Below, one piece after another: positions 1-64,000 of a stretch of 64,000 bases of DNA. A program made the position numbers and the translations under genes. The notes under the pieces were generated by a model. The model worked only from the letters and a program-made list of their open reading frames with translations. It searched no databases and was not told the DNA's origin. Source of the stretch: Haladaptatus caseinilyticus (lineage in GTDB: Archaea > Halobacteriota > Halobacteria > Halobacteriales > Haladaptataceae). The number at the start of each line of letters is the position of its first letter. Position 1 is the first letter of the stretch. Location: the NCBI RefSeq assembly GCF_026248685.1, contig NZ_CP111036.1:930001-994000 (forward strand). The letters run 5' to 3'.

Positions 1-1386
1 GCCGGGTTTGTCGTGATTCCGCGCGACCAGCATGTGGCCGTGCGGAATCGCATCGACGCGGTAGCCATCGATACGGACGATTCGGGGGTCGTCACCCGCG
101 AACAGGGTTCCTTCGACCGTGATTTCCTCGTCCGCGCTTTCGACCGTGACCGCGATGAGGCTCTGGAAATCCGCCGCCTGTCGGGTCTTGCTCTCGGTAA
201 CTTCGACGCCACGTTCCTCGGCGATTTGGGGTGCGTTGACCGCGTTGACCTGCCATTCGAGCGGTTGGAAAACACCTTTCTGAGCGCTTGCGGTGACGAG
301 ATCGACCTCCTCTTCCGCGATGTCGCCTTCGTAGTTCACTTCGATACGCTCGATTCGCTCATCGAGGAGTTGTGTGGCGATTTTACCCGCAGTCTCCGCG
401 AGTTCGATGTAGGGACGGACACGGGGGAACGCACTCTCTTCGACGGATGGCGCGTTGAGAGCGTTGATAACTGGTTCCTCCTTGAGGGCTGCGACGACTT
501 GGTCAGCAGTACTGGTGGCGACGTTTTCCTGTGCCGCCTCCGTGCTCGCACCGAGGTGCGGCGTGACGATAACGTCGTCCACATCGAGCAGTGGGTTGTC
601 TTCGGGGAGCGGTTCTTCAGCGAACACGTCGATTGCCGCGCCTGCGAGGATACCGTCCTCGACCGCGCTGGCGAGTGCTTCCTCGTCGACGACACCGCCG
701 CGGGCGCAGTTGACGACGTATCCACCTTCGATTTGCGCGAGTTCTTCGTCGCTGATGAGGCCTTCCGTTTCGGGCGTGAGCGGTGTGTGAACCGTGAGGA
801 AGTCGGCGCGGTCGAGACATTCGTCCAGTTCAACCAGTTCGGCACCGAGTTGTCGGGCCAGATCCTCGCTGATGTATGGGTCGTATGCGACGAGTTCCAT
901 TCCCAGACTGTCGAGCTTTTTCGCGACTTCCTGGCCGACTCGACCGAGTCCGACGATACCGAGCGTCTTCTTGTTCAGTTCCGTGCCGAGATAATCGCCT
1001 TTCGCCCACTCGCCACCCTTGAGTCTGACGTGTGCCTGTGGGATGGACCGCGCGGTGGCGAACGCCATGGCGACGGTATGTTCGGCGGCTGCTCGGACGT
1101 TGCCTTCCGGAGCATTCGCGACGATGACGCCGTGTTCGGTCGCGGCTTCGATGTCGATGTTGTCCACGCCGATCCCCGCCCGGCCGACGATGACGAGTTC
1201 GGATGCGGCCTCGAACACGTCGCGGTTTACGTCCGTTCCGGAGCGGACGATGAGTCCGTTTGCGTCCGTGACCGCGTTCAAGAGGGCATCACCCTCGACA
1301 TCGTAGGCCGTCTCTACCTCGTACCCTGCCTCGCGGAGTCTGTCCAGTCCCGCATCGGCGATGGGGTCAGTGACTAAGACCTTCAT
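1..1386 (-). CDS. serA: D-3-phosphoglycerate dehydrogenase, 3' end outside window
   Basis: Oxidises 3-phosphoglycerate to 3-phosphohydroxypyruvate with NAD, the first step of serine synthesis in the cytoplasm. The reverse strand reads from ATG at 1386 (MKVLVTDPIADAGLDRL) to the left edge, about 462 residues, so the C-terminal ACT domain runs out of the window; the family is usually about 525. The Rossmann motif GLGRVG is at residues 146-151, the substrate Arg in NCARGG near 229 and the catalytic His in PHLGAS near 277. The phosphatase of the same pathway, serB, lies 2 kb away on the other strand. The upstream bases 1449-1462 share a motif with the metY promoter. Confidence 0.95.
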   Translation of the reverse strand, partial: MKVLVTDPIADAGLDRLREAGYEVETAYDVEGDALLNAVTDANGLIVRSGTDVNRDVFEAASELVIVGRAGIGVDNIDIEAATEHGVIVANAPEGNVRAAAEHTVAMAFATARSIPQAHVRLKGGEWAKGDYLGTELNKKTLGIVGLGRVGQEVAKKLDSLGMELVAYDPYISEDLARQLGAELVELDECLDRADFLTVHTPLTPETEGLISDEELAQIEGGYVVNCARGGVVDEEALASAVEDGILAGAAIDVFAEEPLPEDNPLLDVDDVIVTPHLGASTEAAQENVATSTADQVVAALKEEPVINALNAPSVEESAFPRVRPYIELAETAGKIATQLLDERIERIEVNYEGDIAEEEVDLVTASAQKGVFQPLEWQVNAVNAPQIAEERGVEVTESKTRQAADFQSLIAVTVESADEEITVEGTLFAGDDPRIVRIDGYRVDAIPHGHMLVARNHDKPG

Positions 1387-1491
1387 TGGTGGGGAGAAAA
1401 CACCTGCCGCCCGTTAACCCTTTCTCTAATCGCGAAGATTGCCAGAATATTTTCTACAATATTACGGTGAAAAAATTGTTTAGAGGTTCGA

Positions 1492-1962
1492 CTACTCGAT
1501 GGACTCCCGTTCTTCGGAACCGGTTCGTGGTTGTATTTCACCATTCGTTTCGCTTGGCTCCAAAGCCGTCTCGGCACACTTCGGGCAGTAGTCGTTTTGT
1601 CCACTATCGATCAGCGCGACCGGAACGCCATCAACGACGAGTTCCTTGACGAATCGTCGCCGTATTCCGGGTTGGTTTTTAGGTGTATCGTAGCCACAAA
1701 CTGAACAGCCATCGGCTGGAAGCGTTGTTCGCTCGGTGACCACTCGCCGCCCGATTCCGTATCGGCCGCGGTCGTAGGCGCGCTGTGCCTTGTTGAGTCG
1801 GTACGACAGGAAGAGTGCGGGAGCAAGAATAACCAGTAAGAGGACGACAGCCTTCCAACTAATCAGCGATTTGGCGACCACGCCGAGAAAGACGGCTAGC
1901 GAAAGAGCGCTCGTCAAGACGAGCGCCCACGTAACCAACCGGTTGGCGGTGTCGTCGGTCAT
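1492..1962 (-). CDS. Two-TM membrane protein with C-terminal zinc ribbon
   Basis: Protein of 156 residues of unknown function. Residues about 10-30 and 35-52 form two hydrophobic helices, followed by a basic stretch and a cytoplasmic domain with CSVCGYD near residue 92 and CPKC near residue 129, a likely zinc ribbon. The C-terminus is acidic and hydrophilic. Its ATG overlaps the TAA of the upstream SPFH gene (shared base 1962), so the two are almost surely co-transcribed, and it may be a partner or membrane adaptor of that protein. The start is fixed by this coupling. Confidence 0.75.
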   Translation of the reverse strand: MTDDTANRLVTWALVLTSALSLAVFLGVVAKSLISWKAVVLLLVILAPALFLSYRLNKAQRAYDRGRYGIGRRVVTERTTLPADGCSVCGYDTPKNQPGIRRRFVKELVVDGVPVALIDSGQNDYCPKCAETALEPSETNGEIQPRTGSEERESIE

Positions 1963-2903
1963 TACGCGGAGGACTGGTTGCTCGAACCGCCGTCGATGTT
2001 CCGGACGAACTGCGGATACCCTTCGCCGCCGACAGGGATGTACACCGTATCGGTTTTGTCCAGTTTCTCGATGTACTTCTGTGTGAGCACGTTACGGTCG
2101 AGCGATTCGCTCAGAATGCGGTTCGCTTCGGCCTGTCCTTCCGCCGCGATTTGTTTTCGGTCGGCCTCCAACTTTTCCACTTCGAGTTCGTTTTCCTTCT
2201 GCTGTTTGCGCTGTTTCGTGATCTCTTTTTGTTCGACCGCTTGGGCGTACTGCTTGGGCAGGTTGACGTTTCGAATCTGTACCGTTTCGAGGATGAGGCC
2301 GTCCTCGTTGAAATCCTTCTGGAGCGCCTTCTGCGCCGCCTCTTTCAGTTTTGTCTGTCCCTCGCCGGTGTAGATTTCGGTGACCGGCAGACGCCCCGCT
2401 TCGGTCCGCAGTACCGACCGAATGCTCGGACGGATAAGACGCTGTTCTGCGGTTTCGACGCCACGATAGTTCTTGTAGAACTTCACCGCTTCCGACGAAT
2501 CGACGCGATACCGAACGCTAATGTCGATGTCTACCCGCAGTCCGTCCTCGGTCAGGACGGTTATCGCATCGTCGGTATTTTCTTTACTGCCTTCGCCTTG
2601 CTGACTCGACATCGTGTACGTTTGGGGGCGAGTCGAGAGCGAAACCGTGCTTTGGGAGACAGGGTTGATGAAGTGTGCGCCCGGTTCGAAGACGGCCCCG
2701 CTGGCCGCACCCCACTTCTTGACGACTTTCACGTTCCCTTCATCGACGGGTTCCCACGCCATGAACCCGGCGACGGGTGCGGCGATGACGACGATGGCCA
2801 GTCCGATGAGAAGCGTATTTCCTAGAATGCTACCGAGGTCGATGTCCGGAATCGGACTGGACGACCCATCCGGGTCGATCGGGATGTCGTTGTCGGAACT
2901 CAT
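1962..2903 (-). CDS. SPFH/Band 7 (prohibitin-like) membrane protein
   Basis: Membrane-anchored scaffold of the stomatin/prohibitin superfamily, which forms large ring assemblies in membranes and modulates proteases and channels. There is one transmembrane helix near residues 29-52 (NTLLIGLAIVVIAAPVAG), then a Band 7 domain of about 200 residues and a coiled coil rich in K, E and Q (residues about 230-275). The length of 313 fits the family. The first residues are acidic and lie on the cytoplasmic side. It is the first gene of a two-gene unit with the zinc-ribbon membrane protein. The client is unknown. Confidence 0.88.
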   Translation of the reverse strand: MSSDNDIPIDPDGSSSPIPDIDLGSILGNTLLIGLAIVVIAAPVAGFMAWEPVDEGNVKVVKKWGAASGAVFEPGAHFINPVSQSTVSLSTRPQTYTMSSQQGEGSKENTDDAITVLTEDGLRVDIDISVRYRVDSSEAVKFYKNYRGVETAEQRLIRPSIRSVLRTEAGRLPVTEIYTGEGQTKLKEAAQKALQKDFNEDGLILETVQIRNVNLPKQYAQAVEQKEITKQRKQQKENELEVEKLEADRKQIAAEGQAEANRILSESLDRNVLTQKYIEKLDKTDTVYIPVGGEGYPQFVRNIDGGSSNQSSA

Positions 2904-3333
2904 GTAGAACGTTCGGAACGTTTGAGAGAGTCGGCATATGTTTTGTCATCCATCGTTCATTCCACGGAGAATATTCCAACCGGTCAGGAATTTCTGATGA
3001 AAATCGACGCGACGAACCGACGTTTCGACTCGAATCGGGAGAATCAGCAAACGATCCGAATCGGCGGACAGTTTTAGGGGTGGCCCACGGACGCCCGGCC
3101 CTCGACGGCCTGATGAAGACGGGCGAGTGAGAGCAAGCGATGAGGAGGTCACTCGCGAGCGACTGAGCGAGGATGGCTTTCGCCGAACAGTTCCAATCGC
3201 CACGTCTTGCAGAGCAGTTGTATCTCGGAACCCAGTTCGGTACCCAGCTTCAGCAACGGTTCCGTCCGCCGTTTCGGCAATTTCCACGCGCACCACACTC
3301 TTTTAACAACCGGAAGCACCAATCACGATTCGA
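2904..3333. other. Intergenic region, no convincing gene
   Basis: This 430-base gap between the divergent SPFH gene and serB has open frames on both strands, none with a recognisable protein or a good start. A plus-strand frame at 3172-3306 would give a 44-residue peptide rich in Q and F. GC-rich bases 3081-3170 contain short self-complementary stretches (GGCC...GGCC) and TGATGA/CTGA boxes that were considered for a guide RNA but fit poorly. Promoters for both flanking genes must lie here. Confidence 0.4.
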
Positions 3334-3969
3334 ATGAAGATAGTCGCGTTCGACTTCGACGGTACGCTTTCCGATTCGGAAATGACGGTGCTGCTCGGCA
3401 AACGAAAGGGCGTTGCCGACCAGATGGAGGACATCACGGCGCGCGCGATGAACGACGAAATCAGCTACGCCGAAAGCCTCCGCGACCGGGCGGCCCTGCT
3501 CGAAGGCCTTCCGCTGGTGGATGCCGAAGATGCGTTTTCGGAGGTCCGTCTACGGCCCGGTGCCGCCGAGATTCTCGCCGATTTGGCCGAGAAGGGAACC
3601 CACGTCGCGATTTTGACCGGCGGATTCGAGCGCGGCGTCCAAGCCGCGCTCGACCGCGAAGGAGTGTCCGTGGACACCATCATCGCCAACCGACTGCCGG
3701 ACGACGGCGAGACACTGACGGGCGAAGTCGAAGGGCCACTCATCGAGGGGACGAAGGACAAAGCCCTGGAGTCGCTGGCGAAAGACCAGGACGCGGACAT
3801 AGTAAACACCGTCGCAGTCGGTGACGGAGCGAACGACCTGCCGATGCTGGAAGTCGCGGGATTGGCCGTCGGCTTCGAGCCAAAACCCGCCGTGGCACCG
3901 GCCTGTGACACCATCGTTTCGCACATGAACGAACTCCACGACATCCTCGCGACCAAAAACGCAATCTAA
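3334..3969 (+). CDS. serB: Phosphoserine phosphatase, HAD family
   Basis: Hydrolyses O-phosphoserine to serine, the last step of the pathway that SerA begins. HAD motif I is DFDGT at residues 7-11 (nucleophile Asp7), motif II is the Thr in ILTGGFERG near residue 94-95, and motif III/IV is the lysine in GTKDKA plus GDGANDLPML near residue 168. The 211-residue length fits a single HAD domain with a small cap. It stands alone on the plus strand, with a palindrome directly after the stop codon. Assignment as serine phosphatase rests on family resemblance and the nearby serA. Confidence 0.9.
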   Translation: MKIVAFDFDGTLSDSEMTVLLGKRKGVADQMEDITARAMNDEISYAESLRDRAALLEGLPLVDAEDAFSEVRLRPGAAEILADLAEKGTHVAILTGGFERGVQAALDREGVSVDTIIANRLPDDGETLTGEVEGPLIEGTKDKALESLAKDQDADIVNTVAVGDGANDLPMLEVAGLAVGFEPKPAVAPACDTIVSHMNELHDILATKNAI

Positions 3970-3970
3970 A

Positions 3971-4018
3971 GATAGAAGCCCTGAGACACGTGATATTCCG
4001 TGTCTCGCTATCTTTATT
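3971..4018 (+). promoter_or_regulatory. Palindrome and TATA box before hsp20
   Basis: Bases 3983-3990 (GAGACACG) and 3999-4006 (CGTGTCTC) form a perfect 8-base inverted repeat with an 8-base spacer. Outer arms GATAG (3971-3975) and CTATC (4008-4012) extend the symmetry. A TATA-like TTTATTA at 4013-4019 follows at once, 35-41 bases before the hsp20 ATG. The element could be an operator for the heat-shock gene or a hairpin ending the serB transcript. Confidence 0.5.
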
Positions 4019-4053
4019 ATTTCAGAAGTCATCTAATACAGTCGGTGATTGTA

Positions 4054-4458
4054 ATGGAACGATACACCCCCTTTGAGGATATGGACCGAATGTTCGAACA
4101 AATGCGCGCCCGCATGTGGGGCGTCGGCGAACCCCGGTCGGACGGACGGCGAGGTACCCACATCGACCTGAAAGAACACGATGGACAGTTCGTCCTCGTC
4201 GCCGACCTCCCCGGGTTCGAGAAGGAAGAGATCGACCTCTCGTTCAGCGACGACGTGCTGACCGTCTCCGCGAAACACGAGGTCACTGGTGACGACTTCA
4301 GCCGTGCCCGCGAACTCTCGGAGCGCGTGAGCCTCCCTAAGGCAGTCGAGAAGGATAGCATTACGGCCTCCTACCGCAACGGCGTCCTCGAAGTTCGACT
4401 CCCGATTACGGAAGAGGAGGACACCGAAGACGGTGATAAAATCGAAATTAGCGACTGA
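4054..4458 (+). CDS. Hsp20/alpha-crystallin small heat shock protein
   Basis: ATP-independent holdase that binds unfolding proteins and forms oligomers in the cytoplasm. The 134-residue protein has a short N-terminal arm (MERYTPFEDMDRM), an alpha-crystallin domain from about residue 32 to 120 with the A-x-x-x-N-G-V-L signature (SYRNGVLEVRLP) near 108-118, and an acidic tail. The start at 4054 is chosen because the 18 codons upstream are unlike the family and overlap the promoter. Its 3' end overlaps the convergent protease gene by 11 bases. Confidence 0.93.
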   Translation: MERYTPFEDMDRMFEQMRARMWGVGEPRSDGRRGTHIDLKEHDGQFVLVADLPGFEKEEIDLSFSDDVLTVSAKHEVTGDDFSRARELSERVSLPKAVEKDSITASYRNGVLEVRLPITEEEDTEDGDKIEISD

Positions 4459-5206
4459 TTTGTTCGGCGGCCCGATCCGCGTCAGCGCGATTCGCGTCGC
4501 CGATGAGTGACGGCACGGTCCGTCTAACGGCTTGCGCGGGAATCGCGAATCCGAGGTTTTCGCCACCCACGATACCGGCGGTGTTGACGCCGATAACGCG
4601 CCCGCCGCAGGTTACCAGTGGACCGCCGCTGTTGCCCGGGTTGATCGCCGCGTCGGTCTGAATTGCACCGGGGATCGAAAAGCCCTGACGAGTCGGGAGC
4701 GTTCGATCGACCCCGCTGACGACACCCTGCGTTATCGTACCCTGTAAACCGAGAGGGTTACCGAGTGCGGCAACCCGCTGACCGGGTTCCGCCCGTTCAT
4801 TTGCGAGCGAAAGCGAATCGACATAGTTCGGAACTCGTTCGATTCGTAGAATGGCGAGGTCAGTTCGAGGCGACGTGCCGACGATTTCCGCCCGTCTGAA
4901 CTCCCCGCGGTTGAACTGCACTGAGAGTTCAGTCGCCCCCGCGACGACGTGCTCGTTCGTGACGATGTAACCGGACGAATTCGATTTGGAGAGTCGGTAT
5001 ACGAATCCGGAACCTTCACCGATTCCCCGAGGCGTTTCGACCCCGACGGCAACCACCGAATCTATCGACTCATCGTACAGTGACGGGTACTGACACGGTA
5101 GTGCTCGTTGTTCGTTCCGTTGCTGTACGTTCTCGACACCAGCGACGCTGACACTCGATGTGACGACCACACCGGTGACGAGCAAAACGAGCAGTCGGGT
5201 TCTCAT
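4448..5206 (-). CDS. Secreted HtrA-like trypsin-family serine protease
   Basis: Protease of the S1C type without a PDZ domain. An N-terminal hydrophobic segment (residues 4-23) is a Sec signal or anchor. The triad is complete: His in TNEHVVAG near residue 88, Asp in TDLAILR near 120 and Ser in GNSGGPL near 193. The protein ends about 55 residues after the Ser, so it is the protease domain alone; 252 residues. It likely trims or degrades damaged proteins outside the membrane. It converges on and overlaps hsp20, which puts two protein-quality genes tail to tail. Confidence 0.88.
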   Translation of the reverse strand: MRTRLLVLLVTGVVVTSSVSVAGVENVQQRNEQRALPCQYPSLYDESIDSVVAVGVETPRGIGEGSGFVYRLSKSNSSGYIVTNEHVVAGATELSVQFNRGEFRRAEIVGTSPRTDLAILRIERVPNYVDSLSLANERAEPGQRVAALGNPLGLQGTITQGVVSGVDRTLPTRQGFSIPGAIQTDAAINPGNSGGPLVTCGGRVIGVNTAGIVGGENLGFAIPAQAVRRTVPSLIGDANRADADRAAEQISR

Positions 5207-5250
5207 CTCGGCCTCTGGACGAGGGGAGGGGCAATCAATTCAGTGGCCAT

Positions 5251-6402
5251 TCAGTGGGCAAACAGACTGGCGTGAACGGGAGCGAACCGTCCCGTCTCGG
5301 GGTCGAGAAATCGTCGAATCGGCGGGCCGACCGACTCGGGTTCGGTGAGGAACGCATCGTGTCCGTGGTCGCTATCGATGACGCGGTGGGTCACTTCGAC
5401 ACCGGCGTCGCGGAACGCGTTGGTGAGATGGGTCGCTTGTTCGACCGTGAAATGCCAGTCGCCGGAAATCGAAAGGACGAGTACCTCGCCGTCGTACTCC
5501 GCAAGCGCGTCCGAGTCGGAGTCGTAGCCTGCGGAGAGGTCGTAGTTCTCCATCGCGTGGGTGAGATAGAGATAGCTGTTCGCGTCGAATCGCTGGACGA
5601 ATTTTTGTGCCTGGTAATCGAGATAGCTCTCCACGTCACGATAGGAGTCATCGTCGAGAGCGAACTCCGGAACGGGGCTGGAAGAATCCCCACTCGCACC
5701 GAATTTCCGTGGCGGACAGTCGGCGAGTCGCCGACCGAACTTGTCCGCCATCGAATCCTTCGACAGGTACGTAACGTGACCGAGTTGCCGGGCGAGGGCC
5801 AATCCGATATCGGGATGGTCAGGGTAGTAGTCACCGCCCTGCCATATCGGATCGGAGACGATTGCCCGCCGGGAAACCGCGGAGAGGGCGAGCAATTGTG
5901 GATCGAGACGCGCCGACGTGGCGATTGGAACTACCTTCTCGACGCGGTCCGGGTATCGTTTCGCCCATTCGAGGGCGTTCATCCCGCCGACGCTTCCGCC
6001 GATGACTGCCCGGAGTCCGTCGATTCCGAGATGATCCAGCAGACGATGTTGGGCACGAGTCCAATCGCCGACGGTGACGGTCGGGAAATCGGAACCGTAG
6101 GGGTCACCCGTCTCGGGGTTCGTACTCTGCGGGCCGGTCGTGCCGTAACACGATCCGGGAACGTTTGCACAGACCACGAACTGCTTGCGGGTGTCGATGG
6201 GCATGCTCGGGCCTACCATCTCGTCCCACCAACCGGTTCCTTGGCCGTCTTTGCTTCCGAGAACCTGCTGGCTGCCGGTGAGTGCGTGGCAGACGAGAAC
6301 CGCATTGTTGCCGGTGTATTCGCCGTACGTCTCGTAGGCGATTTCCAATTCAGGAATCTTCGCACCGGACTCGAATTCGAACGAGCCAAGCGAGACAGTC
6401 AT
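5251..6402 (-). CDS. metX: Homoserine O-acetyltransferase
   Basis: Transfers acetyl from acetyl-CoA to homoserine in methionine synthesis, cytoplasmic. Alpha/beta-hydrolase fold of 383 residues. The nucleophile elbow is [12 protein letters not shown] near residue 137, and the Asp/His pair lies in [12 protein letters not shown] and DSDHGHDAF near 310 and 345. HALTGSQQV near residue 40 and [10 protein letters not shown] near 90 are family hallmarks. It is the second gene of the metY-metX operon with an ATGA overlap at 6399-6402. Succinyl rather than acetyl use cannot be excluded from sequence. Confidence 0.92.
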
Positions 6403-7676
6403 CGTGTAGCCTCCTCGATTGCCGAATCGAGGTCGGCGAGGATATCAGCGGGGTCTTCGATGCCGACCGAGAGGCGAACGAGGTCGCGCGTCACGCCAGC
6501 GGACCGCTGTTCTTCCGGCGAGAGTTGGGCGTGCGTCGTGCTCGCGGGATGGATGACGAGCGTCTTCGCGTCGCCGATATTGGCGAGAAACGAGGCGAGG
6601 TCGACTTCCTCACAGAACGTCTTGCTGGCCTCGTACTCGCCGAGTCCGAAAGCAATCATGCCGCCGTAGCCGGAATCCAAGAATCGACTCGCGTTGTCGT
6701 GCGTATCATGTGATTCGAGACCGGGGTAGGTGACCCACGCTACCTCGTCGTGGTCGGCGAGGTACTCCGCGACGATAGCGGCGTTGTCGCAGTGGCGGGC
6801 CATCCGGATGGGAAGCGTTTCCAACCCCTGAATCGTCTGCCACGCGTCGAAGGGCGACTGCTGATTGCCGAGGCTTCGAAGCGAACGGAACCTGACGGCA
6901 GCGGCGAGCGGTGCGTTCGGGAAGTCCCTCGAGAAGTCGATACCGTGATAGGCTGGGTTTTCGCCCGCGATTTCCGGGTAGCCCTCCCAGTCGAAGGTGC
7001 CGTCGTCCACGAGGACGCCTCCGACCGTCGTTCCGCTCCCGTGAAGCCATTTGGTCGTGGATTCCCAGACGACGTCCGCACCGTGGTCGAGGGGATGACA
7101 GAGCGCGGGCGTCGCAAACGTGTTATCCACGACGAGAGGAACGCCATGGTCGTGGGCGATATCGGCCACACGGTCGAAATCGGGAGTGACGAGCGACGGA
7201 TTGCCGATGGTTTCGACGTGGACGAACGCCGTGTCCTCGTCGATTGCGTCGGCGTAGGCGTCGTAGTCGAGCGTGTCCACGAACCGAGCCTCGATTCCAC
7301 GACGGGATGCGGTGTGCGAAAAGTAGGCGGTCGTCCCGCCGTAGGTATCGGTCGAGACGACGACGTTGTCGCCAGCCTCCGCGAGGACGAGCGTGAGCGA
7401 GTCGAGCGCCGCCATACCGCTGGCGGTAGCGACCGCATCGGTTCCACTTTCGAGTGAAGCGATTCGGTCCTCCAGCATCTCGACTGTCGGGTTGCTCAGC
7501 CGGGAGTAGATATGACCGTCGGCTTCCAGCGCATACAGGTTTGCGGCGTGGTCTGCGTCCTCGAAGGCGTAGGAGGTCGTTTGGTAGAGGGGCGGAGCAA
7601 CCGCCCCTGTCGCGGGGTCCGGCTCCTGCCCCGCGTGAACGCTCCGGGTATCGAATCGGGGCTGGTCGTCACTCAT
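6399..7676 (-). CDS. metY: O-acetylhomoserine sulfhydrylase (Cys/Met PLP enzyme)
   Basis: PLP enzyme that makes homocysteine from O-acetylhomoserine and sulfide. The 425-residue length matches MetY rather than the shorter cystathionine enzymes. Features are TRSVHAGQ near the N-terminus, YSRLSNPT near residue 55, the Asp in VVDNTFATP near 185 and the PLP lysine in [11 protein letters not shown] near 209. It is first in an operon with metX, whose product is its substrate. The TATA box lies 25-35 bases before the ATG, fitting a leaderless transcript. Confidence 0.92.
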
Positions 7677-7677
7677 G

Positions 7678-7710
7678 TGTAGTAGGAATATTTCTACAGA
7701 ATTTTATAAC
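7678..7710 (-). promoter_or_regulatory. metY-metX promoter with inverted repeat
   Basis: On the minus strand a TATA box (GTTATAAAAT, 7701-7710) lies 25-34 bases before the metY ATG. Between it and the ATG, TGTAG (7678-7682) and CTACA (7694-7698) form an inverted repeat over the expected transcription start, a good place for a repressor. The minus-strand motif TGTAGAAATATTC recurs with one extra A upstream of serA. Confidence 0.5.
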
Positions 7711-7781
7711 CACCAGTTACGGCAAGGTTTGCAGAGCATGCTAGCGAATGGCGAGGAAGAGAACTCGACTCGCGAGCGCTA

Positions 7782-7964
7782 GTGGCGTATTCCGTCCGCT
7801 CCATCGACACGTCGGGGGCGGCCGGTGACGTGTTCCTCCTCTTGCGACTGTGGGAAAGACAACCCGAAACCGTGCTCTACGACACGGACATCGAACACAG
7901 CTACGTCTTCGAACCCGCGAGCGACACCGCTATACGTGTCGGGAAGCTCGAACAAAACCGATGA
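7782..7964 (+). CDS. Small hypothetical protein, coupled to next gene
   Basis: Open frame of 60 codons from a GTG; no ATG is available. The product (MAYSVRSIDTSG...) is mixed alpha/beta in look, without membrane helices or metal motifs. I do not recognise the family. The TGA overlaps the ATG of the next gene (ATGA at 7961-7964), which is the best evidence that it is real and translated with it. Confidence 0.5.
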   Translation: MAYSVRSIDTSGAAGDVFLLLRLWERQPETVLYDTDIEHSYVFEPASDTAIRVGKLEQNR

Positions 7965-8170
7965 AAAAGCGCACGTTCGTTCTGCTCGGATTCGGCGCGT
8001 TCGCCCTTATCCTCCTGAGTTTTCTCCTACTCGGATTCGGGCGGCTCGTGTTTTCCTACCAAACCGCGCGGTATCTCTCCGCTCCGACGATGTTCGTCGC
8101 GTTCGCCTTCGTTCTCGTTCTCCTCGTGCAGTCGATATTGTCCGTAGCCGGCTTGTCGGAACTCGAATAG
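7961..8170 (+). CDS. Small two-TM membrane protein
   Basis: Product of 69 residues with a positive start (MKKRTF) and two hydrophobic helices at about residues 6-27 and 42-62. Function unknown. The ATG at 7961 overlaps the stop of the preceding 60-codon gene, so the longer reading frame beginning upstream at 7850 is judged false. It converges on the TMEM175-like gene. Confidence 0.65.
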   Translation: MKKRTFVLLGFGAFALILLSFLLLGFGRLVFSYQTARYLSAPTMFVAFAFVLVLLVQSILSVAGLSELE

Positions 8171-8184
8171 TCAGCCTCGACTCC

Positions 8185-8811
8185 CTAACCCTCGCCCTGC
8201 AGTGAGCGATATCGCCGCACCCACCACGCCTGAAGCGGGATGATGAGAAGGGGCATCCAGTACGCCAGGTCGAGACTGACCAGACTGACCGCTATCGAGG
8301 AGACGAACACGAAAGGGACGATAAGCCCCCGAATGGAAACCAGACGAGCGTGGTGGGTGCTGATTTCATCGGTGATAAGGCCGCGTCGTGCGGCGTACCA
8401 CCACGTCGCCGTCATGGTCAGTCCGACGAGTGTGAAGTTCGTCGCGTACAACCCCCACGTCAACCGGGTCGAATACGTGCCAACGAGTTCCGTCGGGAAC
8501 GGGAGAAAGGAGATGGTGAGCAGGAACAGCAGGTTTAGATAGAGGAGAATCCGGTCGTGTCGTTCGATGTTCTGGAAGAGGTTCTGGTGAACGACCCAAT
8601 ACACACCGACCGTAAAGAAGCTCAGCAGATAGCTGAACAGCAACGATTGAAAGCCGAGGAGATACGGCGGAAGTTGGGTCCCCGCCTGCGCCGACGGAAC
8701 GTCCGGCACTTCGAATTGAAGCACCAACAGCGTCAGCACGATAGCGAAGACGCCATCGCTAATCGCTTCGAGTCGGTCGGTACCCTCGCCACCCAGCACC
8801 CGGACGACCAT
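8185..8811 (-). CDS. TMEM175-like (DUF1211) membrane protein
   Basis: Integral membrane protein of 208 residues with about six helices. The N-terminal RLEAISDGVFAIVLTLLV (residues 12-29) is the signature of the TMEM175 family, whose bacterial and animal members are potassium-selective channels. Prokaryotic members assemble as tetramers. Channel activity here is inferred from the family. It stands between a small membrane protein and an aminotransferase with no clear operon partner. Confidence 0.85.
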   Translation of the reverse strand: MVVRVLGGEGTDRLEAISDGVFAIVLTLLVLQFEVPDVPSAQAGTQLPPYLLGFQSLLFSYLLSFFTVGVYWVVHQNLFQNIERHDRILLYLNLLFLLTISFLPFPTELVGTYSTRLTWGLYATNFTLVGLTMTATWWYAARRGLITDEISTHHARLVSIRGLIVPFVFVSSIAVSLVSLDLAYWMPLLIIPLQAWWVRRYRSLQGEG

Positions 8812-8871
8812 GGTCGATGTTTCGACGCGATAACAGGTAAGTACACCTGCTATTTTTCGGTCGGTGCCGAA

Positions 8872-10041
8872 TCAGCGCAACTGTTCCCGGGCCGCGGCCA
8901 TCGCCGCCTCCAGATCGACATCTTCGCCGACGTCGAGGAACGCCTCACCGATAGCACGCACGCCACGGAGGATTTGCTCCGAGGAGAGGTTGCCCATGTT
9001 GCTCACGCGGAAGATCTCACCACCGAGATGCGCCTGTCCACCGCTGATGCTGACGCCACGTTCGGTCACCGCGTCGAAAAAGTCGTCCGGGTTTTCGCGG
9101 ACGCTTACAGGGAGCGAGACGGCAGTCAGCGTGTTCGAATACTCCGACGACTCGTTTCGTTCGGGGAACATCGACAGCCCCATCGAAGTGAACGCGGCTC
9201 GGAACGCCGACGACTGTCTGCGGTGGCGAGCGATTCGTTCGGGCATGCCCTCGTCCTCGATATGCTCGACTGCAAGCGCGAGGCCACGGAACAGAGGAAC
9301 GGCGCTCGTGAACGGCGTCTGGTGGGAGTCCGCCTTCCGGAGATGCCAGTCCAAATCCTCGTAAAACGGCGCGTTCTCGCCGTCGAATGCCTCCTGCGCG
9401 CGAGGCGTCGCGTACATCGCGCTGGTACCCGGTGGGGCAGCGAGACATTTCTGCGCGTCGGTGATTACGACATCGACGTTCCAGTCGTCCACGAGGAACT
9501 CGTCGCCACCGAGGGAGGTAACACCGTCTACAACGAAGTAAGCGTCGTGCTCGTCGGCGATTTCGCCGACTTCGGCGACCGGATTGAGAAGACCGGTGCT
9601 CGTCTCGTTGTGTACCATCGTCACGACTTTCGTATCGTCGCTGACTACCTCGCCGACCGTTTCCGGGTCGATGGAGTGACCCCAGTCGAATTCGACGGGG
9701 GTGACGTTCGCATATCGGTCGGCGATCCGTTTGAATCGCCGACCGAATTTTCCGTTGACGATGGTGACTACTTCGTCATCCTCACCGGCGAGGTTGGCGA
9801 CCGCGGCTTCCATCGCCATCGTCGCGGTTCCGTTGAAGATGAGACTCGTGCCGCCATTCGTCGTCGGCGTTCCATCGAGCGACGATCGCTCGAAGATGTA
9901 ATCGAGACTGGTCTGTGCGCGTTCGTACACCGATTCGAACTCGGACGAGCGGTGCGAAACCATCGGTTCGCTCATCGCGGTTCGAACGTCACGCGCGAGG
10001 GGAACTGGACCCGGGTTGAGTAGGAGAAAATCCTCTCGCAT
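8872..10041 (-). CDS. Class V aminotransferase (alanine--glyoxylate / serine--pyruvate type)
   Basis: PLP enzyme of 389 residues. It begins MREDFLLLNPGPV, the usual opening of this family, so the ATG at 10041 is preferred to an in-frame one at 10107. SHRSSEF near residue 29, GTATMAMEAAVAN near 68, the Asp in VVDGVTSLG near 170 and the PLP Lys in ITDAQKCLAAPPG near 195 are present. Likely substrates are alanine or serine with glyoxylate or pyruvate; the exact pair cannot be told. The AIM24-like gene follows upstream on the same strand and may share a transcript. Confidence 0.88.
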   Translation of the reverse strand: MREDFLLLNPGPVPLARDVRTAMSEPMVSHRSSEFESVYERAQTSLDYIFERSSLDGTPTTNGGTSLIFNGTATMAMEAAVANLAGEDDEVVTIVNGKFGRRFKRIADRYANVTPVEFDWGHSIDPETVGEVVSDDTKVVTMVHNETSTGLLNPVAEVGEIADEHDAYFVVDGVTSLGGDEFLVDDWNVDVVITDAQKCLAAPPGTSAMYATPRAQEAFDGENAPFYEDLDWHLRKADSHQTPFTSAVPLFRGLALAVEHIEDEGMPERIARHRRQSSAFRAAFTSMGLSMFPERNESSEYSNTLTAVSLPVSVRENPDDFFDAVTERGVSISGGQAHLGGEIFRVSNMGNLSSEQILRGVRAIGEAFLDVGEDVDLEAAMAAAREQLR

Positions 10042-10107
10042 ACACCATCGTTCGACCTCCCAGTAAATAAGCGTCGTGCGGGGCGCAAATTCCGCCACCT
10101 CTTCCAT

Positions 10108-10782
10108 CTACTGACGTTCGTCCGGCAGATTCGGAACGAGCCACGTGAGAAACGCCGCCGGACTGCGCGATTGCATCCAGATGGTTCCCGGTCCTTCGAA
10201 CTCGCAGATGAGTCCGTCGCCGCTCTCGGCGGGAGACCGGACGCCGCTGAGGCGGCTAACCGAAAATCCGACAGTTTGCTCGAACGCGACGACGTGTCCA
10301 GTGTCCACGACGTATCGTTCGTCGGAGTTGAGACTGACCACCGAAATCGCCCCGTAGCTCGACAGAAACGATAACCCCGACCCCGACAGCTCGAGCAAGA
10401 AATCCCCCTCAGACTCGACGAACGCCCGTCCGCCGCTCAGTTCGGCGTCCAGTCCGACACCCGGTTCCACGGCGAGAAACGAGCTTGATGGGGTGTAAAG
10501 CGACTCATCACGGAGTTCGTAGTGAAAAATATCGCCGGGAAACGGCGGTGCCAACGTGACGGTGCCGGGACGGTTAGCCGAAAAGGTGGTCGAAAACGGT
10601 CGTCGTTCGTCGAACATCGAATCGGAGAGCGATTCTACGAGCTCGTCGTCCATCCCCGCCGTGACTTCGACATTCTTCGAGTGACTAACCAGCGACCCGG
10701 CCTCGGCTCGAATCTCCTCATTCGATTCCAGTGTCAGTTCAAGCTGGGTGAACGCAGGCCGGTTCGTGATTTCGTAATCCAT
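10108..10782 (-). CDS. AIM24 family (TIGR00266-like) protein
   Basis: Protein of 224 residues that starts MDYEITNRPAFTQLEL, typical of AIM24-type beta-rich proteins, which fold as a barrel-like trimer; their biochemical role is unsettled. EIRAEAGSLVSHS near residues 20-32 and FLAVEPGVGLD near 105 match the usual pattern. The in-frame ATG at 10938 is rejected because those 52 residues are unlike the family. It ends two bases before the longest frame of the neighbouring aminotransferase. Confidence 0.8.
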   Translation of the reverse strand: MDYEITNRPAFTQLELTLESNEEIRAEAGSLVSHSKNVEVTAGMDDELVESLSDSMFDERRPFSTTFSANRPGTVTLAPPFPGDIFHYELRDESLYTPSSSFLAVEPGVGLDAELSGGRAFVESEGDFLLELSGSGLSFLSSYGAISVVSLNSDERYVVDTGHVVAFEQTVGFSVSRLSGVRSPAESGDGLICEFEGPGTIWMQSRSPAAFLTWLVPNLPDERQ

Positions 10783-11026
10783 ACTCGAAGGAGACACGGG
10801 ATGGAGATGCATAGCCCTCGCGGCCTCCTCTCTCGTGAATGACGTACTGGCTGTGAAGGTGTTCGGGCTGGTTTTGTGGGAGCGGAGCGTGGTCGTAGCT
10901 CGTCCCTGAACGCCCGTGTTGACCTCGATTATGAGCAACTGAAGCGGCCACGAAGTAATATCAACTGTCGCTACAGTCGAACGTATTACGGAAGCGAAAA
11001 TGGAACGAGCACGAACGAAAGACGAA

Positions 11027-11101
11027 CGGGCACGATGGGATTCGAACCCACGACCGTCGGATTAGAAGTCCGACGCTCTATCCAGACTGAGCTACGTGCC
11101 C
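11027..11101 (-). tRNA. tRNA-Arg (anticodon TCT)
   Basis: The reverse strand folds as a full cloverleaf. The acceptor stem is GGGCACG (11095-11101) with CGTGCCC (11028-11034) and a G discriminator. The D-arm has AGCTCAG...GAGC, the anticodon stem is GTCGGA/TCCGAC around loop CTTCTAA, giving anticodon TCT, and the T-arm carries GGTTCGAATCC. No intron. CCA is not encoded. It reads AGA/AGG codons. Confidence 0.95.
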
Positions 11102-11193
11102 TCAGTGCCACATTATCGGGCGGTCATCATAAGGGATTGGGATTTCGCGCGAGAGCACAGCCCTTAAGCACGGTTCACGACAAAACCAGAGCA

Positions 11194-11775
11194 ATGCGAG
11201 TAATCGGAACCGTCGGCCTACCGGGGAGCGGCAAGGGCGAAGCCGCAACCGTTGCGGAAGAGGTCGGCATCCCCGTCGTGACGATGGGTGATGTCATCCG
11301 CGAAGCGTGCCGGGAGCGCGGTCTCAACCCGGCGGAACACCACGGCGAAATCGCGAAAGCACTCCGCGAGGAAAACGGCCCGGACGCCATCGCACAGGCG
11401 TCGCTTCCGCAGATCGAGGACGCGATGGAAGGATCCGATACCGTCCTCGTGGATGGCATTCGCTCCGGCGTCGAAGTCGAACGGTTCGAATCCACCTTCG
11501 GCGACGATTTCGTGTTGGTGAGCATCGAAGCGCCGTTCGAAGTTCGCGCCGAACGACTCGGCGAGCGCGGCAGAGACCGCACCGATGAAGACGAGGAGGG
11601 ACTTCAACAGCGTGACGAACGCGAACTCGGTTTCGGTCTCGACCGAGCGATGGCACGAGCAGACGCCGTTATCGACAACACAGACACGCTCGACGCGTTC
11701 CGAATGCAGATTCGTGCCCTCCTCGAAGACGGACTTTCGGGGCTGGAAAACGTACAAACTGCGGAGGGAACATGA
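11194..11775 (+). CDS. UPF0200 family P-loop kinase-like protein
   Basis: Archaeal nucleoside-kinase-like ATPase of 193 residues. Walker A is GLPGSGKGEA at residues 7-16, a DxxR-type motif follows (MGDVIREAC near 35), VLVDGIRSGVEVE near 90 is the lid-side strand and RDRTDEDEEG near 128 a charged lid. It resembles dephospho-CoA and adenylate kinases, but the substrate is not established. The start at 11194 gives the canonical MRVIGTVGLPG opening; frames reaching upstream run through the tRNA. Its TGA overlaps the UPF0201 ATG. Confidence 0.85.
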   Translation: MRVIGTVGLPGSGKGEAATVAEEVGIPVVTMGDVIREACRERGLNPAEHHGEIAKALREENGPDAIAQASLPQIEDAMEGSDTVLVDGIRSGVEVERFESTFGDDFVLVSIEAPFEVRAERLGERGRDRTDEDEEGLQQRDERELGFGLDRAMARADAVIDNTDTLDAFRMQIRALLEDGLSGLENVQTAEGT

Positions 11776-12185
11776 TTTACAGCGTCGATATCGAAATTAC
11801 GGCGCCGGTTCGGGACACGGAAATCGAGGCGCGGGTCGCGGACGCGATCGAGAACGTCTTCCCCGGTGCGGAAGCCGAATCGGGACACGGAGAACTCGTC
11901 GCCGAAGCGCACAGCGTCGAGGCGTTCTCGGAAGCACTCCACCGACAGGAAATCCTCGATACGGCACGCGGGGAGTTTTTCGGCGGTCGAGACGGCGATA
12001 CTCTTTCGTTCTCGCTGAAAAAGCAAGCCGCCTTCCAAGGCGTCATCAACTTCGCGGTCGGCAATCCGGACGAACTCGGCGACATTCACGTCCGAATCAG
12101 GGTGAACGACCCCTCCGTCGAGGAGTTCATCGATTACGTCGCGCCACCGACAGAGGACGGCAAGCCGATTACGGGCGAGACGTAG
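11772..12185 (+). CDS. UPF0201 family protein, probable RNA-binding
   Basis: Archaeal protein of 137 residues with ribosomal-L5-like fold, thought to bind RNA. The sequence opens MIYSVDIEITAPVRDTE and carries FFGGRDGDTLSFSLKKQAA near residues 70-88. It overlaps the UPF0200 gene by four bases (ATGA, 11772-11775); that pairing suggests joint function around RNA or translation, though none is shown. It ends two bases before the convergent transporter gene. Confidence 0.85.
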   Translation: MIYSVDIEITAPVRDTEIEARVADAIENVFPGAEAESGHGELVAEAHSVEAFSEALHRQEILDTARGEFFGGRDGDTLSFSLKKQAAFQGVINFAVGNPDELGDIHVRIRVNDPSVEEFIDYVAPPTEDGKPITGET

Positions 12186-12187
12186 TT

Positions 12188-12745
12188 TCAGATAACCGTT
12201 TGGACGACGACAAAGAGTACGATAACACCCAGCACGTCGCAAGCGTTCGTGACGACTGGAATGACCACGTCGTCAGGGTCGAGTTCGAACCGATACGCGA
12301 CGTAAGTGGCAACGAGCGTAACCAACACTGCGATAAATGCCAGCGTGATTCCACTCATCAAGGAGATGAAAACGACGATGTGGAGTCCCAACTCGGTTCC
12401 GCCGATCAACCACGTCAACGACCACGCACCGAAGCCGACGACCGGAAAAACGGTGATCGCGAGCGCGACAGTTGCCACCGCATTTCCCGCGAGGAGGTCA
12501 TCCTCACGACTGAACGAGAGCGTTCCGAGATGAAACGCGGTCGATAGTCTGGCGGCGAGAATGCTGCCGAGGTTGCCCGCCGTTCCGATGGTGACCGGCA
12601 CGAGTGCGAGAAGCGTCGGATACCGAAGCAGGGTGCTCTCGAACGATCCGAGGACGAGACCGCTGCCGATTTCGACGACGGTCAACACGAGCAAAACCGG
12701 GAGCATAGCCCGCATGATGGCGCGAACCGTCCAGCGTGTCGGCAT
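12188..12745 (-). CDS. MgtE-type integral membrane half-transporter (second copy)
   Basis: Membrane protein of 185 residues with five predicted helices, equal to the MgtE transmembrane domain alone; the N-terminal and CBS domains of bacterial MgtE are absent. LVPVTIGTAGNLGSILAARL near residues 47-66 and DPDDVVIPVVTNACDVLG near 157-174 are the two pore motifs, the latter with the metal-binding Asp. It is a paralogue of the adjacent gene, whose stop abuts this ATG with no spacer. Together they would make the two-domain unit seen in SLC41 proteins. Transport of Mg2+ or another divalent ion is inferred. Confidence 0.85.
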   Translation of the reverse strand: MPTRWTVRAIMRAMLPVLLVLTVVEIGSGLVLGSFESTLLRYPTLLALVPVTIGTAGNLGSILAARLSTAFHLGTLSFSREDDLLAGNAVATVALAITVFPVVGFGAWSLTWLIGGTELGLHIVVFISLMSGITLAFIAVLVTLVATYVAYRFELDPDDVVIPVVTNACDVLGVIVLFVVVQTVI

Positions 12746-13330
12746 TCATCCGCCCCCGAATCCGAACCCGAGGACGATTCGAACGGCGAGCAGGAGAAAC
12801 GAGATGCCGAACACGTCGCCGGTCGTCGTCACCAGCGGTCCGACGAGCGTGTCCGGGTTGTTACCGCGCCGGTATCCCGCGAATACGACCAAGACGACGG
12901 CGACGGTCAGCGCGCTGCCCGAAAGCAATCCCGCGATGAACGCGATAGCGACCAAAGTGGGCAACGGTGCAACGGGGTCGGAGAGCAGCCGGAGAACCGA
13001 AAACGCGACCAACGACGCGAACAGGCTGGCGAGAATCCCGTTCGCCAGCGAGGCTACGATAGCGGCCCACACTCGATCGTCGTCCGGGACGAACGACGGT
13101 TCGACCAACCCTTGGTGGAGTCCGGACGCGAGGCGCGCGCCGAGCGACCCGTAGACGTTTCCACGGGTGGCGAGGAGGGCGGGTACGAGAACGAGCAATC
13201 CCTGTACCTCACGGAGTTCGGCGCGCATACCGCCGAGAACGACGCCCGCGAACAGGCCGCCGACTACGCTCGCGGCCAACGCGGGGAGGGCCTCGCGGTA
13301 TGCCTCGACGGCGACTTCCCGGACGGACAT
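12746..13330 (-). CDS. MgtE-type integral membrane half-transporter (first copy)
   Basis: Membrane protein of 194 residues with five predicted helices. LVPALLATRGNVYGSLGARL near residues 48-67 and NPDTLVGPLVTTTGDVFG near 157-174 align with the same motifs in the neighbour, and the pore Asp is kept. It ends GFGFGGG. The TGA at 12746-12748 directly adjoins the ATG of the second copy, so the two should be made in equal amount and probably pair in the membrane as a divalent-cation channel or transporter. Confidence 0.85.
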   Translation of the reverse strand: MSVREVAVEAYREALPALAASVVGGLFAGVVLGGMRAELREVQGLLVLVPALLATRGNVYGSLGARLASGLHQGLVEPSFVPDDDRVWAAIVASLANGILASLFASLVAFSVLRLLSDPVAPLPTLVAIAFIAGLLSGSALTVAVVLVVFAGYRRGNNPDTLVGPLVTTTGDVFGISFLLLAVRIVLGFGFGGG

Positions 13331-13407
13331 CTGTTGAAACGGATGCGGCCGTGGAACAAAAAAGGGGCGTGTTGCGGTAGACCCGACAGCCTACGATACG
13401 ATGCTCG

Positions 13408-14787
13408 TTATCCGAACGGGCCGAACCCGCCGCCACCGCCGCCACCCTGCATCTTCTTCATCATACGCTCCATGTCGCCGCCCTGTCCCATCCCTTGGAA
13501 CTGCTTCAGCGTCTGGGACATCATCTTGTGCTGCTGGAGCAGTTCGCGGATGCGTTCCTCGTCCTTGCCGCTGCCACGGGAAATACGCCGGATTTGGCTC
13601 GCACCGATGGAGCGTGGGTTTTCGAGTTCGTTCTCGGTCATCGAATCCATGATGACCTCGAAGGACCGCATGCGGTCTTTCGTCACGTCCATCGCATCGT
13701 CCGGTAGTTCGTCCATGATACCCCCGCCGAAGCCGGGAATCATGTCCATGACCTGTTCGAGCGGCCCCATCTTGTTCATCGCGTTCATCTGGTGACGCAT
13801 GTCCTTGAGGGTGAACTGGCCCTTCAGCATGTCCTCGGGGTCCCAGTCCTCCTCCTCTTCCTGCGTCTCCTCCATCGCACGCTGGACGCGCTCGGTGAGT
13901 TGACCGAGGTCTCCCATTCCGAGTAGACGCGAGATGAAGCTGTTCGGTTCGAATCGCTCCACGTCCTGTACCGTCTCTCCGGACCCGAGGAACGCGATCG
14001 AGGAATCGGTCTCGTTGACCGCCGTCAACGCGCCACCACCTTTCGCCGTCCCGTCGAGTTTCGTGATGACGACGCCGTCAATGCCGATGGATTCGTCGAA
14101 CTGCTGGGCTTGATCTTTCGCGCCCTGTCCGATCGCTGCGTCCAGCACGAGCAGGTTGCGGTCGGGGTTGACTTCCGCCTCGATCTCCTCGATTTCGGCG
14201 ATGAGGTCGTCTTCGAGCGCGTGCCGACCGGCAGTGTCCACGATGTGGATGTCGGCATCAGCGGTCTCCTTCAATCCTTGGCGGGCGATATCGATCGGGT
14301 CGTCGTTGTCGGGATTACCGTAGAAGTCCACCTCGGCGCGGGCGCACATCTCCTTCGCCTGATCGTATGCACCGGGTCGAAAGGTGTCGGTCTGGATGAC
14401 CGCAGGGCGAAGGCCCTTCTTCGAGAACCACCACGCCATCTTGGCGGACGTGGTCGTTTTACCGGATCCCTGGAGCCCGGCGAGGAGAATAGTCTGGTTT
14501 TCGAGCGGGATGTCCGTACTTTCGCCGACGAGGCCGACGAGTTCCTCGTAGACGATACTGAGCACGTGGTCACGGGCCGTCGTCCCACCGGGCGGTTCTT
14601 CCTCCAACGATCGAGTTTTGATAGAGTCGGAAAGCTCCATCACGAGGCTCACATCGACGTCAGCCTGCAGGAGCGAGCGCTGAATCTCTTTGACGATTTC
14701 CTCGATATCGTCCTCGCTAACGCGGGTTTTCCCACTCAACTTGTCGAGGGAACCGCGGAGAGAACTACCGAGATTGTCGAGCACCAT
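13408..14787 (-). CDS. srp54: Signal recognition particle GTPase SRP54
   Basis: GTPase that binds signal sequences on ribosomes with 7S RNA and docks with FtsY. The N domain (residues 1-95) is followed by the G domain with [15 protein letters not shown] near 109-123, [10 protein letters not shown] near 141, DTAGRH near 196 and [11 protein letters not shown] near 255. The C-terminal M domain is methionine-rich ([14 protein letters not shown] near 350) and ends in a glycine run (residues about 450-457). 459 residues is normal. FtsY lies 4 kb away on the opposite strand. Confidence 0.97.
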
Positions 14788-14910
14788 CGTTAGAGAGTGT
14801 TTGGCTTTCCGGCGGTTTAAATGCTTTTTCTAGTTGATTTGCGGTCGATCAGGGTCGTCAGCCAGTTTCAGGCAGATAGAGATAAATAACACTACAGAAT
14901 CATTTCAACC

Positions 14911-15518
14911 ATGTCGGGGCAGCAGAGAGTCGAGACAGTCGATGAGACGAAGCGGATAGAGGAGCAGGTGGACCTTCAGTGGGAGTGTGACGACTGTGGA
15001 GAAGTCCATCGGAAGAACAACCCCCCTGCAACAACTGCAATTCGATGTCGTTGTCGGCAGTTGAACCCGAAAAGGGCGAAGAAGAGTTCAGCGAAGCCTC
15101 GAAATTCGGCTCCCGATGGTGGTACTACATCGCGGCGTATCCGATAGCGGGGTTGTTTTTGATGGTTGTCGCATCCACGATGTCGCCGTTCATTCCGGAC
15201 GCGGTTGCGCCAGTCACGAAAGCACTAGCCGCCATCACCGGTATCGTCTATCTATTCGGCTTTCCAGTGCTCGGCATCGCCCTGTTTCTTGATGCTCGGG
15301 GGATTCGGGCGAGTCCGGTCGAATGGTCGCCGAATCCATACCTTTACGGTGGGACGGCACTCGTCCTTCTCGGAGTGATTGGTAGCAATGGCCCTGAAAA
15401 GCAGTCACTTGCAACGAAGTTCGCTGGCGAGACGGTAACGATGGTACTCCCGTTCGTCGCCATCGCGCTCTGTCTGTACTACCTCTACCGGCGTCATCAG
15501 TCTCTAGGTAAACCATAG
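14911..15518 (+). pseudogene. Zinc-ribbon four-TM membrane protein, frameshifted at a C run
   Basis: Two overlapping frames make one protein. Frame one (14911-15147) starts MSGQQRVETVDETKR and reaches WECDDCGEVHRKNNPP, then leaves the family; frame two (open to 15518) would continue CNNCNSMSLSAVEPE and then four hydrophobic helices. One extra C in the C6 run at 15021-15026 would restore a CxxC...CxxC zinc ribbon and a 202-residue protein. The shift may be real decay, a switch at a homopolymer, or a sequencing error. An ATG at 15045 could still make the membrane part alone. Confidence 0.75.
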
Positions 15519-15540
15519 ACTGGAAAGTGGATACCCCACT

Positions 15541-16185
15541 TCAATCGTCGGAAGAAGCCTGCCCGAACTGTTGTGGCGGCAACCGAAGTTCGTCCAAACC
15601 GGGCAGATGTTTGACGTTGTAGACGACTTGCATATCGTCAGTCGCCGGTTCGCAGATGCAGGACAGGCGGAACCCACGGTCGGTCATCTCCGAGGAGAGA
15701 ACGTGGTTCGAGAACATCTCCGTCTCCCCCGCCACGACTGCGACCGCACAGTTCGCACAGGCACCACCGCGACAGGCGAACGGCCAGTCGAAACCACGGT
15801 TCTCGGCGGCTTCGAGAAGCGATTCCTGCGGTTCGACCGGGAACTGACCATAATCCTCCGAATCGAGTCCGGCTGCGGCGGCTTTCCGGAATAGATTTTG
15901 GTCGTCGATTTCCCAGCCGTAATCGTCGAGAACCTCGTAGTTGAGATACTCGACCTGCGGATATTTTGGCGTCTGTACTTCTTCGACTTTCTCCCATTCC
16001 CCCTCGTACTCCTCGGTTCCGTATCCGGCCTGAATCCGTTCGTATGCCGCTTTGACTCGCTGAAACTCCCGGGCAGAGCCACCCACGTCTGGGTGGGCCT
16101 CTTTCACTCGCTGTCTGTATGCCGCAACGATTTCCTCGTCGTCCGCATCCGCATCGATCCCTAAAACATCGAACGGGGAGTTCAC
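15541..16185 (-). CDS. J-domain / [2Fe-2S] ferredoxin fusion
   Basis: Fusion of 214 residues. The N-terminus is a DnaJ-like J domain (PFDVLGIDADADDEEIVAAY, HPD at about residue 35-37, then FQRVKAAYERI). The C-terminal part is a plant-type ferredoxin with CRGGACANC near residues 136-144 and a further Cys in LSCICEP near 174, giving the CX4CX2C...C cluster ligands. GTG at 16185 is taken as start because the J domain begins there; an ATG upstream at 16266 adds unlike residues. It probably carries electrons, with the HPD tripeptide hinting at an Hsp70 contact. Confidence 0.88.
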   Translation of the reverse strand: MNSPFDVLGIDADADDEEIVAAYRQRVKEAHPDVGGSAREFQRVKAAYERIQAGYGTEEYEGEWEKVEEVQTPKYPQVEYLNYEVLDDYGWEIDDQNLFRKAAAAGLDSEDYGQFPVEPQESLLEAAENRGFDWPFACRGGACANCAVAVVAGETEMFSNHVLSSEMTDRGFRLSCICEPATDDMQVVYNVKHLPGLDELRLPPQQFGQASSDD

Positions 16186-16298
16186 ATGTAGTGATAGGAA
16201 ATCAGAGGCATAAATCCTCTCCCCAACCCCGGAAGAGGGGAGGATAACCGCAAGCCACGGAACCAATCTTGAAGCCCTCTCGCGGCGAACGATTACGT

Positions 16299-16856
16299 AT
16301 GCGACTGTTCGTGAGTATCGACCTACCGGATGCCCTCGCAGAGGGTGTTGCAGGCGTCCAAGAGCGGTTCAGCGAGGCTGACGGACTATCGTTTACCGAC
16401 CCACGACAGGCCCATGTGACGCTGAAATTCCTCGGTGACGTGGATTCGGACCGCGTTTCGGCCATCGAGGACGCCCTCGAACTGACGGTCGAATCGGACA
16501 TCGATTTCGGCCCGTTCGACGCGAACATCCGGGGGCTGGGCGTCTTCCCGAGTCTCGAATATATTCGCGTGGTGTGGTTGGGTGTCGACGAGGGTGAAAC
16601 GGAGATGGACCTGCTCCACGATGCCGTGGAGTCTCGTCTCTACGATCTCGAGTTCGAACCGGAGGAAAACGAGTTCATTCCACACATCACCATCGCCAGA
16701 ATGCAGCACGCAGGCGGGAAGGAACTCGTTCAGCGGAACGTAGGAGAACTCGACCCGGAAGTCGGGACGATGGAAGTCGAGGAGATTCGGCTGACGAAAA
16801 GCGAGTTGACGAGCGACGGGCCGGAGTACTCGACCGTTTCGGCGTTCCGGCTCTAA
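16299..16856 (+). CDS. thpR: RNA 2',3'-cyclic phosphodiesterase (2H family)
   Basis: Enzyme of 185 residues that opens RNA 2',3'-cyclic phosphates, also able to act as 2'-5' RNA ligase. The two catalytic motifs are HVTLKFLG near residue 43 and HITIARMQ near 129. The start [10 protein letters not shown] at 16299 is canonical; the frame extends ten codons further upstream without resembling the family. It precedes the ribosomal operon by 53 bases and may be transcribed with it. Confidence 0.92.
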
Positions 16857-16909
16857 CCCCGTTTGAAAGGAACAAGATTTTATGCGACGGCGGAAAAGTG
16901 GCAACCACT

Positions 16910-17062
16910 ATGGGCAAGAAGTCGAAGGCCAAAAAGAAGCGGCTTTCCAAGTTGGAACGGCAGAACAGCCGCGTCCCTGCGTGGGTCATCATGAAGACCG
17001 ACCGAGACGTGATGCGAAACCCAAAACGTCGCAGCTGGCGGCGTAGCGACACTGACGAATAA
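16910..17062 (+). CDS. rpl39e: 50S ribosomal protein eL39
   Basis: Very basic 50-residue protein lining the exit tunnel of the large subunit. It starts [16 protein letters not shown] and contains [19 protein letters not shown], the hallmark of eL39. Too short to be listed by usual length cut-offs. Its TAA overlaps the ATG of eL31 (base 17062), so the two are translationally coupled. Confidence 0.97.
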
Positions 17063-17340
17063 TGAGCGCAAGTGATTTCGAGGAGCGAGTCATTACGGTT
17101 CCGCTCCGAGACGTAAAAGCAGAGCCGAAGCAGAAACGCGCCGGTAAGGCGATGAAAGTGGTGCGCGAACACCTCGCCAAACATTTCAAGGTTGACGAGG
17201 AAGACGTGCGTCTCGACCCCTCCATCAACGAAGCAATCTGGTCGCGCGGCCGAAAAAAGCCGCCGCGAAAGATCCGCGTTCACGCGGCACGCTTCGACGA
17301 AGAGGGCGAAGCAGTCGTCGAGGCGGAGTACGAAGAGTAG
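17062..17340 (+). CDS. rpl31e: 50S ribosomal protein eL31
   Basis: Protein of 92 residues near the tunnel exit, a docking site for SRP and chaperones. [20 protein letters not shown] near residues 9-28 and [19 protein letters not shown] near 54-72 are typical. The C-terminus is acidic ([10 protein letters not shown]), as is common in halophiles. It sits between eL39 and aIF6 with a one-base overlap and a four-base gap. Confidence 0.97.
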
Positions 17341-17344
17341 ACCG

Positions 17345-18010
17345 GTGCTCCGTACCGCGTTTAATGGGTCGTCGTACGTTGGTGTGTTCGCGCATGCGAC
17401 TGACGAGCATCTACTGATTCGGCCCGATTTGGACGACGAACTGGTCGAATCGCTCACCACGGAGTTAGGAGTCGAGCCGGTCCGGACGAATCTGGGTGGA
17501 TCATCGACCGTCGGTGCACTAGTTTCGGGCAACGAGAACGGGTTGCTCGTGAGCAGTCGAATGACCGACCACGAACGTGAATCGGTCGAAGACGCCATCG
17601 ATGTCCCTATCACAGAACTGCCGGGACGCATCAACGCCGCCGGAAACGTCGTTCTCGCGAACGACACCGGTGCGTACGTTCACCCGGACCTCCCGCACGA
17701 GGCGGTACAGGCCGTCTCGGATGGACTCGGCGTCCCAGTCGAGCGCGGCATGATCGCTGGTGTGAGAACGGTCGGAACTGCCGCGGTGGCGACGAACAGA
17801 GGCGTTCTCTGCCACCCGAAAGCAACCGACGACGAACTCGACACCGTCGAAGACGTGCTGGGCGTTCCGGCCGACATCGGTACCATCAACTACGGTGGGC
17901 CGCTCGTTGGGTCGGGACTCCTCGCGAACGCCAACGGCTACGTCGTTGGGCAGGATACGACCGGGCCGGAGCTCGGACGTATCGAGGACGCACTGGGATA
18001 TATCGACTGA
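17345..18010 (+). CDS. tif6: Translation initiation factor aIF6
   Basis: Anti-association factor that binds the 50S subunit and keeps it from joining 30S; also a ribosome biogenesis factor. The 221 residues show the fivefold repeat of the pentein fold, with [26 protein letters not shown] and the near-terminal [20 protein letters not shown]. The start is GTG at 17345, four bases after the eL31 stop; no ATG fits. NMD3, its functional partner in eukaryotes, is encoded at 35369. Confidence 0.95.
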
Positions 18011-18356
18011 TTTTCACCCATCGGAACCGATATCGTTGCCGAGTTTCATTATCGCAGCTCTATCGCCACACGATTTTCCCACGTGGGCGTTGATATCAAT
18101 AGTCGCCCGAGCGACAGCGATGATATGAATCGGGTTTCTTAGCTATCGAAAATCGAACAGAGGAACGACTGCCGATTTGGGGATCAGGACAATCGGTTCA
18201 GGTGGAGGTACTGCTGGTTTTCGACCGGGTCACTTCGAGCACCTCATCGTATTGAGAACTCATGGACGGAGCGTTCGAGTTAGGAAGATTCTTCCCGCTC
18301 GCTCCCGCAGGTGTTGACATGAGCACGATTACTCGCGGAACGGAGAGTGAAGAGCG
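18011..18356. other. Intergenic gap where eL20/LX might be expected
   Basis: Between aIF6 and prefoldin alpha lie 346 bases without a convincing gene. Many archaea carry the small ribosomal protein LX (rpl18a/eL20) just before prefoldin alpha; none of its typical residues can be read here in any frame. The longest start-bounded plus-strand frames are under 50 codons. A minus-strand frame at about 18264 gives only 21 residues. Confidence 0.45.
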
Positions 18357-18818
18357 ATGATGGGCGGCGGAAATCAAGAGCTTCAGCAGTTGTCGCAGCA
18401 GCTTCAGCAGCTGGAAGCCGAGAAAGAGGAACTAGAGGGCGAAGTCGAGGACCTGCGCGACGAGAAGGGCGAGATGGATGAAGCCATCGAAGCTATCGAA
18501 ACGCTCGAGACCGGTTCGATCGTTCAGGTTCCGCTCGGTGGCGGGGCGTACATCCGTGCCAGCGTCGAGAACATCGACGAAGTCGTCGTCGAACTCGGTG
18601 GCGGCTACGCTGCGGAGCGCGACCAGAACGGTGCCGTCGAATCGCTAAAAAGCCGAAAGGACGTCGTCGATCAGCATATCAGCGACACGCAGGAAGAGAT
18701 CGCGGAGATCGAAGCCGAGAGCGACCAGTTGGAGCAGAAGGCGCAGCAGATGCAACAACAGCAGATGCAACAGCAGATGCAGCAGATGCAGCAACAGCAG
18801 GAAGACGAGGACGAATAA
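18357..18818 (+). CDS. pfdA: Prefoldin subunit alpha
   Basis: Chaperone subunit that, with prefoldin beta, forms a jellyfish-like hexamer handing unfolded proteins to the thermosome. Two long coiled coils (residues about 5-45 and 95-135) flank beta hairpins around IVQVPLGGGAYIRASVEN near 58-75. The tail is a run of Q and M from about residue 128, ending EDEDE, encoded by imperfect CAGCAGATG-type repeats at 18742-18800. Six bases separate its stop from ftsY. Confidence 0.95.
   Translation: MMGGGNQELQQLSQQLQQLEAEKEELEGEVEDLRDEKGEMDEAIEAIETLETGSIVQVPLGGGAYIRASVENIDEVVVELGGGYAAERDQNGAVESLKSRKDVVDQHISDTQEEIAEIEAESDQLEQKAQQMQQQQMQQQMQQMQQQQEDEDE
18742..18800 (+). repeat. CAR/ATG triplet repeat in the 3' end of pfdA
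   Basis: About 59 bases composed almost only of CAG, CAA and ATG codons, in blocks such as CAGCAGATG. They encode a Gln/Met-rich tail on the second coiled coil of prefoldin alpha. The block structure suggests growth by slippage. Confidence 0.7.
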
Positions 18819-18824
18819 CCGGCG

Positions 18825-19931
18825 ATGTTCGACAGTCTGAAGGAGAAGCTGAGCGGGTTCCGTAAGGACGTCGAGGAGACGACTGAGGAGAAGGCCGAAG
18901 AAGCTGAAGAAGTCGAAGAAGCCGAAGAAGCCGAAGCCGAAACGTCGGAACCCGTCGAGGAGGAAACCGAAACTGAAGCATCCGAATCGGAGGCCGACCG
19001 CGAACCGGAGTCGGAAACCGAAGGGACGAACAACGGCGGCGGCTTCGCACAAAAGGCGAAATCGTTCGCTCGCGGTGAAATCGTCATCGAGGAGCAGGAC
19101 GTCGAAGACCCCCTCTGGGAGTTGGAGATGGCGCTCCTCGAAAGCGACGTGGAGATGAGCGTCGCGGAAGAGATGCTCAAAGGAATCCGAAGCGACCTCG
19201 TCGGCGCGACGCGGAAGTTCAGCGCCGAGACGGAAGACGTGGTCGAACAGGCGCTTCGTGACTCCCTCCTGTCGGTAATCAGCGTCGGGCAGTTCGATTT
19301 CGACCAGCGCGTCGAAGAGGCTGACAAACCGCTCGTCATCATCTTCACCGGCGTCAACGGCGTCGGGAAGACGACGAGCATCGCCAAGCTGTCGCGCTAT
19401 CTCGAAGCGCACGGTCACTCGTCGGTAATGGCGAACGGCGACACCTACCGTGCCGGAGCGAACGAACAGATCGAGGTGCATGCCGACTCGCTGGGCAAAA
19501 AGCTGATCAAGCACGAACAGGGTGGCGACCCTGCAGCAGTTATCTACGATGCCGTGGAGTACGCGGATGCCCACGATATCGACGTGGTGCTCGGCGACAC
19601 GGCAGGACGACTGCACACCAGCGAAGGGTTGATGGACCAGTTGGCGAAAATCGACCGCGTCGTCGATCCGGACATGACCCTCTTCGTGGACGAGGCCGTG
19701 GCCGGACAGGACGCGGTGCAGCGTGCCAAGGAGTTCAACAACGCCGCGGAAATCGACGGATCCATTCTGACGAAGGCTGACGCCGACTCGAAAGGTGGGG
19801 CCGCGATCTCCATCTCACACGTGACGGGGAAGCCGATCCTCTTCCTCGGAACCGGACAGGGATACGACGACATCGAGCGATTCGACCCTGAAACCCTCGT
19901 GGAACGACTGCTTGGCGACGAAGACGAGTAA
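18825..19931 (+). CDS. ftsY: SRP receptor FtsY
   Basis: Membrane-associated GTPase that receives the SRP-ribosome complex. Residues about 15-75 form the very acidic A domain, rich in Glu and Ala. The N domain follows, then the G domain with GVNGVGKTTSIAKLS near 172-186, DTYRAGANEQ near 206, DTAGRLH near 261 and TKADADSKGG near 317. 368 residues. It is last in a unit with prefoldin alpha and is followed by a T-rich terminator. Confidence 0.97.
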   Translation: MFDSLKEKLSGFRKDVEETTEEKAEEAEEVEEAEEAEAETSEPVEEETETEASESEADREPESETEGTNNGGGFAQKAKSFARGEIVIEEQDVEDPLWELEMALLESDVEMSVAEEMLKGIRSDLVGATRKFSAETEDVVEQALRDSLLSVISVGQFDFDQRVEEADKPLVIIFTGVNGVGKTTSIAKLSRYLEAHGHSSVMANGDTYRAGANEQIEVHADSLGKKLIKHEQGGDPAAVIYDAVEYADAHDIDVVLGDTAGRLHTSEGLMDQLAKIDRVVDPDMTLFVDEAVAGQDAVQRAKEFNNAAEIDGSILTKADADSKGGAAISISHVTGKPILFLGTGQGYDDIERFDPETLVERLLGDEDE

Positions 19932-19950
19932 TCGAATTTTCGACTTTTTT
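19932..19950 (+). terminator. ftsY terminator
   Basis: TCGAA (19932-19936) and TTCGA (19939-19943) form a short inverted repeat just after the ftsY stop, followed by six Ts at 19945-19950. T-rich ends are the normal archaeal termination signal. Confidence 0.6.
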
Positions 19951-20285
19951 GGTGAAACACCGGTTCGAGAAGCGACGCAAACGCCGGCAATCGCGCAGTG
20001 ACACGGATATGAGGATGCGCCGTGGGAGTGGCCGAGGCGATTCGCCGAGGCCACCCGACCTTCCCGCGCGTTCGGGTGACCTCGTGGTGGCGGTTTTTGA
20101 GCCAGCAACTGCGGTCAGCGGAACGAAACAGGACGGAGGAAGAACGGGACAACCAGCAGGAACGAATCGAGGACGGCGCACCCGTCCAATGCCACGACGA
20201 TATCCAAAGCGTAATTCGCAATTCCCAAGACCAACCACAGACTCCTGTCGAACGACAGCGAACTGAATCCAGCGGAAATCCAACA
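19951..20285 (+). other. Intergenic region with strong hairpin
   Basis: No convincing coding frame; an open plus-strand frame from 20022 joins the methyltransferase but its 88 codons look unlike the family. Bases 20028-20053 fold as GTGGCC/GGCCAC, a symmetric GA/GA internal loop, then GGCG/CGCC. A second stem pairs ACCCGA (20053-20058) with TCGGGT (about 20072-20077), and five Ts follow at 20093-20097. This looks like a possible structured RNA of about 70-100 bases. Confidence 0.35.
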
Positions 20286-21251
20286 GTGTATCTACTCGAA
20301 CTCGGCGGAGAAGACGACGAATTTGCGGCCTGTGAGGCGGAGAGCGCGGCAACTGGCGTCGAAATCGTCGCACCGGGACTCGCGCGAGCGACGGCCATCA
20401 CGGAGCGCATCAGAAACCTCGCGTACACGCACCGAGCGAGCAAGCAGATCGGCAGGACGAACGCCGACATCGACAGCGCGTGCGCATTGCTCTCCGCCGC
20501 GTCCTTCGACCGCGAGGGAAGTGTTGCGGTGCGCGCCCGGTCGGTACGCGAAACACGACTGAGCACGCAGGAAACGGAACGGAAACTCGGTCGGATACTC
20601 GTCGAACGTGGCTTTTCGGTCGATTTGGACGACCCGGATCACGAACTGCGAGCCATCTTCTCTGACGACATCTGCATGCTCGGCTGGCTCGAAATCGAGA
20701 GCACACGCGATTTCGGGAGTCGCATGCCGACCGACCGACCCTTTTTCCAACCGGGAAGTATGCATCCACTGCTCGCACGCGCGTTGGTGAACATCGCCGG
20801 AGCACGGGAGGGGAAAACGATCCTCGATCCGATGTGCGGGACCGGTGGCGTACTCATCGAGGCCGCGCTGGTGGGAGCACGACCGCTCGGCGTGGATGCA
20901 CAGGAAAAGATGGTTCGCGGGGCAGGGGAAAACCTCACTCACTACGGCCCCGACAGCCATGCTGGAACAGTTCGCGGCGATGCAACACACCTGCCGTTTC
21001 CCGACGATTCCATCGACGGCGTGGTGTTCGACGCTCCTTACGGCAGGCAGTCGAAGATCGCGAATCTCGAACTGGATGTCCTCGTAGACGGTGCGCTTTC
21101 GGAGGCCCATCGGGTCGCACCACGAACGGTCATCGTCGGCGACCGCTCATGGGTGTCCGAGGCGCGTGATGCGGGATGGACGGTCGAGGAGGAGTTCGAA
21201 CGGCGTGTCCATCGCTCGTTGACGCGATACATCGCAGTGCTGTCTCGATAG
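20286..21251 (+). CDS. trmG10: tRNA (guanine-10-N2) dimethyltransferase
   Basis: Methylates G10 of tRNA, cytoplasmic. The 321-residue product has an N-terminal THUMP region (to about residue 150) and a Rossmann methyltransferase domain with ILDPMCGTGGVLIEAALVG near 179-197 as SAM motif and FDAPYGRQSKI near 249-259 as catalytic motif (NPPY-like, with Ala in place of the first Pro). The GTG at 20286 fits the family opening (VYLLELGGED). It is followed by thyA after 50 bases. Confidence 0.88.
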   Translation: MYLLELGGEDDEFAACEAESAATGVEIVAPGLARATAITERIRNLAYTHRASKQIGRTNADIDSACALLSAASFDREGSVAVRARSVRETRLSTQETERKLGRILVERGFSVDLDDPDHELRAIFSDDICMLGWLEIESTRDFGSRMPTDRPFFQPGSMHPLLARALVNIAGAREGKTILDPMCGTGGVLIEAALVGARPLGVDAQEKMVRGAGENLTHYGPDSHAGTVRGDATHLPFPDDSIDGVVFDAPYGRQSKIANLELDVLVDGALSEAHRVAPRTVIVGDRSWVSEARDAGWTVEEEFERRVHRSLTRYIAVLSR

Positions 21252-21269
21252 TTGGTTGCCGAATCGAAC

Positions 21270-21280
21270 ACATATTTTAC
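21270..21280 (+). promoter_or_regulatory. thyA-folA TATA box
   Basis: CATATTTTAC at 21271-21280 is AT-rich in a GC-rich setting and lies 22-31 bases before the thyA ATG, the spacing of a leaderless haloarchaeal promoter. Confidence 0.5.
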
Positions 21281-21301
21281 GCCCGGTGCAAACCCACACC
21301 T

Positions 21302-22300
21302 ATGGAGCAGTATCTGGGTCTCGTGGACGACGTACTTCAGGAGGGGACGTACAAGCCCAATCGAACCGGCGTGGATACGATTTCGACGTTCAGTCGACAT
21401 TACGAAATCGACCTGCAAGCGGGATTCCCGCTGTTGACGACGAAGCAGATGGACGGGTTTCGCTGGGACTCGATGTTGCACGAACTTCTCTGGTATCTCT
21501 CCGGTGAGGAACACGTTCGGAACCTGCGCGAGAAGACGGGTATCTGGAACGAGTGGGCCGACGAAGACGGGAACCTCGACACCGCCTACGGACGGTTCTG
21601 GCGACGGTTCCCGGTTCCGGAGTCAGGGCTGCCGGGCGAGTCGTGGCCGGAGGATGGCCACCGATGGTTGAACGATGACGGAACGTTCGACCAAATCCAG
21701 TACGTCCTCGACGGCCTCAAAGAGAACCCGAACTCGCGGCGATTCGTCGTTTCGGCGTGGCACCCAGCGAATGCGGCGGTTTCAACGCTCCCACCGTGTC
21801 ACTACACGTTCGTGGTAAACGTACAGGGCGAGACGCTGAACCTACACCTCACGCAGCGGTCGGGCGATGTGGCGCTCGGCATCCCGTTCAACATCGCGGC
21901 TTACGCCCTGCTTGCGACCGTTCTCGCGCAGGAAACTGGATTCGAGGTCGGCAAGTTCGCCCACACCATCGTGGACGCCCACATCTACTGTGGCGAGGGC
22001 GAACGCGGCGAGTGGTACCGCGACAATCTCGGCGAACTGCAAGCACGACTGAGCGACGTTGAGATGAAAGCCGAGTTCGAGGAGGTTCGAAACTGGCTCG
22101 AATCGGCGGCACCGGAGGAAGAAGACGGCAACGACGGTCTCGACCACGTCCCCGGCCTGCTGACTCAACTGTCTCGTGAACCGAAATCACGTCCCGAGAT
22201 CGAGGTTTCGGCGGACTCGCTGGCCGAACTGACCTACGACGACATCACCCTCCGGGAGTACGACGCCCATCCCGGCATCAGATTCAGCGTGGCGGAATGA
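21302..22300 (+). CDS. thyA: Thymidylate synthase ThyA
   Basis: Makes dTMP from dUMP and methylene-tetrahydrofolate, yielding dihydrofolate. The 332-residue protein starts MEQYLGLVDDVLQEG. The folate and dUMP site is formed by TGVDTISTF near residue 22, the catalytic Cys in LPPCHYTFVV near 163, and LTQRSGDVALGIPFN near 182. An insertion of acidic residues (EEEDGNDGL) near 280 is halophile-like. The in-frame codons upstream of 21302 overlap the promoter and the trmG10 end. The ATGA overlap with folA couples the folate cycle enzymes. Confidence 0.96.
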   Translation: MEQYLGLVDDVLQEGTYKPNRTGVDTISTFSRHYEIDLQAGFPLLTTKQMDGFRWDSMLHELLWYLSGEEHVRNLREKTGIWNEWADEDGNLDTAYGRFWRRFPVPESGLPGESWPEDGHRWLNDDGTFDQIQYVLDGLKENPNSRRFVVSAWHPANAAVSTLPPCHYTFVVNVQGETLNLHLTQRSGDVALGIPFNIAAYALLATVLAQETGFEVGKFAHTIVDAHIYCGEGERGEWYRDNLGELQARLSDVEMKAEFEEVRNWLESAAPEEEDGNDGLDHVPGLLTQLSREPKSRPEIEVSADSLAELTYDDITLREYDAHPGIRFSVAE

Positions 22301-22779
22301 CGCGCTTAGTCCTCATCGCCGCCGTCGCCCAAAACGGAGTCATTGGCGACGGCGGCGACATGCCGTGGCACTACTCGGAGGATTTGCGCCATTTCAAGGA
22401 GACGACGATGGGTCATCCCGTCGTCATGGGGCGGACGACCTACGACAGCATTGCAGGGCGAATCGACGGCCCACTGCCGGGTCGCACGAACGTCGTCCTC
22501 AGTCGCTCGAATCCAGACCTTCCGGAGGACGTAGTACTGGTCCACGGCGTTCAGGAAGCGATCGACGAAGTCGAAAAGCTGGACGATACCGCGTTCGTCA
22601 TCGGCGGCGCGACGGTTTACGAGCAGTTCCTTCCCCACGCGGACGAACTGGTATTGACCGAGATTCACGCGGAGTACGACGGGGATACGAAGTTTCCCGA
22701 GTGGAATCAGGAAGAATGGCGAGAGGCCGAGCGCGACGAGCGCGATGCGTTCGATTTTGTCCGGTACGAACGTCGCTGA
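22297..22779 (+). CDS. folA: Dihydrofolate reductase
   Basis: Reduces dihydrofolate made by ThyA with NADPH. The 160 residues show LVLIAAVAQNGVIGDGGDMP at the N-terminus, PWHYSEDLRHFKETTMGHPV with the catalytic acidic residue near 29, VMGRTTYDSI near 44 and VIGGATVYEQF near 100. Length is normal. Overlaps thyA by four bases. Confidence 0.96.
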   Translation: MTRLVLIAAVAQNGVIGDGGDMPWHYSEDLRHFKETTMGHPVVMGRTTYDSIAGRIDGPLPGRTNVVLSRSNPDLPEDVVLVHGVQEAIDEVEKLDDTAFVIGGATVYEQFLPHADELVLTEIHAEYDGDTKFPEWNQEEWREAERDERDAFDFVRYERR

Positions 22780-23157
22780 TTAGGCGTTACTTCGACGCCG
22801 CTGCATCTTCGGATTCGCCCACGCGACCAGTGTGCCGACGAACAGGGCAACGAGCCACGTTCCGATTGCAGTCGGTTGGTTTGTGGTAACGCTTTCGACA
22901 TCGAACACCATCCATAGAGCGACTGTGGCGAGCCAGCTGACGATACTGAACACCCAAACTTGGTGGTAGGAAACCGGAAATTTGTCGAGCGCGATGAGAA
23001 CGCCGACGGCAAGTCCCGGTGAATATACGAGCAAAGCAGTCTGCCACAGTTTTGGGGTCTCAACGAGGAGTGGTGTGAGCACGGTGATCGGAAGCGAGAG
23101 CATTAGCACGCTCCCGAGGACGATGCCGAGTTGTTCAAGGCGGCGGGGGAGGGACAT
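22780..23157 (-). CDS. Four-TM membrane protein, unknown
   Basis: Protein of 125 residues with four hydrophobic helices (about 12-32, 38-58, 65-85, 97-113) and a basic end (KMQRRRSNA). No catalytic or metal motif; I do not recognise the family. It abuts folA tail to tail and has another small membrane protein gene 42 bases upstream on the same strand. Confidence 0.7.
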   Translation of the reverse strand: MSLPRRLEQLGIVLGSVLMLSLPITVLTPLLVETPKLWQTALLVYSPGLAVGVLIALDKFPVSYHQVWVFSIVSWLATVALWMVFDVESVTTNQPTAIGTWLVALFVGTLVAWANPKMQRRRSNA

Positions 23158-23199
23158 GAAACCGCAGTTCGGAGTCCAGAATAATATGCTTTCCGTCGA

Positions 23200-23562
23200 T
23201 TACGTCGGTGGCGCCGGCGGGCCGAGCGAAATGATGTAGACGATACCGCCGATGACGACGCTCGCCAGAAAGCTGACGAGGACGTGGATGGCGGTGACGA
23301 AGCCTGCAGTACGCCACTTGAGTCGATAGACGATGTGGAAGAGGGTCAGGTCGAGCGCTATCGCGATGACGATGACGATGAGACCGACGTACCGCTGAAG
23401 GAGAAACGGGAGCGCCGCAATCGGCGGGCCGATTGCGAGCGCGCGAGGAAGCGGCACGCTCCCGAGGAAATTTCTCGCGGCGATGTGTGCCGTCAGCGTG
23501 AGAAAGCTCGCCAGAAGGAGATACGTTCCGACGAGTGGCGTCAGTTCACCCAACAGTGCCAT
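23200..23562 (-). CDS. Four-TM membrane protein, haloarchaeal family
   Basis: Protein of 120 residues with four hydrophobic helices and the conserved-looking ARNFLGSVPLPRALAIGPP between helices one and two, then a proline-rich end (LGPPAPPT). It resembles a haloarchaea-only membrane family of unknown function. It sits next to the TBP gene, 38 bases upstream of the TBP stop on the same strand. Confidence 0.7.
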   Translation of the reverse strand: MALLGELTPLVGTYLLLASFLTLTAHIAARNFLGSVPLPRALAIGPPIAALPFLLQRYVGLIVIVIAIALDLTLFHIVYRLKWRTAGFVTAIHVLVSFLASVVIGGIVYIISLGPPAPPT

Positions 23563-23600
23563 ACTCGATAATCGAGAGTGTGGCGTCTTGGGTGTGGCGA

Positions 23601-24161
23601 TTATTCCAGCAGACCGAGCTCTTCGAGACGCGAGACGATTTTGTCGACTGCCTGTTCCGCGTCCTCGGGTTTCTTCCCGCCGGTGATAACGAGTTTCCCG
23701 GAACCGAAGAGCAGTGCGACGACTTCGGGTTCGTCGAGACGGTAGACGAGGCCGGGGAACTGCTCCGGTTCGTACTCGATGTTCTCCAGTCCGAGACCGA
23801 TAGCGATAGCGTTGAGATTGAGATTGCGGCCGAGATCGGCACTGGTAACGATGTTCTGGACGACGATTTCCGGGTTTTCGTTGACCTGGATGTTGAGTTC
23901 ACGGAGTTTGTCGAAGACGATTTCGAGGCTCTCGTGGACGTCCGCGGTGCTCTTTGCGCCGGTACAGACGATTTTACCGGAGCGGAAGATGAGTGCGGCC
24001 GATTTCGGGTTCTGGGTACGGTAGACGAGACCGGGGAACTGCTCTGGGTCGTAGTCCGCGCCTTCGAGGTCCATCGCGACGCTCTGAAGGTCGAGTTCCT
24101 GCCCGATGCCCGTCGAGGCGACCACGTTTTCAATGTTGATGGTTTCCTTGGGGTCGGTCAT
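23601..24161 (-). CDS. tbp: TATA-box-binding protein
   Basis: General transcription factor that bends promoter DNA with TFB and RNA polymerase. The 186-residue saddle has two direct repeats: EQFPGLVYRTQNPKSAALIF near residues 40-59 and EQFPGLVYRLDEPEVVALLF near 131-150. The C-terminus is short and acidic. Haloarchaea often carry several TBPs; this one looks like the usual housekeeping type. AT-rich TATA-like boxes lie before the ATG. Confidence 0.97.
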   Translation of the reverse strand: MTDPKETINIENVVASTGIGQELDLQSVAMDLEGADYDPEQFPGLVYRTQNPKSAALIFRSGKIVCTGAKSTADVHESLEIVFDKLRELNIQVNENPEIVVQNIVTSADLGRNLNLNAIAIGLGLENIEYEPEQFPGLVYRLDEPEVVALLFGSGKLVITGGKKPEDAEQAVDKIVSRLEELGLLE

Positions 24162-24178
24162 AGCGCGACTTAAATGAC

Positions 24179-24198
24179 GTATTTAAGGTTTATAAAGG
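24179..24198 (-). promoter_or_regulatory. tbp promoter
   Basis: On the minus strand CCTTTATAAACC (24187-24198) and CTTAAATAC (24179-24187) lie 18-37 bases before the tbp ATG at 24161. Either may be the TATA box of a leaderless transcript. Two overlapping boxes would allow TBP to govern its own gene. Confidence 0.5.
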
Positions 24199-24349
24199 TT
24201 GGTAGTCCTTGCTGACACGACTCGAATGGCCTTTATGAGCGCTCTCGAAACGAAACCGTGATACTGCGGTCTTCAATGGTGTCTCGCGCCGGTCTCTTCG
24301 AGGCTCGATGGCGCAGACCTTAACAGTGCGCCGCCCCAATCGGCAAGTA

Positions 24350-25081
24350 ATGACCGACGAGCGAAGTCACAAGTTCTCGGAAGGGGAAGGCTTCGGCGAT
24401 CCATACGACGAGTTCGACTTGGATCCACCAGAACTCGAAGTCGATCCGGGCGAAGTGGACCCAGTGGACTCCCGTGTCGTTACCGACATGCTCGACCAGC
24501 AGGCGATTCCGAGCGACAGGGTGTCCGTCAAAGACCTCGTCGAGGTCGGCCTGAGCTACATGCAGATAAATCGCTTCGAACAGGCGACCGAGACGTTCGA
24601 GCGTGCGGCCCGCTTTGCGGACGAGGACTCCCTCGAAGCACAGGAAGCGTGGGTAAACAAGGGTGCGGCACACGGCCAACTCGAAGAGTGGGACGAAGCC
24701 ATCGGCTCGTACCGTGAAGCCCTTCGAATCGACGACGACAGCGAACACGCCGCGACTGCCGAGACGAATCTCGCATACGCACTGTGGGAGTCCGGGCAGA
24801 CCGAACAGGCACTCGAACATTCGGAGCGCGCAGTCGAAATCGACCAGCGATTCCCACAGGCGTGGTTCAACCGCGGATTCTTCCTCCTCGAACGCGGACT
24901 GGCGGAAGACGCACTGAACTGCCTCGACAACGCGATTCGACTCGGCTTCCGAAACGCGCAGGTCGTCGAGGAGAAAGCTCGCGCGTTGGAAGAACTCGGC
25001 GAGGACGAAGAAGCCGAAAAGCTCGCCGAGGAGGCGGAAGAGATGCGAAAACAGGCCGAACAAGAGCTAATTCAGGAATAA
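24350..25081 (+). CDS. Tetratricopeptide repeat protein
   Basis: Protein of 243 residues. The first 60 are acidic and probably loose; three to four TPR units follow (residues about 65-100, 101-140, 141-172, 173-207) with the usual A/G/Y spacing, for example AWVNKGAAHGQLEEWDEAI and AWFNRGFFLLERGLAEDAL. The tail is an EA/K-rich coiled coil. TPRs bind other proteins; the partner is unknown. Its TAA shares a base with the ATG of the DUF424 gene. Confidence 0.88.
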   Translation: MTDERSHKFSEGEGFGDPYDEFDLDPPELEVDPGEVDPVDSRVVTDMLDQQAIPSDRVSVKDLVEVGLSYMQINRFEQATETFERAARFADEDSLEAQEAWVNKGAAHGQLEEWDEAIGSYREALRIDDDSEHAATAETNLAYALWESGQTEQALEHSERAVEIDQRFPQAWFNRGFFLLERGLAEDALNCLDNAIRLGFRNAQVVEEKARALEELGEDEEAEKLAEEAEEMRKQAEQELIQE

Positions 25082-25371
25082 TGATTCTCAGGGAGCGGGA
25101 CACACAAGAGGGACTACTCGTCGCTGTCTGTGACGACGACGTGCTCGGCGAGACGTTCGAAACTGACGGCGTGTCGTTCACCGTCACCGAGGAGTTTTAC
25201 GGCGGCGATGAGGTGGACGAGAGCGAAGTCGTGGACAGTCTCACCCGTGCCAGCGTGGCTAACATCGTCGGTACGGATGCAGTGACGCTTGCAGTCGAAA
25301 ACGGGTTCGTAGACGAGGGAAGCGTCCTCGAACTGGACTCCACTAAGCACGCACAGTTCTTGCGGATGTAA
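25081..25371 (+). CDS. DUF424 domain protein
   Basis: Small archaeal protein of 96 residues, single DUF424 domain, with FYGGDEVDESEV near residues 40-51 and ANIVGTDAVTLAVENGFVD near 60-78. The role is not known; the family is widespread in archaea, which argues for an information-processing function. One-base overlap with the TPR gene shows co-translation. Confidence 0.85.
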   Translation: MILRERDTQEGLLVAVCDDDVLGETFETDGVSFTVTEEFYGGDEVDESEVVDSLTRASVANIVGTDAVTLAVENGFVDEGSVLELDSTKHAQFLRM

Positions 25372-25387
25372 CCGAGTTCCACAACGA

Positions 25388-25567
25388 TCAATCGAACACG
25401 GCGGGGACGTTCACTGCTGCCAAACAGAGCAGTGAACCAACCGTGACCGTTACGCCAATCATCGTCAGTCCGGTATCGAAGGCGAACGAGAGGAACGTGT
25501 GGAAGGCTCCGACGAACGCGAGTCCAAGAAAGAGCAAGCTCGCGCCCAGTCGTCGTTTCGAGACCAT
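25388..25567 (-). CDS. Small two-TM membrane protein
   Basis: A 59-residue open frame from ATG at 25567 (MVSKRRLGASLLFLGLAF) with two hydrophobic helices near residues 7-28 and 34-52. The basic start sets the N-terminus inside. It is too short for common gene-length cut-offs. Codon use is GC-rich at third positions as in neighbours. Function unknown. Confidence 0.6.
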   Translation of the reverse strand: MVSKRRLGASLLFLGLAFVGAFHTFLSFAFDTGLTMIGVTVTVGSLLCLAAVNVPAVFD

Positions 25568-25684
25568 ACTGAGGGCAAGGGCCCGAGCGGCTTAAGCCAC
25601 GTTACTATCGGTGTAACCAAAATAGGTTTCGACAGCTTCGGGAGACCGAAGGAGTGTTTTGACTCGAACACCAATCGATAGGCA

Positions 25685-26932
25685 ATGGAACCACAGCAGT
25701 CAGAGGCGTTGGACGTGGCGCGCATTCGGGAGGACTTCCCGATTCTACAGCGGGAGGTAAACGGGAACCAGTTGGTGTACCTCGATAACGCGGCGACGAC
25801 GCAGACGCCGGAACAGGTCGTCGAGACCATCTGTGACTACTACCGGAACTATAACGCGAACGTCCACCGTGGCATCCACCAGTTGAGTCAGGAGGCGTCC
25901 GTCGCCTACGAGGAAGCGCACGACCGACTTGCGGAGTTCATCGGCGCGAGCGGCGGGCGCGAGGAGATGGTGTTCACGAAGAACACGACCGAATCCGAGA
26001 ATCTCGTGGCCTACGCGTGGGGGCTGAACGAACTCGGGCCGGGCGACGAGGTCGTCCTGACCGAAATGGAACATCACGCCTCGCTCGTGACGTGGCAACA
26101 GCTCGCCAAGAAAACAGGTGCGGAGGTGAAGTACATCCCGATCGACGAGCAGGGCTACCTCGATATGGACGCCGCAGCGGAGATGATCACCGACAATACG
26201 AAAATGGTCAGCGTCGTCCACGTCTCGAACACGCTCGGAACGACGAACCCAGTCGGTGAACTGGCCGACATCGCACACGACCACGGCGCCTATATCTTCG
26301 TCGATGGCGCACAAGCGGTTCCAAATCGTCCCGTCGATGTCGAAGCTATCGACGCCGACTTCTACGCCTTTTCGGGGCACAAGATGGCTGGCCCGACCGG
26401 CATCGGCGGTCTGTACGGCAAGGAACACATCTTAGAGGAGATGGAACCGTACCTCTACGGCGGCGACATGATCCGGAAGGTGACCTACGAGGACGCGACG
26501 TGGGAAGACCTTCCGTGGAAATTCGAGGCCGGGACACCAAGCATCGCCCAGGGTATCGCGATGGCCGCCGCGGTGGACTACCTCGAAGAGATCGGCATGG
26601 AGCGCATCCAGCGACACGAAGAACAACTCGCGGAGTACGCCTACGATCGCCTGACGGAGGAAGGCGACGTGGAAATCTACGGCCCACCGGGTGACGACCG
26701 TGGCGGTCTCGTCTCGTTCAACGTCGATAGCGTCCACGCCCACGACCTCTCCAGCATCGTGAACGACCACGCGGTGGCGATTCGGGCGGGCGACCACTGT
26801 ACACAGCCACTCCACGACAAACTCGGCGTTGCGGCGTCGGCGCGAGCGTCCTTCTACATTTACAACACGCGTGAAGAGGTCGATAAGCTGGTCGAAGCCG
26901 TGGACGACGCTCGGCAGTTGTTTGCGCAGTAG
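25685..26932 (+). CDS. sufS: Cysteine desulfurase SufS
   Basis: PLP enzyme that takes sulfur from cysteine for Fe-S cluster building. The 415 residues show LDNAATTQTP near 36, TKNTTESENLVA near 98, the Asp in FVDGAQAVPN near 207, the PLP Lys in FSGHKMAGPTGIGG near 233 and the persulfide Cys in RAGDHCTQPLH near 374. This is group II (SufS/CsdA) by loop pattern. The SufU-type scaffold, its usual sulfur acceptor or activator, is 3 kb downstream on the same strand. Confidence 0.95.
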   Translation: MEPQQSEALDVARIREDFPILQREVNGNQLVYLDNAATTQTPEQVVETICDYYRNYNANVHRGIHQLSQEASVAYEEAHDRLAEFIGASGGREEMVFTKNTTESENLVAYAWGLNELGPGDEVVLTEMEHHASLVTWQQLAKKTGAEVKYIPIDEQGYLDMDAAAEMITDNTKMVSVVHVSNTLGTTNPVGELADIAHDHGAYIFVDGAQAVPNRPVDVEAIDADFYAFSGHKMAGPTGIGGLYGKEHILEEMEPYLYGGDMIRKVTYEDATWEDLPWKFEAGTPSIAQGIAMAAAVDYLEEIGMERIQRHEEQLAEYAYDRLTEEGDVEIYGPPGDDRGGLVSFNVDSVHAHDLSSIVNDHAVAIRAGDHCTQPLHDKLGVAASARASFYIYNTREEVDKLVEAVDDARQLFAQ

Positions 26933-27014
26933 ATTTCGACACGAAATCGGCCCTTCCGAAGTTCGCGGTAGGTCTATCACCGATGCTAGTGGTAGTTCTA
27001 CATGGGGGGTATCA

Positions 27015-27557
27015 ATGAGCCAATCACGCGCGACGCAGCTTGCCGTACCAATCAACGAACACGACCATGTCGACGGAGCGGCTGACGCGGCCGTCACACT
27101 CGTCGAATACGGCGATTACGAATGTCCATACTGTGAAGAAGCACAGCAGTCCGTGAAGGAACTGAGACGGACGATGGGCGATCGAGTGCAGTTCGTCTTT
27201 CGCCATTTCCCACTTACACAACTGCATCCGCACGCACAGCGGGCAGCGGAAGCGGCGGAAGCGGCGGCGGAGCAGGGGAAGTTTTGGGAGATGCACGATC
27301 TGCTCTTCGAGCATCCGAGCGAAATAACGGAAGGGGAGTTACAGGACGCCGCGGAAACTCTCGACCTCGACATGAACCAATTCAACGACGAACTCACGAT
27401 GCATACCCACCGCAACCGAGTTCACGAGGATCTCGTATCCGGCGCTCAGAGCGGGGTTATCGGGACGCCGACGTTCTTCATCGACGGCGAACGCTACGAC
27501 GAACAGTGGGACAGCACGCCACTTCGAGCGGCGCTGGAAGATGCAATGGTAGAGTAA
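27015..27557 (+). CDS. DsbA-like thioredoxin-fold protein
   Basis: Thiol oxidoreductase of 180 residues. The active site is YGDYECPYCEE near residue 33-43 (CPYC), and the cis-Pro motif is IGTPTFFIDG near 148. No signal peptide is seen with the start at 27015, so it is likely cytoplasmic; an in-frame extension to 26829 crosses the sufS end and is rejected. FRHFPLTQLHPHA near 62 is typical of the DsbA/DsbG-like DSBA subfamily in archaea. Confidence 0.88.
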   Translation: MSQSRATQLAVPINEHDHVDGAADAAVTLVEYGDYECPYCEEAQQSVKELRRTMGDRVQFVFRHFPLTQLHPHAQRAAEAAEAAAEQGKFWEMHDLLFEHPSEITEGELQDAAETLDLDMNQFNDELTMHTHRNRVHEDLVSGAQSGVIGTPTFFIDGERYDEQWDSTPLRAALEDAMVE

Positions 27558-27671
27558 TGACCGGGAAACATTCGGAGCAACGATTTCCAACCACCAACAT
27601 CGATCCGTTCGGACAGAAAGTTTCCGGATAGGCGTGAAAATCGTTTTTACTCGTCCAGTCAATCAGCAGTT

Positions 27672-28520
27672 ATGGACGCGGATGAGCGAGAGTTATCGCC
27701 GGACGAAGCTTTCTCCCTTCTCGGAAACGATACACGAATCGGAATCATCCAAACGCTGTGGGAGGCCGACGAACCGCTGTCGTTTTCCGAACTCCACGAT
27801 CGCGTCGGCATCAGCGACAGCGGGCAGTTCAACTACCACCTGAACAAACTCGTCGGCTTGTTCGTCCGACAGAAAAACGGGAAGTACGAACTCCCGTTCG
27901 CAGGATTTCGAGTCATCGGTGCGATTCTCTCCGGAACGTACACACAGCGCGCCGAATCCACGACGTACGAACTCGACCTGCCCTGCATCGGATGTGAAAC
28001 GAGACTGGAAGCGGAATACGACGAGGAGATGGTGACGGTTCGGTGTCCGTCCTGCGACGTAGAACGGTCGACGTTCGGATTTCCACCGGGTGCGTTCGAA
28101 GAGCGCGATGTGGACGAGCTCCCGCGGACCTTCGAGCGATGGCTTCGAAACATCTTTTCGATGATGACCGACGGAATCTGTCTGAACTGCTCGGGACGAA
28201 CGGTCGGGTCGCTCGTCACCGAATCGGAGTATTTCGAACAGGAAGCGGAAATCGGCGTCGAGTTCGTCTGTGATCGGTGCAACGACCACGCTTTCGGGTC
28301 GATCGGGTCGTACATTCTCCAGCATCCAGCGATCGTCGCGTTCCACTACGAACACGGCATCGATCTCGGCGAGGAGTCCGCGTGGGAACTGGAGTGGCTC
28401 ATCGAGAACGAGGCCGAAATCATCGCCGAGAAACCGTTGCTGGTGGAACTCACCGTCGAACTGGCGGGGGACGAACTCACGGTACGGGTAGACGACGGGT
28501 TAAGCATCGAAGTCGAGTAA
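27672..28520 (+). CDS. Winged-helix regulator with zinc-ribbon middle domain
   Basis: ArsR-like protein of 282 residues. The wHTH spans residues 10-70 (LGNDTRIGIIQTLWE ... FNYHLNKLVGLFV). Then come two Cys pairs, CIGCE and CPSC near 102 and 121, and CLNC and CDRC near 164 and 195, likely zinc ribbons. The C-terminal part has an acidic sensor-like domain. This layout is common only in haloarchaea; the signal is unknown. The MFS gene 95 bases downstream is a plausible target. Confidence 0.8.
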   Translation: MDADERELSPDEAFSLLGNDTRIGIIQTLWEADEPLSFSELHDRVGISDSGQFNYHLNKLVGLFVRQKNGKYELPFAGFRVIGAILSGTYTQRAESTTYELDLPCIGCETRLEAEYDEEMVTVRCPSCDVERSTFGFPPGAFEERDVDELPRTFERWLRNIFSMMTDGICLNCSGRTVGSLVTESEYFEQEAEIGVEFVCDRCNDHAFGSIGSYILQHPAIVAFHYEHGIDLGEESAWELEWLIENEAEIIAEKPLLVELTVELAGDELTVRVDDGLSIEVE

Positions 28521-28615
28521 GTGAAAGGTGGAGAACAGAAGCGTGTTTCGGCAGTTTCGCCGACAGAAGTGTATTTCTGCGAACATATATCCTCTGAGAG
28601 TGTCTGTTTCGGTTC

Positions 28616-29905
28616 ATGCGCTCTCTATTCACGAATCGGACGTTCACGCGGCTCTTTCTGGGACGCCTGATAACCAACGCCGGGGACAGCGTCTACACCA
28701 TCGCGGCGATGTGGCTCGCGTTCGAACTCGGCGGGTCGTCGTTCTACACGGGATTGGCTGGCTTTCTCACCATGCTTCCACAAGTCTTCCAGTTCCTCGC
28801 CGGGCCGCTCGTTGATCGGTGGCAGCTTCGCCGTATTTTAGTCGGGACGCAGGTGTTACAGGGGATTTTCGTCCTCGCGATTCCGTTCGCCGCGGTGATG
28901 GGATGGCTCTCGGTGGGGGTCGTTCTCGTCGTGATGCCGATCGTCTCGCTCCTGAATCAGTTCGTCTACCCGGCACAGCAGGCCGCCCTCCCCCGCGTCG
29001 TCGAGGAGGAGGAATTGGTCGAAGCGAATTCCGCGTTCTCGTTCGCCTATCAGGGCGTCGATTTCGTTTTCACCGCCCTCGGCGGTATCGTCGTCGCGGT
29101 GGTCGGTGCTGTGTCGCTTTATCTCATCGACTCGGTCACCTTCGCTATCGCCGCACTGGTGTTCGTCGGCGTCCGGATCCCGTCCGCTGACACGAACGAC
29201 AGTGACCGTGACGAAGGCACAAAGAACGTCACCTCAGCGATGGGCGACTATCGTATGGAACTCTCGGACGGAATCCGCTACGTCCGTGGTTCAGTTCTCG
29301 TTTGGGTACTCCTCGGAAGCCTCGTCGTCAATGCGACCATCGGGACGGCTCTCGCAGTTCTGCCAGCCTACGCAAACGCCTCCGGTGGGCCGGACACGTA
29401 TGGGTTTATCCTCGCCGCAATCACCGGCGGAATGCTCGTTGGGTCGCTTTCGGCAACGCCACTGAAACGGTTCTCGCTGGCGGCATTGAGCGTCGGCGGC
29501 TTCGCACTGAGCGGCCTTTCGTGGCTCGCCGCTGTCGCGGTCGGATGGCTTCCGGCCACCGTGGGATTGTTCTTCCTCGCAGGCGTTCCAATCGGCGCGA
29601 CGAACGTCATTTTTTCAGCGATGGTACAATCCGTCGTTCCCGAAGATTTGATGGGACGTGTTTCGTCCGTACTCGCCAGCGGTTCAGTTGGTGCAATGCC
29701 GCTCGGGTCGCTTCTCGGCGGAATCGGTGGCGATATGTTTGGGAATGCGGTCGTCATGACTACTGCCGGGTTCGGACTCCTGTTCATCTCCACCTGCTGG
29801 CTAACACATCCACTCCTTCGAAACCTCGCCGATGTCGAAGACCTCCGTTCGGAACGATACGGGCTTATACGCTCAAACCGGGCCGAACCGTCGGAATCCT
29901 TTTAG
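28616..29905 (+). CDS. Major facilitator superfamily exporter
   Basis: Membrane transporter of 429 residues with twelve predicted helices. The N-terminus RSLFTNRTFTRLFLGRLITN and the loop LVDRWQLRRILVGTQ near residue 65 (MFS motif A-like) match the enterobactin-exporter/multidrug group. The central loop (residues about 190-215) is acidic. Substrate unknown. It follows the HTH gene and precedes sufU by 27 bases. Confidence 0.85.
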   Translation: MRSLFTNRTFTRLFLGRLITNAGDSVYTIAAMWLAFELGGSSFYTGLAGFLTMLPQVFQFLAGPLVDRWQLRRILVGTQVLQGIFVLAIPFAAVMGWLSVGVVLVVMPIVSLLNQFVYPAQQAALPRVVEEEELVEANSAFSFAYQGVDFVFTALGGIVVAVVGAVSLYLIDSVTFAIAALVFVGVRIPSADTNDSDRDEGTKNVTSAMGDYRMELSDGIRYVRGSVLVWVLLGSLVVNATIGTALAVLPAYANASGGPDTYGFILAAITGGMLVGSLSATPLKRFSLAALSVGGFALSGLSWLAAVAVGWLPATVGLFFLAGVPIGATNVIFSAMVQSVVPEDLMGRVSSVLASGSVGAMPLGSLLGGIGGDMFGNAVVMTTAGFGLLFISTCWLTHPLLRNLADVEDLRSERYGLIRSNRAEPSESF

Positions 29906-29932
29906 GTGATACTCACCTACCCAGATTCAACA

Positions 29933-30349
29933 ATGAGCATGGGTTCGGACATGTACCGGCAGCAGATTCTCGACCATTATCGTAGCCCACGCAACTACGG
30001 TGAACTGGAAGAATCCCATTTCACCCACGAAGGGGTCAACCCCTCCTGTGGCGACGAACTCGAATTCGATGTGGCACTCGATGACGACGGGGAAACCATC
30101 GAGCGAGTCGCGTTCCGGGGCGACGGCTGTGCCATCAGTCAGGCCAGCGCGAGCATGCTGTCCCAGAAACTACCGGGAATGACGCTCGACGAAGTCGAGG
30201 AGATGGATAGGGACGACGTTATAGACATGCTCGGCGTGGACATCAGTCCGATGCGGGTGAAATGCGCCGTGCTCGCCGAAAAAGTCGTCCAGGACGGGGC
30301 GGAGATTTTCGAAGGGGAGAAAGAAGCCGGACAGACGACAACCGAGTAG
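29933..30349 (+). CDS. sufU: SufU/NifU-like iron-sulfur scaffold
   Basis: Protein of 138 residues that works with SufS in Fe-S assembly. The three ligand cysteines are in PSCGDELEF near residue 39, GDGCAISQAS near 66 and MRVKCAVLAE near 120, each with the expected Asp after the first. ATG at 29933 (MSMGSDMYRQQILDHYRSPR) gives the canonical opening. It is separated from sufS by a thioredoxin-fold protein, a regulator and a transporter. Confidence 0.93.
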   Translation: MSMGSDMYRQQILDHYRSPRNYGELEESHFTHEGVNPSCGDELEFDVALDDDGETIERVAFRGDGCAISQASASMLSQKLPGMTLDEVEEMDRDDVIDMLGVDISPMRVKCAVLAEKVVQDGAEIFEGEKEAGQTTTE

Positions 30350-30430
30350 CAGAGCGGACACGACTACGGGCGACCGTCGGTATCTCATCCGGTGGCGGAC
30401 GTTTTTTACCGACGCTGACGTTGCTTCGAT

Positions 30431-30928
30431 ATGCGTATCCAGATTCGTCCAGCGGAGCCCACGCATATCGATGGAGTTCAACGAGTTGCGGACCGAGCGT
30501 GGCGTTCGGCTCACGAATCGATCGTTGGAGCGGAGACCGTCGATGAGTTCCTCACGAAATACTACGATTCCGAATCGTTTCTCTCGCTCATTGCAAACGA
30601 CGATGCGGTCTTTGCTGTTGCCGCCAGAAACGACCGTGACATCGTCGGGTTCGTTTCCGCCACGCCCGACGACGACTGCTCCGCGAGGTACCACCTCGGT
30701 CGCATCTATATACATCCGGAGCAGTGGGGCAAGGGAGTCGGACAGCGGCTTCTACAGTATGCTGAACAATGCATCGAAGCGCGAGATGGAAAACGAATCA
30801 CGCTGGGCGTCATGGCCGAGAACGAACGTGCTATCAGTTTCTACGGATCGGCAGGATACGAACGTGCGTCGGAGTTCTACGACGAACGAATCGACACGCG
30901 CGGATACGAATACCGAAAATCGATTTGA
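30431..30928 (+). CDS. GNAT N-acetyltransferase
   Basis: Acetyl-CoA-dependent transferase of 165 residues. The acetyl-CoA loop is the Q/RxxGxG/A-type HPEQWGKGVGQRLLQYAEQ near residues 98-116, and the C-terminal strand is ERAISFYGSAGYERASEFYD. Residues ADRAWRSAHESIVG near 24-37 resemble many small-molecule GNATs. The acceptor substrate cannot be told. A TATA-like stretch lies in the 80 bases after sufU. Confidence 0.9.
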   Translation: MRIQIRPAEPTHIDGVQRVADRAWRSAHESIVGAETVDEFLTKYYDSESFLSLIANDDAVFAVAARNDRDIVGFVSATPDDDCSARYHLGRIYIHPEQWGKGVGQRLLQYAEQCIEARDGKRITLGVMAENERAISFYGSAGYERASEFYDERIDTRGYEYRKSI

Positions 30929-30969
30929 AGAACGGGTCGGGAAAACGTCTCTGTGAAGCGCTGAGGGAG

Positions 30970-32001
30970 TTATTCGGGCTTCAGGCCGCCATCCTGCACG
31001 CGCATTACTGCCTCGCCGTCCGCGAGGTTTGGCGCGTCCACGAGACGGACGATACGCTTGTCGCCTTTCGATTTGCGGAGGTACATCCGGAACGTCGATT
31101 TGTGTCCGAGGATGTTGCCACCGATAGGCTGGGTCGGGTCGCCGAAGAACGAATCCGGGTTCGAGGAGACCTGATTCGTCACGACGATAGCAGTGTTGTA
31201 CAGGTTGCCGACCTTGTCGATATCGTGGAGGTGTTTGTTGAGTTTCTGTTGGCGTTCTGCGAGTTGGCCACGGCCAACGTACTCGGCACGGAAGTGGGCT
31301 GTGAGACTGTCGATACAGACCAGTCGAACTGGCCATTCACTGTCCTCGTGTTGTCCGGCGAGTTCCTGTGCCTTCTCCGCGAGGAGCATTTGATGGTTGG
31401 AGTTGAACGCCTTCGCGACGTGAATCTTGTCGAGGAAATCGTCGATGAGTTCGTCCATCGCCTCGTCGTCCTCAGGAGAGCCCTCGATTTCACGGTCATC
31501 CATCGTAGCCTGGAGGACCTCGTCCGAAAGGCCACGGACCATGTCATCGACACGTTCCGGACGGAACGTGTCTTCGCTGTCGATGAAGATGACGCTTCCA
31601 CCGAGACCACCTTGCTCACGGGGTAGCTGAACGTTCACGGAAAGCTGGTGCGTGACCTGCGATTTCCCGGCACCGAACTCACCGTACACTTCGGTGATGG
31701 ACTGGGTTTCGACGCCGCCGCCGAGGAGGTCGTCGACTTCGTTGATTTGCCAGCTGAGTTTGCCGATTCGTTCACGTCGTTCGAGCACCTGCGAGCCGGT
31801 TTCGAACCCGCCGATGTCCGCTTCCTTTCGCGCAGCCTGGATGATGTCCGCGGCGGTGCTCTCGCCCACGTCGGCGGTGTTACTGAGTTCGCCGGGACTC
31901 GCAACCGCGAGACTCTGGTAGGAGTCGAATCCTGCGTCACTGAGTTTTTCTGCTGTCGCCGGTCCAACGCCCGGTAGTGTTTCGAGGTCTACGTCTGCCA
32001 T
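30970..32001 (-). CDS. radA: DNA recombinase RadA
   Basis: Archaeal Rad51/RecA homologue that forms filaments on single-stranded DNA. The 343 residues carry an N-terminal helix-hairpin-helix domain ([19 protein letters not shown] near 8-26), the polymerisation and Walker A region [15 protein letters not shown] near 106-120, Walker [12 protein letters not shown] near 222, and loop L2 [20 protein letters not shown] near 275-294. Length is normal and no intein is present. A TATA box lies 26-35 bases before the ATG. Confidence 0.98.
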
Positions 32002-32025
32002 CGTACTCCATCCTTGTGCTCACCA

Positions 32026-32036
32026 TCATATAAACC
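32026..32036 (-). promoter_or_regulatory. radA TATA box
   Basis: On the minus strand GTTTATATGAT (32024-32034) with a purine-rich BRE-like stretch before it lies about 25-34 bases before the radA ATG at 32001, the spacing of a leaderless promoter. Confidence 0.5.
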
Positions 32037-32161
32037 TCCGTTAACTGCGGAGTGAAAGTGAAAATGGACGGCTGCGGTGAGGGAGGTCGAGTTGAAGTAG
32101 CAGGGTTTAGATAAGAAGAGTCAGCGTCGTGGGAGTAGTTCACACGAACATCCGTCGAGGC

Positions 32162-32767
32162 TCAGTCCCACGGGTGTTCGTGAATGTTGTCGGGCCAGAG
32201 TGGATACCAGTACTGTTCGTCCGATTCGATTTCGAGTTCGCCGTCGAGGTTGCTTTCCAGTTTGAACTCCGCGGCCGAATTGCGCTCGTGGCCACGCTTG
32301 GGTGCGAAGGGGTAGTACGCCCCTCGACGGAACGAATAGACCCAGTAGACGTTGTTTCCATCCTGCTGAAATCCAAAGAGCGCGGCCAGCAGGCGCGACC
32401 CGTACCCTTGCTCGACGAACGTATCCGCGGCGAAATGGAGGCTGGTGACGAGGTCCTCGAAGTCCTCATCTTCGAGGACGACCCACGAGTAGCCGTGGTT
32501 GTCCACGTGCGCGCGAGCCTCCGTTCCCGTCTCTTCCTTTCCGGCTTCGAGAATGGCGTGCACATCGTCCACTGCGTTCTGGAAATCGGTACTATCCACT
32601 TCCGAAAAACAGAGGGCGGCCATTCCGACCGGTTCGTAGCCGAGGTCGGCCTCCATCGTGACGTAGGCCGTGCTCATGCCGAAGAGGTCCTCCGGGTCGG
32701 CGTCGCGTCCAGCATCCGTCTCGGCCCGGATACCGAGCACTTCGCGGATTCCGTCCAATAGTCCCAT
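32162..32767 (-). CDS. pspAB: PspA-associated protein PspAB
   Basis: Haloarchaeal protein of 201 residues tied to the phage-shock/envelope-stress system. It opens MGLLDGIREVLGI and carries FGMSTAYVTMEADLGY near residue 29 and a Trp/Tyr-rich end (YWYPLWPDNIHEHPWD). No membrane segment, so probably cytoplasmic and membrane-associated. Name rests on family resemblance and on the HtpX gene lying 600 bases away, its usual neighbour. Confidence 0.78.
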   Translation of the reverse strand: MGLLDGIREVLGIRAETDAGRDADPEDLFGMSTAYVTMEADLGYEPVGMAALCFSEVDSTDFQNAVDDVHAILEAGKEETGTEARAHVDNHGYSWVVLEDEDFEDLVTSLHFAADTFVEQGYGSRLLAALFGFQQDGNNVYWVYSFRRGAYYPFAPKRGHERNSAAEFKLESNLDGELEIESDEQYWYPLWPDNIHEHPWD

Positions 32768-32854
32768 GCGCGGGTGTACGCACGCGGAGCGGAAAAAGGG
32801 GAACGATGCTTATGTGATTCTTAATAAAGAGTTCCAAGGTTGTCGGATGAAACG

Positions 32855-33391
32855 ATGGGAAATCATTCGAGACGCCGGTTTCTCGAACTGGCGGGTGCCG
32901 GTACCGCCGTCGCGCTCGCTGGGTGTTCGGGCGGACCGGGTGAGGCCGCCACGACGGACACCACCGGTACGAATACTGGAACGAAAACGGAAAATAGAGA
33001 AACGACGGACGAAACGACCGAGCAAGCCGACCAATCGAAGGACACGACGATGAGCACGGTATTCCACTTCAGTAGCGGCGAATCGCACCAGAAACACGCA
33101 GTGGCGAACGTCGCCAACCTCGTCAACGACGGTTCGACCGACGTTGCGACCGTCGAACTGGTCGCCAACGGCCAAGGTATTCGACTCGTGACGAAAGATT
33201 CCACCGTCGCAGAGAAGGTGAAATCGCTCGTAAAACAGGGCGTGAGATTCAAAGCCTGCCGGAACAGCATGGACGCGTTCAACTTCTCGAAAACGGACTT
33301 GCTGAAGGGAGTCGAAACCGTCCCGGCGGGTGTCGGTGAACTCACGAAACTACAGGCGAGAAAGGAGTACGCCTACATCAAGACGCCTTAG
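32855..33391 (+). CDS. Secreted DsrE-like lipoprotein
   Basis: Protein of 178 residues. The N-terminus has a Tat motif (SRRRFLELAG) and lipobox ending in AGC at residues 22-24, then a Thr/Glu-rich linker to about residue 65. The rest is a DsrE/DsrF-like domain (VFHFSSGESHQKHAVANVAN near 70, FKACRNSMDAF near 135 with the single Cys). Such domains handle sulfur or bind small ligands. It converges on htpX with a four-base overlap. ATG at 32855 is chosen over a TTG five codons upstream. Confidence 0.82.
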   Translation: MGNHSRRRFLELAGAGTAVALAGCSGGPGEAATTDTTGTNTGTKTENRETTDETTEQADQSKDTTMSTVFHFSSGESHQKHAVANVANLVNDGSTDVATVELVANGQGIRLVTKDSTVAEKVKSLVKQGVRFKACRNSMDAFNFSKTDLLKGVETVPAGVGELTKLQARKEYAYIKTP

Positions 33392-34272
33392 TACGATTCC
33401 ATCTCGCGTTCCATCTCACGCAGTCGCTCGACCCGGCGTTCGGTGCTCGGGTGCGTGCTGAACAGTTTCCCGATGAAACCGCTCCGGATGGGGATGATGA
33501 AGAAGGCGTTCATCTCCGCCTCCTCGCGCAGGTCCTCTTTCGGAACCCTGTCCATCCGGCCGTCGATGGTCATCAGCGCCGATGCCAACGCCGACGGCTT
33601 ACCGGTAATGGTCGCACCACCGCGGTCTGCGGCGAACTCGCGGTAGCGCGAAAGTGCACGAATGAGGATGTAGCTGACGATCCAGACGGCGAGCGAGGCG
33701 AGAATGGCGACGAACACGGGAACCTGATTCCCACCACGGTTGTCCCCACCACCGCCGCCGAACAGCCAACCCCAACGGACGACCATGAACGCGATGGTCG
33801 AGAGGAACGACGCGATGGTCATGACCATCACGTCGCGGTTTTTGACGTGCGCGAGTTCGTGGGCGATAACGCCCTCCAACTCCTCCTGATTGAGGGTTTG
33901 CATTAGGCCAGTCGTCACGCAGACGGCGGCCTTCTTCTGGGAACGTCCCGTCGCAAAGGCGTTCGGCACGCGAGTGTCGGAGACCGCAACCTTCGGTTTC
34001 GGCAGGTCAGCTTGTTGGGAGAGTCGGCTCACTATCCCATGCAGTTCCGGATATTCGCTTTCGCTCACTTCGTGTGCTCCCATGCTCCACAGCGTGAGGC
34101 GGTCGCTGAAGAAGAACTGGGCGAGCGAAAAACTGCCGAATACGAGCGCAATCACTAACACACTTACATTCATGTATGCAAGGGCGCCGACGAACACGAT
34201 GTACAACGCGAACAACAGGAACATCGTCAGGCCCATTCTGGCCCGGAGGCCCCAGTCTGCCTTCCATTTCAT
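33388..34272 (-). CDS. htpX: Membrane metalloprotease HtpX
   Basis: M48 protease that degrades misfolded membrane proteins with its active site on the cytoplasmic side. The 294 residues have two N-terminal helices (about 13-32 and 34-52), the zinc motif IAHELAHVKNRDV near 133-145 with the third ligand Glu in REFAADRGG near 209, and two more helices at 150-200. The Gly-rich loop GGGGGDNRGG near 172 is haloarchaeal. PspAB is encoded close by. Confidence 0.95.
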   Translation of the reverse strand: MKWKADWGLRARMGLTMFLLFALYIVFVGALAYMNVSVLVIALVFGSFSLAQFFFSDRLTLWSMGAHEVSESEYPELHGIVSRLSQQADLPKPKVAVSDTRVPNAFATGRSQKKAAVCVTTGLMQTLNQEELEGVIAHELAHVKNRDVMVMTIASFLSTIAFMVVRWGWLFGGGGGDNRGGNQVPVFVAILASLAVWIVSYILIRALSRYREFAADRGGATITGKPSALASALMTIDGRMDRVPKEDLREEAEMNAFFIIPIRSGFIGKLFSTHPSTERRVERLREMEREMESY

Positions 34273-34438
34273 GCATCCGTCTAGGTATTCCGACCGTTTA
34301 AACGTTCGTCAGTCATGCCAAGAAGTAACACACTATTATTGCAAAATAATTATTCTGAAAATATCAGGAAGGGGGCCAGAACGCTTACCCGCGGACGCAA
34401 GGTAGGGATGGTATGTTCTCGTGTGAACCGACGAGGGT

Positions 34439-35326
34439 ATGTCGATGACCGGCACGGTACTTTTAGCCGGTAGTCTCGACCATACAGGGCGGTGGCTTGC
34501 CGTCCATCTCGCCGAACAAGGGTGGGACGTGACATGCGTCGGTCTCTCGCGGTCGGAGTGGAATCTCGAGGGATATCAGGGCCTCTCGTTTCGAAGTGCG
34601 GATTTGACCGAACAAGTCGAGACGTCGGAAGTCGTTTCGACCGAAAACCCGGATGCGGTCGTCCACTGGACGGCGCGTCCATCGCCGGAGCGACACGCCG
34701 GAATGCGCGTGTTCGAAAACAACGTTACCAGCGTTTACAACGTGTTGACCGCCGCTGGGCGTGCGAACGCCCGCATCGCGTGGGCGTCGAGTGAGAGTGC
34801 GTACGGTTTTCCACTCGCTGGTGCACCATCACTTCCCGAGTATCTCCCGCTGGACGAGGAGCATCCGCTCCGTCCGGAAGACCCGTACGGCACGTCGAAA
34901 GTCGTCGGTGAGGAAATCGGGGCGATGGTCGCCCGGCGATACGATGTCCCCGTCGCGTCACTTCGAGCCTCGTGGATACAGTTCCCCGGGGAGTACGACT
35001 GTCTCGATGCACGAGCGGACCTCGCGACGGGCGCCGGAAACTTCTGGTCCTACGTGGACATCCGGGACGTTGCAACCGCCATCGAGGACGCCATCACAGC
35101 GAATTTCGCCGGTCACGAGCCGTTTCTCGTGGGGGCACCGGACAACTACCTGGACAAACCTATCGAAGATGCACTTCGTGAATTCTTCGGCGACCTGCCC
35201 GAAGGCTGTCGAATTTCGGGCACCGATTCGGCCCTTTCGACCGAAAAAGCACAGTCGATGTTAGGGTGGAAACCCGTCTATTCGTGGCGCGATTCGCGGG
35301 ACGAAGACGTGTCGCTGTTCGCGTAA
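34439..35326 (+). CDS. NAD-dependent epimerase/dehydratase (extended SDR)
   Basis: Extended short-chain dehydrogenase of 295 residues, probably acting on a nucleotide sugar. The NAD site is the GxxxxxG-type LLAGSLDHTGRWLA near residues 8-21, weaker than usual. The catalytic triad region is WASSESAYG near 116 and YGTSK near 144. A second ATG two codons downstream is possible. No sugar-related genes are adjacent, so the substrate is open. Confidence 0.85.
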   Translation: MSMTGTVLLAGSLDHTGRWLAVHLAEQGWDVTCVGLSRSEWNLEGYQGLSFRSADLTEQVETSEVVSTENPDAVVHWTARPSPERHAGMRVFENNVTSVYNVLTAAGRANARIAWASSESAYGFPLAGAPSLPEYLPLDEEHPLRPEDPYGTSKVVGEEIGAMVARRYDVPVASLRASWIQFPGEYDCLDARADLATGAGNFWSYVDIRDVATAIEDAITANFAGHEPFLVGAPDNYLDKPIEDALREFFGDLPEGCRISGTDSALSTEKAQSMLGWKPVYSWRDSRDEDVSLFA

Positions 35327-35368
35327 GCCTTCTACAGGCTTAAAAGTGAGAACGACATAGAACCGTCA

Positions 35369-36481
35369 ATGACCGAGTCCCGCGAGTTTTGCCCGAACTG
35401 TGGCAACACCATCGAAGTGGACATCACGGAACGGGACTACCCCGCCTCTGCATCTACTCAGGACCGAAAGCTGTGCGACGAATGTTACTTCGAGCGTTTC
35501 GACCTCGTCGACGCCCCGGAGCGAATCGAAGTTCGCGTCTGTGCACAGTGTGGTGCGGTCTTCCGCGGCAGACGCTGGGTAGACATCGGCGCACAGGATT
35601 ACACGGACGTTGCGATAGAAGAAGTGAGCGAAGCCCTCGCCGTACACGTGGATGCCCGCGACGTGTCGTGGCAAGTCGAACCGGAACAAATCGACCAGAA
35701 CACGATCCGGATGCACTGTTATTTCTCCGGCGTCGTCCGCGGAACGCTCGTCGAAGAGGAGGTCATGGTTCCCGTCATGATTGCCAGACAGACGTGTACT
35801 CGCTGTGGTCGTATCGCTGGGGACTACTACGCCAGCATCGTCCAACTGCGTGGCGTTGACCGGACGCCGACGCCGGAAGAGGAGAAACGAACCAAGGAAA
35901 TCGCCAACGAAATCGTCGCCGACATGGAGGCAACGGGCGACAGAAACGCCTTCATCACCGAAGTGGACGAAACGCCTGACGGGTTGAATCTCAAAGTTTC
36001 GACCAACAACATCGGCAAGAAGATTTCCAACAAAGTAATCGAGGAGTTCGGCGGCAATTTCACCGATTCGGAGACGCTCGTCACGGAAGACGAGGACGGC
36101 AACGAAGTATATCGCGTAACCTACGCGATTCGCCTGCCGCCGTTCACCCACGGAGATATCATCGACCCGGACGACGACGATGGACCGGTGTTAGTTCGCA
36201 GTGTCAGAGGGAACTTGAAGGGTGTTCGGATCACGACCGGAGATCAGTACGAATCCCAGTTCGAGGACGGCGACGCCCCCGACGCGAAGAAATTGGGCCA
36301 CATCGACGACGCCGAGGAAACTACGCTCGTCACCGTCGAGGACGAGCACGCGGTGCAAGTCCTCGACCCCGAAACCTTCCAAACCAAGACGATCGCCCGA
36401 CCCTCGTACATGGACGACGACGCCGACATGGTCCCGGTGTTCAAGAGTCGCTCCGGACTCTACGTGGTTCCCGATGAGTGA
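35369..36481 (+). CDS. nmd3: NMD3 family ribosome biogenesis protein
   Basis: Archaeal homologue of the eukaryotic 60S export adaptor, thought to act in 50S assembly. The N-terminus holds four Cys pairs: FCPNCGN, LCDECYF, VCAQCGAVF and TCTRCGRIAG, near residues 9, 34, 57 and 135, for two zinc sites. The central part resembles the OB-like domain. The C-terminal third is acidic. Length 370. Its stop lies within the next gene (eight-base overlap), so they are expressed together. Confidence 0.92.
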   Translation: MTESREFCPNCGNTIEVDITERDYPASASTQDRKLCDECYFERFDLVDAPERIEVRVCAQCGAVFRGRRWVDIGAQDYTDVAIEEVSEALAVHVDARDVSWQVEPEQIDQNTIRMHCYFSGVVRGTLVEEEVMVPVMIARQTCTRCGRIAGDYYASIVQLRGVDRTPTPEEEKRTKEIANEIVADMEATGDRNAFITEVDETPDGLNLKVSTNNIGKKISNKVIEEFGGNFTDSETLVTEDEDGNEVYRVTYAIRLPPFTHGDIIDPDDDDGPVLVRSVRGNLKGVRITTGDQYESQFEDGDAPDAKKLGHIDDAEETTLVTVEDEHAVQVLDPETFQTKTIARPSYMDDDADMVPVFKSRSGLYVVPDE

Positions 36482-37478
36482 CCTCGCCGTGCTGGCGGCA
36501 AAACCGAGGGCGGAAACAGCGATCGCCGAACTGACTGCGGAGGGGATCTACGACGACACCCGGAAAGTGCGCGAACACGACCGCGACACGGTCGAACTAC
36601 CGGTAACTAAAGCGCCCACGGAAACGGATGTGCTCGACGTTATCGAGCAGGTGAGTCCCGAGCGCCGACTGCCGGATTTGGAGTCACACCTTCGCGCGCA
36701 GGGGTGGGACGACAACGAGCTCCAAGCGGCACCGAAGTCGTGGGCCGTCATCGGAAGCGTCGTCCTCGTCCAATTCGATGATTGCCCTCGGCAGAACGAG
36801 GTCGGCGATGCACTTCTCTCACTTCATGGCGAGGCCGACACCGTCCTCGCCCGCGAAGGCATCTCGGGTGAGCACCGGGAACCCGAGATGACGGTCGTCG
36901 CAGGGTCGGGCGACACCGAAACCATCCACACCGAACACGGGACGAAGTACGCCCTCGATCTGCGGGAGGTGATGTTCGCACCCGGTAACCAGCGGGAGCG
37001 CGCTCGAATGGGAACCGTCGTCGAATCCGACGAGCGCGTCCTCGACATGTTCGCCGGAATCGGCTACTTTACGCTCCCGATGGCCCGTGCCGGAGCGCAG
37101 GTGACGGCGGTCGAACGCAACCCGACTTCGTTCCAATTTCTGCTCGAAAACGCCGTTTTAAACGGCGTCACCGACAGAATAGACGCTTATCGGGCGGACT
37201 GCCGGGAGATAGAGATCGACGAACCCGCAGAGCGCGTCGTCATGGGATACTACGAAGCTCACGAGTATTTGGACGGTGCACTCGCTGCATTGGAACCCGG
37301 TGGAATCGTTCACATGCACGAGACGACTCCCGAAAACCGCCTCTGGGAGCGACCAGTTTCGCGACTCAGGAAGGCCGCAGAAAGTCACGGTCGGGAAGTC
37401 GACGTTCTGGAAACGAGACGGGTGAAAAGCCACAGTGAAGGCGTCTGGCACGTCGTTCTGGATGCGCGAGTCGAGTGA
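36474..37478 (+). CDS. Trm5/Taw2-type tRNA-modifying SAM enzyme
   Basis: Class I SAM enzyme of 334 residues acting on position 37 of tRNA-Phe. LDMFAGIGYFTLPMARAGAQ near residues 190-209 is the SAM site, followed by AVERNPTSFQFLLENAVLNG. RVVMGYYEAHEYL near 253-265 replaces the NLP-type motif of Trm5 and looks nearer to Taw2 (aminocarboxypropyl transfer in wyosine synthesis). The call between Trm5 and Taw2 is therefore open, Taw2 preferred. ATG at 36474 overlaps the end of nmd3. Confidence 0.8.
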   Translation: MSDLAVLAAKPRAETAIAELTAEGIYDDTRKVREHDRDTVELPVTKAPTETDVLDVIEQVSPERRLPDLESHLRAQGWDDNELQAAPKSWAVIGSVVLVQFDDCPRQNEVGDALLSLHGEADTVLAREGISGEHREPEMTVVAGSGDTETIHTEHGTKYALDLREVMFAPGNQRERARMGTVVESDERVLDMFAGIGYFTLPMARAGAQVTAVERNPTSFQFLLENAVLNGVTDRIDAYRADCREIEIDEPAERVVMGYYEAHEYLDGALAALEPGGIVHMHETTPENRLWERPVSRLRKAAESHGREVDVLETRRVKSHSEGVWHVVLDARVE

Positions 37479-37515
37479 CCGAAGGTTTATTTTCCTCGGA
37501 TAGTTCGGGTTTCGT

Positions 37516-37605
37516 ATGGAAAACCTCCGACAAAAGCTGATTTCGCTGTTGTTCGTCTTCCTGATGGTGAGTTCAGGGGTCGCGTACACCGTCAGTCTGA
37601 TTTGA
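37516..37605 (+). CDS. Tiny one-TM peptide
   Basis: A 29-codon frame with ATG 38 bases after the preceding stop. The product has a charged start (MENLRQKL) and one hydrophobic helix to the end. Codon use is ordinary. It overlaps the end of the convergent amidase gene by 14 bases. Either a real small membrane protein or chance; too short to decide. Confidence 0.4.
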   Translation: MENLRQKLISLLFVFLMVSSGVAYTVSLI

Positions 37606-38662
37606 GCCAGTAGTCAACGGACCAGCCCGCCTCGCCACTCTCGTAGTCCACGTTCCACCATCGATAGCCCACGGTATCGACGGGACCGCCCGCGATAGTT
37701 CCGGTCGTCCCTTCGGAAACGGTGGCGAGACGTTTCCCATCCGGTTCAGCGCTAACGTTCAGGTCGGATGTCGTCTCCACTGCCGATCCGGCATCAAATC
37801 GTGCATAGAGCAGATCGTCCGCTGGAACCCATCCGTGGGAGTCACCGAAATCGAGTTTGTACCACTGGGTGTCACCACGAACGCGCACGTTCCCGGTGGC
37901 AATGGCAACCGTTCCGGCGGACACGGCCATGGTTTTTGCGTGCTCGTCCGGACCGTGGTGAGCCGCGTCGTCCGAGAGAACGACGGCGTTCTCTCCCGCT
38001 TCGATATCCCAGCGGCGAATGAACCCCTCGTAGCGGCCCCAGTTCCAGAGCGAACCAGGGTCGTAGTGACCGCTGATGCCGCCCGGTTCCGTACAGTCGT
38101 AGGGGTTCGGAATCTGGTCGTGGCCGATGACGCCGCCCTCCCCGTCCGTTGCGTCACAGGGCGCGATCTCGGAGCGCCGGACGCGCTTCGGGAAGTCGAA
38201 CTCGGTCGCTGCCCAGCGGACGATTCTGGCGGAGACTTCGTACAGCGTGTCGGTGTATACCGTATCGTTGACCCATCCGGAATGCTCGATACCGAGCGAG
38301 TGTTGATTGTAAGGCCAGTTTCCGGCGTGCCATCCGATATCTTCCTCGGCGAGCATCTGCGTGAGGTCGCCCGTCCGATGGTCGGCGACGTAATGCGCAC
38401 TCACGTTTGCGTCCGGATTTTGGAACCAATCGACTGTCCACTCGGCCTCACCCTGTGCAACGTGAACCACGAACCACCGGATATCGAGGTCGGATTCGCG
38501 TTCCGCCTCGCTGTAGTTCGACTCGTCTGCCGGTGCCCACCGCATCTCGGGTTTCATTGCCGGAAGTCGTTCTGCTTGCTTTGCATTCGTCTGGCCGGAA
38601 ATCGCACCCGTACCCGCGATGCCACCGATCGTCTTGAGAATCGTCCGTCTCGTTTCTCGCAT
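37592..38662 (-). CDS. Secreted N-acetylmuramoyl-L-alanine amidase with SH3-like domains
   Basis: Predicted peptidoglycan hydrolase of 356 residues. The Tat signal (RETRRTILKTIGGIAG) sits at the start, so ATG at 38662 is preferred. An Amidase_2/PGRP domain spans about residues 45-215: zinc His in WFVVHVAQG, HYVADHRTGDLTQML, NQHSLGIEHSG with the catalytic-type Glu, and GHDQIP and GHYDPGSLWNW with the further ligands. The C-terminal half has two SH3b-like repeats (VRVRGDTQWYKLDFGDSHGW and LNVSAEPDGKRLATVSEG). Archaea have no murein, so the target should be bacterial cell wall. Confidence 0.88.
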   Translation of the reverse strand: MRETRRTILKTIGGIAGTGAISGQTNAKQAERLPAMKPEMRWAPADESNYSEAERESDLDIRWFVVHVAQGEAEWTVDWFQNPDANVSAHYVADHRTGDLTQMLAEEDIGWHAGNWPYNQHSLGIEHSGWVNDTVYTDTLYEVSARIVRWAATEFDFPKRVRRSEIAPCDATDGEGGVIGHDQIPNPYDCTEPGGISGHYDPGSLWNWGRYEGFIRRWDIEAGENAVVLSDDAAHHGPDEHAKTMAVSAGTVAIATGNVRVRGDTQWYKLDFGDSHGWVPADDLLYARFDAGSAVETTSDLNVSAEPDGKRLATVSEGTTGTIAGGPVDTVGYRWWNVDYESGEAGWSVDYWLKSD

Positions 38663-38750
38663 AGTTCGTCCTGATTCCGGTGAATAGGGGGATAAATTAG
38701 ACACCTAGCATGAATGAGTATATTCCGTCCGGTATCTGACTATCGACCTG

Positions 38751-40541
38751 CTATTCCGTGTCCCACACGTCCGCCATCGGACTCTTTCGCTCGCCCGAGT
38801 ACTGCGATTTCGATCGCGAGTTCGTGTCCGAATCACCCCCGTTGTTGCGATTACTACCGTGACTGCCGCCGGAATCGCTCACTCCACCGCCGCGTTTCCC
38901 GATACTGCCGCCCGAACCGGGATCGAACTCCGGAAGGTCGGGATCGCTCATTCGGTCCACCTGCTCGGCGAACCAGTCCGGCATATCGGTGCGAGCACGG
39001 TCGAACAGTTGGAGCAGGCTGGAGTCCGCGAGATACGTCGCGCCGTAATCGTCAGGTGCGCGAATAACGCGTCCACAGGCCTGAATGACGGTTCGAAGTG
39101 CGGCCCGATAGTACCACGCCCACTGGCCGTTTTCGAGGCGGTGGGCGACCCGCGAATCGCTGGTGTTCAGGAATGGAGCCTTACAAAGCACCTGCCACCG
39201 CGCGAGGTCACCCTTCAAATCGAGCGCTTCTTCCATTTTCACTGAGATGAACACGTCCGGGTCGTCGCCCGCCTTCCACGCTTCGAGGTCGGCGTCCCTG
39301 CTGTCGCGTTCGTGGGCGCGAACACGATCGCCGACACCGAACTCGTGGAGTTTCCGGGTCAGCTTCTCCTGGATGTGATAGGAGTGTGCATGAACGATGC
39401 CCTTCTCGTCCGGATGTTTCTGCATGATTTTGACGATAGTGCGTGCTATTTTCGGCAGGGTCTCTTCGCGGTGTTCGTAGGTCATTTTCCCCTGTGTCAC
39501 GTCGTAGAGCGGACGGTTTTCGACGGGGAAAGTATGTCCGACATCCACGAGGGCAACTCGACTGGGTTCGAGGCCGACCTGCCGACAGAACGCCTCCTTG
39601 TTGAGGATCGTCGCCGAGAGGAGCGCGAATTTGTTGCCGCGTTCCCAAACGGTGTGTGAGAGATATCGCTCCGGATTCATCGGCTTGATAGTAATCGGGC
39701 CGCCTTTTCCCTCGGGTTGGTCCACGACCCACTCGGTCGCGCTGTCGGGATTCCGGTAGTCATCCACGAACCAGTCCAATTCGGAGATGAGTTCCTGAAA
39801 CCGATCCCGTCGGGCCGCCTCCGCGGGCGTGAGTTCCTGCTGTGCGATGAGGTCGTCCTTTCTACGTGAGCAGGTTGCTGAAAGGCTATCCGCGTACTCT
39901 ACTGCCCTATCTAGCCCCGTCATCTCCGGGATCTTCAGGTCGTCCCAGATGGGCACCGTTCTGGGGTTCAAGTCGATGGTCGCGTACATCTCCGCCCACT
40001 CGGCGAGTCCGTGAGCCTCGTCGATGACCACCATGTCGCGTTTCCGAAACACCTCCGACCCGGCAGTTCGCATGAAGTAGGCCAACGTCATCGCCGCGAT
40101 CTCCCGATTGCTGGCGATAGCCCGGTCGGAGAAGTACGGACAGCGATGTCTTACCGAGCAATCGTACCCCTTCTCACGCGCACAGGGCGCTCTATCGACC
40201 GGGGTGTCGTGCTCGCCCGGCAGAATACAGGAGTAGTTTCGTTTCCCGCGAATGATTTTCAGATCGTCCAGCAGGTCGTCACTCGCAACGTCGTCCAGTT
40301 GGGATACCTGCGGTGTCGTGTAGTACGACCCCGTAGCATCGGTCGGGTCGGCATCCTCGACACGTCTTGCACATCCCGCGATGGAACGGGCGAGGAGGGA
40401 TTTCCCGCTCCCCGTCGGGGCACGAACGAGTACCACGTCGTTGCCACTCTCGAACGCTGCCCGAATATCTTCGAGGGCGTCCTGTTGGTTACCGCGAAAG
40501 GAGGGCGCAGGAAACTCGTCTACGATCCGCTCGGGGTTCAC
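38751..40541 (-). CDS. XPD/DinG-like Fe-S DNA helicase
   Basis: Superfamily 2 helicase of 596 residues. Walker A is RAPTGSGKSLLARS near residue 42, DEAH box VVIDEAHGLAEWAE near 172. Four cysteines between them (NYSCIL, APCAR, YDCSV, HRCPYF near 98-135) are placed like the 4Fe-4S domain of XPD. Motif VI-like QACGRVIRAPDD is near 500. The last 60 residues are Gly/Ser/Asn-rich and loose. GTG at 40541 (VNPERIVDEFPAP) is the start; upstream codons are antisense-like. Role in repair is inferred. Confidence 0.88.
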   Translation of the reverse strand: MNPERIVDEFPAPSFRGNQQDALEDIRAAFESGNDVVLVRAPTGSGKSLLARSIAGCARRVEDADPTDATGSYYTTPQVSQLDDVASDDLLDDLKIIRGKRNYSCILPGEHDTPVDRAPCAREKGYDCSVRHRCPYFSDRAIASNREIAAMTLAYFMRTAGSEVFRKRDMVVIDEAHGLAEWAEMYATIDLNPRTVPIWDDLKIPEMTGLDRAVEYADSLSATCSRRKDDLIAQQELTPAEAARRDRFQELISELDWFVDDYRNPDSATEWVVDQPEGKGGPITIKPMNPERYLSHTVWERGNKFALLSATILNKEAFCRQVGLEPSRVALVDVGHTFPVENRPLYDVTQGKMTYEHREETLPKIARTIVKIMQKHPDEKGIVHAHSYHIQEKLTRKLHEFGVGDRVRAHERDSRDADLEAWKAGDDPDVFISVKMEEALDLKGDLARWQVLCKAPFLNTSDSRVAHRLENGQWAWYYRAALRTVIQACGRVIRAPDDYGATYLADSSLLQLFDRARTDMPDWFAEQVDRMSDPDLPEFDPGSGGSIGKRGGGVSDSGGSHGSNRNNGGDSDTNSRSKSQYSGERKSPMADVWDTE

Positions 40542-40683
40542 TGTATTGCGTAACGGTAGCCGAAGCGTAAAACCTGCGGGTTTCTGGAGCGATGGAACAG
40601 ACGAGACCGACGGTACGATTAACGTCGAACGGTCGGGAACGGAGACGCGCCGTTCCACGGCACTCGCCTTCGCCGTCGATAGC

Positions 40684-42981
40684 TCACGGCGAACTGACGA
40701 CCGCAACCGCACACGGCGCGTTTCTGAGGATGTGTTCGACCCGGTGCCCGAAGAAGACACGCCGGGAGAGGGGACGCGTTTTGGTGCCGAGGACGACGAG
40801 GTCCGTCCGCTCCAGCATCGCTCGTTCGACGACACTTCGTTCGGGGCGATCACCGATGGAAACCCGCTTTCTCACTGTCGCACCCATCTGGCGACCGAGT
40901 TCGGCCTCCCGCTCGACGATATCCTCCCCGAATTCGATGGCTTCGGAGAGGTCCGCTTCGCCGACGAACGGTTCTTCGACTTGAAGGCGATTGACGACGT
41001 GTAGGATTTCGACCGATGCGTCACACTCGTTCGCGATGGCGAACGCTATTTCGGCGGCCTGACGACTGTACTCGTTTCCGATGGTCGGCAGCAGGATTCG
41101 GCGAACGGAGTCGTCTCGGTACGCTCGCTCGGGGTTCGCTTCGCCCGCGCTGACGGCCATCACGGGGCACGGACTCTCCTGCAGCACGTCATCGATTTCG
41201 GCGCTAAACAGCGACCCGTCGGCCGCTCGTAGGTATCGACCCGCTCCGAGTACCAGCATATCGTATCCCTGTCCAGCCTCATCGAGCACCGTTTCGCTCA
41301 CGTTTCCGTTCGTATTTCGGACCGTCGAACGGACCTGTTTCGGGGGGAGCGAAAGCCGTTCAGTCATCGAATCGAGACACGTCTCGGCCCGGTCGCTCGC
41401 ATCATCGGCCGGTTGAACGACCCCGCCATCTGGCTCCGTCGGTCGAACGATGGATGGCGACCGCGAGAAAACTCGCTTTATGCGACGAGCGAGCGATCCG
41501 CCGCTCGTGGCGCGTTCCTCGCCACGCGTAACGTAGGTACACGTTACCTCCATCTCCCGGTTCCGTGCGACGTGACCGACCAATCGTGCGGCGAACAACG
41601 AATCGACACTGCACCGCGTCGGAAGGAGCACGCGAACGACGTTTCCGAGGAAGCTCTGTTCCTCGCGTTCTTTCTGGGCGAGTCGTTCCGCCTCCGACTC
41701 CGACATCTCGACGCGGGCGAGCGATACTCGGAGCAACGGCGGTGCGATAAGTGAGGTGACGATAGCGACGACGACGATGATGGTGTACATCGTCCCGGTG
41801 AGGACGCCGACGCTGATTCCGATGGTGGCGACGATTATTTCCAGCGCGCCGCGGGCGTTCAAGCCCGACCCGAGCGCGATCCCCTCCCAATTCGAGAGAC
41901 CTGCCGCTTTCGCGCCGACGAACGATCCGGCGAACTTCCCCGCGATTGCGACGGCGAGAACCACACCGGCGGCGAGCAAGGTCGGCGGCGCGAGCAGGGC
42001 GGCCAAATCGACGCGAAGTCCCGCCGTTGCGAAGAAAATAGGTGCGAAGACGCCGAGCGTGATGACCTCGAACGAGTGCTGTGCCGCCTGGTCGAACCGT
42101 TTGACCCGGCCGACGAAGATGCCGACGATGAACGCGCCGAGCACTGCTTCCAAGCCGAGGTACTGGGTTATCGATCCGACACCCAACGCGAGTATCATCG
42201 CCGTCGTCGTGAGCGCGACGTCACCGCCGATGGTGTTGTCCACCCACCGGAAAATCCCACCCACGAATCGACCACCGAGCAGAAAGGCACCGCCGAGAAA
42301 CAGGAACAATAGGAGAATCGTTTGGCCCGCAGTGTCGAGTGCCTCGCCGCTACCGCTTCGAGCGAGGCCAGCGACAACGGCGAGGAGAATCCAGCCGACG
42401 GTATCGTTTATCATCCCCGATGCGATAGTTATCTGCCCGATATCGCGGTCGATGAGTTCCATATCGATGAGCACTTTCGCGATGACCGGAATCGCCGAGA
42501 TGCTGAGCGCGGTTGCGATGAAGAGGCTGAATACGAGTCGCTGGTCGGAGGCGACGAGGAACTGCGCTGGGAGGAGGTACGCCACCCCGAATCCCATCAC
42601 GAACGGAACGAGAATGCTCGCACCCGCGGTGTACGTGGCCGTCTTTGCCCGACTCGCGATGAGGTCGAGGTCGGTTTCGAAGCCGGTAATGAACAGCAAC
42701 ATGATGAGGCCGAGCCACGAGACGACCTCCAACAGATGGTACTGCATTGCGGATTGCGGAAAGAGCATCGTGAACAGGCCGGGTGCGACAGTTCCCAACA
42801 GCGACGGACCCAACACGATTCCCGCGAGTAGCTCGCCCAACACGGACGGCAGACCGGCGTACTTCGCTGCTTCTCCCAGAAGCCGCGCGGTGAGCAACAG
42901 CAAGAACAGCTGAGCGAGCAAGAACAACAACTGGTGCTCGCTGAGCGGCGGAAGCACCCCGCCCGAGGTTTCGAGTATCAT
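40684..42981 (-). CDS. CPA2 cation/proton antiporter with Usp domains
   Basis: Membrane protein of 765 residues. About twelve helices fill residues 10-425, with LPSVLGELLAGIVLGPSLLG near 43-62 and SGMINDTVGWILLAV near 185-199, where the Asp pair for ion exchange would lie. The C-terminal 330 residues are cytoplasmic and hold two universal-stress-protein-like domains (VLGAGRYLRAADGS and VLGTKTRPLSRRVFFGHRVE motifs). Likely Na+ or K+/H+ exchange. ATG at 42981 gives the natural MILETSGG start. Confidence 0.9.
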   Translation of the reverse strand: MILETSGGVLPPLSEHQLLFLLAQLFLLLLTARLLGEAAKYAGLPSVLGELLAGIVLGPSLLGTVAPGLFTMLFPQSAMQYHLLEVVSWLGLIMLLFITGFETDLDLIASRAKTATYTAGASILVPFVMGFGVAYLLPAQFLVASDQRLVFSLFIATALSISAIPVIAKVLIDMELIDRDIGQITIASGMINDTVGWILLAVVAGLARSGSGEALDTAGQTILLLFLFLGGAFLLGGRFVGGIFRWVDNTIGGDVALTTTAMILALGVGSITQYLGLEAVLGAFIVGIFVGRVKRFDQAAQHSFEVITLGVFAPIFFATAGLRVDLAALLAPPTLLAAGVVLAVAIAGKFAGSFVGAKAAGLSNWEGIALGSGLNARGALEIIVATIGISVGVLTGTMYTIIVVVAIVTSLIAPPLLRVSLARVEMSESEAERLAQKEREEQSFLGNVVRVLLPTRCSVDSLFAARLVGHVARNREMEVTCTYVTRGEERATSGGSLARRIKRVFSRSPSIVRPTEPDGGVVQPADDASDRAETCLDSMTERLSLPPKQVRSTVRNTNGNVSETVLDEAGQGYDMLVLGAGRYLRAADGSLFSAEIDDVLQESPCPVMAVSAGEANPERAYRDDSVRRILLPTIGNEYSRQAAEIAFAIANECDASVEILHVVNRLQVEEPFVGEADLSEAIEFGEDIVEREAELGRQMGATVRKRVSIGDRPERSVVERAMLERTDLVVLGTKTRPLSRRVFFGHRVEHILRNAPCAVAVVSSP

Positions 42982-43067
42982 GGTATTCCCTCCCCCGTAT
43001 GGTTCCGTAGACCGTCCGGAGAACACCGACGTATATAGCCTTGTCTGCCTCGGTATATCCGTGAAAC

Positions 43068-44228
43068 TCACGGCCACGAGGTAGGTCGAATACCGGCAAT
43101 CTGCTGTCTCGTTTCGAGCATGTCGAGGAAATCCGGTTTGGTCAGTACGCCGACGGACGAGGGAAACGAAACGAGAACGTAGTTCGTCTGCTCCCGGAGG
43201 AGCAGATATACGTCGAATGCGTTTTCGTCCGGTCGGACGATGACGACATCCTCCGTCGCTAATTTACCGACGCTCGTCGTGTTCTGGGACCTCGCTCGTT
43301 CGTCCCACGATCGGAGGGAGCTCGTCGTGAGGACACCGACTGGTTGACCGTTCCTATCACACACCGGAAAATCGTCCAGTTCGTCGAGGTTCGGTTGTTC
43401 GTCCGTAAGGAAGTCGCTGACGAGTGTTTGCGAAGGGACACACTCCTCCTTCCGTCGGACGAACGCCGATACCGGCATGTCGGCGAGGAAGAGCTGATTC
43501 GACACCGTTTGGAGTTCGGAAACGGTCGAAAAATAGAAAAATACCGCGACGAGTCCGAGGAGCACGTTTCCGAGCACGACGGCGGCGTAGAAGATGACTC
43601 CGATCGCCAGTAGCTGCCCGAGAAGGCTTACTCCTCGCGTCGCGGTTCGCGGGGAACTGACACGAACTACCAACGAGCGGAGCAACAGGGCGCCATCGAA
43701 CGGGAAGATAGGAAGCAGATTGACTACCAAAATCACGCCGTTGAACATCGCAATCAGGCCGAACGACGCCACGAACTCCGGAGTGGTTCCGGGGAGTAGC
43801 CAAAGAATTGCCGTGAAGAGTACGGTAAGGAGTGCGCTCACGATCGTTCCGGAAAGCGCGATTCGGGTTTCGTATTCGAAGTAGGTCGAGTCGTAATCGA
43901 ACTGCGAGAAGCCGCCGAAAATCCACAACAGGATGTACCGGACGCCGACGCTGTGCCGTCTGGCTACCCATACCCGTGCCAGTTCGTGAACGAACAGACT
44001 CAGGGCGAAACCGAAAAACACGGCACCACCGATGAGCCATGGAGTCGTTCCCGTGTCGATTTCCGAATAGACGAGCGTGTGCGGCGAAATCGCGGTGAGA
44101 ACGTCGATCCACACGCGAACCGACACGCCGCGTTGAATCCACCACCCTGCAACGGGAAGCGCCAGTAGAAGACTGATATCGATTCGAACTGGAACACCCC
44201 ATACAGACCCGAAGCGAACCCCCCTCAT
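43068..44228 (-). CDS. Site-2-protease-like membrane protein with altered zinc motif and CBS domains
   Basis: M50-family homologue of 386 residues with six or so helices and a C-terminal CBS pair (from about residue 255). The catalytic HExxH motif reads HELAR near residue 81, so the second zinc His is Arg. The third-ligand motif is kept as NLLPIFPFDGALLLR near 168, with one Gly of the usual DGG changed. It may be an inactive relative that still binds membranes and nucleotides. The nucleotide reading CGG for that Arg is clear. Confidence 0.85.
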   Translation of the reverse strand: MRGVRFGSVWGVPVRIDISLLLALPVAGWWIQRGVSVRVWIDVLTAISPHTLVYSEIDTGTTPWLIGGAVFFGFALSLFVHELARVWVARRHSVGVRYILLWIFGGFSQFDYDSTYFEYETRIALSGTIVSALLTVLFTAILWLLPGTTPEFVASFGLIAMFNGVILVVNLLPIFPFDGALLLRSLVVRVSSPRTATRGVSLLGQLLAIGVIFYAAVVLGNVLLGLVAVFFYFSTVSELQTVSNQLFLADMPVSAFVRRKEECVPSQTLVSDFLTDEQPNLDELDDFPVCDRNGQPVGVLTTSSLRSWDERARSQNTTSVGKLATEDVVIVRPDENAFDVYLLLREQTNYVLVSFPSSVGVLTKPDFLDMLETRQQIAGIRPTSWP

Positions 44229-44293
44229 AGCGTGGTATAAACGACGTGAACCGGCGTCAATATTGCGACTAGCAATAGGAGGGAGTCGCCGTG

Positions 44294-44503
44294 TTACTCG
44301 GCGTTACCGATTGCTGCGACGTCCTCGCTCGTCGGAAAATCCGGTAATTCTTCGATACAGGCATAACAGAGGAAGTGCTCGCTTCCGTCCTCGAACTCCA
44401 ACGTCATCCCACCCGACGACTGCGGAGACGTGTTCCAGAGATTGGCGATGCCACCAGCGATGGGCACCCCCTCACCACAACCGTCGCATTTCTCGATGGC
44501 CAT
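44294..44503 (-). CDS. Small haloarchaeal zinc-finger protein
   Basis: Protein of 69 residues with CDGCGEG near residue 6 and CYACIEEL near 46, the two halves of a zinc site, and an acidic end. Similar to a haloarchaea-only family (DUF7561-like). Function unknown; size and motif fit a DNA- or protein-binding adaptor. Stands alone between the S2P-like gene and the nuclease gene. Confidence 0.75.
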   Translation of the reverse strand: MAIEKCDGCGEGVPIAGGIANLWNTSPQSSGGMTLEFEDGSEHFLCYACIEELPDFPTSEDVAAIGNAE

Positions 44504-44640
44504 GGATCCGATAGGTGGTTCACAGGGAAAGAACGTTCGGCAACGGAAGGGAAATCGCGTGCGAGTAACCGGACTAGCGTTCGAGATGCCGGCCGTCGCC
44601 GACGAACAGAATCGAAGGCGCAGTAGTGGTGGAACGTAGT

Positions 44641-47055
44641 TCAGTACGACTTGCTGGTATGCAGCGTGCCGCTGTCGTCGTAGACATAGACGGTGTCGCC
44701 GCCGTTGTTCCAGACTGCGGAACCAGTGTTGCCCCAGTAGAGGTCGGTCTGGGTGTCCGTTCCGGTTCCGGTGTGGAGCGTCACTTGTGCGCCCGCGGCG
44801 AGGGTAAAGCCGCTCGGGAAGTCGTACGTCTTCCCGACTTCATCCTGCACGGACCAACCTGTCAGGTCGAGGTCACCGCTGCCGGTGTTTTCGAAGACGA
44901 CGTACTCGTCGTTCAGATTGTTCGTGTCGTCGCCCGCTGCGTCCGCGTGAATCTGGGCGACCGAGAGCGACCCGCTTCCACCACCACCGCCGGTCGAGCC
45001 ATCGTAGGCATCGAAGAGCGGGAAGGAAGTGTCGAAGGAGGTGGTCGTCGGAATCTCGGAGTTGCTGTTGACGTTGTTCGAACTGTCGGTGACCTGGTCA
45101 TCGTTGATGCGCAGGTCGGACCCGAGTCCCGACGCGAGGTCGTTCAGGTTTGCACGAGCACTCGATGGTGCCGTGCCAGCACCGACGAGGACGACCGCGC
45201 CACCGTCCGCGATGAAGGCGGTGAGTGCATCGATTTCTGCTTGCGTAAACGCCGAGACGGGCGTCGTGACGACGACCGCTCGCCAGCGCGAGAGGTCGAA
45301 GGTGTCGAGGCTGTTCGACTGCTCGAAGGAGATGCCGACGCCTTCGAGGAATCGCTGGTAGTAGGCGGCATCGTCGTTCGAGAGTGCATAACTCGCGTCG
45401 AACTGGCCGTGGCCACCGTCGATGAGAACGTCACCGGTCGTGTCGGTGAGGTAATCGATGAGGTTCGTCAGGAAGACGAAGTTCTCGTAGCCCGAGGTAT
45501 CGACCGCGAAGCCTTCGGAGCTCTCGTAGGTCTCGTCGATGAGTGGACTTCCGACCATCGCGACGTTCGCGGACTCGTCAACTGCCGCGAGCGGGATGTC
45601 GCCGCTGTAGGAGTAACCACCGCTCTGGGTCGCCGTGCTCTCGGCGTAGACCGGAACGCGGGAATCCGCGACCGCGCCGGATGACGTTTTGACGCTCGAC
45701 GTGGTCGGGAAGAACAGGTCGTCTACCGCTCGGTTACGGATTTCGGTCGTGTTCTCGGGGTCACTGTCTCCCCAGACGTTCGTGCCGTTCGAGCGGGCCG
45801 TGTCTTCCGCACTCCAGAAGCTGTCGTGGTGAGAGAAGCCGGACCCATAGACACGGGCGTAGCCGTCTCGAACCGCGTTTCGGTTGTAGAAGTCATCCCG
45901 GGAACCACTGCCGTCAGCGTCGTAGTGGAGATAGCCCAGGACGCGGCCGTACGCATCACGGACGGGTTCGTTTTGGTCGAACGAGAGGTCCACCGTCTTC
46001 CCGTCGAGTTCTCCCTTCGCGTAGGTGGTCGCGTTGCTGCCCCACGTTCCGAGGTAATCGAGCGATTCGATGCCCTCCCACTCCTGAACGCGCTCTGCGG
46101 AACTGTTCGCCGCTTTCTCGGGCGTGTCGATCCCGAGAATGCGGATGCTCTCGGTCGAACCGTCGTCGAACTGCACATCGACTGTGTCGCCGTCGGTAAC
46201 GGCGGTAACGTCCACGGTGTACGTCTTGTCCTTGTCGAGGCCGAGTCCGTCGCGGTCGGCGAAGTAGTTGAACGATGTGTTGAATTCATCGGTCAGCGGT
46301 TTGTAATCCGCACCGCCGTTGTTTGACGTGTCGAGAACTTCGTCGTCGTTGAACCGGAACGCGAGTCCGAGATAGCTTGCGACGTCGTTCAGGTTGGCCG
46401 TCTCGTCGTAGTCGCTGTAGTCGGATTGACTATACAGGAAGACGGAACCGCCTGCCGCGACGAAGTCGTTGAGGTCGCTGAGTTCCTGACTGGTGAACGC
46501 GTTCGCGGGCGAGGTGACGACGACCGCGTCCGCCGAACTGAGGTCGTTCGAGAGGTTGCTCGTTGCCGTCACCGTGTAGCCGTTGTTCTCGGCATAGCTT
46601 TCGAAGTTCGAGAATTTGCTGAGGGTGTAGTATTGGCCGTGGCCTTCGTCCCAGAGAACGGTTCCGGAGCCACCGAGTTCGTCGTCCCACGTGTTCAGGA
46701 CGAACTCCTCGTTACCTCGCTGCCAGTTAGTGCCGTCCTCGACGAGCGTCGAACCGGCGGCGACGACGTTCGAGTCCGAAACGACGGTTGGAATCGACGT
46801 TCCACTACTGTAGAGCGTAGCGTCGCCATTACTGTCGCCATCGTTGTTCGTGGCGGTGTCTTCCGCCCAGACGGCGATGAACGAACTGTCAGTCAGTTCG
46901 CCCCCGCTGGAATCAGTGAAGCTCGACGTGGAATAACATTCGACCGGCGAAATCTGACCCGAGGCGGCGCGAACCTCGGAACTGAGAGTCGCCGTAATTG
47001 GTGCAGATGCTGTTGCTGTTGCGAGCGCGGACAGGAATGTTCGTCGTCGCATCAT
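44641..47055 (-). CDS. Secreted modular nuclease: DUF4350 - SNase - DUF4350 - lamin tail
   Basis: Exported protein of 804 residues with a Tat signal (MMRRRTFLSALATATAS) and signal end near VRA (residue 30). A DUF4350-like domain (about 130-265; WDEGHGQYYTLSKF) precedes a staphylococcal-nuclease domain (about 285-435) that keeps RILGIDTPE and VRDAYGRVLGYL, the catalytic Arg, Asp, Glu, Arg set. A second DUF4350-like unit (about 525-665; IDGGHGQFDASYALS) and a C-terminal lamin-tail domain (LDLTGWSVQDEVGKTYDFP near 740) follow. Very acidic. It probably cuts extracellular DNA or RNA. Confidence 0.9.
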   Translation of the reverse strand: MMRRRTFLSALATATASAPITATLSSEVRAASGQISPVECYSTSSFTDSSGGELTDSSFIAVWAEDTATNNDGDSNGDATLYSSGTSIPTVVSDSNVVAAGSTLVEDGTNWQRGNEEFVLNTWDDELGGSGTVLWDEGHGQYYTLSKFSNFESYAENNGYTVTATSNLSNDLSSADAVVVTSPANAFTSQELSDLNDFVAAGGSVFLYSQSDYSDYDETANLNDVASYLGLAFRFNDDEVLDTSNNGGADYKPLTDEFNTSFNYFADRDGLGLDKDKTYTVDVTAVTDGDTVDVQFDDGSTESIRILGIDTPEKAANSSAERVQEWEGIESLDYLGTWGSNATTYAKGELDGKTVDLSFDQNEPVRDAYGRVLGYLHYDADGSGSRDDFYNRNAVRDGYARVYGSGFSHHDSFWSAEDTARSNGTNVWGDSDPENTTEIRNRAVDDLFFPTTSSVKTSSGAVADSRVPVYAESTATQSGGYSYSGDIPLAAVDESANVAMVGSPLIDETYESSEGFAVDTSGYENFVFLTNLIDYLTDTTGDVLIDGGHGQFDASYALSNDDAAYYQRFLEGVGISFEQSNSLDTFDLSRWRAVVVTTPVSAFTQAEIDALTAFIADGGAVVLVGAGTAPSSARANLNDLASGLGSDLRINDDQVTDSSNNVNSNSEIPTTTSFDTSFPLFDAYDGSTGGGGGSGSLSVAQIHADAAGDDTNNLNDEYVVFENTGSGDLDLTGWSVQDEVGKTYDFPSGFTLAAGAQVTLHTGTGTDTQTDLYWGNTGSAVWNNGGDTVYVYDDSGTLHTSKSY

Positions 47056-47078
47056 CAGAAGACCACTGCCGTGGGAAC

Positions 47079-47133
47079 ATAAATTATTGCATTTTCTTGT
47101 GGTAGTTTATGTATTACCACACATAGATCTATG
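47079..47133 (-). promoter_or_regulatory. Nuclease gene promoter with two palindromes
   Basis: On the minus strand an AT-rich TATA box (TAATTTATGT, 47079-47088) lies 24-33 bases before the nuclease ATG. Directly upstream, TGTGGTA (47098-47104) and TACCACA (47115-47121) form a perfect inverted repeat with a ten-base spacer, followed by the 12-base palindrome CATAGATCTATG (47122-47133). Both are placed where a regulator would meet the polymerase. Confidence 0.6.
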
Positions 47134-47261
47134 CATATGAATGTGTAAATAACGTCAGAGTATTGTCTATATCCGCGGGAAAGCTCGGACGAAACGCGTC
47201 CTCGAAATGTCGATAGTTGTCTCCCCCATCGTTTATGCTCACCAACGCCGTGAGTAGTTGG

Positions 47262-48110
47262 ATGAAGGTGAACTGCGAGGGGTGTGCCGGGTGCTGTATC
47301 GACTGGCGAGCCATCGGACCAACCACTTCGAACCACGAGCGACGTGGCCCTCGGAAACCGCTCGACGACACATACAATCTCGTCCCACTCACGCGCGAAG
47401 ACGTGATCGAGTTTCACAACGCCGGACTCACCGACGCCCTGACACCTCGCCTCTGGGAGGACGAATCCGGCGTGGAAATCGACGGTGTCGAATTGGCCGC
47501 AATCCGAGGCAAACCCGCCTTTTTCGTGGGAATTCGGAAACCACTGAAACCGGTCGCACCGTTCGGAACAGAGGCTTCGTGGCTTCCGACGTGTGCGTTT
47601 CTCGACCCACGCACGCTCCAGTGTCGGATTCACGGCGACGATGCGTATCCGGAAGAATGTGCAGAGTACCCCGGCCACAACCTCAAACTCGGTCAGCGAA
47701 CCGAATGTGAGCGAGTCGAAGAGTCGTTCGGAGGCGAGCGGTTGCTGGACGGCGAACCGCCGCACACGCTTTCAGGGCTACTACTCGGCCCACAGGCGAT
47801 CGGCGGAAAGGTGTTCGTCTATCCCGAACCCGAGGAGTTGGAGGGTCTCGTGGTACGCCTCATCGATGACGACCTGACCGACGACGACCGTGCCCGATTC
47901 GTCGCCGCCGCAGTCGCCGCGAAACCCGGAACGACGGGAACCAACCGTGAGATATACGAAAGTACGCTGAACGAGGTTCGAACGTCGAACTCATGGGTCG
48001 GGCAGGCGATTACTGACTGGAAATCGATAGCCACAAACGACGAACCGGACCCATCGGTAACTATGCGAGTCGAGGACGAACGCGGTGCCCCGCCTACTCC
48101 CGGTTGGTGA
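47262..48110 (+). CDS. YkgJ-family cysteine-cluster protein
   Basis: Protein of 282 residues in the YkgJ (Fe-S/zinc cysteine cluster) family. The first motif is CEGCAGCCIDW near residue 5, and later Cys in LPTCAFLDP, LQCRIHG and PEECAEYPGHN complete the set. The rest is acidic and unlike known catalytic domains. ATG at 47262 puts the first Cys at residue 5 as in relatives; an ATG at 47235 is also possible. Role unknown. Confidence 0.8.
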   Translation: MKVNCEGCAGCCIDWRAIGPTTSNHERRGPRKPLDDTYNLVPLTREDVIEFHNAGLTDALTPRLWEDESGVEIDGVELAAIRGKPAFFVGIRKPLKPVAPFGTEASWLPTCAFLDPRTLQCRIHGDDAYPEECAEYPGHNLKLGQRTECERVEESFGGERLLDGEPPHTLSGLLLGPQAIGGKVFVYPEPEELEGLVVRLIDDDLTDDDRARFVAAAVAAKPGTTGTNREIYESTLNEVRTSNSWVGQAITDWKSIATNDEPDPSVTMRVEDERGAPPTPGW

Positions 48111-48131
48111 GGATCACGGAAAACAGCCGAA

Positions 48132-48305
48132 CTATTGCGACTTAATCTCCTCGAACTGCTTCAGTAAATCTTCCGCTGAGTCGCCGGAATCATATTCAAC
48201 AGTACCGTGATAGTTGGAACGGACATCATCAAAACTCGCGTCCACGGTACTGTTTTTCCGTTCACGGCGCTCGTGTTCTTCTTCGTCATAGGCACCCATT
48301 GACAT
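48132..48305 (-). CDS. DUF5786-like small acidic protein
   Basis: A 57-residue haloarchaeal protein opening MSMGAYDEEEHERRERKN and containing YHGTVEYDSGDSAEDLLKQF. The upstream frame to 48536 is unlike the family and overlaps the next gene, so ATG at 48305 is chosen. Function unknown; highly charged and likely soluble. Confidence 0.75.
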   Translation of the reverse strand: MSMGAYDEEEHERRERKNSTVDASFDDVRSNYHGTVEYDSGDSAEDLLKQFEEIKSQ

Positions 48306-48477
48306 GACAACCACACTCATGCTAGGTGTTACCCAGTTATTAATGTAACGGATAATAACATCGTTTACCCAACTTGGAAAATCGTCAGACAGAGAGGAGA
48401 CGGCAAAGAGAGCGATGAGGGAAGTGGACGTTTCGAGGTGCATAACACGTAAGCATTCCCGGTTACTATCTCCCACC

Positions 48478-49494
48478 GTGGCAAGCCCGCTCCGCTTTCG
48501 CCGCTCTTCGGAGCGGTGGAATGACGATCGCATCATCGAGGAGTTATACTCTCACCTCGACTCGAACCTCGGCGCACGTTCGGTAACGCCCCATTATGTT
48601 GGACCGGACGGTTTCGAGACACGCCGATTCGAGATGGACAACGGCGATATGGCGCTGTTTACGTGGAACGACGATTTCGCATACTGGCTCGGCAACACGG
48701 AGACGCCGCCGGCACTCTGGCGCACGTCGAAGTACACCTTCGATGAAGTACCGTACCAAATCGCCCGCTGGGGGCAACGCGAACTCCTCGCCGATCTCAC
48801 CGTTGAATCACCATGGTTGGCTAAATACGATTATCTCTCGTGGTTCTTCCTTCCCGTGTTGTTCTCGAAGGACGGGCGAGAGACATCACGAGCCTTCTTC
48901 CGGAAGTACGATGCCGGATTTCCGGACACGACTCGCGACGAGGCACTCTCGTTTTACGAGCGATTCCTCCGCACGGGTGCGTTGGACGACTACCGGTACA
49001 CGATGGCGTCGAAACTGGGTACCAGCCAGTACTTCGACAAAAACCGCATGAGTTCGGCGATGAGCGAGTTCACTGTCGCGAAACTGTTGACCGAGGCGGG
49101 ATACGATGTCATTCCCGAAATAGAAGTGACGACCGGTCACTCCCTCGATTTCCGTGCCGACCCGCGAAACGGCAGTCACGACCAATCGTCGCTCGTGGAG
49201 GTTACACGACCGCAACCTCCAACACAGCGGGCCGCGGACACACCAGTCGCCGCCCTACGCGAGACGGCGGAGACGAAATCGAACGGACAACTGAACGAAC
49301 ACGGTGGCGGTGCGGTGATGTTCGTCGACTGTTCCGGATTCCGTGACGACGAGTGGTCCGCCGTCGTTGGCGAGCAACCGGACGTTCGCCATCGACCGGC
49401 GGTCGTCTTCCGTGCCCGACCCTCCGGGGCCATCGATGCATACAAGAAAGGGTCGGTACCGTTATCGCTGAGTCAAGCGGTCGAGTGGGTTTAG
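48478..49494 (+). CDS. DUF5784-like haloarchaeal protein
   Basis: Protein of 338 residues of an uncharacterised haloarchaeal family. It has many aromatic residues (WFFLPVLF, AYWLGN) and a region near residues 195-245 (AKLLTEAGYDVIPEIEV ... SLVEVTRP) that resembles the core of a restriction-endonuclease-like fold (E, D and a later EVTRP acid). That resemblance is faint and inferred by eye. GTG at 48478 is preferred over the ATG at 48415. It overlaps the convergent DUF5789 gene by four bases. Confidence 0.75.
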   Translation: MASPLRFRRSSERWNDDRIIEELYSHLDSNLGARSVTPHYVGPDGFETRRFEMDNGDMALFTWNDDFAYWLGNTETPPALWRTSKYTFDEVPYQIARWGQRELLADLTVESPWLAKYDYLSWFFLPVLFSKDGRETSRAFFRKYDAGFPDTTRDEALSFYERFLRTGALDDYRYTMASKLGTSQYFDKNRMSSAMSEFTVAKLLTEAGYDVIPEIEVTTGHSLDFRADPRNGSHDQSSLVEVTRPQPPTQRAADTPVAALRETAETKSNGQLNEHGGGAVMFVDCSGFRDDEWSAVVGEQPDVRHRPAVVFRARPSGAIDAYKKGSVPLSLSQAVEWV

Positions 49495-49775
49495 AACGAC
49501 ACTTGGTCGGGACCGGCCGTTCCCATCGTCGTCGGGTCACGGTCACTGTACTGTCTGCGTCCGATTGCTTTGCTACTGAGAGCACCGTACATCGCTTCGC
49601 GGGCTTGTTGTGACGATTCGTACGTCTCGTCTCCCGCACGATTGAGCACTTCTTCGAGCGTTTCAGTGCCGTTGGGGAGATCGATAACGTAGTCACCGTG
49701 GGACGAGATGAGTTGCTTCGTGCTTGCTGGGTACTGCTGTGTGTCGAGCAACTGACTTGCCTGCTTTAGCGTCAT
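49491..49775 (-). CDS. DUF5789-like small protein
   Basis: Protein of 94 residues of a haloarchaeal family. It begins MTLKQASQLLDTQQYPAST and has GDYVIDLPNGTETLEEVLNR near residues 27-46. No membrane helices or cofactor motif. Function unknown. Ends four bases inside the convergent neighbour. Confidence 0.75.
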   Translation of the reverse strand: MTLKQASQLLDTQQYPASTKQLISSHGDYVIDLPNGTETLEEVLNRAGDETYESSQQAREAMYGALSSKAIGRRQYSDRDPTTMGTAGPDQVSF

Positions 49776-49919
49776 CGCCAGTTTCTACATCAATGTACAT
49801 GATAAACGTTGTTGCTAGCAAATCATTATGAATATAAGGTGTTAAATGACCTTTATCGCATATCGAACGTCGATGTCGGACACCGAAACCCCCTTGCCGT
49901 GGAACGACGGAGGATGCAC

Positions 49920-50708
49920 ATGAGTGTTTTTGCGGACCTCCACGTCCACACGACCAACTCCGACGGGTCGATGGAACTAACAGAGGTTCCCGCCGCGGCG
50001 CGATCTGCCGACGTATCTGTCGTCGCTATCACCGACCACGACCGACTGCATCCCGACCTGCCGACACCCGTGACCGTCATCGAGGGCGTGACGGTCGTTC
50101 ACGGTATCGAACTTCGAGTCGAAGCATCCGATGGTCAGCACGTCGATTTGCTCGGCTACGGCGTCTATCCGACACCGGAACTCGTGGACGAACTGGAGCG
50201 TCTGCAAACCGATAGAGTCGAACGAGGGCAAGCGATCATCGACTGTGTCGAAGACAGACTCGGAATCGGCCTCGGCCTCGAATCACGCGAAGGATTGGGC
50301 CGACCGCACATCGCCCGGGCTATCGACGACCATCCCGACACGGAACACGACTTCGATAGCGCGTTCGCCGAACTCATCGGTAGCGGAAAACCGTGCTACG
50401 TCGCCCGGGAGATACCGAGTTTCGAGCACGGTGTGGAGTTGCTCTCCGCATCGAGCGGCCTTGTCGGACTAGCACATCCGTTCCGATACTCCGATCCGGA
50501 GTCGGCGTTAGCGCTGACGAGCGAATTGGACGCAGTCGAGCGATATTACCCCTACGGACACGACGTGGACAGTCGGCCGATCGAGCGGGCTATCACCGAC
50601 CATAATCTCATCCCAACCGGAGGGAGCGACGCTCACGGAGACGTGTTGGGTGAAGCCGGACTCTCGAAGGCGGAGTATCGACATTTCCGAAGCGCGGTGA
50701 CACTCTGA
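49920..50708 (+). CDS. PHP-domain phosphoesterase
   Basis: Metal-dependent phosphoesterase of 262 residues. ADLHVHTTNSDGSM near residue 5 gives the first HxH, VVAITDHDRLH near 38 the third motif, and GLAHPFRY near 181 and TGGSDAHGD near 237 the further metal ligands. The PHP fold also occurs in histidinol phosphatase and in nucleases; small orphan PHP proteins often hydrolyse nucleotides. ATG at 49920 places the motif at the N-terminus. Confidence 0.88.
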   Translation: MSVFADLHVHTTNSDGSMELTEVPAAARSADVSVVAITDHDRLHPDLPTPVTVIEGVTVVHGIELRVEASDGQHVDLLGYGVYPTPELVDELERLQTDRVERGQAIIDCVEDRLGIGLGLESREGLGRPHIARAIDDHPDTEHDFDSAFAELIGSGKPCYVAREIPSFEHGVELLSASSGLVGLAHPFRYSDPESALALTSELDAVERYYPYGHDVDSRPIERAITDHNLIPTGGSDAHGDVLGEAGLSKAEYRHFRSAVTL

Positions 50709-50746
50709 GCGCAGGGTTGAATTCGGTGGGGAACGTACGCCCCCAC

Positions 50747-50911
50747 ATGCGGTGTCATTACTGTGACCGAAAGGCGACGTTCGCACCCAAGATGGGCGGC
50801 GTGCAGGTCGGCCTCTGCGATACCCATTTTCGCGAGCGGTTCGAGAATCTCGCAGAATCGGATGCACTAGCGTATCTGCGACAGGAATTAGACGTGGACA
50901 GACCGGAGTAG
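50747..50911 (+). CDS. Small zinc-finger protein (DUF6757-like)
   Basis: Protein of 54 residues, MRCHYCDRKATF with a CxxC at residues 3-6 and GLCDTHF near 26, a treble-clef-like zinc site, then an acidic helix. It begins 39 bases after the PHP gene and ends next to the minus-strand gene. Haloarchaeal family of unknown role. Confidence 0.7.
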   Translation: MRCHYCDRKATFAPKMGGVQVGLCDTHFRERFENLAESDALAYLRQELDVDRPE

Positions 50912-51289
50912 TTAGTTTTCCAGCGTTGCAGTGAAGAGAACGTCCTCGTAGCAGTATGCTGGTGCATCGTCGAGCCTGTCGAGGGAACGTTCGACAGTGT
51001 TCAAATCGGAGCGGACACGAACCGTTTGGACGCCGTCCCGGAAGAGATAGGAGAGACCAGTCCGGAATATCGGCGACAAGTCGTTTTCGTGGAGTGTGAG
51101 CGAACTACGAGCAAGTTTCTCGCGAGTGAGAACCAATGCCGAACCGCCGCCGGAGACCGTATAGACGGTGAGCATATCGTCGGAGTGTTCCGTTCCAAGC
51201 ACTCCTTCGGGTTCGAACGGAACGGGAGCTGCATCGTCAAGTTCGAGTTCGAGAACGTCGTCCTGTTCTCGCTTTACCGAGGGACTCAT
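50912..51289 (-). CDS. Hypothetical acidic haloarchaeal protein
   Basis: Protein of 125 residues from ATG at 51289 (MSPSVKREQDDV); a GTG three codons upstream is possible. The N-terminal 35 residues are acidic, then mixed beta/alpha sequence (LTVYTVSGGGSALVLTREK) and FTATLEN at the end. No motif recognised. Confidence 0.65.
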   Translation of the reverse strand: MSPSVKREQDDVLELELDDAAPVPFEPEGVLGTEHSDDMLTVYTVSGGGSALVLTREKLARSSLTLHENDLSPIFRTGLSYLFRDGVQTVRVRSDLNTVERSLDRLDDAPAYCYEDVLFTATLEN

Positions 51290-51402
51290 GTTCGCCACCC
51301 CGCATGGAGTTGGTGGAGGATACGGGAGTTCATATCACCCCATTAGGGTACAGATATAAATACCCTAAGGTTGACTCAAAAATCGGCTATTGTTACCAGT
51401 TC

Positions 51403-51780
<378 letters not shown>

Positions 51781-51934
51781 TTAAATCTTGCGCCCACCAT
51801 CTATTTTTAGGTTGGGCTAAAAACCCGCGAAAGAGCGCCCGAAACTAGGTTTCCGGATTTTCGGCCGACAGAGGTTTTAAATACCTTCATATTTCGGCGA
51901 ATGGTTTTATTTCATGGCCAGCGGAGAAACCCGC

Positions 51935-52402
51935 ATGGAGAAGGTTACCATCGAAAACGTGGATGGAAGAATGAGTGCCGCAGCCGTTCGGCGAGGGCTC
52001 TCGGACCCGCTCGGAGCGACTGACATGGCGATCAATTACTACGAACTCGCATCGGGCGATAGCTTCGCCTTCGGCTATCACGCCCACGTCGGTCAGGAGG
52101 AAGCGTTCTACATCCAGTCGGGGACGGTAACGTTCGAGACTGAGAACGGCGACGTGGAGGTAGAGAGTGGGGAAGTCATCCGCTTCGCACCCGGCGAGTT
52201 CCAACGTGGAGTGAATCGGGATGACGAGCGCGTCGTCGCACTGGCGCTCGGTGCGCCACGCGAGTCAGAACTGGACGAAATGCGCAGGGAGTGCGAGGAG
52301 TGCGACGACCGAACCCCGAACACCATCGAAATGGCGGGGAATGGCGACGAGCTCGTGACATACTGTCTCGATTGCGGAGCCGAAACCGGACGGTTCGACT
52401 GA
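51935..52402 (+). CDS. Cupin with C-terminal zinc ribbon (copy 1)
   Basis: Protein of 155 residues. The cupin motif 1 is GYHAHVGQEEAFYIQSG near residues 47-63, with two His and Glu for metal. In motif 2 (RFAPGEFQRGVN near 83-94) the usual His is Gln or Arg, so one ligand is lost. The C-terminus carries CEECDD and CLDCGA, a zinc ribbon. The start aligns with copy 2 (MEKV); an ATG at 51914 adds seven residues. The 60-base gap to copy 2 suggests one unit. Confidence 0.85.
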   Translation: MEKVTIENVDGRMSAAAVRRGLSDPLGATDMAINYYELASGDSFAFGYHAHVGQEEAFYIQSGTVTFETENGDVEVESGEVIRFAPGEFQRGVNRDDERVVALALGAPRESELDEMRRECEECDDRTPNTIEMAGNGDELVTYCLDCGAETGRFD

Positions 52403-52454
52403 GACCGGGAAAATTGGGGGAGGGATTTTTGCGGCTTTCACTCCATCAGCACGT

Positions 52455-52922
52455 ATGGAGAAAGTCAGTATCGACGACGTAGATGGATTTATGAGCGCGG
52501 CCTCGGTCACCAGACCGGTCGGGAAAGCGCTTGGAACGAGCGATATGGCCATCAACTACTACGAACTCGAACCCGGAGACTGTTTTTCCCCCGGACTGCA
52601 CACACATTTCGATCAAGAGGAGGTGTTTTATATCCAGTCAGGAACTGCGACGTTCGAAACGAAAGACGAGGACGTAGTCGTCCAAACCGGTGAAATCGTT
52701 CGCTTCGCACCGGGCGACTATCAGCGTGGCCGAAACGATGGCGACGAGCGCGTCGTCGCACTGGCACTTGGGGCACCCCAGGAAAGCGAGTCGGGTGAGC
52801 TTTTGCGTGAGTGTCCCGAATGTGACGAGCGAACACAGCACTGGATGCGGATCCCGGACGAGAAGGAGGTTGTCGAGGTGTACTGTCTCACCTGCGACAC
52901 CGTCACCGGGACGATGGATTAA
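52455..52922 (+). CDS. Cupin with C-terminal zinc ribbon (copy 2)
   Basis: Protein of 155 residues, the same layout as the preceding gene and about half identical by eye: MEKVSIDDVDGFMSAASV at the start, GLHTHFDQEEVFYIQSG near 47-63, RFAPGDYQRGRN near 83-94, then CPECDE and CLTCDT. It again lacks the last cupin His. The pair arose by duplication; the fold suggests a sensor or isomerase, not a known enzyme. Confidence 0.85.
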   Translation: MEKVSIDDVDGFMSAASVTRPVGKALGTSDMAINYYELEPGDCFSPGLHTHFDQEEVFYIQSGTATFETKDEDVVVQTGEIVRFAPGDYQRGRNDGDERVVALALGAPQESESGELLRECPECDERTQHWMRIPDEKEVVEVYCLTCDTVTGTMD

Positions 52923-53350
52923 CGAGCGACAGTAAGCGAAAGGGGAGGAATCACGGTCCCGATTTCCACCCGAAACGGTGCCCTTCGTCCCCGAATCCCG
53001 TTTTGCACACGAACGACGGCTTTCGAAAAACCAACCCATAACTTCTCCACCCGAAATGGAGGGGTTCGGCAATAGTTCACAAACCCGCAACAGTCGGCGG
53101 AATGTACATCCGACAAAAGTCCCGTTCGACGTGGAGTATCGAACGGGCGCGTTCACTGAGGGCATCGAATGCGATCACGTCGCGCAAACCCCTTCGTTTC
53201 AACTGCGCGAAAAAACTGAGAGCGATTGGAGGACTCCGAATCGGCGTACGCGGTGGCTTGTGTCGCTGAACGGCCCAGAGTCGAACCGACGAATCCATCA
53301 TCCTTTCCGGGACACGGACCTTTTTCGCGCTCGCTTGCTTCGCCGAATCC
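52923..53350. other. Intergenic region without a gene
   Basis: This 428-base stretch between copy 2 of the cupin and the aldo/keto reductase has only short, unlike frames. Bases 53040-53160 and 53300-53340 are mildly repetitive in CG-rich words. I see no tRNA or strong hairpin. The aldo/keto reductase promoter should lie near 53310-53340. Confidence 0.4.
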
Positions 53351-54142
53351 ATGGCAGAGATTCCATCTCCCGGACTGGGGACCTCCGGCAACAAAGACGA
53401 ATCGCAGTGCGCAAAAACGGTACAGACCGCGCTCGAACTGGGATACCGGCACATAGACACCGCACAAATGTACGACAACGAAACGCCGGTCGGCGTAGGC
53501 ATCGCCCACGCTGATGTTCCCCGTGATGACGTTTTTCTCGCCACCAAAGTTCTCCCGGACAACCTCTCGCACGACGACGTGCTAGAAACCACCCAAAAGA
53601 GCCTCGACAGACTCGGCACCGACTACGTCGATTTGCTATACGTTCATTGGCCGATGCGCGCGTACGAACCAAGTGATACGCTACCCGCCTTCGATACACT
53701 CGCTGCGGACGGTGTTGCCCGAAACATCGCGGTGAGTAACTTCACCCCCGACCTGCTGGATGAAGCTCGCGAGATTCTCGATGCACCGATCGTTGCGAAC
53801 CAAGTCGAGATGCATCCACTGTTCCAACAGACCGAACTGCAGTCTTATGCCCGAGAGCACGATATCACGCTCGTCGCCTACGCACCGATAATGCAAGGCA
53901 AGGCCGATGACGTTTCCGAACTTCGCGATATCGCGGTGGAATACGACGCAACACCGACACAAATCAGTCTCGCATGGCTCAACGGCGTCGAAAACGTCGT
54001 TCCGATTCCGAAGGCAACGGGTGAAGTACACCTCCGTGAGAACGCCTCAGTTCCGGACCTCGACGACGAGGACGTGCGAAAAATCGAAGCAATCGACCGC
54101 GAGGAGCGTTTCGTCAATCCCGATGGAGCCGCGTGGAATTGA
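53351..54142 (+). CDS. Aldo/keto reductase
   Basis: NADPH-dependent reductase of 263 residues, TIM barrel. The catalytic four are present: Asp and Tyr in HIDTAQMYDNE near 35-45, Lys in FLATKVLPD near 65 and His in LYVHWPMRAYEP near 97. SNFTPDLLDE near 128 and PIPKATGEVHLREN near 217 are typical of the coenzyme-binding end. Short for the family by about 20 residues, lacking loops. Substrate unknown. Confidence 0.9.
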   Translation: MAEIPSPGLGTSGNKDESQCAKTVQTALELGYRHIDTAQMYDNETPVGVGIAHADVPRDDVFLATKVLPDNLSHDDVLETTQKSLDRLGTDYVDLLYVHWPMRAYEPSDTLPAFDTLAADGVARNIAVSNFTPDLLDEAREILDAPIVANQVEMHPLFQQTELQSYAREHDITLVAYAPIMQGKADDVSELRDIAVEYDATPTQISLAWLNGVENVVPIPKATGEVHLRENASVPDLDDEDVRKIEAIDREERFVNPDGAAWN

Positions 54143-54159
54143 CTTCGGGCGAGTCCGAC

Positions 54160-55074
54160 TTAGGGACTCCACTGTGCCGACCACGACCCGCTGCCGTCGC
54201 CCCCTGTCCACTCGACACCCAAGTCGCTCGCGGAACGATTGGCGGAAATCTCGTAGGCCAACCATCCGGTCTGCCCCTCACCCGATGCGACGTCACGACG
54301 TCCAAATCGTTCCAATTCGTACTTCCCCTCCGATTTAGCGATGTCGGACGGTTTCTCCCTGCGCTCACCGACGAGGAGCGTGAAAGTGTCTCCCTTCGGA
54401 AGCGATTGTCGCATCCGGAATCTATTTTCAGCACTCACTGTCACGAAGGCCCACTGGCGACCGTCGTCCGCTTCCACATCCCTCATCTCGCCACTTCCCG
54501 TTTCGTACCGATAGTGGTCAGTTACGGTAATATCCTGGACCGAAATCGCCATCTCGTTCGGGGTAACGAACGTCTCGCCGATGGAGAGGTCCGGACCGAC
54601 GATTTTAACGGAAAACGACTGTTCGAATGCGGGAAGCAGGTAGTTGACCGTCGAGACGTACGGGTAAGAGAGCTTCGTGGACCAGGTCGCCGTCTCCCCC
54701 GGGGTGATTTTTTTGGTCTGAATCATTCCGGACTGTTGGGAACCACCCTCGCTTCCGTTCACTTCTATCGGCGATTCGAACGACCTCGCGGAGTCGCCGG
54801 TGTTCTTGATCGTGAACTCGATGGTAAACTCCTCGTCCAGCACGACCTCGTTCGGCACGTTCGCCGAAACGAGTGCGAAGCCGTTGCCCGTCGTGGCGAC
54901 ACCTCCCGAATCGTCGTTGCCTCCCGAATTACTGGTGGTTCCGGCCTTGCCGTCAGCATTCGTTGTCGAACTATTCCCATTCCCGCCGTCTTCCGGCTCG
55001 GAACCAGTGCATCCCGCCAGGGCTCCCCCGGCGAATGCAGCTCCGGAGACCATCAGAAATCTTCTACGGCGCAT
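54160..55074 (-). CDS. Secreted lipoprotein with DUF4352-like domains
   Basis: Exported protein of 304 residues. It starts MRRRRFLMVSGAAFAGG with a Tat motif and a lipobox ending AGC near residue 22, so it should be lipid-anchored. A Gly/Ser/Thr/Asp-rich linker runs to about residue 60, then two beta-sandwich regions, the second resembling DUF4352 (immunoglobulin-like). ATG at 55074 is chosen because the signal begins there. Function unknown. Confidence 0.82.
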   Translation of the reverse strand: MRRRRFLMVSGAAFAGGALAGCTGSEPEDGGNGNSSTTNADGKAGTTSNSGGNDDSGGVATTGNGFALVSANVPNEVVLDEEFTIEFTIKNTGDSARSFESPIEVNGSEGGSQQSGMIQTKKITPGETATWSTKLSYPYVSTVNYLLPAFEQSFSVKIVGPDLSIGETFVTPNEMAISVQDITVTDHYRYETGSGEMRDVEADDGRQWAFVTVSAENRFRMRQSLPKGDTFTLLVGERREKPSDIAKSEGKYELERFGRRDVASGEGQTGWLAYEISANRSASDLGVEWTGGDGSGSWSAQWSP

Positions 55075-55246
55075 GGGTAATTTACACACAAGGACGGAAA
55101 TAAACACTCTGTCGTTGACTGATTTTTTCTATTCGGTACGGAGCGCCTGGCAAACGGTTCGAACGAACTATCAACGCGTAATCAACGGCAGTTCGTACCG
55201 TAGGGACCCCCTACTGGCAGGTGGAGTTGAATCATCCCGGATGGAT

Positions 55247-55693
55247 CTATAGCGATTCGATTCCGTCCCCGACGCCGATTTCGCCCGATTCGACGATGAC
55301 CGCACGAAGACCACCGCGATGAACCAATGCGGAGAGCGTTCCTTTCTCAGTCAGCGACTCCAAATGTGAACACGGTTCACAGAGTTCCACGCCCTCGCAA
55401 ACTGCCCCACCGACACGGAATCTCTCGCCGACGAGATGGTTCAGTGCGGCGTCACGGGTGGTCACGTTCCGGCGATGCGCTCCCGGTTCGAGCGAAATTC
55501 CGGATTCCTGCTCGACGGCCTCCACTGCTTCGGCCTCGATGAAGGTGATGTCGTCCCCCGAGGAGTCGGGGTCGAAGTGGCGGTCACCGCGCAGACCCGA
55601 CCCTGCGATCGCTTCGACCGTATCGACCGCTTCCGTTTCCGCCGCCGACTCGCGCGCGAGGTGAATCGCGTTCACCGTTCCAGACCCGTTCAT
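55247..55693 (-). CDS. MOSC-domain protein
   Basis: Protein of 148 residues with a single MOSC domain, which in larger enzymes binds sulfur-carrying molybdenum cofactor. GLRGDRHFDPDSS near residue 33, RRNVTTRDAALNHLVG near 74 and GVELCEPCSHLES near 100 with the conserved Cys are family marks. No partner domain is present. Probably a sulfur or cofactor transfer step. Confidence 0.9.
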   Translation of the reverse strand: MNGSGTVNAIHLARESAAETEAVDTVEAIAGSGLRGDRHFDPDSSGDDITFIEAEAVEAVEQESGISLEPGAHRRNVTTRDAALNHLVGERFRVGGAVCEGVELCEPCSHLESLTEKGTLSALVHRGGLRAVIVESGEIGVGDGIESL

Positions 55694-55753
55694 GGACCAC
55701 GGTTGCTCGCTAACGGCTTAAAACCGCGGTCGGCGGTAGTCTAGGTGAAGTGG

Positions 55754-56002
55754 TTAGCGTTCAGTCCGCAACGAATCGATGGTTTCGTAGACGTAGTCGC
55801 GAAGTGCAACTGCCGTTCGGGCCGATTCCTGCCCGGTTTGCTGGCGCTGGAGAAGGAGCGACCGGAAGTACGAGACCGAATTAATCATCCAGGAGAGCTT
55901 TCGCCGCTGGTCGAATCCATCCGGAAGCGGACGAACGGACTCATAACCGGCACGAAACGGTTCGATTCGGGCGCGGGCGCTGTCGCTCCGACCGAAAAAG
56001 TG
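55754..56002 (-). pseudogene. 3' remnant, possibly a phosphotransferase-family gene
   Basis: A minus-strand frame open from beyond 56002 to a TAA at 55754-55756 reads protein-like sequence (RIEPFRAGYESVRPLPDGFD, then DYVYETIDSLRTER) but has no good start; only an internal ATG would give 43 residues. The look recalls the C-terminal helices of aminoglycoside/choline phosphotransferase proteins, by memory only. Probably a 5'-truncated gene. Confidence 0.35.
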
Positions 56003-56059
56003 GACGGTTTGAAGAGAAACGTTCGCTAACTTAATACTTTCGCAACTATTGTTCGAACT

Positions 56060-56257
56060 ATGACCGAAATCACGATGGCCGACTTCCGAACCATCTTCGG
56101 GATAGCCCTCCTAATAGCTGTTTTCGACTGGGTCGTGACCACCGGCGGTAAATTCGGAGATTTCGTTACTACCGTCGGTGGAGTCATCGCACTCCTCGCC
56201 GCATTTTTCGTCGTCGGACTGCTGTTTCTCTTCCTCCAGCGACAGAATGCGTGGTGA
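56060..56257 (+). CDS. Small two-TM membrane protein
   Basis: Protein of 65 residues with two hydrophobic helices near 10-28 and 37-59 and a basic end. ATG at 56060; Function unknown. It lies between the remnant and the acyl-CoA dehydrogenase gene. Confidence 0.6.
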   Translation: MTEITMADFRTIFGIALLIAVFDWVVTTGGKFGDFVTTVGGVIALLAAFFVVGLLFLFLQRQNAW

Positions 56258-56334
56258 AATCCGCCCTCTTCGTTCCGTCAAATGTCGAAAGAGAAACGCC
56301 GTCGTTAATTTCGAACTCACCCCCCGTCAGTCGC

Positions 56335-57498
56335 TCATTCGAAGGCGGCAATCCCCGTCAAATCCTGCCCGAGAACCAGCGTGTGGATGTCGTGGGTTCC
56401 CTCGTAGGTGTACACGGTCTCCATGTTCGCCATGTGGCGCATCGGCGGGTAATCCGTCGTGATACCGTTGCCGCCGAGCATTTCGCGGGCGATGCGGGCT
56501 TGGTCGCGGGCCATTCGGACGTTGTTTCGCTTCGCCATCGAGACGTGCTGTGGGCGCAGGTCGCCACGCTCCTTCAGATCGGCGAGGCGGTGGGCAAGCA
56601 GCTGCGACGTGGTGATCTGGGTCGCCATCTCCGCCAGTTTACCCTGCTGGAGTTGGAACCGGGCGATCGGACCGCCGAACTGCTCGCGGTCGGTCGCGTA
56701 CTGGCGGGCCGTCTCGAAACAGTCACGAGCAGCGCCGACTGCGCCCCACGCGATACCGTATCGGGCCTGCGTGAGACACGACAGTGGACCCTTCATTCCT
56801 TCGACGCCCGGGAGGACGTTGTCCTCGGGAATCGTGACGTTCTGGAGACTGATTTCGCCCGTGATGGAGGCCCGAAGCGAGAGTTTTTCGTCGATCTTGT
56901 TCGTCGTCACGCCGTCGCGCTCGGTTTCCACGAGGAAGCCGCGAACCGGATCGTTCTCCGCGGAGCGGTCACGCGCCCACACGACCGCCACGTCCGAAAT
57001 CGGGGAGTTGGTGATCCACGTTTTCGACCCGTTGAGAACGTACTCGTCGCCCTCCTTTTCGGCGTGTGTTTCCATCCCCGATGGGTTCGACCCGTGCTCG
57101 GGTTCGGTGAGGCCGAAACAGCCCACTGCCTTCCCTTCACCGAGGTCAGGCAGCCATTCCTCCTTCTGTTCCTCGGACCCGAAGGCGTGAATCGGGTACA
57201 TCACGAGCGCGCCCTGCACGCTGGCCATCGAGCGGAGGCCGGAGTCACAGGCTTCGAGTTCTTGCATCAGCAGCCCGTAGGCCGTCTCGCTTAGGTTCGG
57301 CAGGCCGTAGCCGTCGAGGTTCGGCGCGTAGAAACCGAGTTCACCCATCTCCGGAATGAGTTCCGTCGGGAACGTTCCCGCCTCGTAGTGGTCGCCGATG
57401 TCGGGTTTGACGTGTTCTTCGACGAACTCGCGGGCGGTATCCCGAACCATCCGCTCTTCCTGTCCGAGGTCGGTCTCCAGTTCTACGTAATCGAGCAT
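56335..57498 (-). CDS. Acyl-CoA dehydrogenase family protein
   Basis: FAD enzyme of 387 residues that oxidises acyl-CoA. CFGLTEPEHGSNPSGMET near residues 130-147, WITNSPISDVAVVWARDR near 160, RYGIAWGAVGAARDCFE near 242 and GGNGITTDYPPMRHMANME near 342 with TYEGTHDIHTLVLG near 366 are typical; the last contains the region of the catalytic Glu (YEGTHDIH). Sequence is nearest to glutaryl-CoA dehydrogenases, but isovaleryl or butyryl is possible. Confidence 0.92.
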   Translation of the reverse strand: MLDYVELETDLGQEERMVRDTAREFVEEHVKPDIGDHYEAGTFPTELIPEMGELGFYAPNLDGYGLPNLSETAYGLLMQELEACDSGLRSMASVQGALVMYPIHAFGSEEQKEEWLPDLGEGKAVGCFGLTEPEHGSNPSGMETHAEKEGDEYVLNGSKTWITNSPISDVAVVWARDRSAENDPVRGFLVETERDGVTTNKIDEKLSLRASITGEISLQNVTIPEDNVLPGVEGMKGPLSCLTQARYGIAWGAVGAARDCFETARQYATDREQFGGPIARFQLQQGKLAEMATQITTSQLLAHRLADLKERGDLRPQHVSMAKRNNVRMARDQARIAREMLGGNGITTDYPPMRHMANMETVYTYEGTHDIHTLVLGQDLTGIAAFE

Positions 57499-57738
57499 GG
57501 AGAACTCTCCGGAGGGGAGGCTAAAAAACGCTCCTACTCCGGGGAACTGGAGGGGGAAAACCGATCATGGCGATGGAGAGGGGAAGCGTTCGACAGTCGG
57601 TCCGAAAACAGACACTGCGAATCGTTGGTTTTCGGTGGTCGGTTCGGGTGAAACTACCCTGCTGGTTCTGGAGGGTTGATTCCCTACCGACGGCACGTCG
57701 CTGTCGCTACTGACGATCGAACGTGCGAAGAATAACCC

Positions 57739-58155
57739 TTACTCCTCCGGAATCGCGTCGTCCCGCGAAATCGCGATATCGAGGTAGGCATCGGCCTGCT
57801 CCGAGTGAACGCCTTTATCCACGAGTTCGCGGTCGTCGTCGTACTGAACGAGCCCAGCCATCGCGAGTTTCGGGAGTTGCGTGTGCTGGAGTGACATGTA
57901 CACGTTTCGTCGATGCTCGTCGGAGACGAGGTCGATGGATTTGTCCATCTCCCACGCCGCGACGGTGTCTACGATGTCCGGAAGTGTCACGGGCGTTTCC
58001 TCACGTCGAAGATAGTGGAGGATGTAGCGACTCCGGCGAGATGCGAGGGCATCGAAGAGGGCGTCCTGCGATAACGAAGGCACGTTGGCGCTCGGGCCGG
58101 ACGGCGAAGGCGCAGCGCGTGACGAATTCTCGTCGTCTGTCGTCGGATCTGCCAT
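57739..58155 (-). CDS. Small winged-helix protein (DUF7344-like)
   Basis: Protein of 138 residues; the first 25 are low-complexity and Ser/Pro-rich. The middle (QDALFDALASRRSRYILHYL near residues 30-49, then VYMSLQHTQLPKLAMAGLVQY near 85) is a wHTH with the haloarchaeal pattern LF-x-L-x-S-R-R-R. Such genes usually regulate neighbours. Probably a transcriptional regulator; target unknown. Confidence 0.78.
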   Translation of the reverse strand: MADPTTDDENSSRAAPSPSGPSANVPSLSQDALFDALASRRSRYILHYLRREETPVTLPDIVDTVAAWEMDKSIDLVSDEHRRNVYMSLQHTQLPKLAMAGLVQYDDDRELVDKGVHSEQADAYLDIAISRDDAIPEE

Positions 58156-58236
58156 GGAATATGATCACGTCTTCAAAGAACGTGACTCTGGTGGTTAACC
58201 ATTCAGGTTATTTATATTGATATCGCTGCTCGACGG

Positions 58237-58929
58237 TCAATCTGCTGACATCTCTGATGTGTCGGCGACGTAGCTCGTGAAGTTTTCGAAGACTATTTTC
58301 GCGTCACTGGCTGCAGCGTAGTTCTCCTCGTTGATGCCGTCAAGCACCGTTTGAAGGCGTTCTTCGGACAGATTCTTCCCGCGCGTAACCTCCTCGGCCG
58401 TGTCCATGTCGTACTCGGGGTGGAACTGGACGCCGAACACGTCTTCCTTTCGGAAGCCGTGATTCGAGTAGTCGTTTTCCGCGATGGGCTTCGCTCCCGG
58501 TGGAAGTTCCGCGACCTCATCCGAGTGCGTCGTGAACGCGACGAATCGGGAGTCGATACCGTCGAACAGGAGCGAGTCACCGGAGTGTTCTACCTCACGA
58601 TATCCGATTTCGTATTCACCCATGTCGCGGACGTCCCCGCCGAGTACGTCGGCCAGCAGTTGATGACCGTAACAGATGCCGAGCATGGGCATCCCGGATT
58701 CGATCGCGATTTCGATCCACTCCTTGAGCGGTGGAATCCACGCTTCGTCCCAGTACACTGACGACCGCGACCCCGAGACGACTGCGGCGTCGAAGTCGAA
58801 ACTGTTCGGCAGATGACCTTCGGTTACGTCGAACTCGGTGAGGTCAGCATCGAGTTCTCTACGGAAGTTCCGCCGCGTGTTTTCGTCCCCGTGCGCGGCG
58901 TTCAGAAATGCGATTCGGAGCCGACTCAT
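58237..58929 (-). CDS. Class I glutamine amidotransferase-like protein
   Basis: Protein of 230 residues with the GATase triad: Cys in GICYGHQLLADVLGG near 88, His in GVQFHPEYDMD near 173, and Glu two residues on. It resembles the glutaminase part of GMP synthase, without the synthase half, and the YgfF/small orphan amidotransferases. The ammonia acceptor cannot be told. It may work alone as a hydrolase. Confidence 0.88.
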   Translation of the reverse strand: MSRLRIAFLNAAHGDENTRRNFRRELDADLTEFDVTEGHLPNSFDFDAAVVSGSRSSVYWDEAWIPPLKEWIEIAIESGMPMLGICYGHQLLADVLGGDVRDMGEYEIGYREVEHSGDSLLFDGIDSRFVAFTTHSDEVAELPPGAKPIAENDYSNHGFRKEDVFGVQFHPEYDMDTAEEVTRGKNLSEERLQTVLDGINEENYAAASDAKIVFENFTSYVADTSEMSAD

Positions 58930-59251
58930 TGAGCAGTACTATAAACTGGAAGCAACAAATGGATTTCGTTATCGGGAATTTCGCCCCGTTTTGAAATCCG
59001 AAACGTACTCTCTAGCGCTATTTTCGTGTGTCGCCCACAAGTCAACATATCGGTGACAGTAAAAGAGTGCAGGCAGAGAATTGGACCTCGATTAAATTTT
59101 TTGTCGGTCCGGTAACGTCGCATTCGCCGGAGAGTGTCTCGAATAGGGGTTCGAATCCGAGGGGGAGAGGCCACGGATAGCGAGACTCTTCATGGTAAAA
59201 TTCGATGGTCGTCTTTCCACCACCAGCATTCGAAGATCGGCAAGGAGATCA
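58930..59251. other. Intergenic region without a gene
   Basis: Convenient 322-base gap between the amidotransferase start and the adenylate-forming gene end. It holds a six-T run near 59095-59101. GGTTCGAATCC at 59150-59160 resembles a tRNA T-loop but no stem or tRNA body fits around it. Nothing else seen. Confidence 0.4.
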
Positions 59252-60634
59252 CTACCCACCGAATCGCTTACGGAGTTCGCCCCGGTTTAGTTCGCCGGTT
59301 GTGCGACGAGGAAGCGAGGAGACCATTTCGATCGCCCGTGGCACTTCGTAGGGTTCGAGGCGCTCCTCCGCGAACTCCCGAAGTTCGCCCGGCGATACGT
59401 CACCGACGACGACAGCTTTCGGTGCCACACCACCGGTTTCCTCGACGGCCTCGATGACGCCCGCCGCTCGAACGTCGGGATGCGATTCGAGGACGGTTTC
59501 GACCGCTCGAGGATGCACCTGTTCGCCCTCACTCTCGAAGGGTTCGCTCGCTCGTCCGACGAAGGCGTACCCCTCGTCGTCGCGGCGGAACAGGTCTCCT
59601 GTCGAAACCCACTCGCCGAACCGCTCGCCGCCGAGGTAGCCGTTGGCGGTGGTCGGGCTACGAACGAACAGTTCGCCAGTTTCGTCCTCGGTTCGAACCT
59701 CGCAGTTCGGAAACGGATGAGCAACCTGCCCACCATCCGGTGTTTCACGAAGGACGTTCGGGCCGGTTTCGGGTCGACCGTACACTCGGACGAGCGGAAC
59801 GGGAAAGCCTTCGCGTACGTCGGGTGGAACGCGAGCACGGGTGGCGATCCAGTCGATGGAGTCGAGGGACGTGATCGACGGACGGTTCGTTCCGGCGTGC
59901 GCGTCTACCAGCTCGCGGAGCTCGGTCGGTCCGGCACCGAAACAGGTCACGTCGTGCTCCTCGATGGCGGCCATTGCACGTTCCGGGTCGAACGCGCGCT
60001 GGAGTACGAGGCGACCACCGACCATGAGAAGCGGCAGTGCGAACCTGAGCAAACAGTGAGAAACCGACAGCGGAAGGAGAATGATCGTACAGTCGGTTCG
60101 CCCCAATCCCCATCCCGAGATGGCGACGATGCAAGTCCACTCGATTGCCCGTCTCGACAGACGGACGATCCGTCGGCCGTCGTCAGTGTGTACGAGCAAG
60201 CAGGTGTCCCTCTGGTCGAATGCAGTCGTCCACTCGTCAGCGGATTCCACGGAGCTAGATTCGTCGTGCTCGAACTCGTCGAACGACTGAGCATCGAACT
60301 GTCGGACGAGATCACGTTGTGCCGATTCGTACAGCAGGAGGTCTGGGTCGATTTCTTCTACCGGGCGCGAAACGGTCGCGGGCGTTAGACGATGTGAAAC
60401 CGGCGCGAACATGCCGCCGACTCGCCACGTTGCGAACAGCAGAACGACTGATTCGAGACGGTTTCGAGAGATAACGGCAACCCTATCCCCCGGACCGATA
60501 CCGAATTCGGCGAGTCGGTTCGCAGTGGATTCCACCCTGCGAGCGAGCAGGTCGTAGGAGACTGCCGTGTTCCCATCGACGACCGCGACGCGACTCCCCC
60601 AGAGTTTGGCCTGTCGCTCCAGTGATAGCGACAT
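59252..60634 (-). CDS. Adenylate-forming (acyl-CoA synthetase-like) enzyme, catalytic motifs altered
   Basis: ANL-superfamily protein of 460 residues; the family usually has about 500-550. The normal P-loop (T-S-G-T-T-G-x-P-K-G) is replaced by HTDDGRRIVRLS near 150. The A5-like motif is YGRPETG near 288. A7/A8 are kept as STGDLFRRDDEGYAFVGRAS near 342. The final lysine of the PxxxxGK motif reads TTGELNR near 448, with Glu for Lys. So acyl-adenylate chemistry may be lost, though binding may remain. ATG at 60634 (MSLSLERQ). Confidence 0.82.
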   Translation of the reverse strand: MSLSLERQAKLWGSRVAVVDGNTAVSYDLLARRVESTANRLAEFGIGPGDRVAVISRNRLESVVLLFATWRVGGMFAPVSHRLTPATVSRPVEEIDPDLLLYESAQRDLVRQFDAQSFDEFEHDESSSVESADEWTTAFDQRDTCLLVHTDDGRRIVRLSRRAIEWTCIVAISGWGLGRTDCTIILLPLSVSHCLLRFALPLLMVGGRLVLQRAFDPERAMAAIEEHDVTCFGAGPTELRELVDAHAGTNRPSITSLDSIDWIATRARVPPDVREGFPVPLVRVYGRPETGPNVLRETPDGGQVAHPFPNCEVRTEDETGELFVRSPTTANGYLGGERFGEWVSTGDLFRRDDEGYAFVGRASEPFESEGEQVHPRAVETVLESHPDVRAAGVIEAVEETGGVAPKAVVVGDVSPGELREFAEERLEPYEVPRAIEMVSSLPRRTTGELNRGELRKRFGG

Positions 60635-60777
60635 ACATCTCATTGTGCGTGCGAGATGTTAGCAGTTCTGTTTGTCCGCGTTTCGGAGGACGAAATCAGA
60701 ACGCGCGTTTTCGACGGTTGCTATATAAGGTATATTATTATGCAAGGAAGCCGTTCAAGTCAAATACGGACGCCACG

Positions 60778-60897
60778 ATGGTAGAGAACGAACATAGCGA
60801 AAACGAACAACCGGTAGAAGCGTGTTCTGAGTGCGGCGAGTCGGTACTGTCGGTCTACCTCGAAAACGGATGCTGCCCGGACTGCCAAAGCGAGTGA
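60778..60897 (+). CDS. Small zinc-ribbon protein
   Basis: Protein of 39 residues: acidic start, CSECGES near residue 16 and GCCPDCQSE near 31, a CxxC...CxxC zinc site. A TATA-like box (CTATATAAGG, 60721-60730) lies 48-57 bases before the ATG. It sits divergently between the adenylate-forming gene and the hydrolase. Rubrerythrin-like small ribbons of this kind are frequent in haloarchaea; role unknown. Confidence 0.65.
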   Translation: MVENEHSENEQPVEACSECGESVLSVYLENGCCPDCQSE

Positions 60898-60956
60898 TCG
60901 TCGGACTATCGGAACCGGATTCGAGGCACACGTCAAACGTGTTATAATTTCCGACA

Positions 60957-61748
60957 TTATCGTATCGTCGTCTCCGCGTTTGCTTCCAGAAATTCGAGCA
61001 GTTCGTCGTTGACCTCCTTCGAGCGCTCGATATGGACGAGATGGGGCGCGTCCTCGAACGTCCGTAGCTCGCCACGGGGCAATCCATCCGCAAGTTCCTG
61101 GCCTGCATCGACCGGAAAGACGCCATCGTCGGTGCCATGAATGATCAGCGAGGGAATCGTGATTTCGTAGAGGTTGTCGCTCACGTCGAACCGTTCCATC
61201 GCTTCGAACTGAGCACGTTGGGCGTCGAGCGAGGCGTCATCCTCCAGTCGCCATTCGACGAGGTCCTCCAACCCTGTTTTGTATGCGTTTTCGCTCACCA
61301 CCGGACGAAGTGATTCGTGAAGCGCGTCGGGGGTTTTCTCCGCGAGTAGTTCGTCTCGAACCCCTGGTGAGAGTCGGGAACCGGCGGCGGCAGTTCCGAT
61401 GAGTGTCAGCGTTTTGGCTCGTGAATAGTTCATTGCGTATTGGAGCGCGATCATGCCCCCCAACCCTGCACCGACGAGGTGGACCTTTCGGAGGCTGTGG
61501 TCCGCCAGCACTGCATCGAGGTCCGCCGCCATCTCCGACACCGAGTACGGACCGATCGGTGCGTCCGACCGACCAGTACCTCGATCGTCCCATACCAACG
61601 ATTCGAACGGGCCAGCGATGGCGGCATGTTGCCAGCCCCACTGCCATGCGCCATATCCCACGTCCTCGATGAACGCGACCGTATCGTGTTTCGTCGGACC
61701 GTCCGTTTCGTAGTAGAGCGAGACGCCCCCGTGTTCCGCGAATGGCAT
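60957..61748 (-). CDS. Alpha/beta-hydrolase-fold protein, nucleophile Ser absent
   Basis: Protein of 263 residues with the hydrolase fold. The elbow that should read GxSxG is VGAGLGGMIALQYA near residues 92-105, so the nucleophile position is Gly. The acid and His sites are kept in HGTDDGVFPVDAG near 202 and DAPHLVHIERS near 235. WDDRGTGRSDAP near 55 is the usual oxyanion loop area. ATG at 61748 gives the canonical start; the frame extends 34 codons upstream without likeness. It may bind a ligand rather than hydrolyse it. Confidence 0.82.
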   Translation of the reverse strand: MPFAEHGGVSLYYETDGPTKHDTVAFIEDVGYGAWQWGWQHAAIAGPFESLVWDDRGTGRSDAPIGPYSVSEMAADLDAVLADHSLRKVHLVGAGLGGMIALQYAMNYSRAKTLTLIGTAAAGSRLSPGVRDELLAEKTPDALHESLRPVVSENAYKTGLEDLVEWRLEDDASLDAQRAQFEAMERFDVSDNLYEITIPSLIIHGTDDGVFPVDAGQELADGLPRGELRTFEDAPHLVHIERSKEVNDELLEFLEANAETTIR

Positions 61749-61858
61749 TCGTGATGGGAGTAGGGGATTCGAGCGTTTCAAGTCGTTCGTTTCTTCGTGA
61801 GGGACTTTCGCGATTGGGTTACTGTGTAAACGTGTGTGTACACTTGTCAAAGGGTTAG

Positions 61859-62071
61859 AATTCCCGAACCAATCACCGGCGAAATCCCTTCAAGCGCGCA
61901 GTGTGGGCCGAGCGGGATGCGACCCCCGAAATCGCCTACGCGGACCACGACGAAGTGTACGAATTCGAGCGTGAAATTGCGGCAAAAGCCGGAGTACAAA
62001 CCGAATCTGTGCTACTCGACGACCGTAGTTTGAAAAATATTCATTTTGATATCCTTTTTATACCAGTCTGA
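61859..62071 (+). pseudogene. C-terminal remnant of an unidentified protein
   Basis: A plus-strand frame bounded by stops has good haloarchaeal sequence for about 50 codons (FKRAVWAERDATPEIAYADH, EVYEFEREIAAKAGV) and then turns AT-rich. There is no ATG; a GTG at 61901 exists. The piece recalls the end of an HD-domain phosphohydrolase, a weak impression. Likely the tail of a lost gene at the edge of an AT-rich gap. Confidence 0.35.
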
Positions 62072-62131
62072 GAACATGGCTGTGGAGAAATCGCCGGGAC
62101 ATCAAATAGCATAGAAAGCACTAGAAATTAG

Positions 62132-62177
62132 ATAATGCGCATATATCCCATATTATACACTAGATAAGGCGCATTAT
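62132..62177. repeat. Inverted repeat in AT-rich spacer
   Basis: ATAATGCGC (62132-62140) and GCGCATTAT (62169-62177) are perfect 9-base arms around 28 AT-rich bases. Short direct repeats (ACTAGA or ACTAGAT) lie beside them. It is about 40 bases before the small membrane protein gene at 62218 and may be an operator or a stem-loop. Confidence 0.5.
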
Positions 62178-62217
62178 GTGATGAATAGTATTCAGTAAAT
62201 ACATCGTATTTAGATAT

Positions 62218-62475
62218 ATGTCCGCGATGGAACTGGCCAGTACGCTCGTCGCACAGGTAGTCGTTTTTCCCATTCAATTCATCGGCTTCTGGGCTTCTGT
62301 GTCGCTTCCGCTGTTCTACGTTCCCCTTCTCTTTACGGGATTCAAGCCGGAGATCAGCATCTTCGTCGCCCTGCTTGTGATACATCTCATCTCGTTAGTG
62401 GTTGGACACGGATACGGGCGGAAAAAACCGACACTACAGGAGGCAAATGTTAGTGAACGTCGCGCTGACGCATAG
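62218..62475 (+). CDS. Small two-TM membrane protein
   Basis: Protein of 85 residues with two hydrophobic helices near 7-42 (Phe-rich, possibly one re-entrant) and 48-65, and a basic tail (YGRKKPTLQEA). A second ATG three codons in is possible. The AT-rich spacer upstream holds an inverted repeat. Function unknown. Confidence 0.55.
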   Translation: MSAMELASTLVAQVVVFPIQFIGFWASVSLPLFYVPLLFTGFKPEISIFVALLVIHLISLVVGHGYGRKKPTLQEANVSERRADA

Positions 62476-62992
62476 AAGAGGCCAATAGCTAAGATGCGGA
62501 GGTCCAGTCATATTCGGCGATGAAGTCTATTTTGCTATACGAAATTCGTCTATCCGAGTTATTGTTCGATTCCATCGACACGAATCGACGGGCCGGCATC
62601 GTGATATCGTGCACTGTCGAACAGTTCCACGTCACATCGGCCCCATTCTCTCACCGATTTTGAGGACTGTCGATTCGCCGCCGATTAGCGACGCCTCCAG
62701 GGGCTTTCGATGCCGGTTTCGAAGATTACGTTCGTCCCACTCGAAACGGTCGATGAGTTCTACCGTTGAAGTACCGGCACTTCGTATCCATGGTGCAAAC
62801 GAATACGACAGGCCGTTCATCACAGTCAAAGTTACGATGATGCGTCTCCGCGGGGGGTTCGACTATTCACCCGCCCCGACCGAACGGTCATCGACGGAAC
62901 GGTGGAATCCGGTCGAGATTCGCTCGGCTACAACGATGCGTGAGACCGGACGTTGCTGGAAAATCGGAGGGATAGTGGTGACGTGAGTCGTG
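62476..62992. other. Intergenic region, possible remnant
   Basis: This 517-base gap has no gene I can support. A minus-strand frame 62632-62829 gives 65 residues with protein-like stretches (STVELIDRFEWDERNLRN) that may be a remnant; frames on the plus strand are unlike proteins. The end next to the binding-protein gene shows no clear hairpin. Confidence 0.35.
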
Positions 62993-64000
62993 TCAGAAGT
63001 TCCCGGTGATTACGTCCGAGAGCCTCTGCCTATCGAACAGTCGTTCTCCCTTGGGGATTTCCGGGTACGGTTTGCCGGTGACGTACCCCGGCCACTCGCC
63101 GAACTGCTCGGGATACAACTGCTTGGCCGTCATCTCCAACTGGAATAAGTTCATGATGGGACCCTGATACCGCATCCCAGCAGCGTAGAAGCGGTCGTTT
63201 CGAATCGCGGAGAGTTTCTGTCCAGCGGCATGGTTCTCGATCTGTGTCTGGATCTCATCGAGGTAGTATCCCGGGGAGATACCCCACAGATGAAGGATAA
63301 CGTCCGGGTCGGCTTCCAACATCGTTTCGAAATCGACCGTCCCCCACAAACTGCCCCACTCTTGCTCCGCGAACGCATCCGTCGCGCCCAACGGCCGGGT
63401 ATCCGCCAGCCAGTAGCCGGGTTCGTTGAGGTGGTAGGTGTAGAACTTCCCATCGCTGTAAGTGACGCGTACGGCCGTCGGCCGTTCGCTTTTCGGTGGC
63501 AGTTTGTTCTCTATCGTCGCGAGCACGTCGTCGTGAACCTTTTTTAGTTCCCGATACCGTTCCTGCTCTCGAAACACGTCTGCGACTTTCCCGAACATCT
63601 CCCAGAGTTCGTAGTACTGATATCCGTCGCGGTATCCTTCCGGCGGTCTGTCGTGAGTACCGCTGTAGAAATTCCCGAACATCGGACCGATGTTGTTCCG
63701 AATATCCTCGATGTCGGACTGCGACCAGTTGTTTTGAGTGCTAACGTAAGCCGGGTCAACGAGATGGACGTCGCTGTCGAGTTGATAGAGCAGCTCCTTA
63801 CTCAACCCGTTTTTGAGTGGGTCTGAAAGTCCGTTCCAATCGAAAGAGACGCCATCCAGTCGGTCGTAGTAGGTGTTCATCGTCTTGCCGGACATTTCGG
63901 GGACGTAAATCGAATTTATCGCGTCCCCATGTCCGAGCGCGACCGCCATATCGGCGTACTGTGGAAATATCGAGAAAACGTTTTCGGGGACGCCATCGAA
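62993..64000 (-). CDS. ABC transporter substrate-binding protein, 5' end outside window
   Basis: Periplasmic-binding-type (TroA-like, helical-backbone) lipoprotein or secreted protein, 335 residues visible. The N-terminus is cut off by the right edge, so the signal is not seen. VFSIFPQYADMAVALGHGDA and LEADPDVILHLWGISPGYYL are the two-lobe motifs of iron-siderophore or cobalamin binders. Probably captures an iron complex for an ABC importer whose genes lie beyond the window. Confidence 0.85.
   Translation of the reverse strand, partial: FDGVPENVFSIFPQYADMAVALGHGDAINSIYVPEMSGKTMNTYYDRLDGVSFDWNGLSDPLKNGLSKELLYQLDSDVHLVDPAYVSTQNNWSQSDIEDIRNNIGPMFGNFYSGTHDRPPEGYRDGYQYYELWEMFGKVADVFREQERYRELKKVHDDVLATIENKLPPKSERPTAVRVTYSDGKFYTYHLNEPGYWLADTRPLGATDAFAEQEWGSLWGTVDFETMLEADPDVILHLWGISPGYYLDEIQTQIENHAAGQKLSAIRNDRFYAAGMRYQGPIMNLFQLEMTAKQLYPEQFGEWPGYVTGKPYPEIPKGERLFDRQRLSDVITGNF

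Follow-up and report, generated by a model that had tools for sequence, protein, structure and literature searches.

Haloarchaea are without peptidoglycan of their own. Two wall hydrolases of the haloarchaeon Halogranum salarium, Woldo and Danwoldo, kill the halophilic bacterium Halalkalibacterium halodurans (Strock et al. 2025, PMC12352652), and the bactericidal enzyme B5ID12 of Aciduliprofundum boonei is another archaeal wall enzyme that kills bacteria (PMC12352652). The 2025 work left open whether archaeal wall hydrolases serve killing or feeding (PMC12352652). For the use of wall material, the closest described system is bacterial: Bacillus subtilis groups amiE, nagZ and ybbC within one locus for MurNAc recovery, murQRP-amiE-nagZ-ybbC (PMC5061867).

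The amidase investigated here (the focal amidase) is encoded by Haladaptatus caseinilyticus within a 64,000-nucleotide stretch of contig NZ_CP111036.1, to which we refer as the window. Like Woldo and Danwoldo, it is a haloarchaeal protein with a Tat motif that joins a catalytic domain to tandem binding repeats in an organism lacking peptidoglycan; unlike them, it possesses Amidase_2 instead of M23 or glucosaminidase, and SH3b instead of PG_binding_1. B5ID12 resembles it in its predicted role and belongs to a different enzyme class and a different archaeal lineage. With AmpD, PlyL, XlyA, AmiA and PGRPs the focal amidase has the predicted fold and zinc site in common at ~10-22% identity, whereas its Tat signal and SH3b tail distinguish it from these proteins.

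We propose, with a probability of roughly two in three, that this Tat-exported amidase acts within a set of about 13 enzymes that dismantle bacterial walls, that the fragments are imported and catabolised, and that the main benefit is food. The gene would encode a zinc amidase of the AmpD/PGRP type, predicted to cut the N-acetylmuramic acid-L-alanine bond in bacterial peptidoglycan while its two SH3b domains hold it on the wall; secreted amidases, M23 endopeptidases, a lytic transglycosylase and a glucosaminidase would together take the wall apart. Fragments would enter via an Opp-type ABC transporter, and their cytoplasmic breakdown would fall to NagZ, NamZ, an AnmK-like kinase and an amidase-like enzyme of the beta-lactamase fold, so that dead or killed bacteria would become food. 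The gene and its parts are located in the window as follows.

37592..38662, minus strand: whole focal amidase gene (Tat signal, Amidase_2, two SH3b), ~355 aa
38690..38699, minus strand: TATA-like element TAATTTATCC, ~30 bp upstream of the ATG, read from sequence
38567..38662, minus strand: N-terminal Tat signal region MRETRRTILKTIGGIAGTGAISG..., residues 1-32, read from sequence
38057..38488, minus strand: Amidase_2 catalytic domain, residues ~59-202 (Pfam E 6.9e-22; domain model)
38462..38464, minus strand: H67, predicted zinc ligand 1 (H in 90/90 aligned relatives)
38285..38287, minus strand: E126, predicted catalytic Glu (E in 90/90 aligned relatives)
38120..38122, minus strand: H181, predicted zinc ligand 2 (H in 90/90 aligned relatives)
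38060..38062, minus strand: D201, predicted zinc ligand 3 (alignment of 90 relatives)
37802..38005, minus strand: SH3b repeat 1, divergent (E 1.9e-22 with a family SH3b model that includes this protein; beta-rich, pLDDT ~80-90)
37598..37798, minus strand: SH3b repeat 2 (E 2.1e-28 with the same model, likewise including this protein; structure model pLDDT ~80-90)

The minus-strand ORF at 37592-38662 is genuinely coding. Its probable start codon is the ATG at 38662; an in-frame GTG upstream at 38704 is less likely because a conserved TATA-like stretch, largely kept upstream of the amidase in the H. halobius locus, sits ~30 bp before the ATG. The protein begins with a twin-arginine motif (MRETRRTILKTIGG), recognized by eye, and its orthologs keep the RR; it is predicted on these grounds to carry a signal for export. 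The mature protein is acidic (pI 4.5), with 56 acidic versus 23 basic residues.

Pfam places Amidase_2 (PF01510) at residues 59-202, scoring 78.6 bits where the curated cut-off is 26 (E 6.9e-22). The His-His-Asp/Cys zinc triad and the catalytic Glu are complete (H67, H181, D201 and E126). At position 201, 64 of the 90 aligned relatives have D and 26 have C, an alternation that parallels AmpD versus PGRP/T7 lysozyme, and the following P202 is invariant among them. The catalytic part came out poorly in the full-length AlphaFold model, and a model of this domain built from a deeper alignment was used instead (pLDDT 76, pTM 0.79; moderate confidence). Foldseek searches of this model against the PDB returned AmpD (E 2e-7), XlyA and PlyL as best matches, with TM scores normalised to the target of ~0.63-0.71, and further matches to AmiE, AmiA and PGRPs. 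The focal amidase is predicted, at the confidence of this model, to have the AmpD/PGRP fold. The first-pass annotation, made from the DNA letters alone, had proposed a Tat-exported Amidase_2/PGRP domain with zinc-ligand and Glu motifs, to be checked for loss of the ligands and by structure prediction against AmpD and PGRP. The Pfam match, the complete set of residues and the Tat motif bear this out; the ligands have not been lost, with two His conserved in 90/90 relatives and the third position D or C, and the predicted fold matches AmpD, PlyL, XlyA, AmiA and PGRP.

The C-terminal 130 residues consist of two SH3b repeats, which were modelled confidently and for which Foldseek returned SH3 regions of endolysins and bacterial wall hydrolases. 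The Pfam SH3b/SH3_3 models gave no match to the focal amidase even at E<=1, and a close paralog (L058) passes the Pfam SH3_3 cut-off. The two SH3b-like repeats already noticed in the first pass are seen with the structure model, with Foldseek and with a family model built from the family's own repeats, the focal sequence included; they lie below Pfam detection. Therefore, as far as tested, the focal amidase appears to fall outside the catalytic-plus-binding Pfam definition used in the 2025 work (PMC12352652). Surveys that select on a binding domain recognised by Pfam may accordingly overlook haloarchaeal enzymes with SH3b.

Near-identical SH3b domains occur within the same genome on an amidase (L059), a transglycosylase (L082) and an M23 enzyme (L083). 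Across 28 family genomes we found 69 SH3b ORFs, 60 of which carry M23 (30), Amidase_2 (17), SLT (12) or a partner that is ambiguous between two neighbours (1); among the remaining 9 are 2 glucosaminidases, 1 GH18 chitinase and 1 CocE-like protein. Judged from these sequences, the SH3b domain is evidently shuffled among amidase, M23 and transglycosylase. The GH18 chitinase, which has a Tat motif, and the CocE-like protein, of CocE/S15 type, are those of loci L123 and L126; both carry this SH3b type.

These last partners bear on the alternative that the Amidase_2 fold was repurposed for another substrate, such as an amide or glycan belonging to the archaeon (S-layer glycoprotein, exopolysaccharide) or chitin-like polymers. 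Such a reading could also draw on the GH18 enzymes within the catabolic cluster described below and on the fact that Amidase_2 alone is no proof of substrate. However, the metal and catalytic residues are all kept, peptidoglycan is the sole substrate common to the SH3b-carrying M23, Amidase_2, SLT and glucosaminidase enzymes, and NamZ is a MurNAc-releasing family, which together make a different substrate very unlikely in our view.

The genome encodes about 13 predicted secreted peptidoglycan hydrolases, each beginning with a twin-arginine motif (by eye). They comprise five Amidase_2 proteins (four besides the focal amidase), six secreted-type M23 proteins (SH3b on four of them, tandem PG_binding_1 on the other two), a single SLT transglycosylase carrying SH3b and a single glucosaminidase carrying tandem PG_binding_1. 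Both M23 proteins with two PG_binding_1 domains are Woldo-like and stand in tandem (L175 1058-3193), and the glucosaminidase with two PG_binding_1 domains is Danwoldo-like (L198 1320-2327). Because these 3 of the 13 hydrolases share the Woldo or Danwoldo layout, the general idea is already published (PMC12352652); to this principle we add the class of Amidase_2 with SH3b, the large number of hydrolases, their occurrence in multi-gene runs and a link to a peptidoglycan-catabolic cluster. Three-gene runs were found in two other genera: a transglycosylase (G277) or a glucosaminidase (G209) is followed by M23 and Amidase_2 in consecutive genes on one strand, all with SH3b. Within these Tat-motif runs (L072 119-2524, L077 2009-4501), the SH3b domains are near-identical.

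Two further gene arrangements were observed in the genome of H. caseinilyticus: two SH3b-M23 genes adjoin each other (L084 862-2601), and a short Amidase_2 paralog that has a Tat motif but no SH3b (G000:C1:926170-926763; L060 10140-10763) sits outside the window, ~3.2 kb left of its start.

A penicillin-binding transpeptidase was found in 0 of the 28 family genomes by a search that did detect one in 10 of 14 control genomes. A role on the cell's own wall is unlikely for this reason, and an own-wall autolysin was disfavoured. Among 392 haloarchaeal genomes, Amidase_2 is present in 51 and strong M23 matches in 25; Amidase_2 occurs in 20 of these 25 versus 31 of the other 367 (p 1.5e-15, and p 2e-9 outside the own family, both values ignoring the shared ancestry of genomes).

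The focal amidase has orthologs in Haladaptatus litoreus, H. pallidirubidus and H. halobius at 75-81%. It stands alone between housekeeping genes, outside the catabolic cluster; synteny is conserved in three Haladaptatus species, where its neighbours are nmd3, a helicase gene and a tRNA-methyltransferase-like gene. In two intact ortholog pairs, dN/dS is 0.065-0.094 for the catalytic part and 0.18-0.21 for the faster evolving SH3b part; the gene is under strong purifying selection. The H. halobius ortholog (L011 5001-5096) is an apparent pseudogene whose signal region contains two stops and whose start codon is lost, so the gene is dispensable there.

Selection and synteny also speak to the idea that the gene is a viral endolysin left behind, or was acquired recently by a chance transfer and has no function, for which weak similarity to PHROGs phage endolysins and actinophage lysins could be cited. 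Against it stand the position between housekeeping genes in three Haladaptatus species, the Tat signal, a catalytic dN/dS below 0.1 and a scan of viral contigs that gave only diverged relatives (26-36% identity); we accord it almost no weight. The identity as a phage endolysin was likewise rejected given the lack of a viral or proviral lysis context around the gene. A PADLOC search found nothing.

A catabolic-looking cluster is located on another contig of the genome (G000:C5:14479-33553; L190 479-19553), the focal amidase being on contig C1. It encodes an Opp-type transporter (SBP_bac_5, two permeases and two ATPases), along with SDR, GNAT, an AnmK-like kinase, HAD and a beta-lactamase-fold hydrolase (1.4e-49) with a putative AmiE-like role. 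It further contains the exo-muramidase NamZ (PF07075 7e-79, PF20732 6e-47) adjoining NagZ (PRK05337, 233 bits, cut-off 207), a creatininase-family protein and a Tat-exported GH18. Its content and order largely recur in the other genomes compared. The AnmK homolog is present in 9 of 9 genus genomes and 15 of 28 family genomes, fragmentary in two, and among solved structures it resembles levoglucosan kinase more than AnmK. NamZ and Amidase_2 co-occur (12/17 versus 39/375 haloarchaeal genomes, p 2.6e-8; outside the family p 3e-4; shared ancestry again ignored). Halorussus vallis, H. limi and H. aquaticus have the cluster on plasmids (L199, L200 and L201), where it includes, between the HAD and serine hydrolase genes, a gene for a secreted Amidase_2 that shares 84-88% identity with a paralog of the focal amidase.

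The archaeal cluster shares with that of B. subtilis, whose ybbC is NamZ and whose AmiE has a beta-lactamase fold, the adjacency of NagZ and NamZ and a nearby beta-lactamase-fold hydrolase. The two differ in that the archaeal one has an Opp transporter instead of the PTS MurP and an AnmK-like kinase, while MurQ was not found; the focal amidase itself is outside the MurNAc-type cluster, and a paralog is inside it on the Halorussus plasmids. MurQ etherase gave no match above cut-off in the 28 genomes, and the sub-threshold matches, which are partial and mostly in ORFs of ~600 aa, were rejected as probably GlmS-like. The pathway is therefore incomplete on paper, leaving the breakdown of MurNAc-6-phosphate unexplained, and the last catabolic steps are uncertain because of the missing MurQ and the proximity of the AnmK homolog to levoglucosan kinase. 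Searches of the open-licence literature returned no prior report of haloarchaeal AnmK, NamZ or muropeptide use, the NamZ results being mostly unrelated. What appears to be new is the catabolic cluster with its Opp-type transporter, AnmK-like kinase, beta-lactamase-fold hydrolase, NamZ and NagZ.

The first-pass annotation had read the gene as directed against bacteria, either as a weapon or for feeding, and as requiring no immunity gene; the bacterial target is supported by the residues, the fold, the 13 hydrolases, the shared SH3b and the NamZ-NagZ-AnmK cluster. A target in bacterial walls is well supported by computation, and the focal amidase probably helps the archaeon to kill or eat bacteria. 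Its main role could be to kill competing bacteria after secretion, any gain in nutrition being incidental; this would make it a weapon like Woldo and Danwoldo, whose action on H. halodurans (PMC12352652) and whose layouts, found two and one times in this genome, would fit such a role. The patchy distribution (51/392 haloarchaea), the H. halobius pseudogene and the faster evolution of SH3b, which could reflect a change of target, would fit it as well. In contrast, the NamZ/NagZ/AnmK/Opp cluster and the amidase paralog inside it on plasmids point to use of the products, and the gene shows strong conservation of its catalytic core and synteny within Haladaptatus. We regard a primary weapon as rather unlikely.

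Between weapon and food, the data lean to food: the cluster and the paralogous Amidase_2 inside it on three Halorussus plasmids point to peptidoglycan as a food source, with killing perhaps coming first. More tentatively, and as a possibility that we would not yet call probable, Haladaptatus and some of its relatives may be peptidoglycan-eating archaea that kill or scavenge bacteria, dismantle their walls with up to a dozen or more exported enzymes, many of which have a swapped SH3b anchor in common, import the fragments via Opp and live on them by means of NagZ, NamZ, an AnmK-like kinase and some replacement for MurQ. The locus and the genome provide concrete gene sets that make the question of killing versus feeding testable.

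The closest non-archaeal relatives found were amidases of Streptomyces and Nonomuraea (~31-40% identity), which also formed the nearest group in a tree whose bacterial sampling consisted of plasmid and phage records only. Such actinobacterial Amidase_2 proteins are annotated as peptidoglycan recognition family protein, and the tblastn match to them ends near residue 215-238, so that SH3b is not matched. The best tree unites the haloarchaeal copies in one group, within which the five Amidase_2 copies of the H. caseinilyticus genome are spread over several subclades; because the branch that unites them is weak (74/30), the tree does not establish a single transfer from bacteria. A clustering with enzymes acting on archaeal glycans, which the first reading had named as evidence against a bacterial target, was not seen: the nearest proteins are the Streptomyces and Nonomuraea peptidoglycan amidases, in line with the structural matches to AmpD, PlyL, XlyA, AmiA and PGRP. 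Finally, on the Halorussus vallis plasmid (L199), an enolase-superfamily gene, possibly a dipeptide epimerase, was observed near the cluster.

Follow-up and report, generated by a model that had tools for sequence, protein, structure and literature searches.

A Site-2-Protease Homolog Without the Second Zinc Histidine Is Conserved in Haladaptatus and Is Probably a Retained Archaeal Pseudoprotease

Introduction

A gene of the haloarchaeon Haladaptatus caseinilyticus encodes a homolog of the site-2 proteases (S2Ps) in which the HExxH motif of the family reads HELAR, and the question that it raises is a simple one: "Is this the remnant of a dying protease gene, or a protein that has been kept although it can no longer cut?" The gene lies in a 64,000-nucleotide stretch of chromosome (the window) from a genome of 7 contigs and 4.8 Mb (G000). 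A preliminary description of the window, made from its letters alone, had noted the loss of the second zinc histidine and changes in a second motif, and had proposed a pseudoprotease with a regulatory or binding role, or a simple inactivation should the relatives prove to have HELAH. We have compared the gene with its orthologs, its paralogs and the wider S2P family of the haloarchaea.

Results

The protein and its altered motifs

The open reading frame starts with ATG, has no internal stop and matches the M50 family profile (Pfam Peptidase_M50, PF02163, E 6e-13, 49 bits with a cut-off of 27.2). The CBS part had been described as retained, and it is: Pfam CBS scores above its cut-off of 24 in two stretches (E 5e-6, 27.2 bits). 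The features of the gene are as follows.

43068..44228, minus strand: candidate S2P (M50) pseudoprotease with a C-terminal CBS region, 386 aa (open reading frame; Pfam M50 and CBS; six same-genus orthologs)
43974..43988, minus strand: HELAR (residues 81-85) in place of HExxH, with CGG as the codon of R85 (codons; alignment with mjS2P H54-H58)
43677..43706, minus strand: FPFDGALLLR (residues 175-184) in place of an FPMDGGR-type motif, D178 kept (FPFDGAL in 7/7 orthologs)
43071..43478, minus strand: CBS region, about residues 251-386 (best Pfam stretch 320-370; pLDDT; CBS folds in Foldseek)

Residues 81-85 are encoded by CAC GAA CTG GCA CGG. In a phmmer alignment with mjS2P (PDB 3b4r, E 8e-12), H81 pairs with H54, E82 with E55, R85 with H58, N170 with N140 and D178 with D148. 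We take H54, H58 and D148 to be the zinc ligands of mjS2P. The particulars of the preliminary description are borne out, in that an arginine stands where the second zinc histidine should be, DGG has become DGA and the acid of FPFD is kept. The available part of a study of SpoIVFB gives H43/H47/D137 as the corresponding residues of that enzyme (PMC11486902). Zinc should need a minimum of two of its three ligands to stay in such a site, and with one of the two histidines gone from the Haladaptatus protein no catalytic zinc is expected.

An AlphaFold model built on a 5-sequence alignment has a mean pLDDT of 60.7 and a pTM of 0.38 and is too poor to show a metal site or a contact between R85 and D178. 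Its membrane part, where the six-helix core of the family would lie, is mostly below a pLDDT of 50, and the hydrophobic peaks of the sequence fall in the same regions as in active relatives. Residues 251-370, in the CBS region, are modeled better (block means of 70-89), and a Foldseek search of the PDB returned mainly CBS folds, with SpoIVFB in 39th place at an rmsd of 29.5 A, which is no superposition.

Orthologs in the genus

The gene was found in 7 of the 9 Haladaptatus genomes searched (window included), always in one syntenic place, the six orthologs being 77, 77, 76, 76, 64 and 63% identical to the window copy. None of the seven has the second histidine: the motif is HELAR in four (G000, G006, G007 and G008), HKLAR in G003, HDLVQ in G004 and HDLVR in G001, and the codons of residue 85 are CGG, CGC (in four), CGA and CAG. 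A lone point mutation in H. caseinilyticus and a sequencing or frame error at the motif are both ruled out by this loss in 7/7 orthologs with differing codons, and the relatives with HELAH that would have reduced the case to simple inactivation did not appear in the alignment. At residue 82, where the catalytic Glu should stand, E, K or D occurs, and 3/7 copies have no Glu there. Six of the seven copies are intact and five of them are exactly 386 aa long without gaps.

Other positions have not varied. FPFDGAL is identical in all seven sequences, and so are H81, N163, N170 (the conserved Asn) and D178 (the third zinc ligand). His50, encoded at about 44079-44081 of the window, is also present in 7/7, at a position that is mostly A/T/V/L in active relatives. 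Such constancy of single residues proves little, for the pseudoprotease reading as for any other, since about a third of all columns are invariant among these seven sequences.

Could the protein still cut, either by a metal-free mechanism or through a rearranged metal site in which, for example, H81 and D178 are joined by a new ligand (H50 perhaps)? The invariance of H81, D178 and N170 and the peculiarity of H50 would suit such an enzyme. Against it, H50 lies in a stretch of the model with a pLDDT below 50, and the position of the catalytic Glu has become E, K or D, a change that a metallopeptidase would not tolerate. We consider this reading improbable; as the second histidine is Arg or Gln in all species and the residue of the general base varies, peptidase activity of the 386-aa protein is very unlikely.

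The altered motif within the S2P family

Outside the clade of seven, HExxH was found in every one of the 113 S2P matches that could be read at the motif (96 aligned rows, the stop-broken L022 with HELGH, 12 new genes from a set of 24 loci whose other half repeated earlier ones, and 4 further HELGH genes). All S2P matches from a search of 59 genomes were read wherever they reach the motif, and the main alignment held 103 loci plus the window, with the clade forming 7 of its rows; left out of it were L007 (a copy of the window gene), L001, L002, L004-L006 and long flank loci, and L177, L181 and L182 stop short of the motif and were not read there. HExxH is likewise present in 31/31 loci of two further M50 subfamilies (proteins of about 374 and 610 aa) from the same taxonomic family, two of these loci being in the window genome. 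That genome thus holds three M50 genes with an intact motif besides the HELAR gene, among them an active-looking paralog (G000:C1:1223965-1224987) with HELGH and FPMDGGR and 31% identity. The residue after DGA, 181, is Leu in 7/7 clade copies and Arg in 97/97 other relatives, which have DGGR with the exception of one NGGR.

In the searches that follow, the form without the second histidine was traced no further than the genus. The matches in 28 genomes of the family and in 392 of the order leave a gap in identity from 63% down to about 35%, and those in 391 genomes of the class leave one from 762 down to 237 bits (the three draws overlap; thresholds 1e-40, 1e-50 and 1e-55). Of the 82 matches listed at class level, 52 had no assigned locus and 6 of these had been read already, which leaves 46 unread motifs, all scoring far below the clade. 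A scan of genome contigs, which needs short exact patterns, returned 4 loci, all from Haladaptatus. A viral or mobile origin was considered and rejected: the scan of viral contigs returned 2 loci whose 31% identity extends over no more than 48 residues, and these are not members.

As a separate observation, several S2P-CBS copies of the large genomes G002 and G007 (L022, L037, L118, L176 and L177) are stop-broken or cut short. S2P-CBS genes seem to have been gained and lost often in Haladaptatus.

A single origin and purifying selection

In a tree of 102 rows from which the motif columns had been removed (and the stop-broken L022 and L118 left out), the seven copies form one group with an SH-aLRT of 100, separate from the other haloarchaeal relatives. 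The stem of the clade has 3.24 changes per column, a value from a quick method with no bootstrap, for which the program issued a warning about long branches meeting at this point. Many positions with hardly any variation in active relatives changed on this stem and were then fixed (for example Leu for R181, Tyr for S98 and Phe for W117), and P128, conserved in active relatives, is replaced by varied residues.

The gene might instead be a dying S2P copy without function in this lineage, and some of its features do look that way: it is missing in 2 of the 9 species, is frameshifted in one and has evolved faster than the active paralog. Its dN/dS (Nei-Gojobori) is nevertheless well below 1 in 21/21 pairs. 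Among the five close species it is 0.132-0.230 (10 pairs; 0.114-0.170 for the active paralog in the same pairs), among the six intact copies 0.132-0.373 (15 pairs) and, when the first stretch of the G001 copy is added, up to 0.489 (21 pairs), although the wider pairs are rough since their synonymous distances are near 1. The gene exceeds the paralog in dN by a factor of 1.3 to 2.1, and in each of the 15 pairs for which both parts were counted the CBS region has diverged faster than the membrane part. The gene is under purifying selection, and from the raised dN and a dN/dS of up to 0.37 or 0.49 the constraint is somewhat weaker than that on the active enzyme. Such selection argues against simple decay in this species, and the length kept without gaps in five species and the fixation, with no drift, of the new motif FPFDGAL point the same way. 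The dying copy is accordingly strongly disfavored, and we would call it improbable. The pseudoprotease reading of the preliminary description, by contrast, gains support from the combination of motif loss throughout the clade and purifying selection.

The genomic place, losses and neighbors

The gene sits in an insertion place whose edges are the same in every species, with the following neighbors.

44297..44506, minus strand: DUF7561 small protein (PF24442, Pfam), upstream neighbor and left edge of the insertion place in 9/9 species
40684..42981, minus strand: Na+/H+-exchanger-family transporter with Usp domains, 765 aa, downstream (Pfam)
38751..40853, minus strand: Rad3/DinG-like helicase, bounding the insertion place on the right (Pfam Helicase_C_2 and DEAD_2; conserved part from near residue 90)
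44641-47055, minus strand: SNase-LTD protein, 804 aa, combining staphylococcal-nuclease and lamin-tail domains with a DUF4350/GIFT-like stretch

The upstream DUF7561 gene and the downstream helicase gene are found in 9/9 species, window included. In the two species without the gene (G002 and G005) about 30 bases separate the DUF7561 match from the helicase match, and nothing resembling the gene was detected there at E values up to 10. The active paralogs of G002 and G008 are paired in their tree (support 98), as are those of G005 and G004 (support 82), so that two losses are the simple reading. The G001 ortholog (L057 7073-8285) has a frameshift after about residue 280, which is either real decay or an assembly error. 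Together with the two absences it implies that the gene is not essential to the genus, and it is dispensable over time.

Is the gene perhaps a dedicated regulatory subunit of the neighboring Na+/H+-exchanger-Usp transporter, with no part in S2P signaling? In 3 of the 7 gene-bearing species (G000, G008 and G001) the transporter is the next gene downstream, with the same orientation, and this order may be old, G001 being on the other side of the clade; the arrangement hints at a link between the two proteins. Against a subunit, the genes are not adjacent in the other four genomes, although these have transporter homologs elsewhere (62-64% identity), and G002 has two such homologs (63% and 55%) without the pseudoprotease. 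In G005 no transporter homolog was detected at E values up to 1e-100, and no transporter was seen beside the active S2P genes within the flanks read. We consider the subunit reading unlikely. An operon with the transporter was rejected because the adjacency holds in only 3/7, and a specific operon with DUF7561 because that gene is also present in both species that lack the S2P homolog.

The SNase-LTD gene was recognized beside the S2P homolog in 5 of the 7 gene-bearing species (in G008 and G001 an opposite-strand open reading frame was picked at that position) and is present in G002 and G005 as well. Its protein is conserved in the genus, with 58-59% identity in two genomes of a sister genus. 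Beyond the helicase, positions 37592-38704 (minus strand) encode a protein that looks secreted and matches the N-acetylmuramoyl-L-alanine amidase domain (PF01510, E 7e-22). Homologs of it are found at the corresponding position in the loci of 4 other species (71-81% identity) and in L119 (77%). We know of no murein in archaea of this group.

Discussion

We conclude that the gene probably encodes a retained archaeal S2P pseudoprotease which, to judge from comparison of sequences, would act as a CBS-controlled binder of membrane proteins. As a whole, a conserved S2P pseudoenzyme is the best explanation that we have, and we hold it with rather more confidence than doubt. The comparison itself establishes the motif loss throughout the clade, its single origin, the purifying selection, the constant genomic place and the repeated loss of the gene. 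The further parts of the explanation differ in strength: zinc and activity have very likely been lost and a molecular function has likely been retained, while the proposal that this function is the binding of S2P-type substrates or partners is tentative.

How might such a protein have come about? In the common ancestor of the Haladaptatus species examined, an ancestral S2P-CBS paralog would have taken up its place between the genes for DUF7561 and the helicase. The second zinc histidine would then have been lost (it is now Arg or Gln) and the catalytic Glu relaxed to E, K or D, while the new FPFDGAL motif was fixed and H81, N163, N170 and D178 were kept. The protein would still possess a membrane core, the residues on the substrate side and a CBS region. 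Segments of membrane proteins may still be taken into the old S2P cleft and left uncut, so that the protein could work alongside the cell's active S2P paralog as a decoy, a chaperone or an adaptor, and the CBS region could be its sensing or dimerizing part. That an S2P can bind without cutting is made plausible by SpoIVFB: E44Q and zinc-free wild-type SpoIVFB hold the substrate Pro-sigmaK according to the available text of PMC11486902, and BofA blocks the enzyme by filling its cleft, as stated in the accessible portion of PMC9042235. The Haladaptatus protein and these SpoIVFB forms share the S2P-CBS core, and the latter hold substrate uncut; they are, however, a laboratory mutant or a zinc-depleted enzyme and not natural pseudoenzymes (PMC11486902, same portion).

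Relative to the active haloarchaeal S2P-CBS enzymes, which are its paralogs and of the mjS2P type (PDB 3b4r), the protein has the M50 domain, the CBS tail, H81, N163, N170, D178 and the general hydrophobic profile in common. It differs from them, at about 30-35% identity, in lacking the second zinc histidine, P128 and W117, in the change of Glu in 3/7 copies and in having DGAL for DGGR. The plant chloroplast protein EGY3 is described as an S2P pseudoprotease that has a phenotype, in what is available of PMC9355673 (also PMC10978774), and like it the Haladaptatus protein is an S2P homolog without HExxH that is conserved within a clade and kept as a gene. As expected of a pseudoprotease of the EGY3 kind, the presumably inactive state is conserved under selection (7/7 copies; dN/dS 0.13-0.49 in 21 pairs). 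The likeness drawn here is one of description, our tree being one of haloarchaeal relatives, in which the clade is separate. In contrast to the plant protein, the one studied here is archaeal, and it bears CBS domains. By analogy of working, it might also be compared with the iRhoms, dead intramembrane proteases kept to bind and regulate, although these are eukaryotic rhomboids of an unrelated serine family (PMC3149277, available part).

A bolder version is that S2P pseudoproteases arose twice independently, the second time in archaea, and that Haladaptatus has a form in which R85 (or Gln) would pair with the zinc-site Asp in a salt bridge that replaces the zinc and locks the cleft in a substrate-binding state, nucleotide bound via the CBS region would open and close it, and the protein would tune the active S2P or the transporter. 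We regard this detailed scheme as doubtful. The available parts of two reviews of haloarchaeal membrane proteases (PMC9263693, PMC4343526) mention S2Ps with no dead form, and the words HExxH, inactive and Haladaptatus are absent from those parts. Similarly, no prokaryotic S2P pseudoprotease could be recognized in the titles and abstract starts of the open-license literature searched.

Rhomboid pseudoproteases such as the iRhoms are well known, and the S2P family has one named pseudoprotease in the literature searched, the plant EGY3. A small cultured archaeal genus in which most species have the presumably dead form, two have lost it and every cell has an active paralog would offer clean natural conditions for the question "What does an S2P cleft do when it is unable to cut?", a question that has so far been put to laboratory mutants of SpoIVFB.
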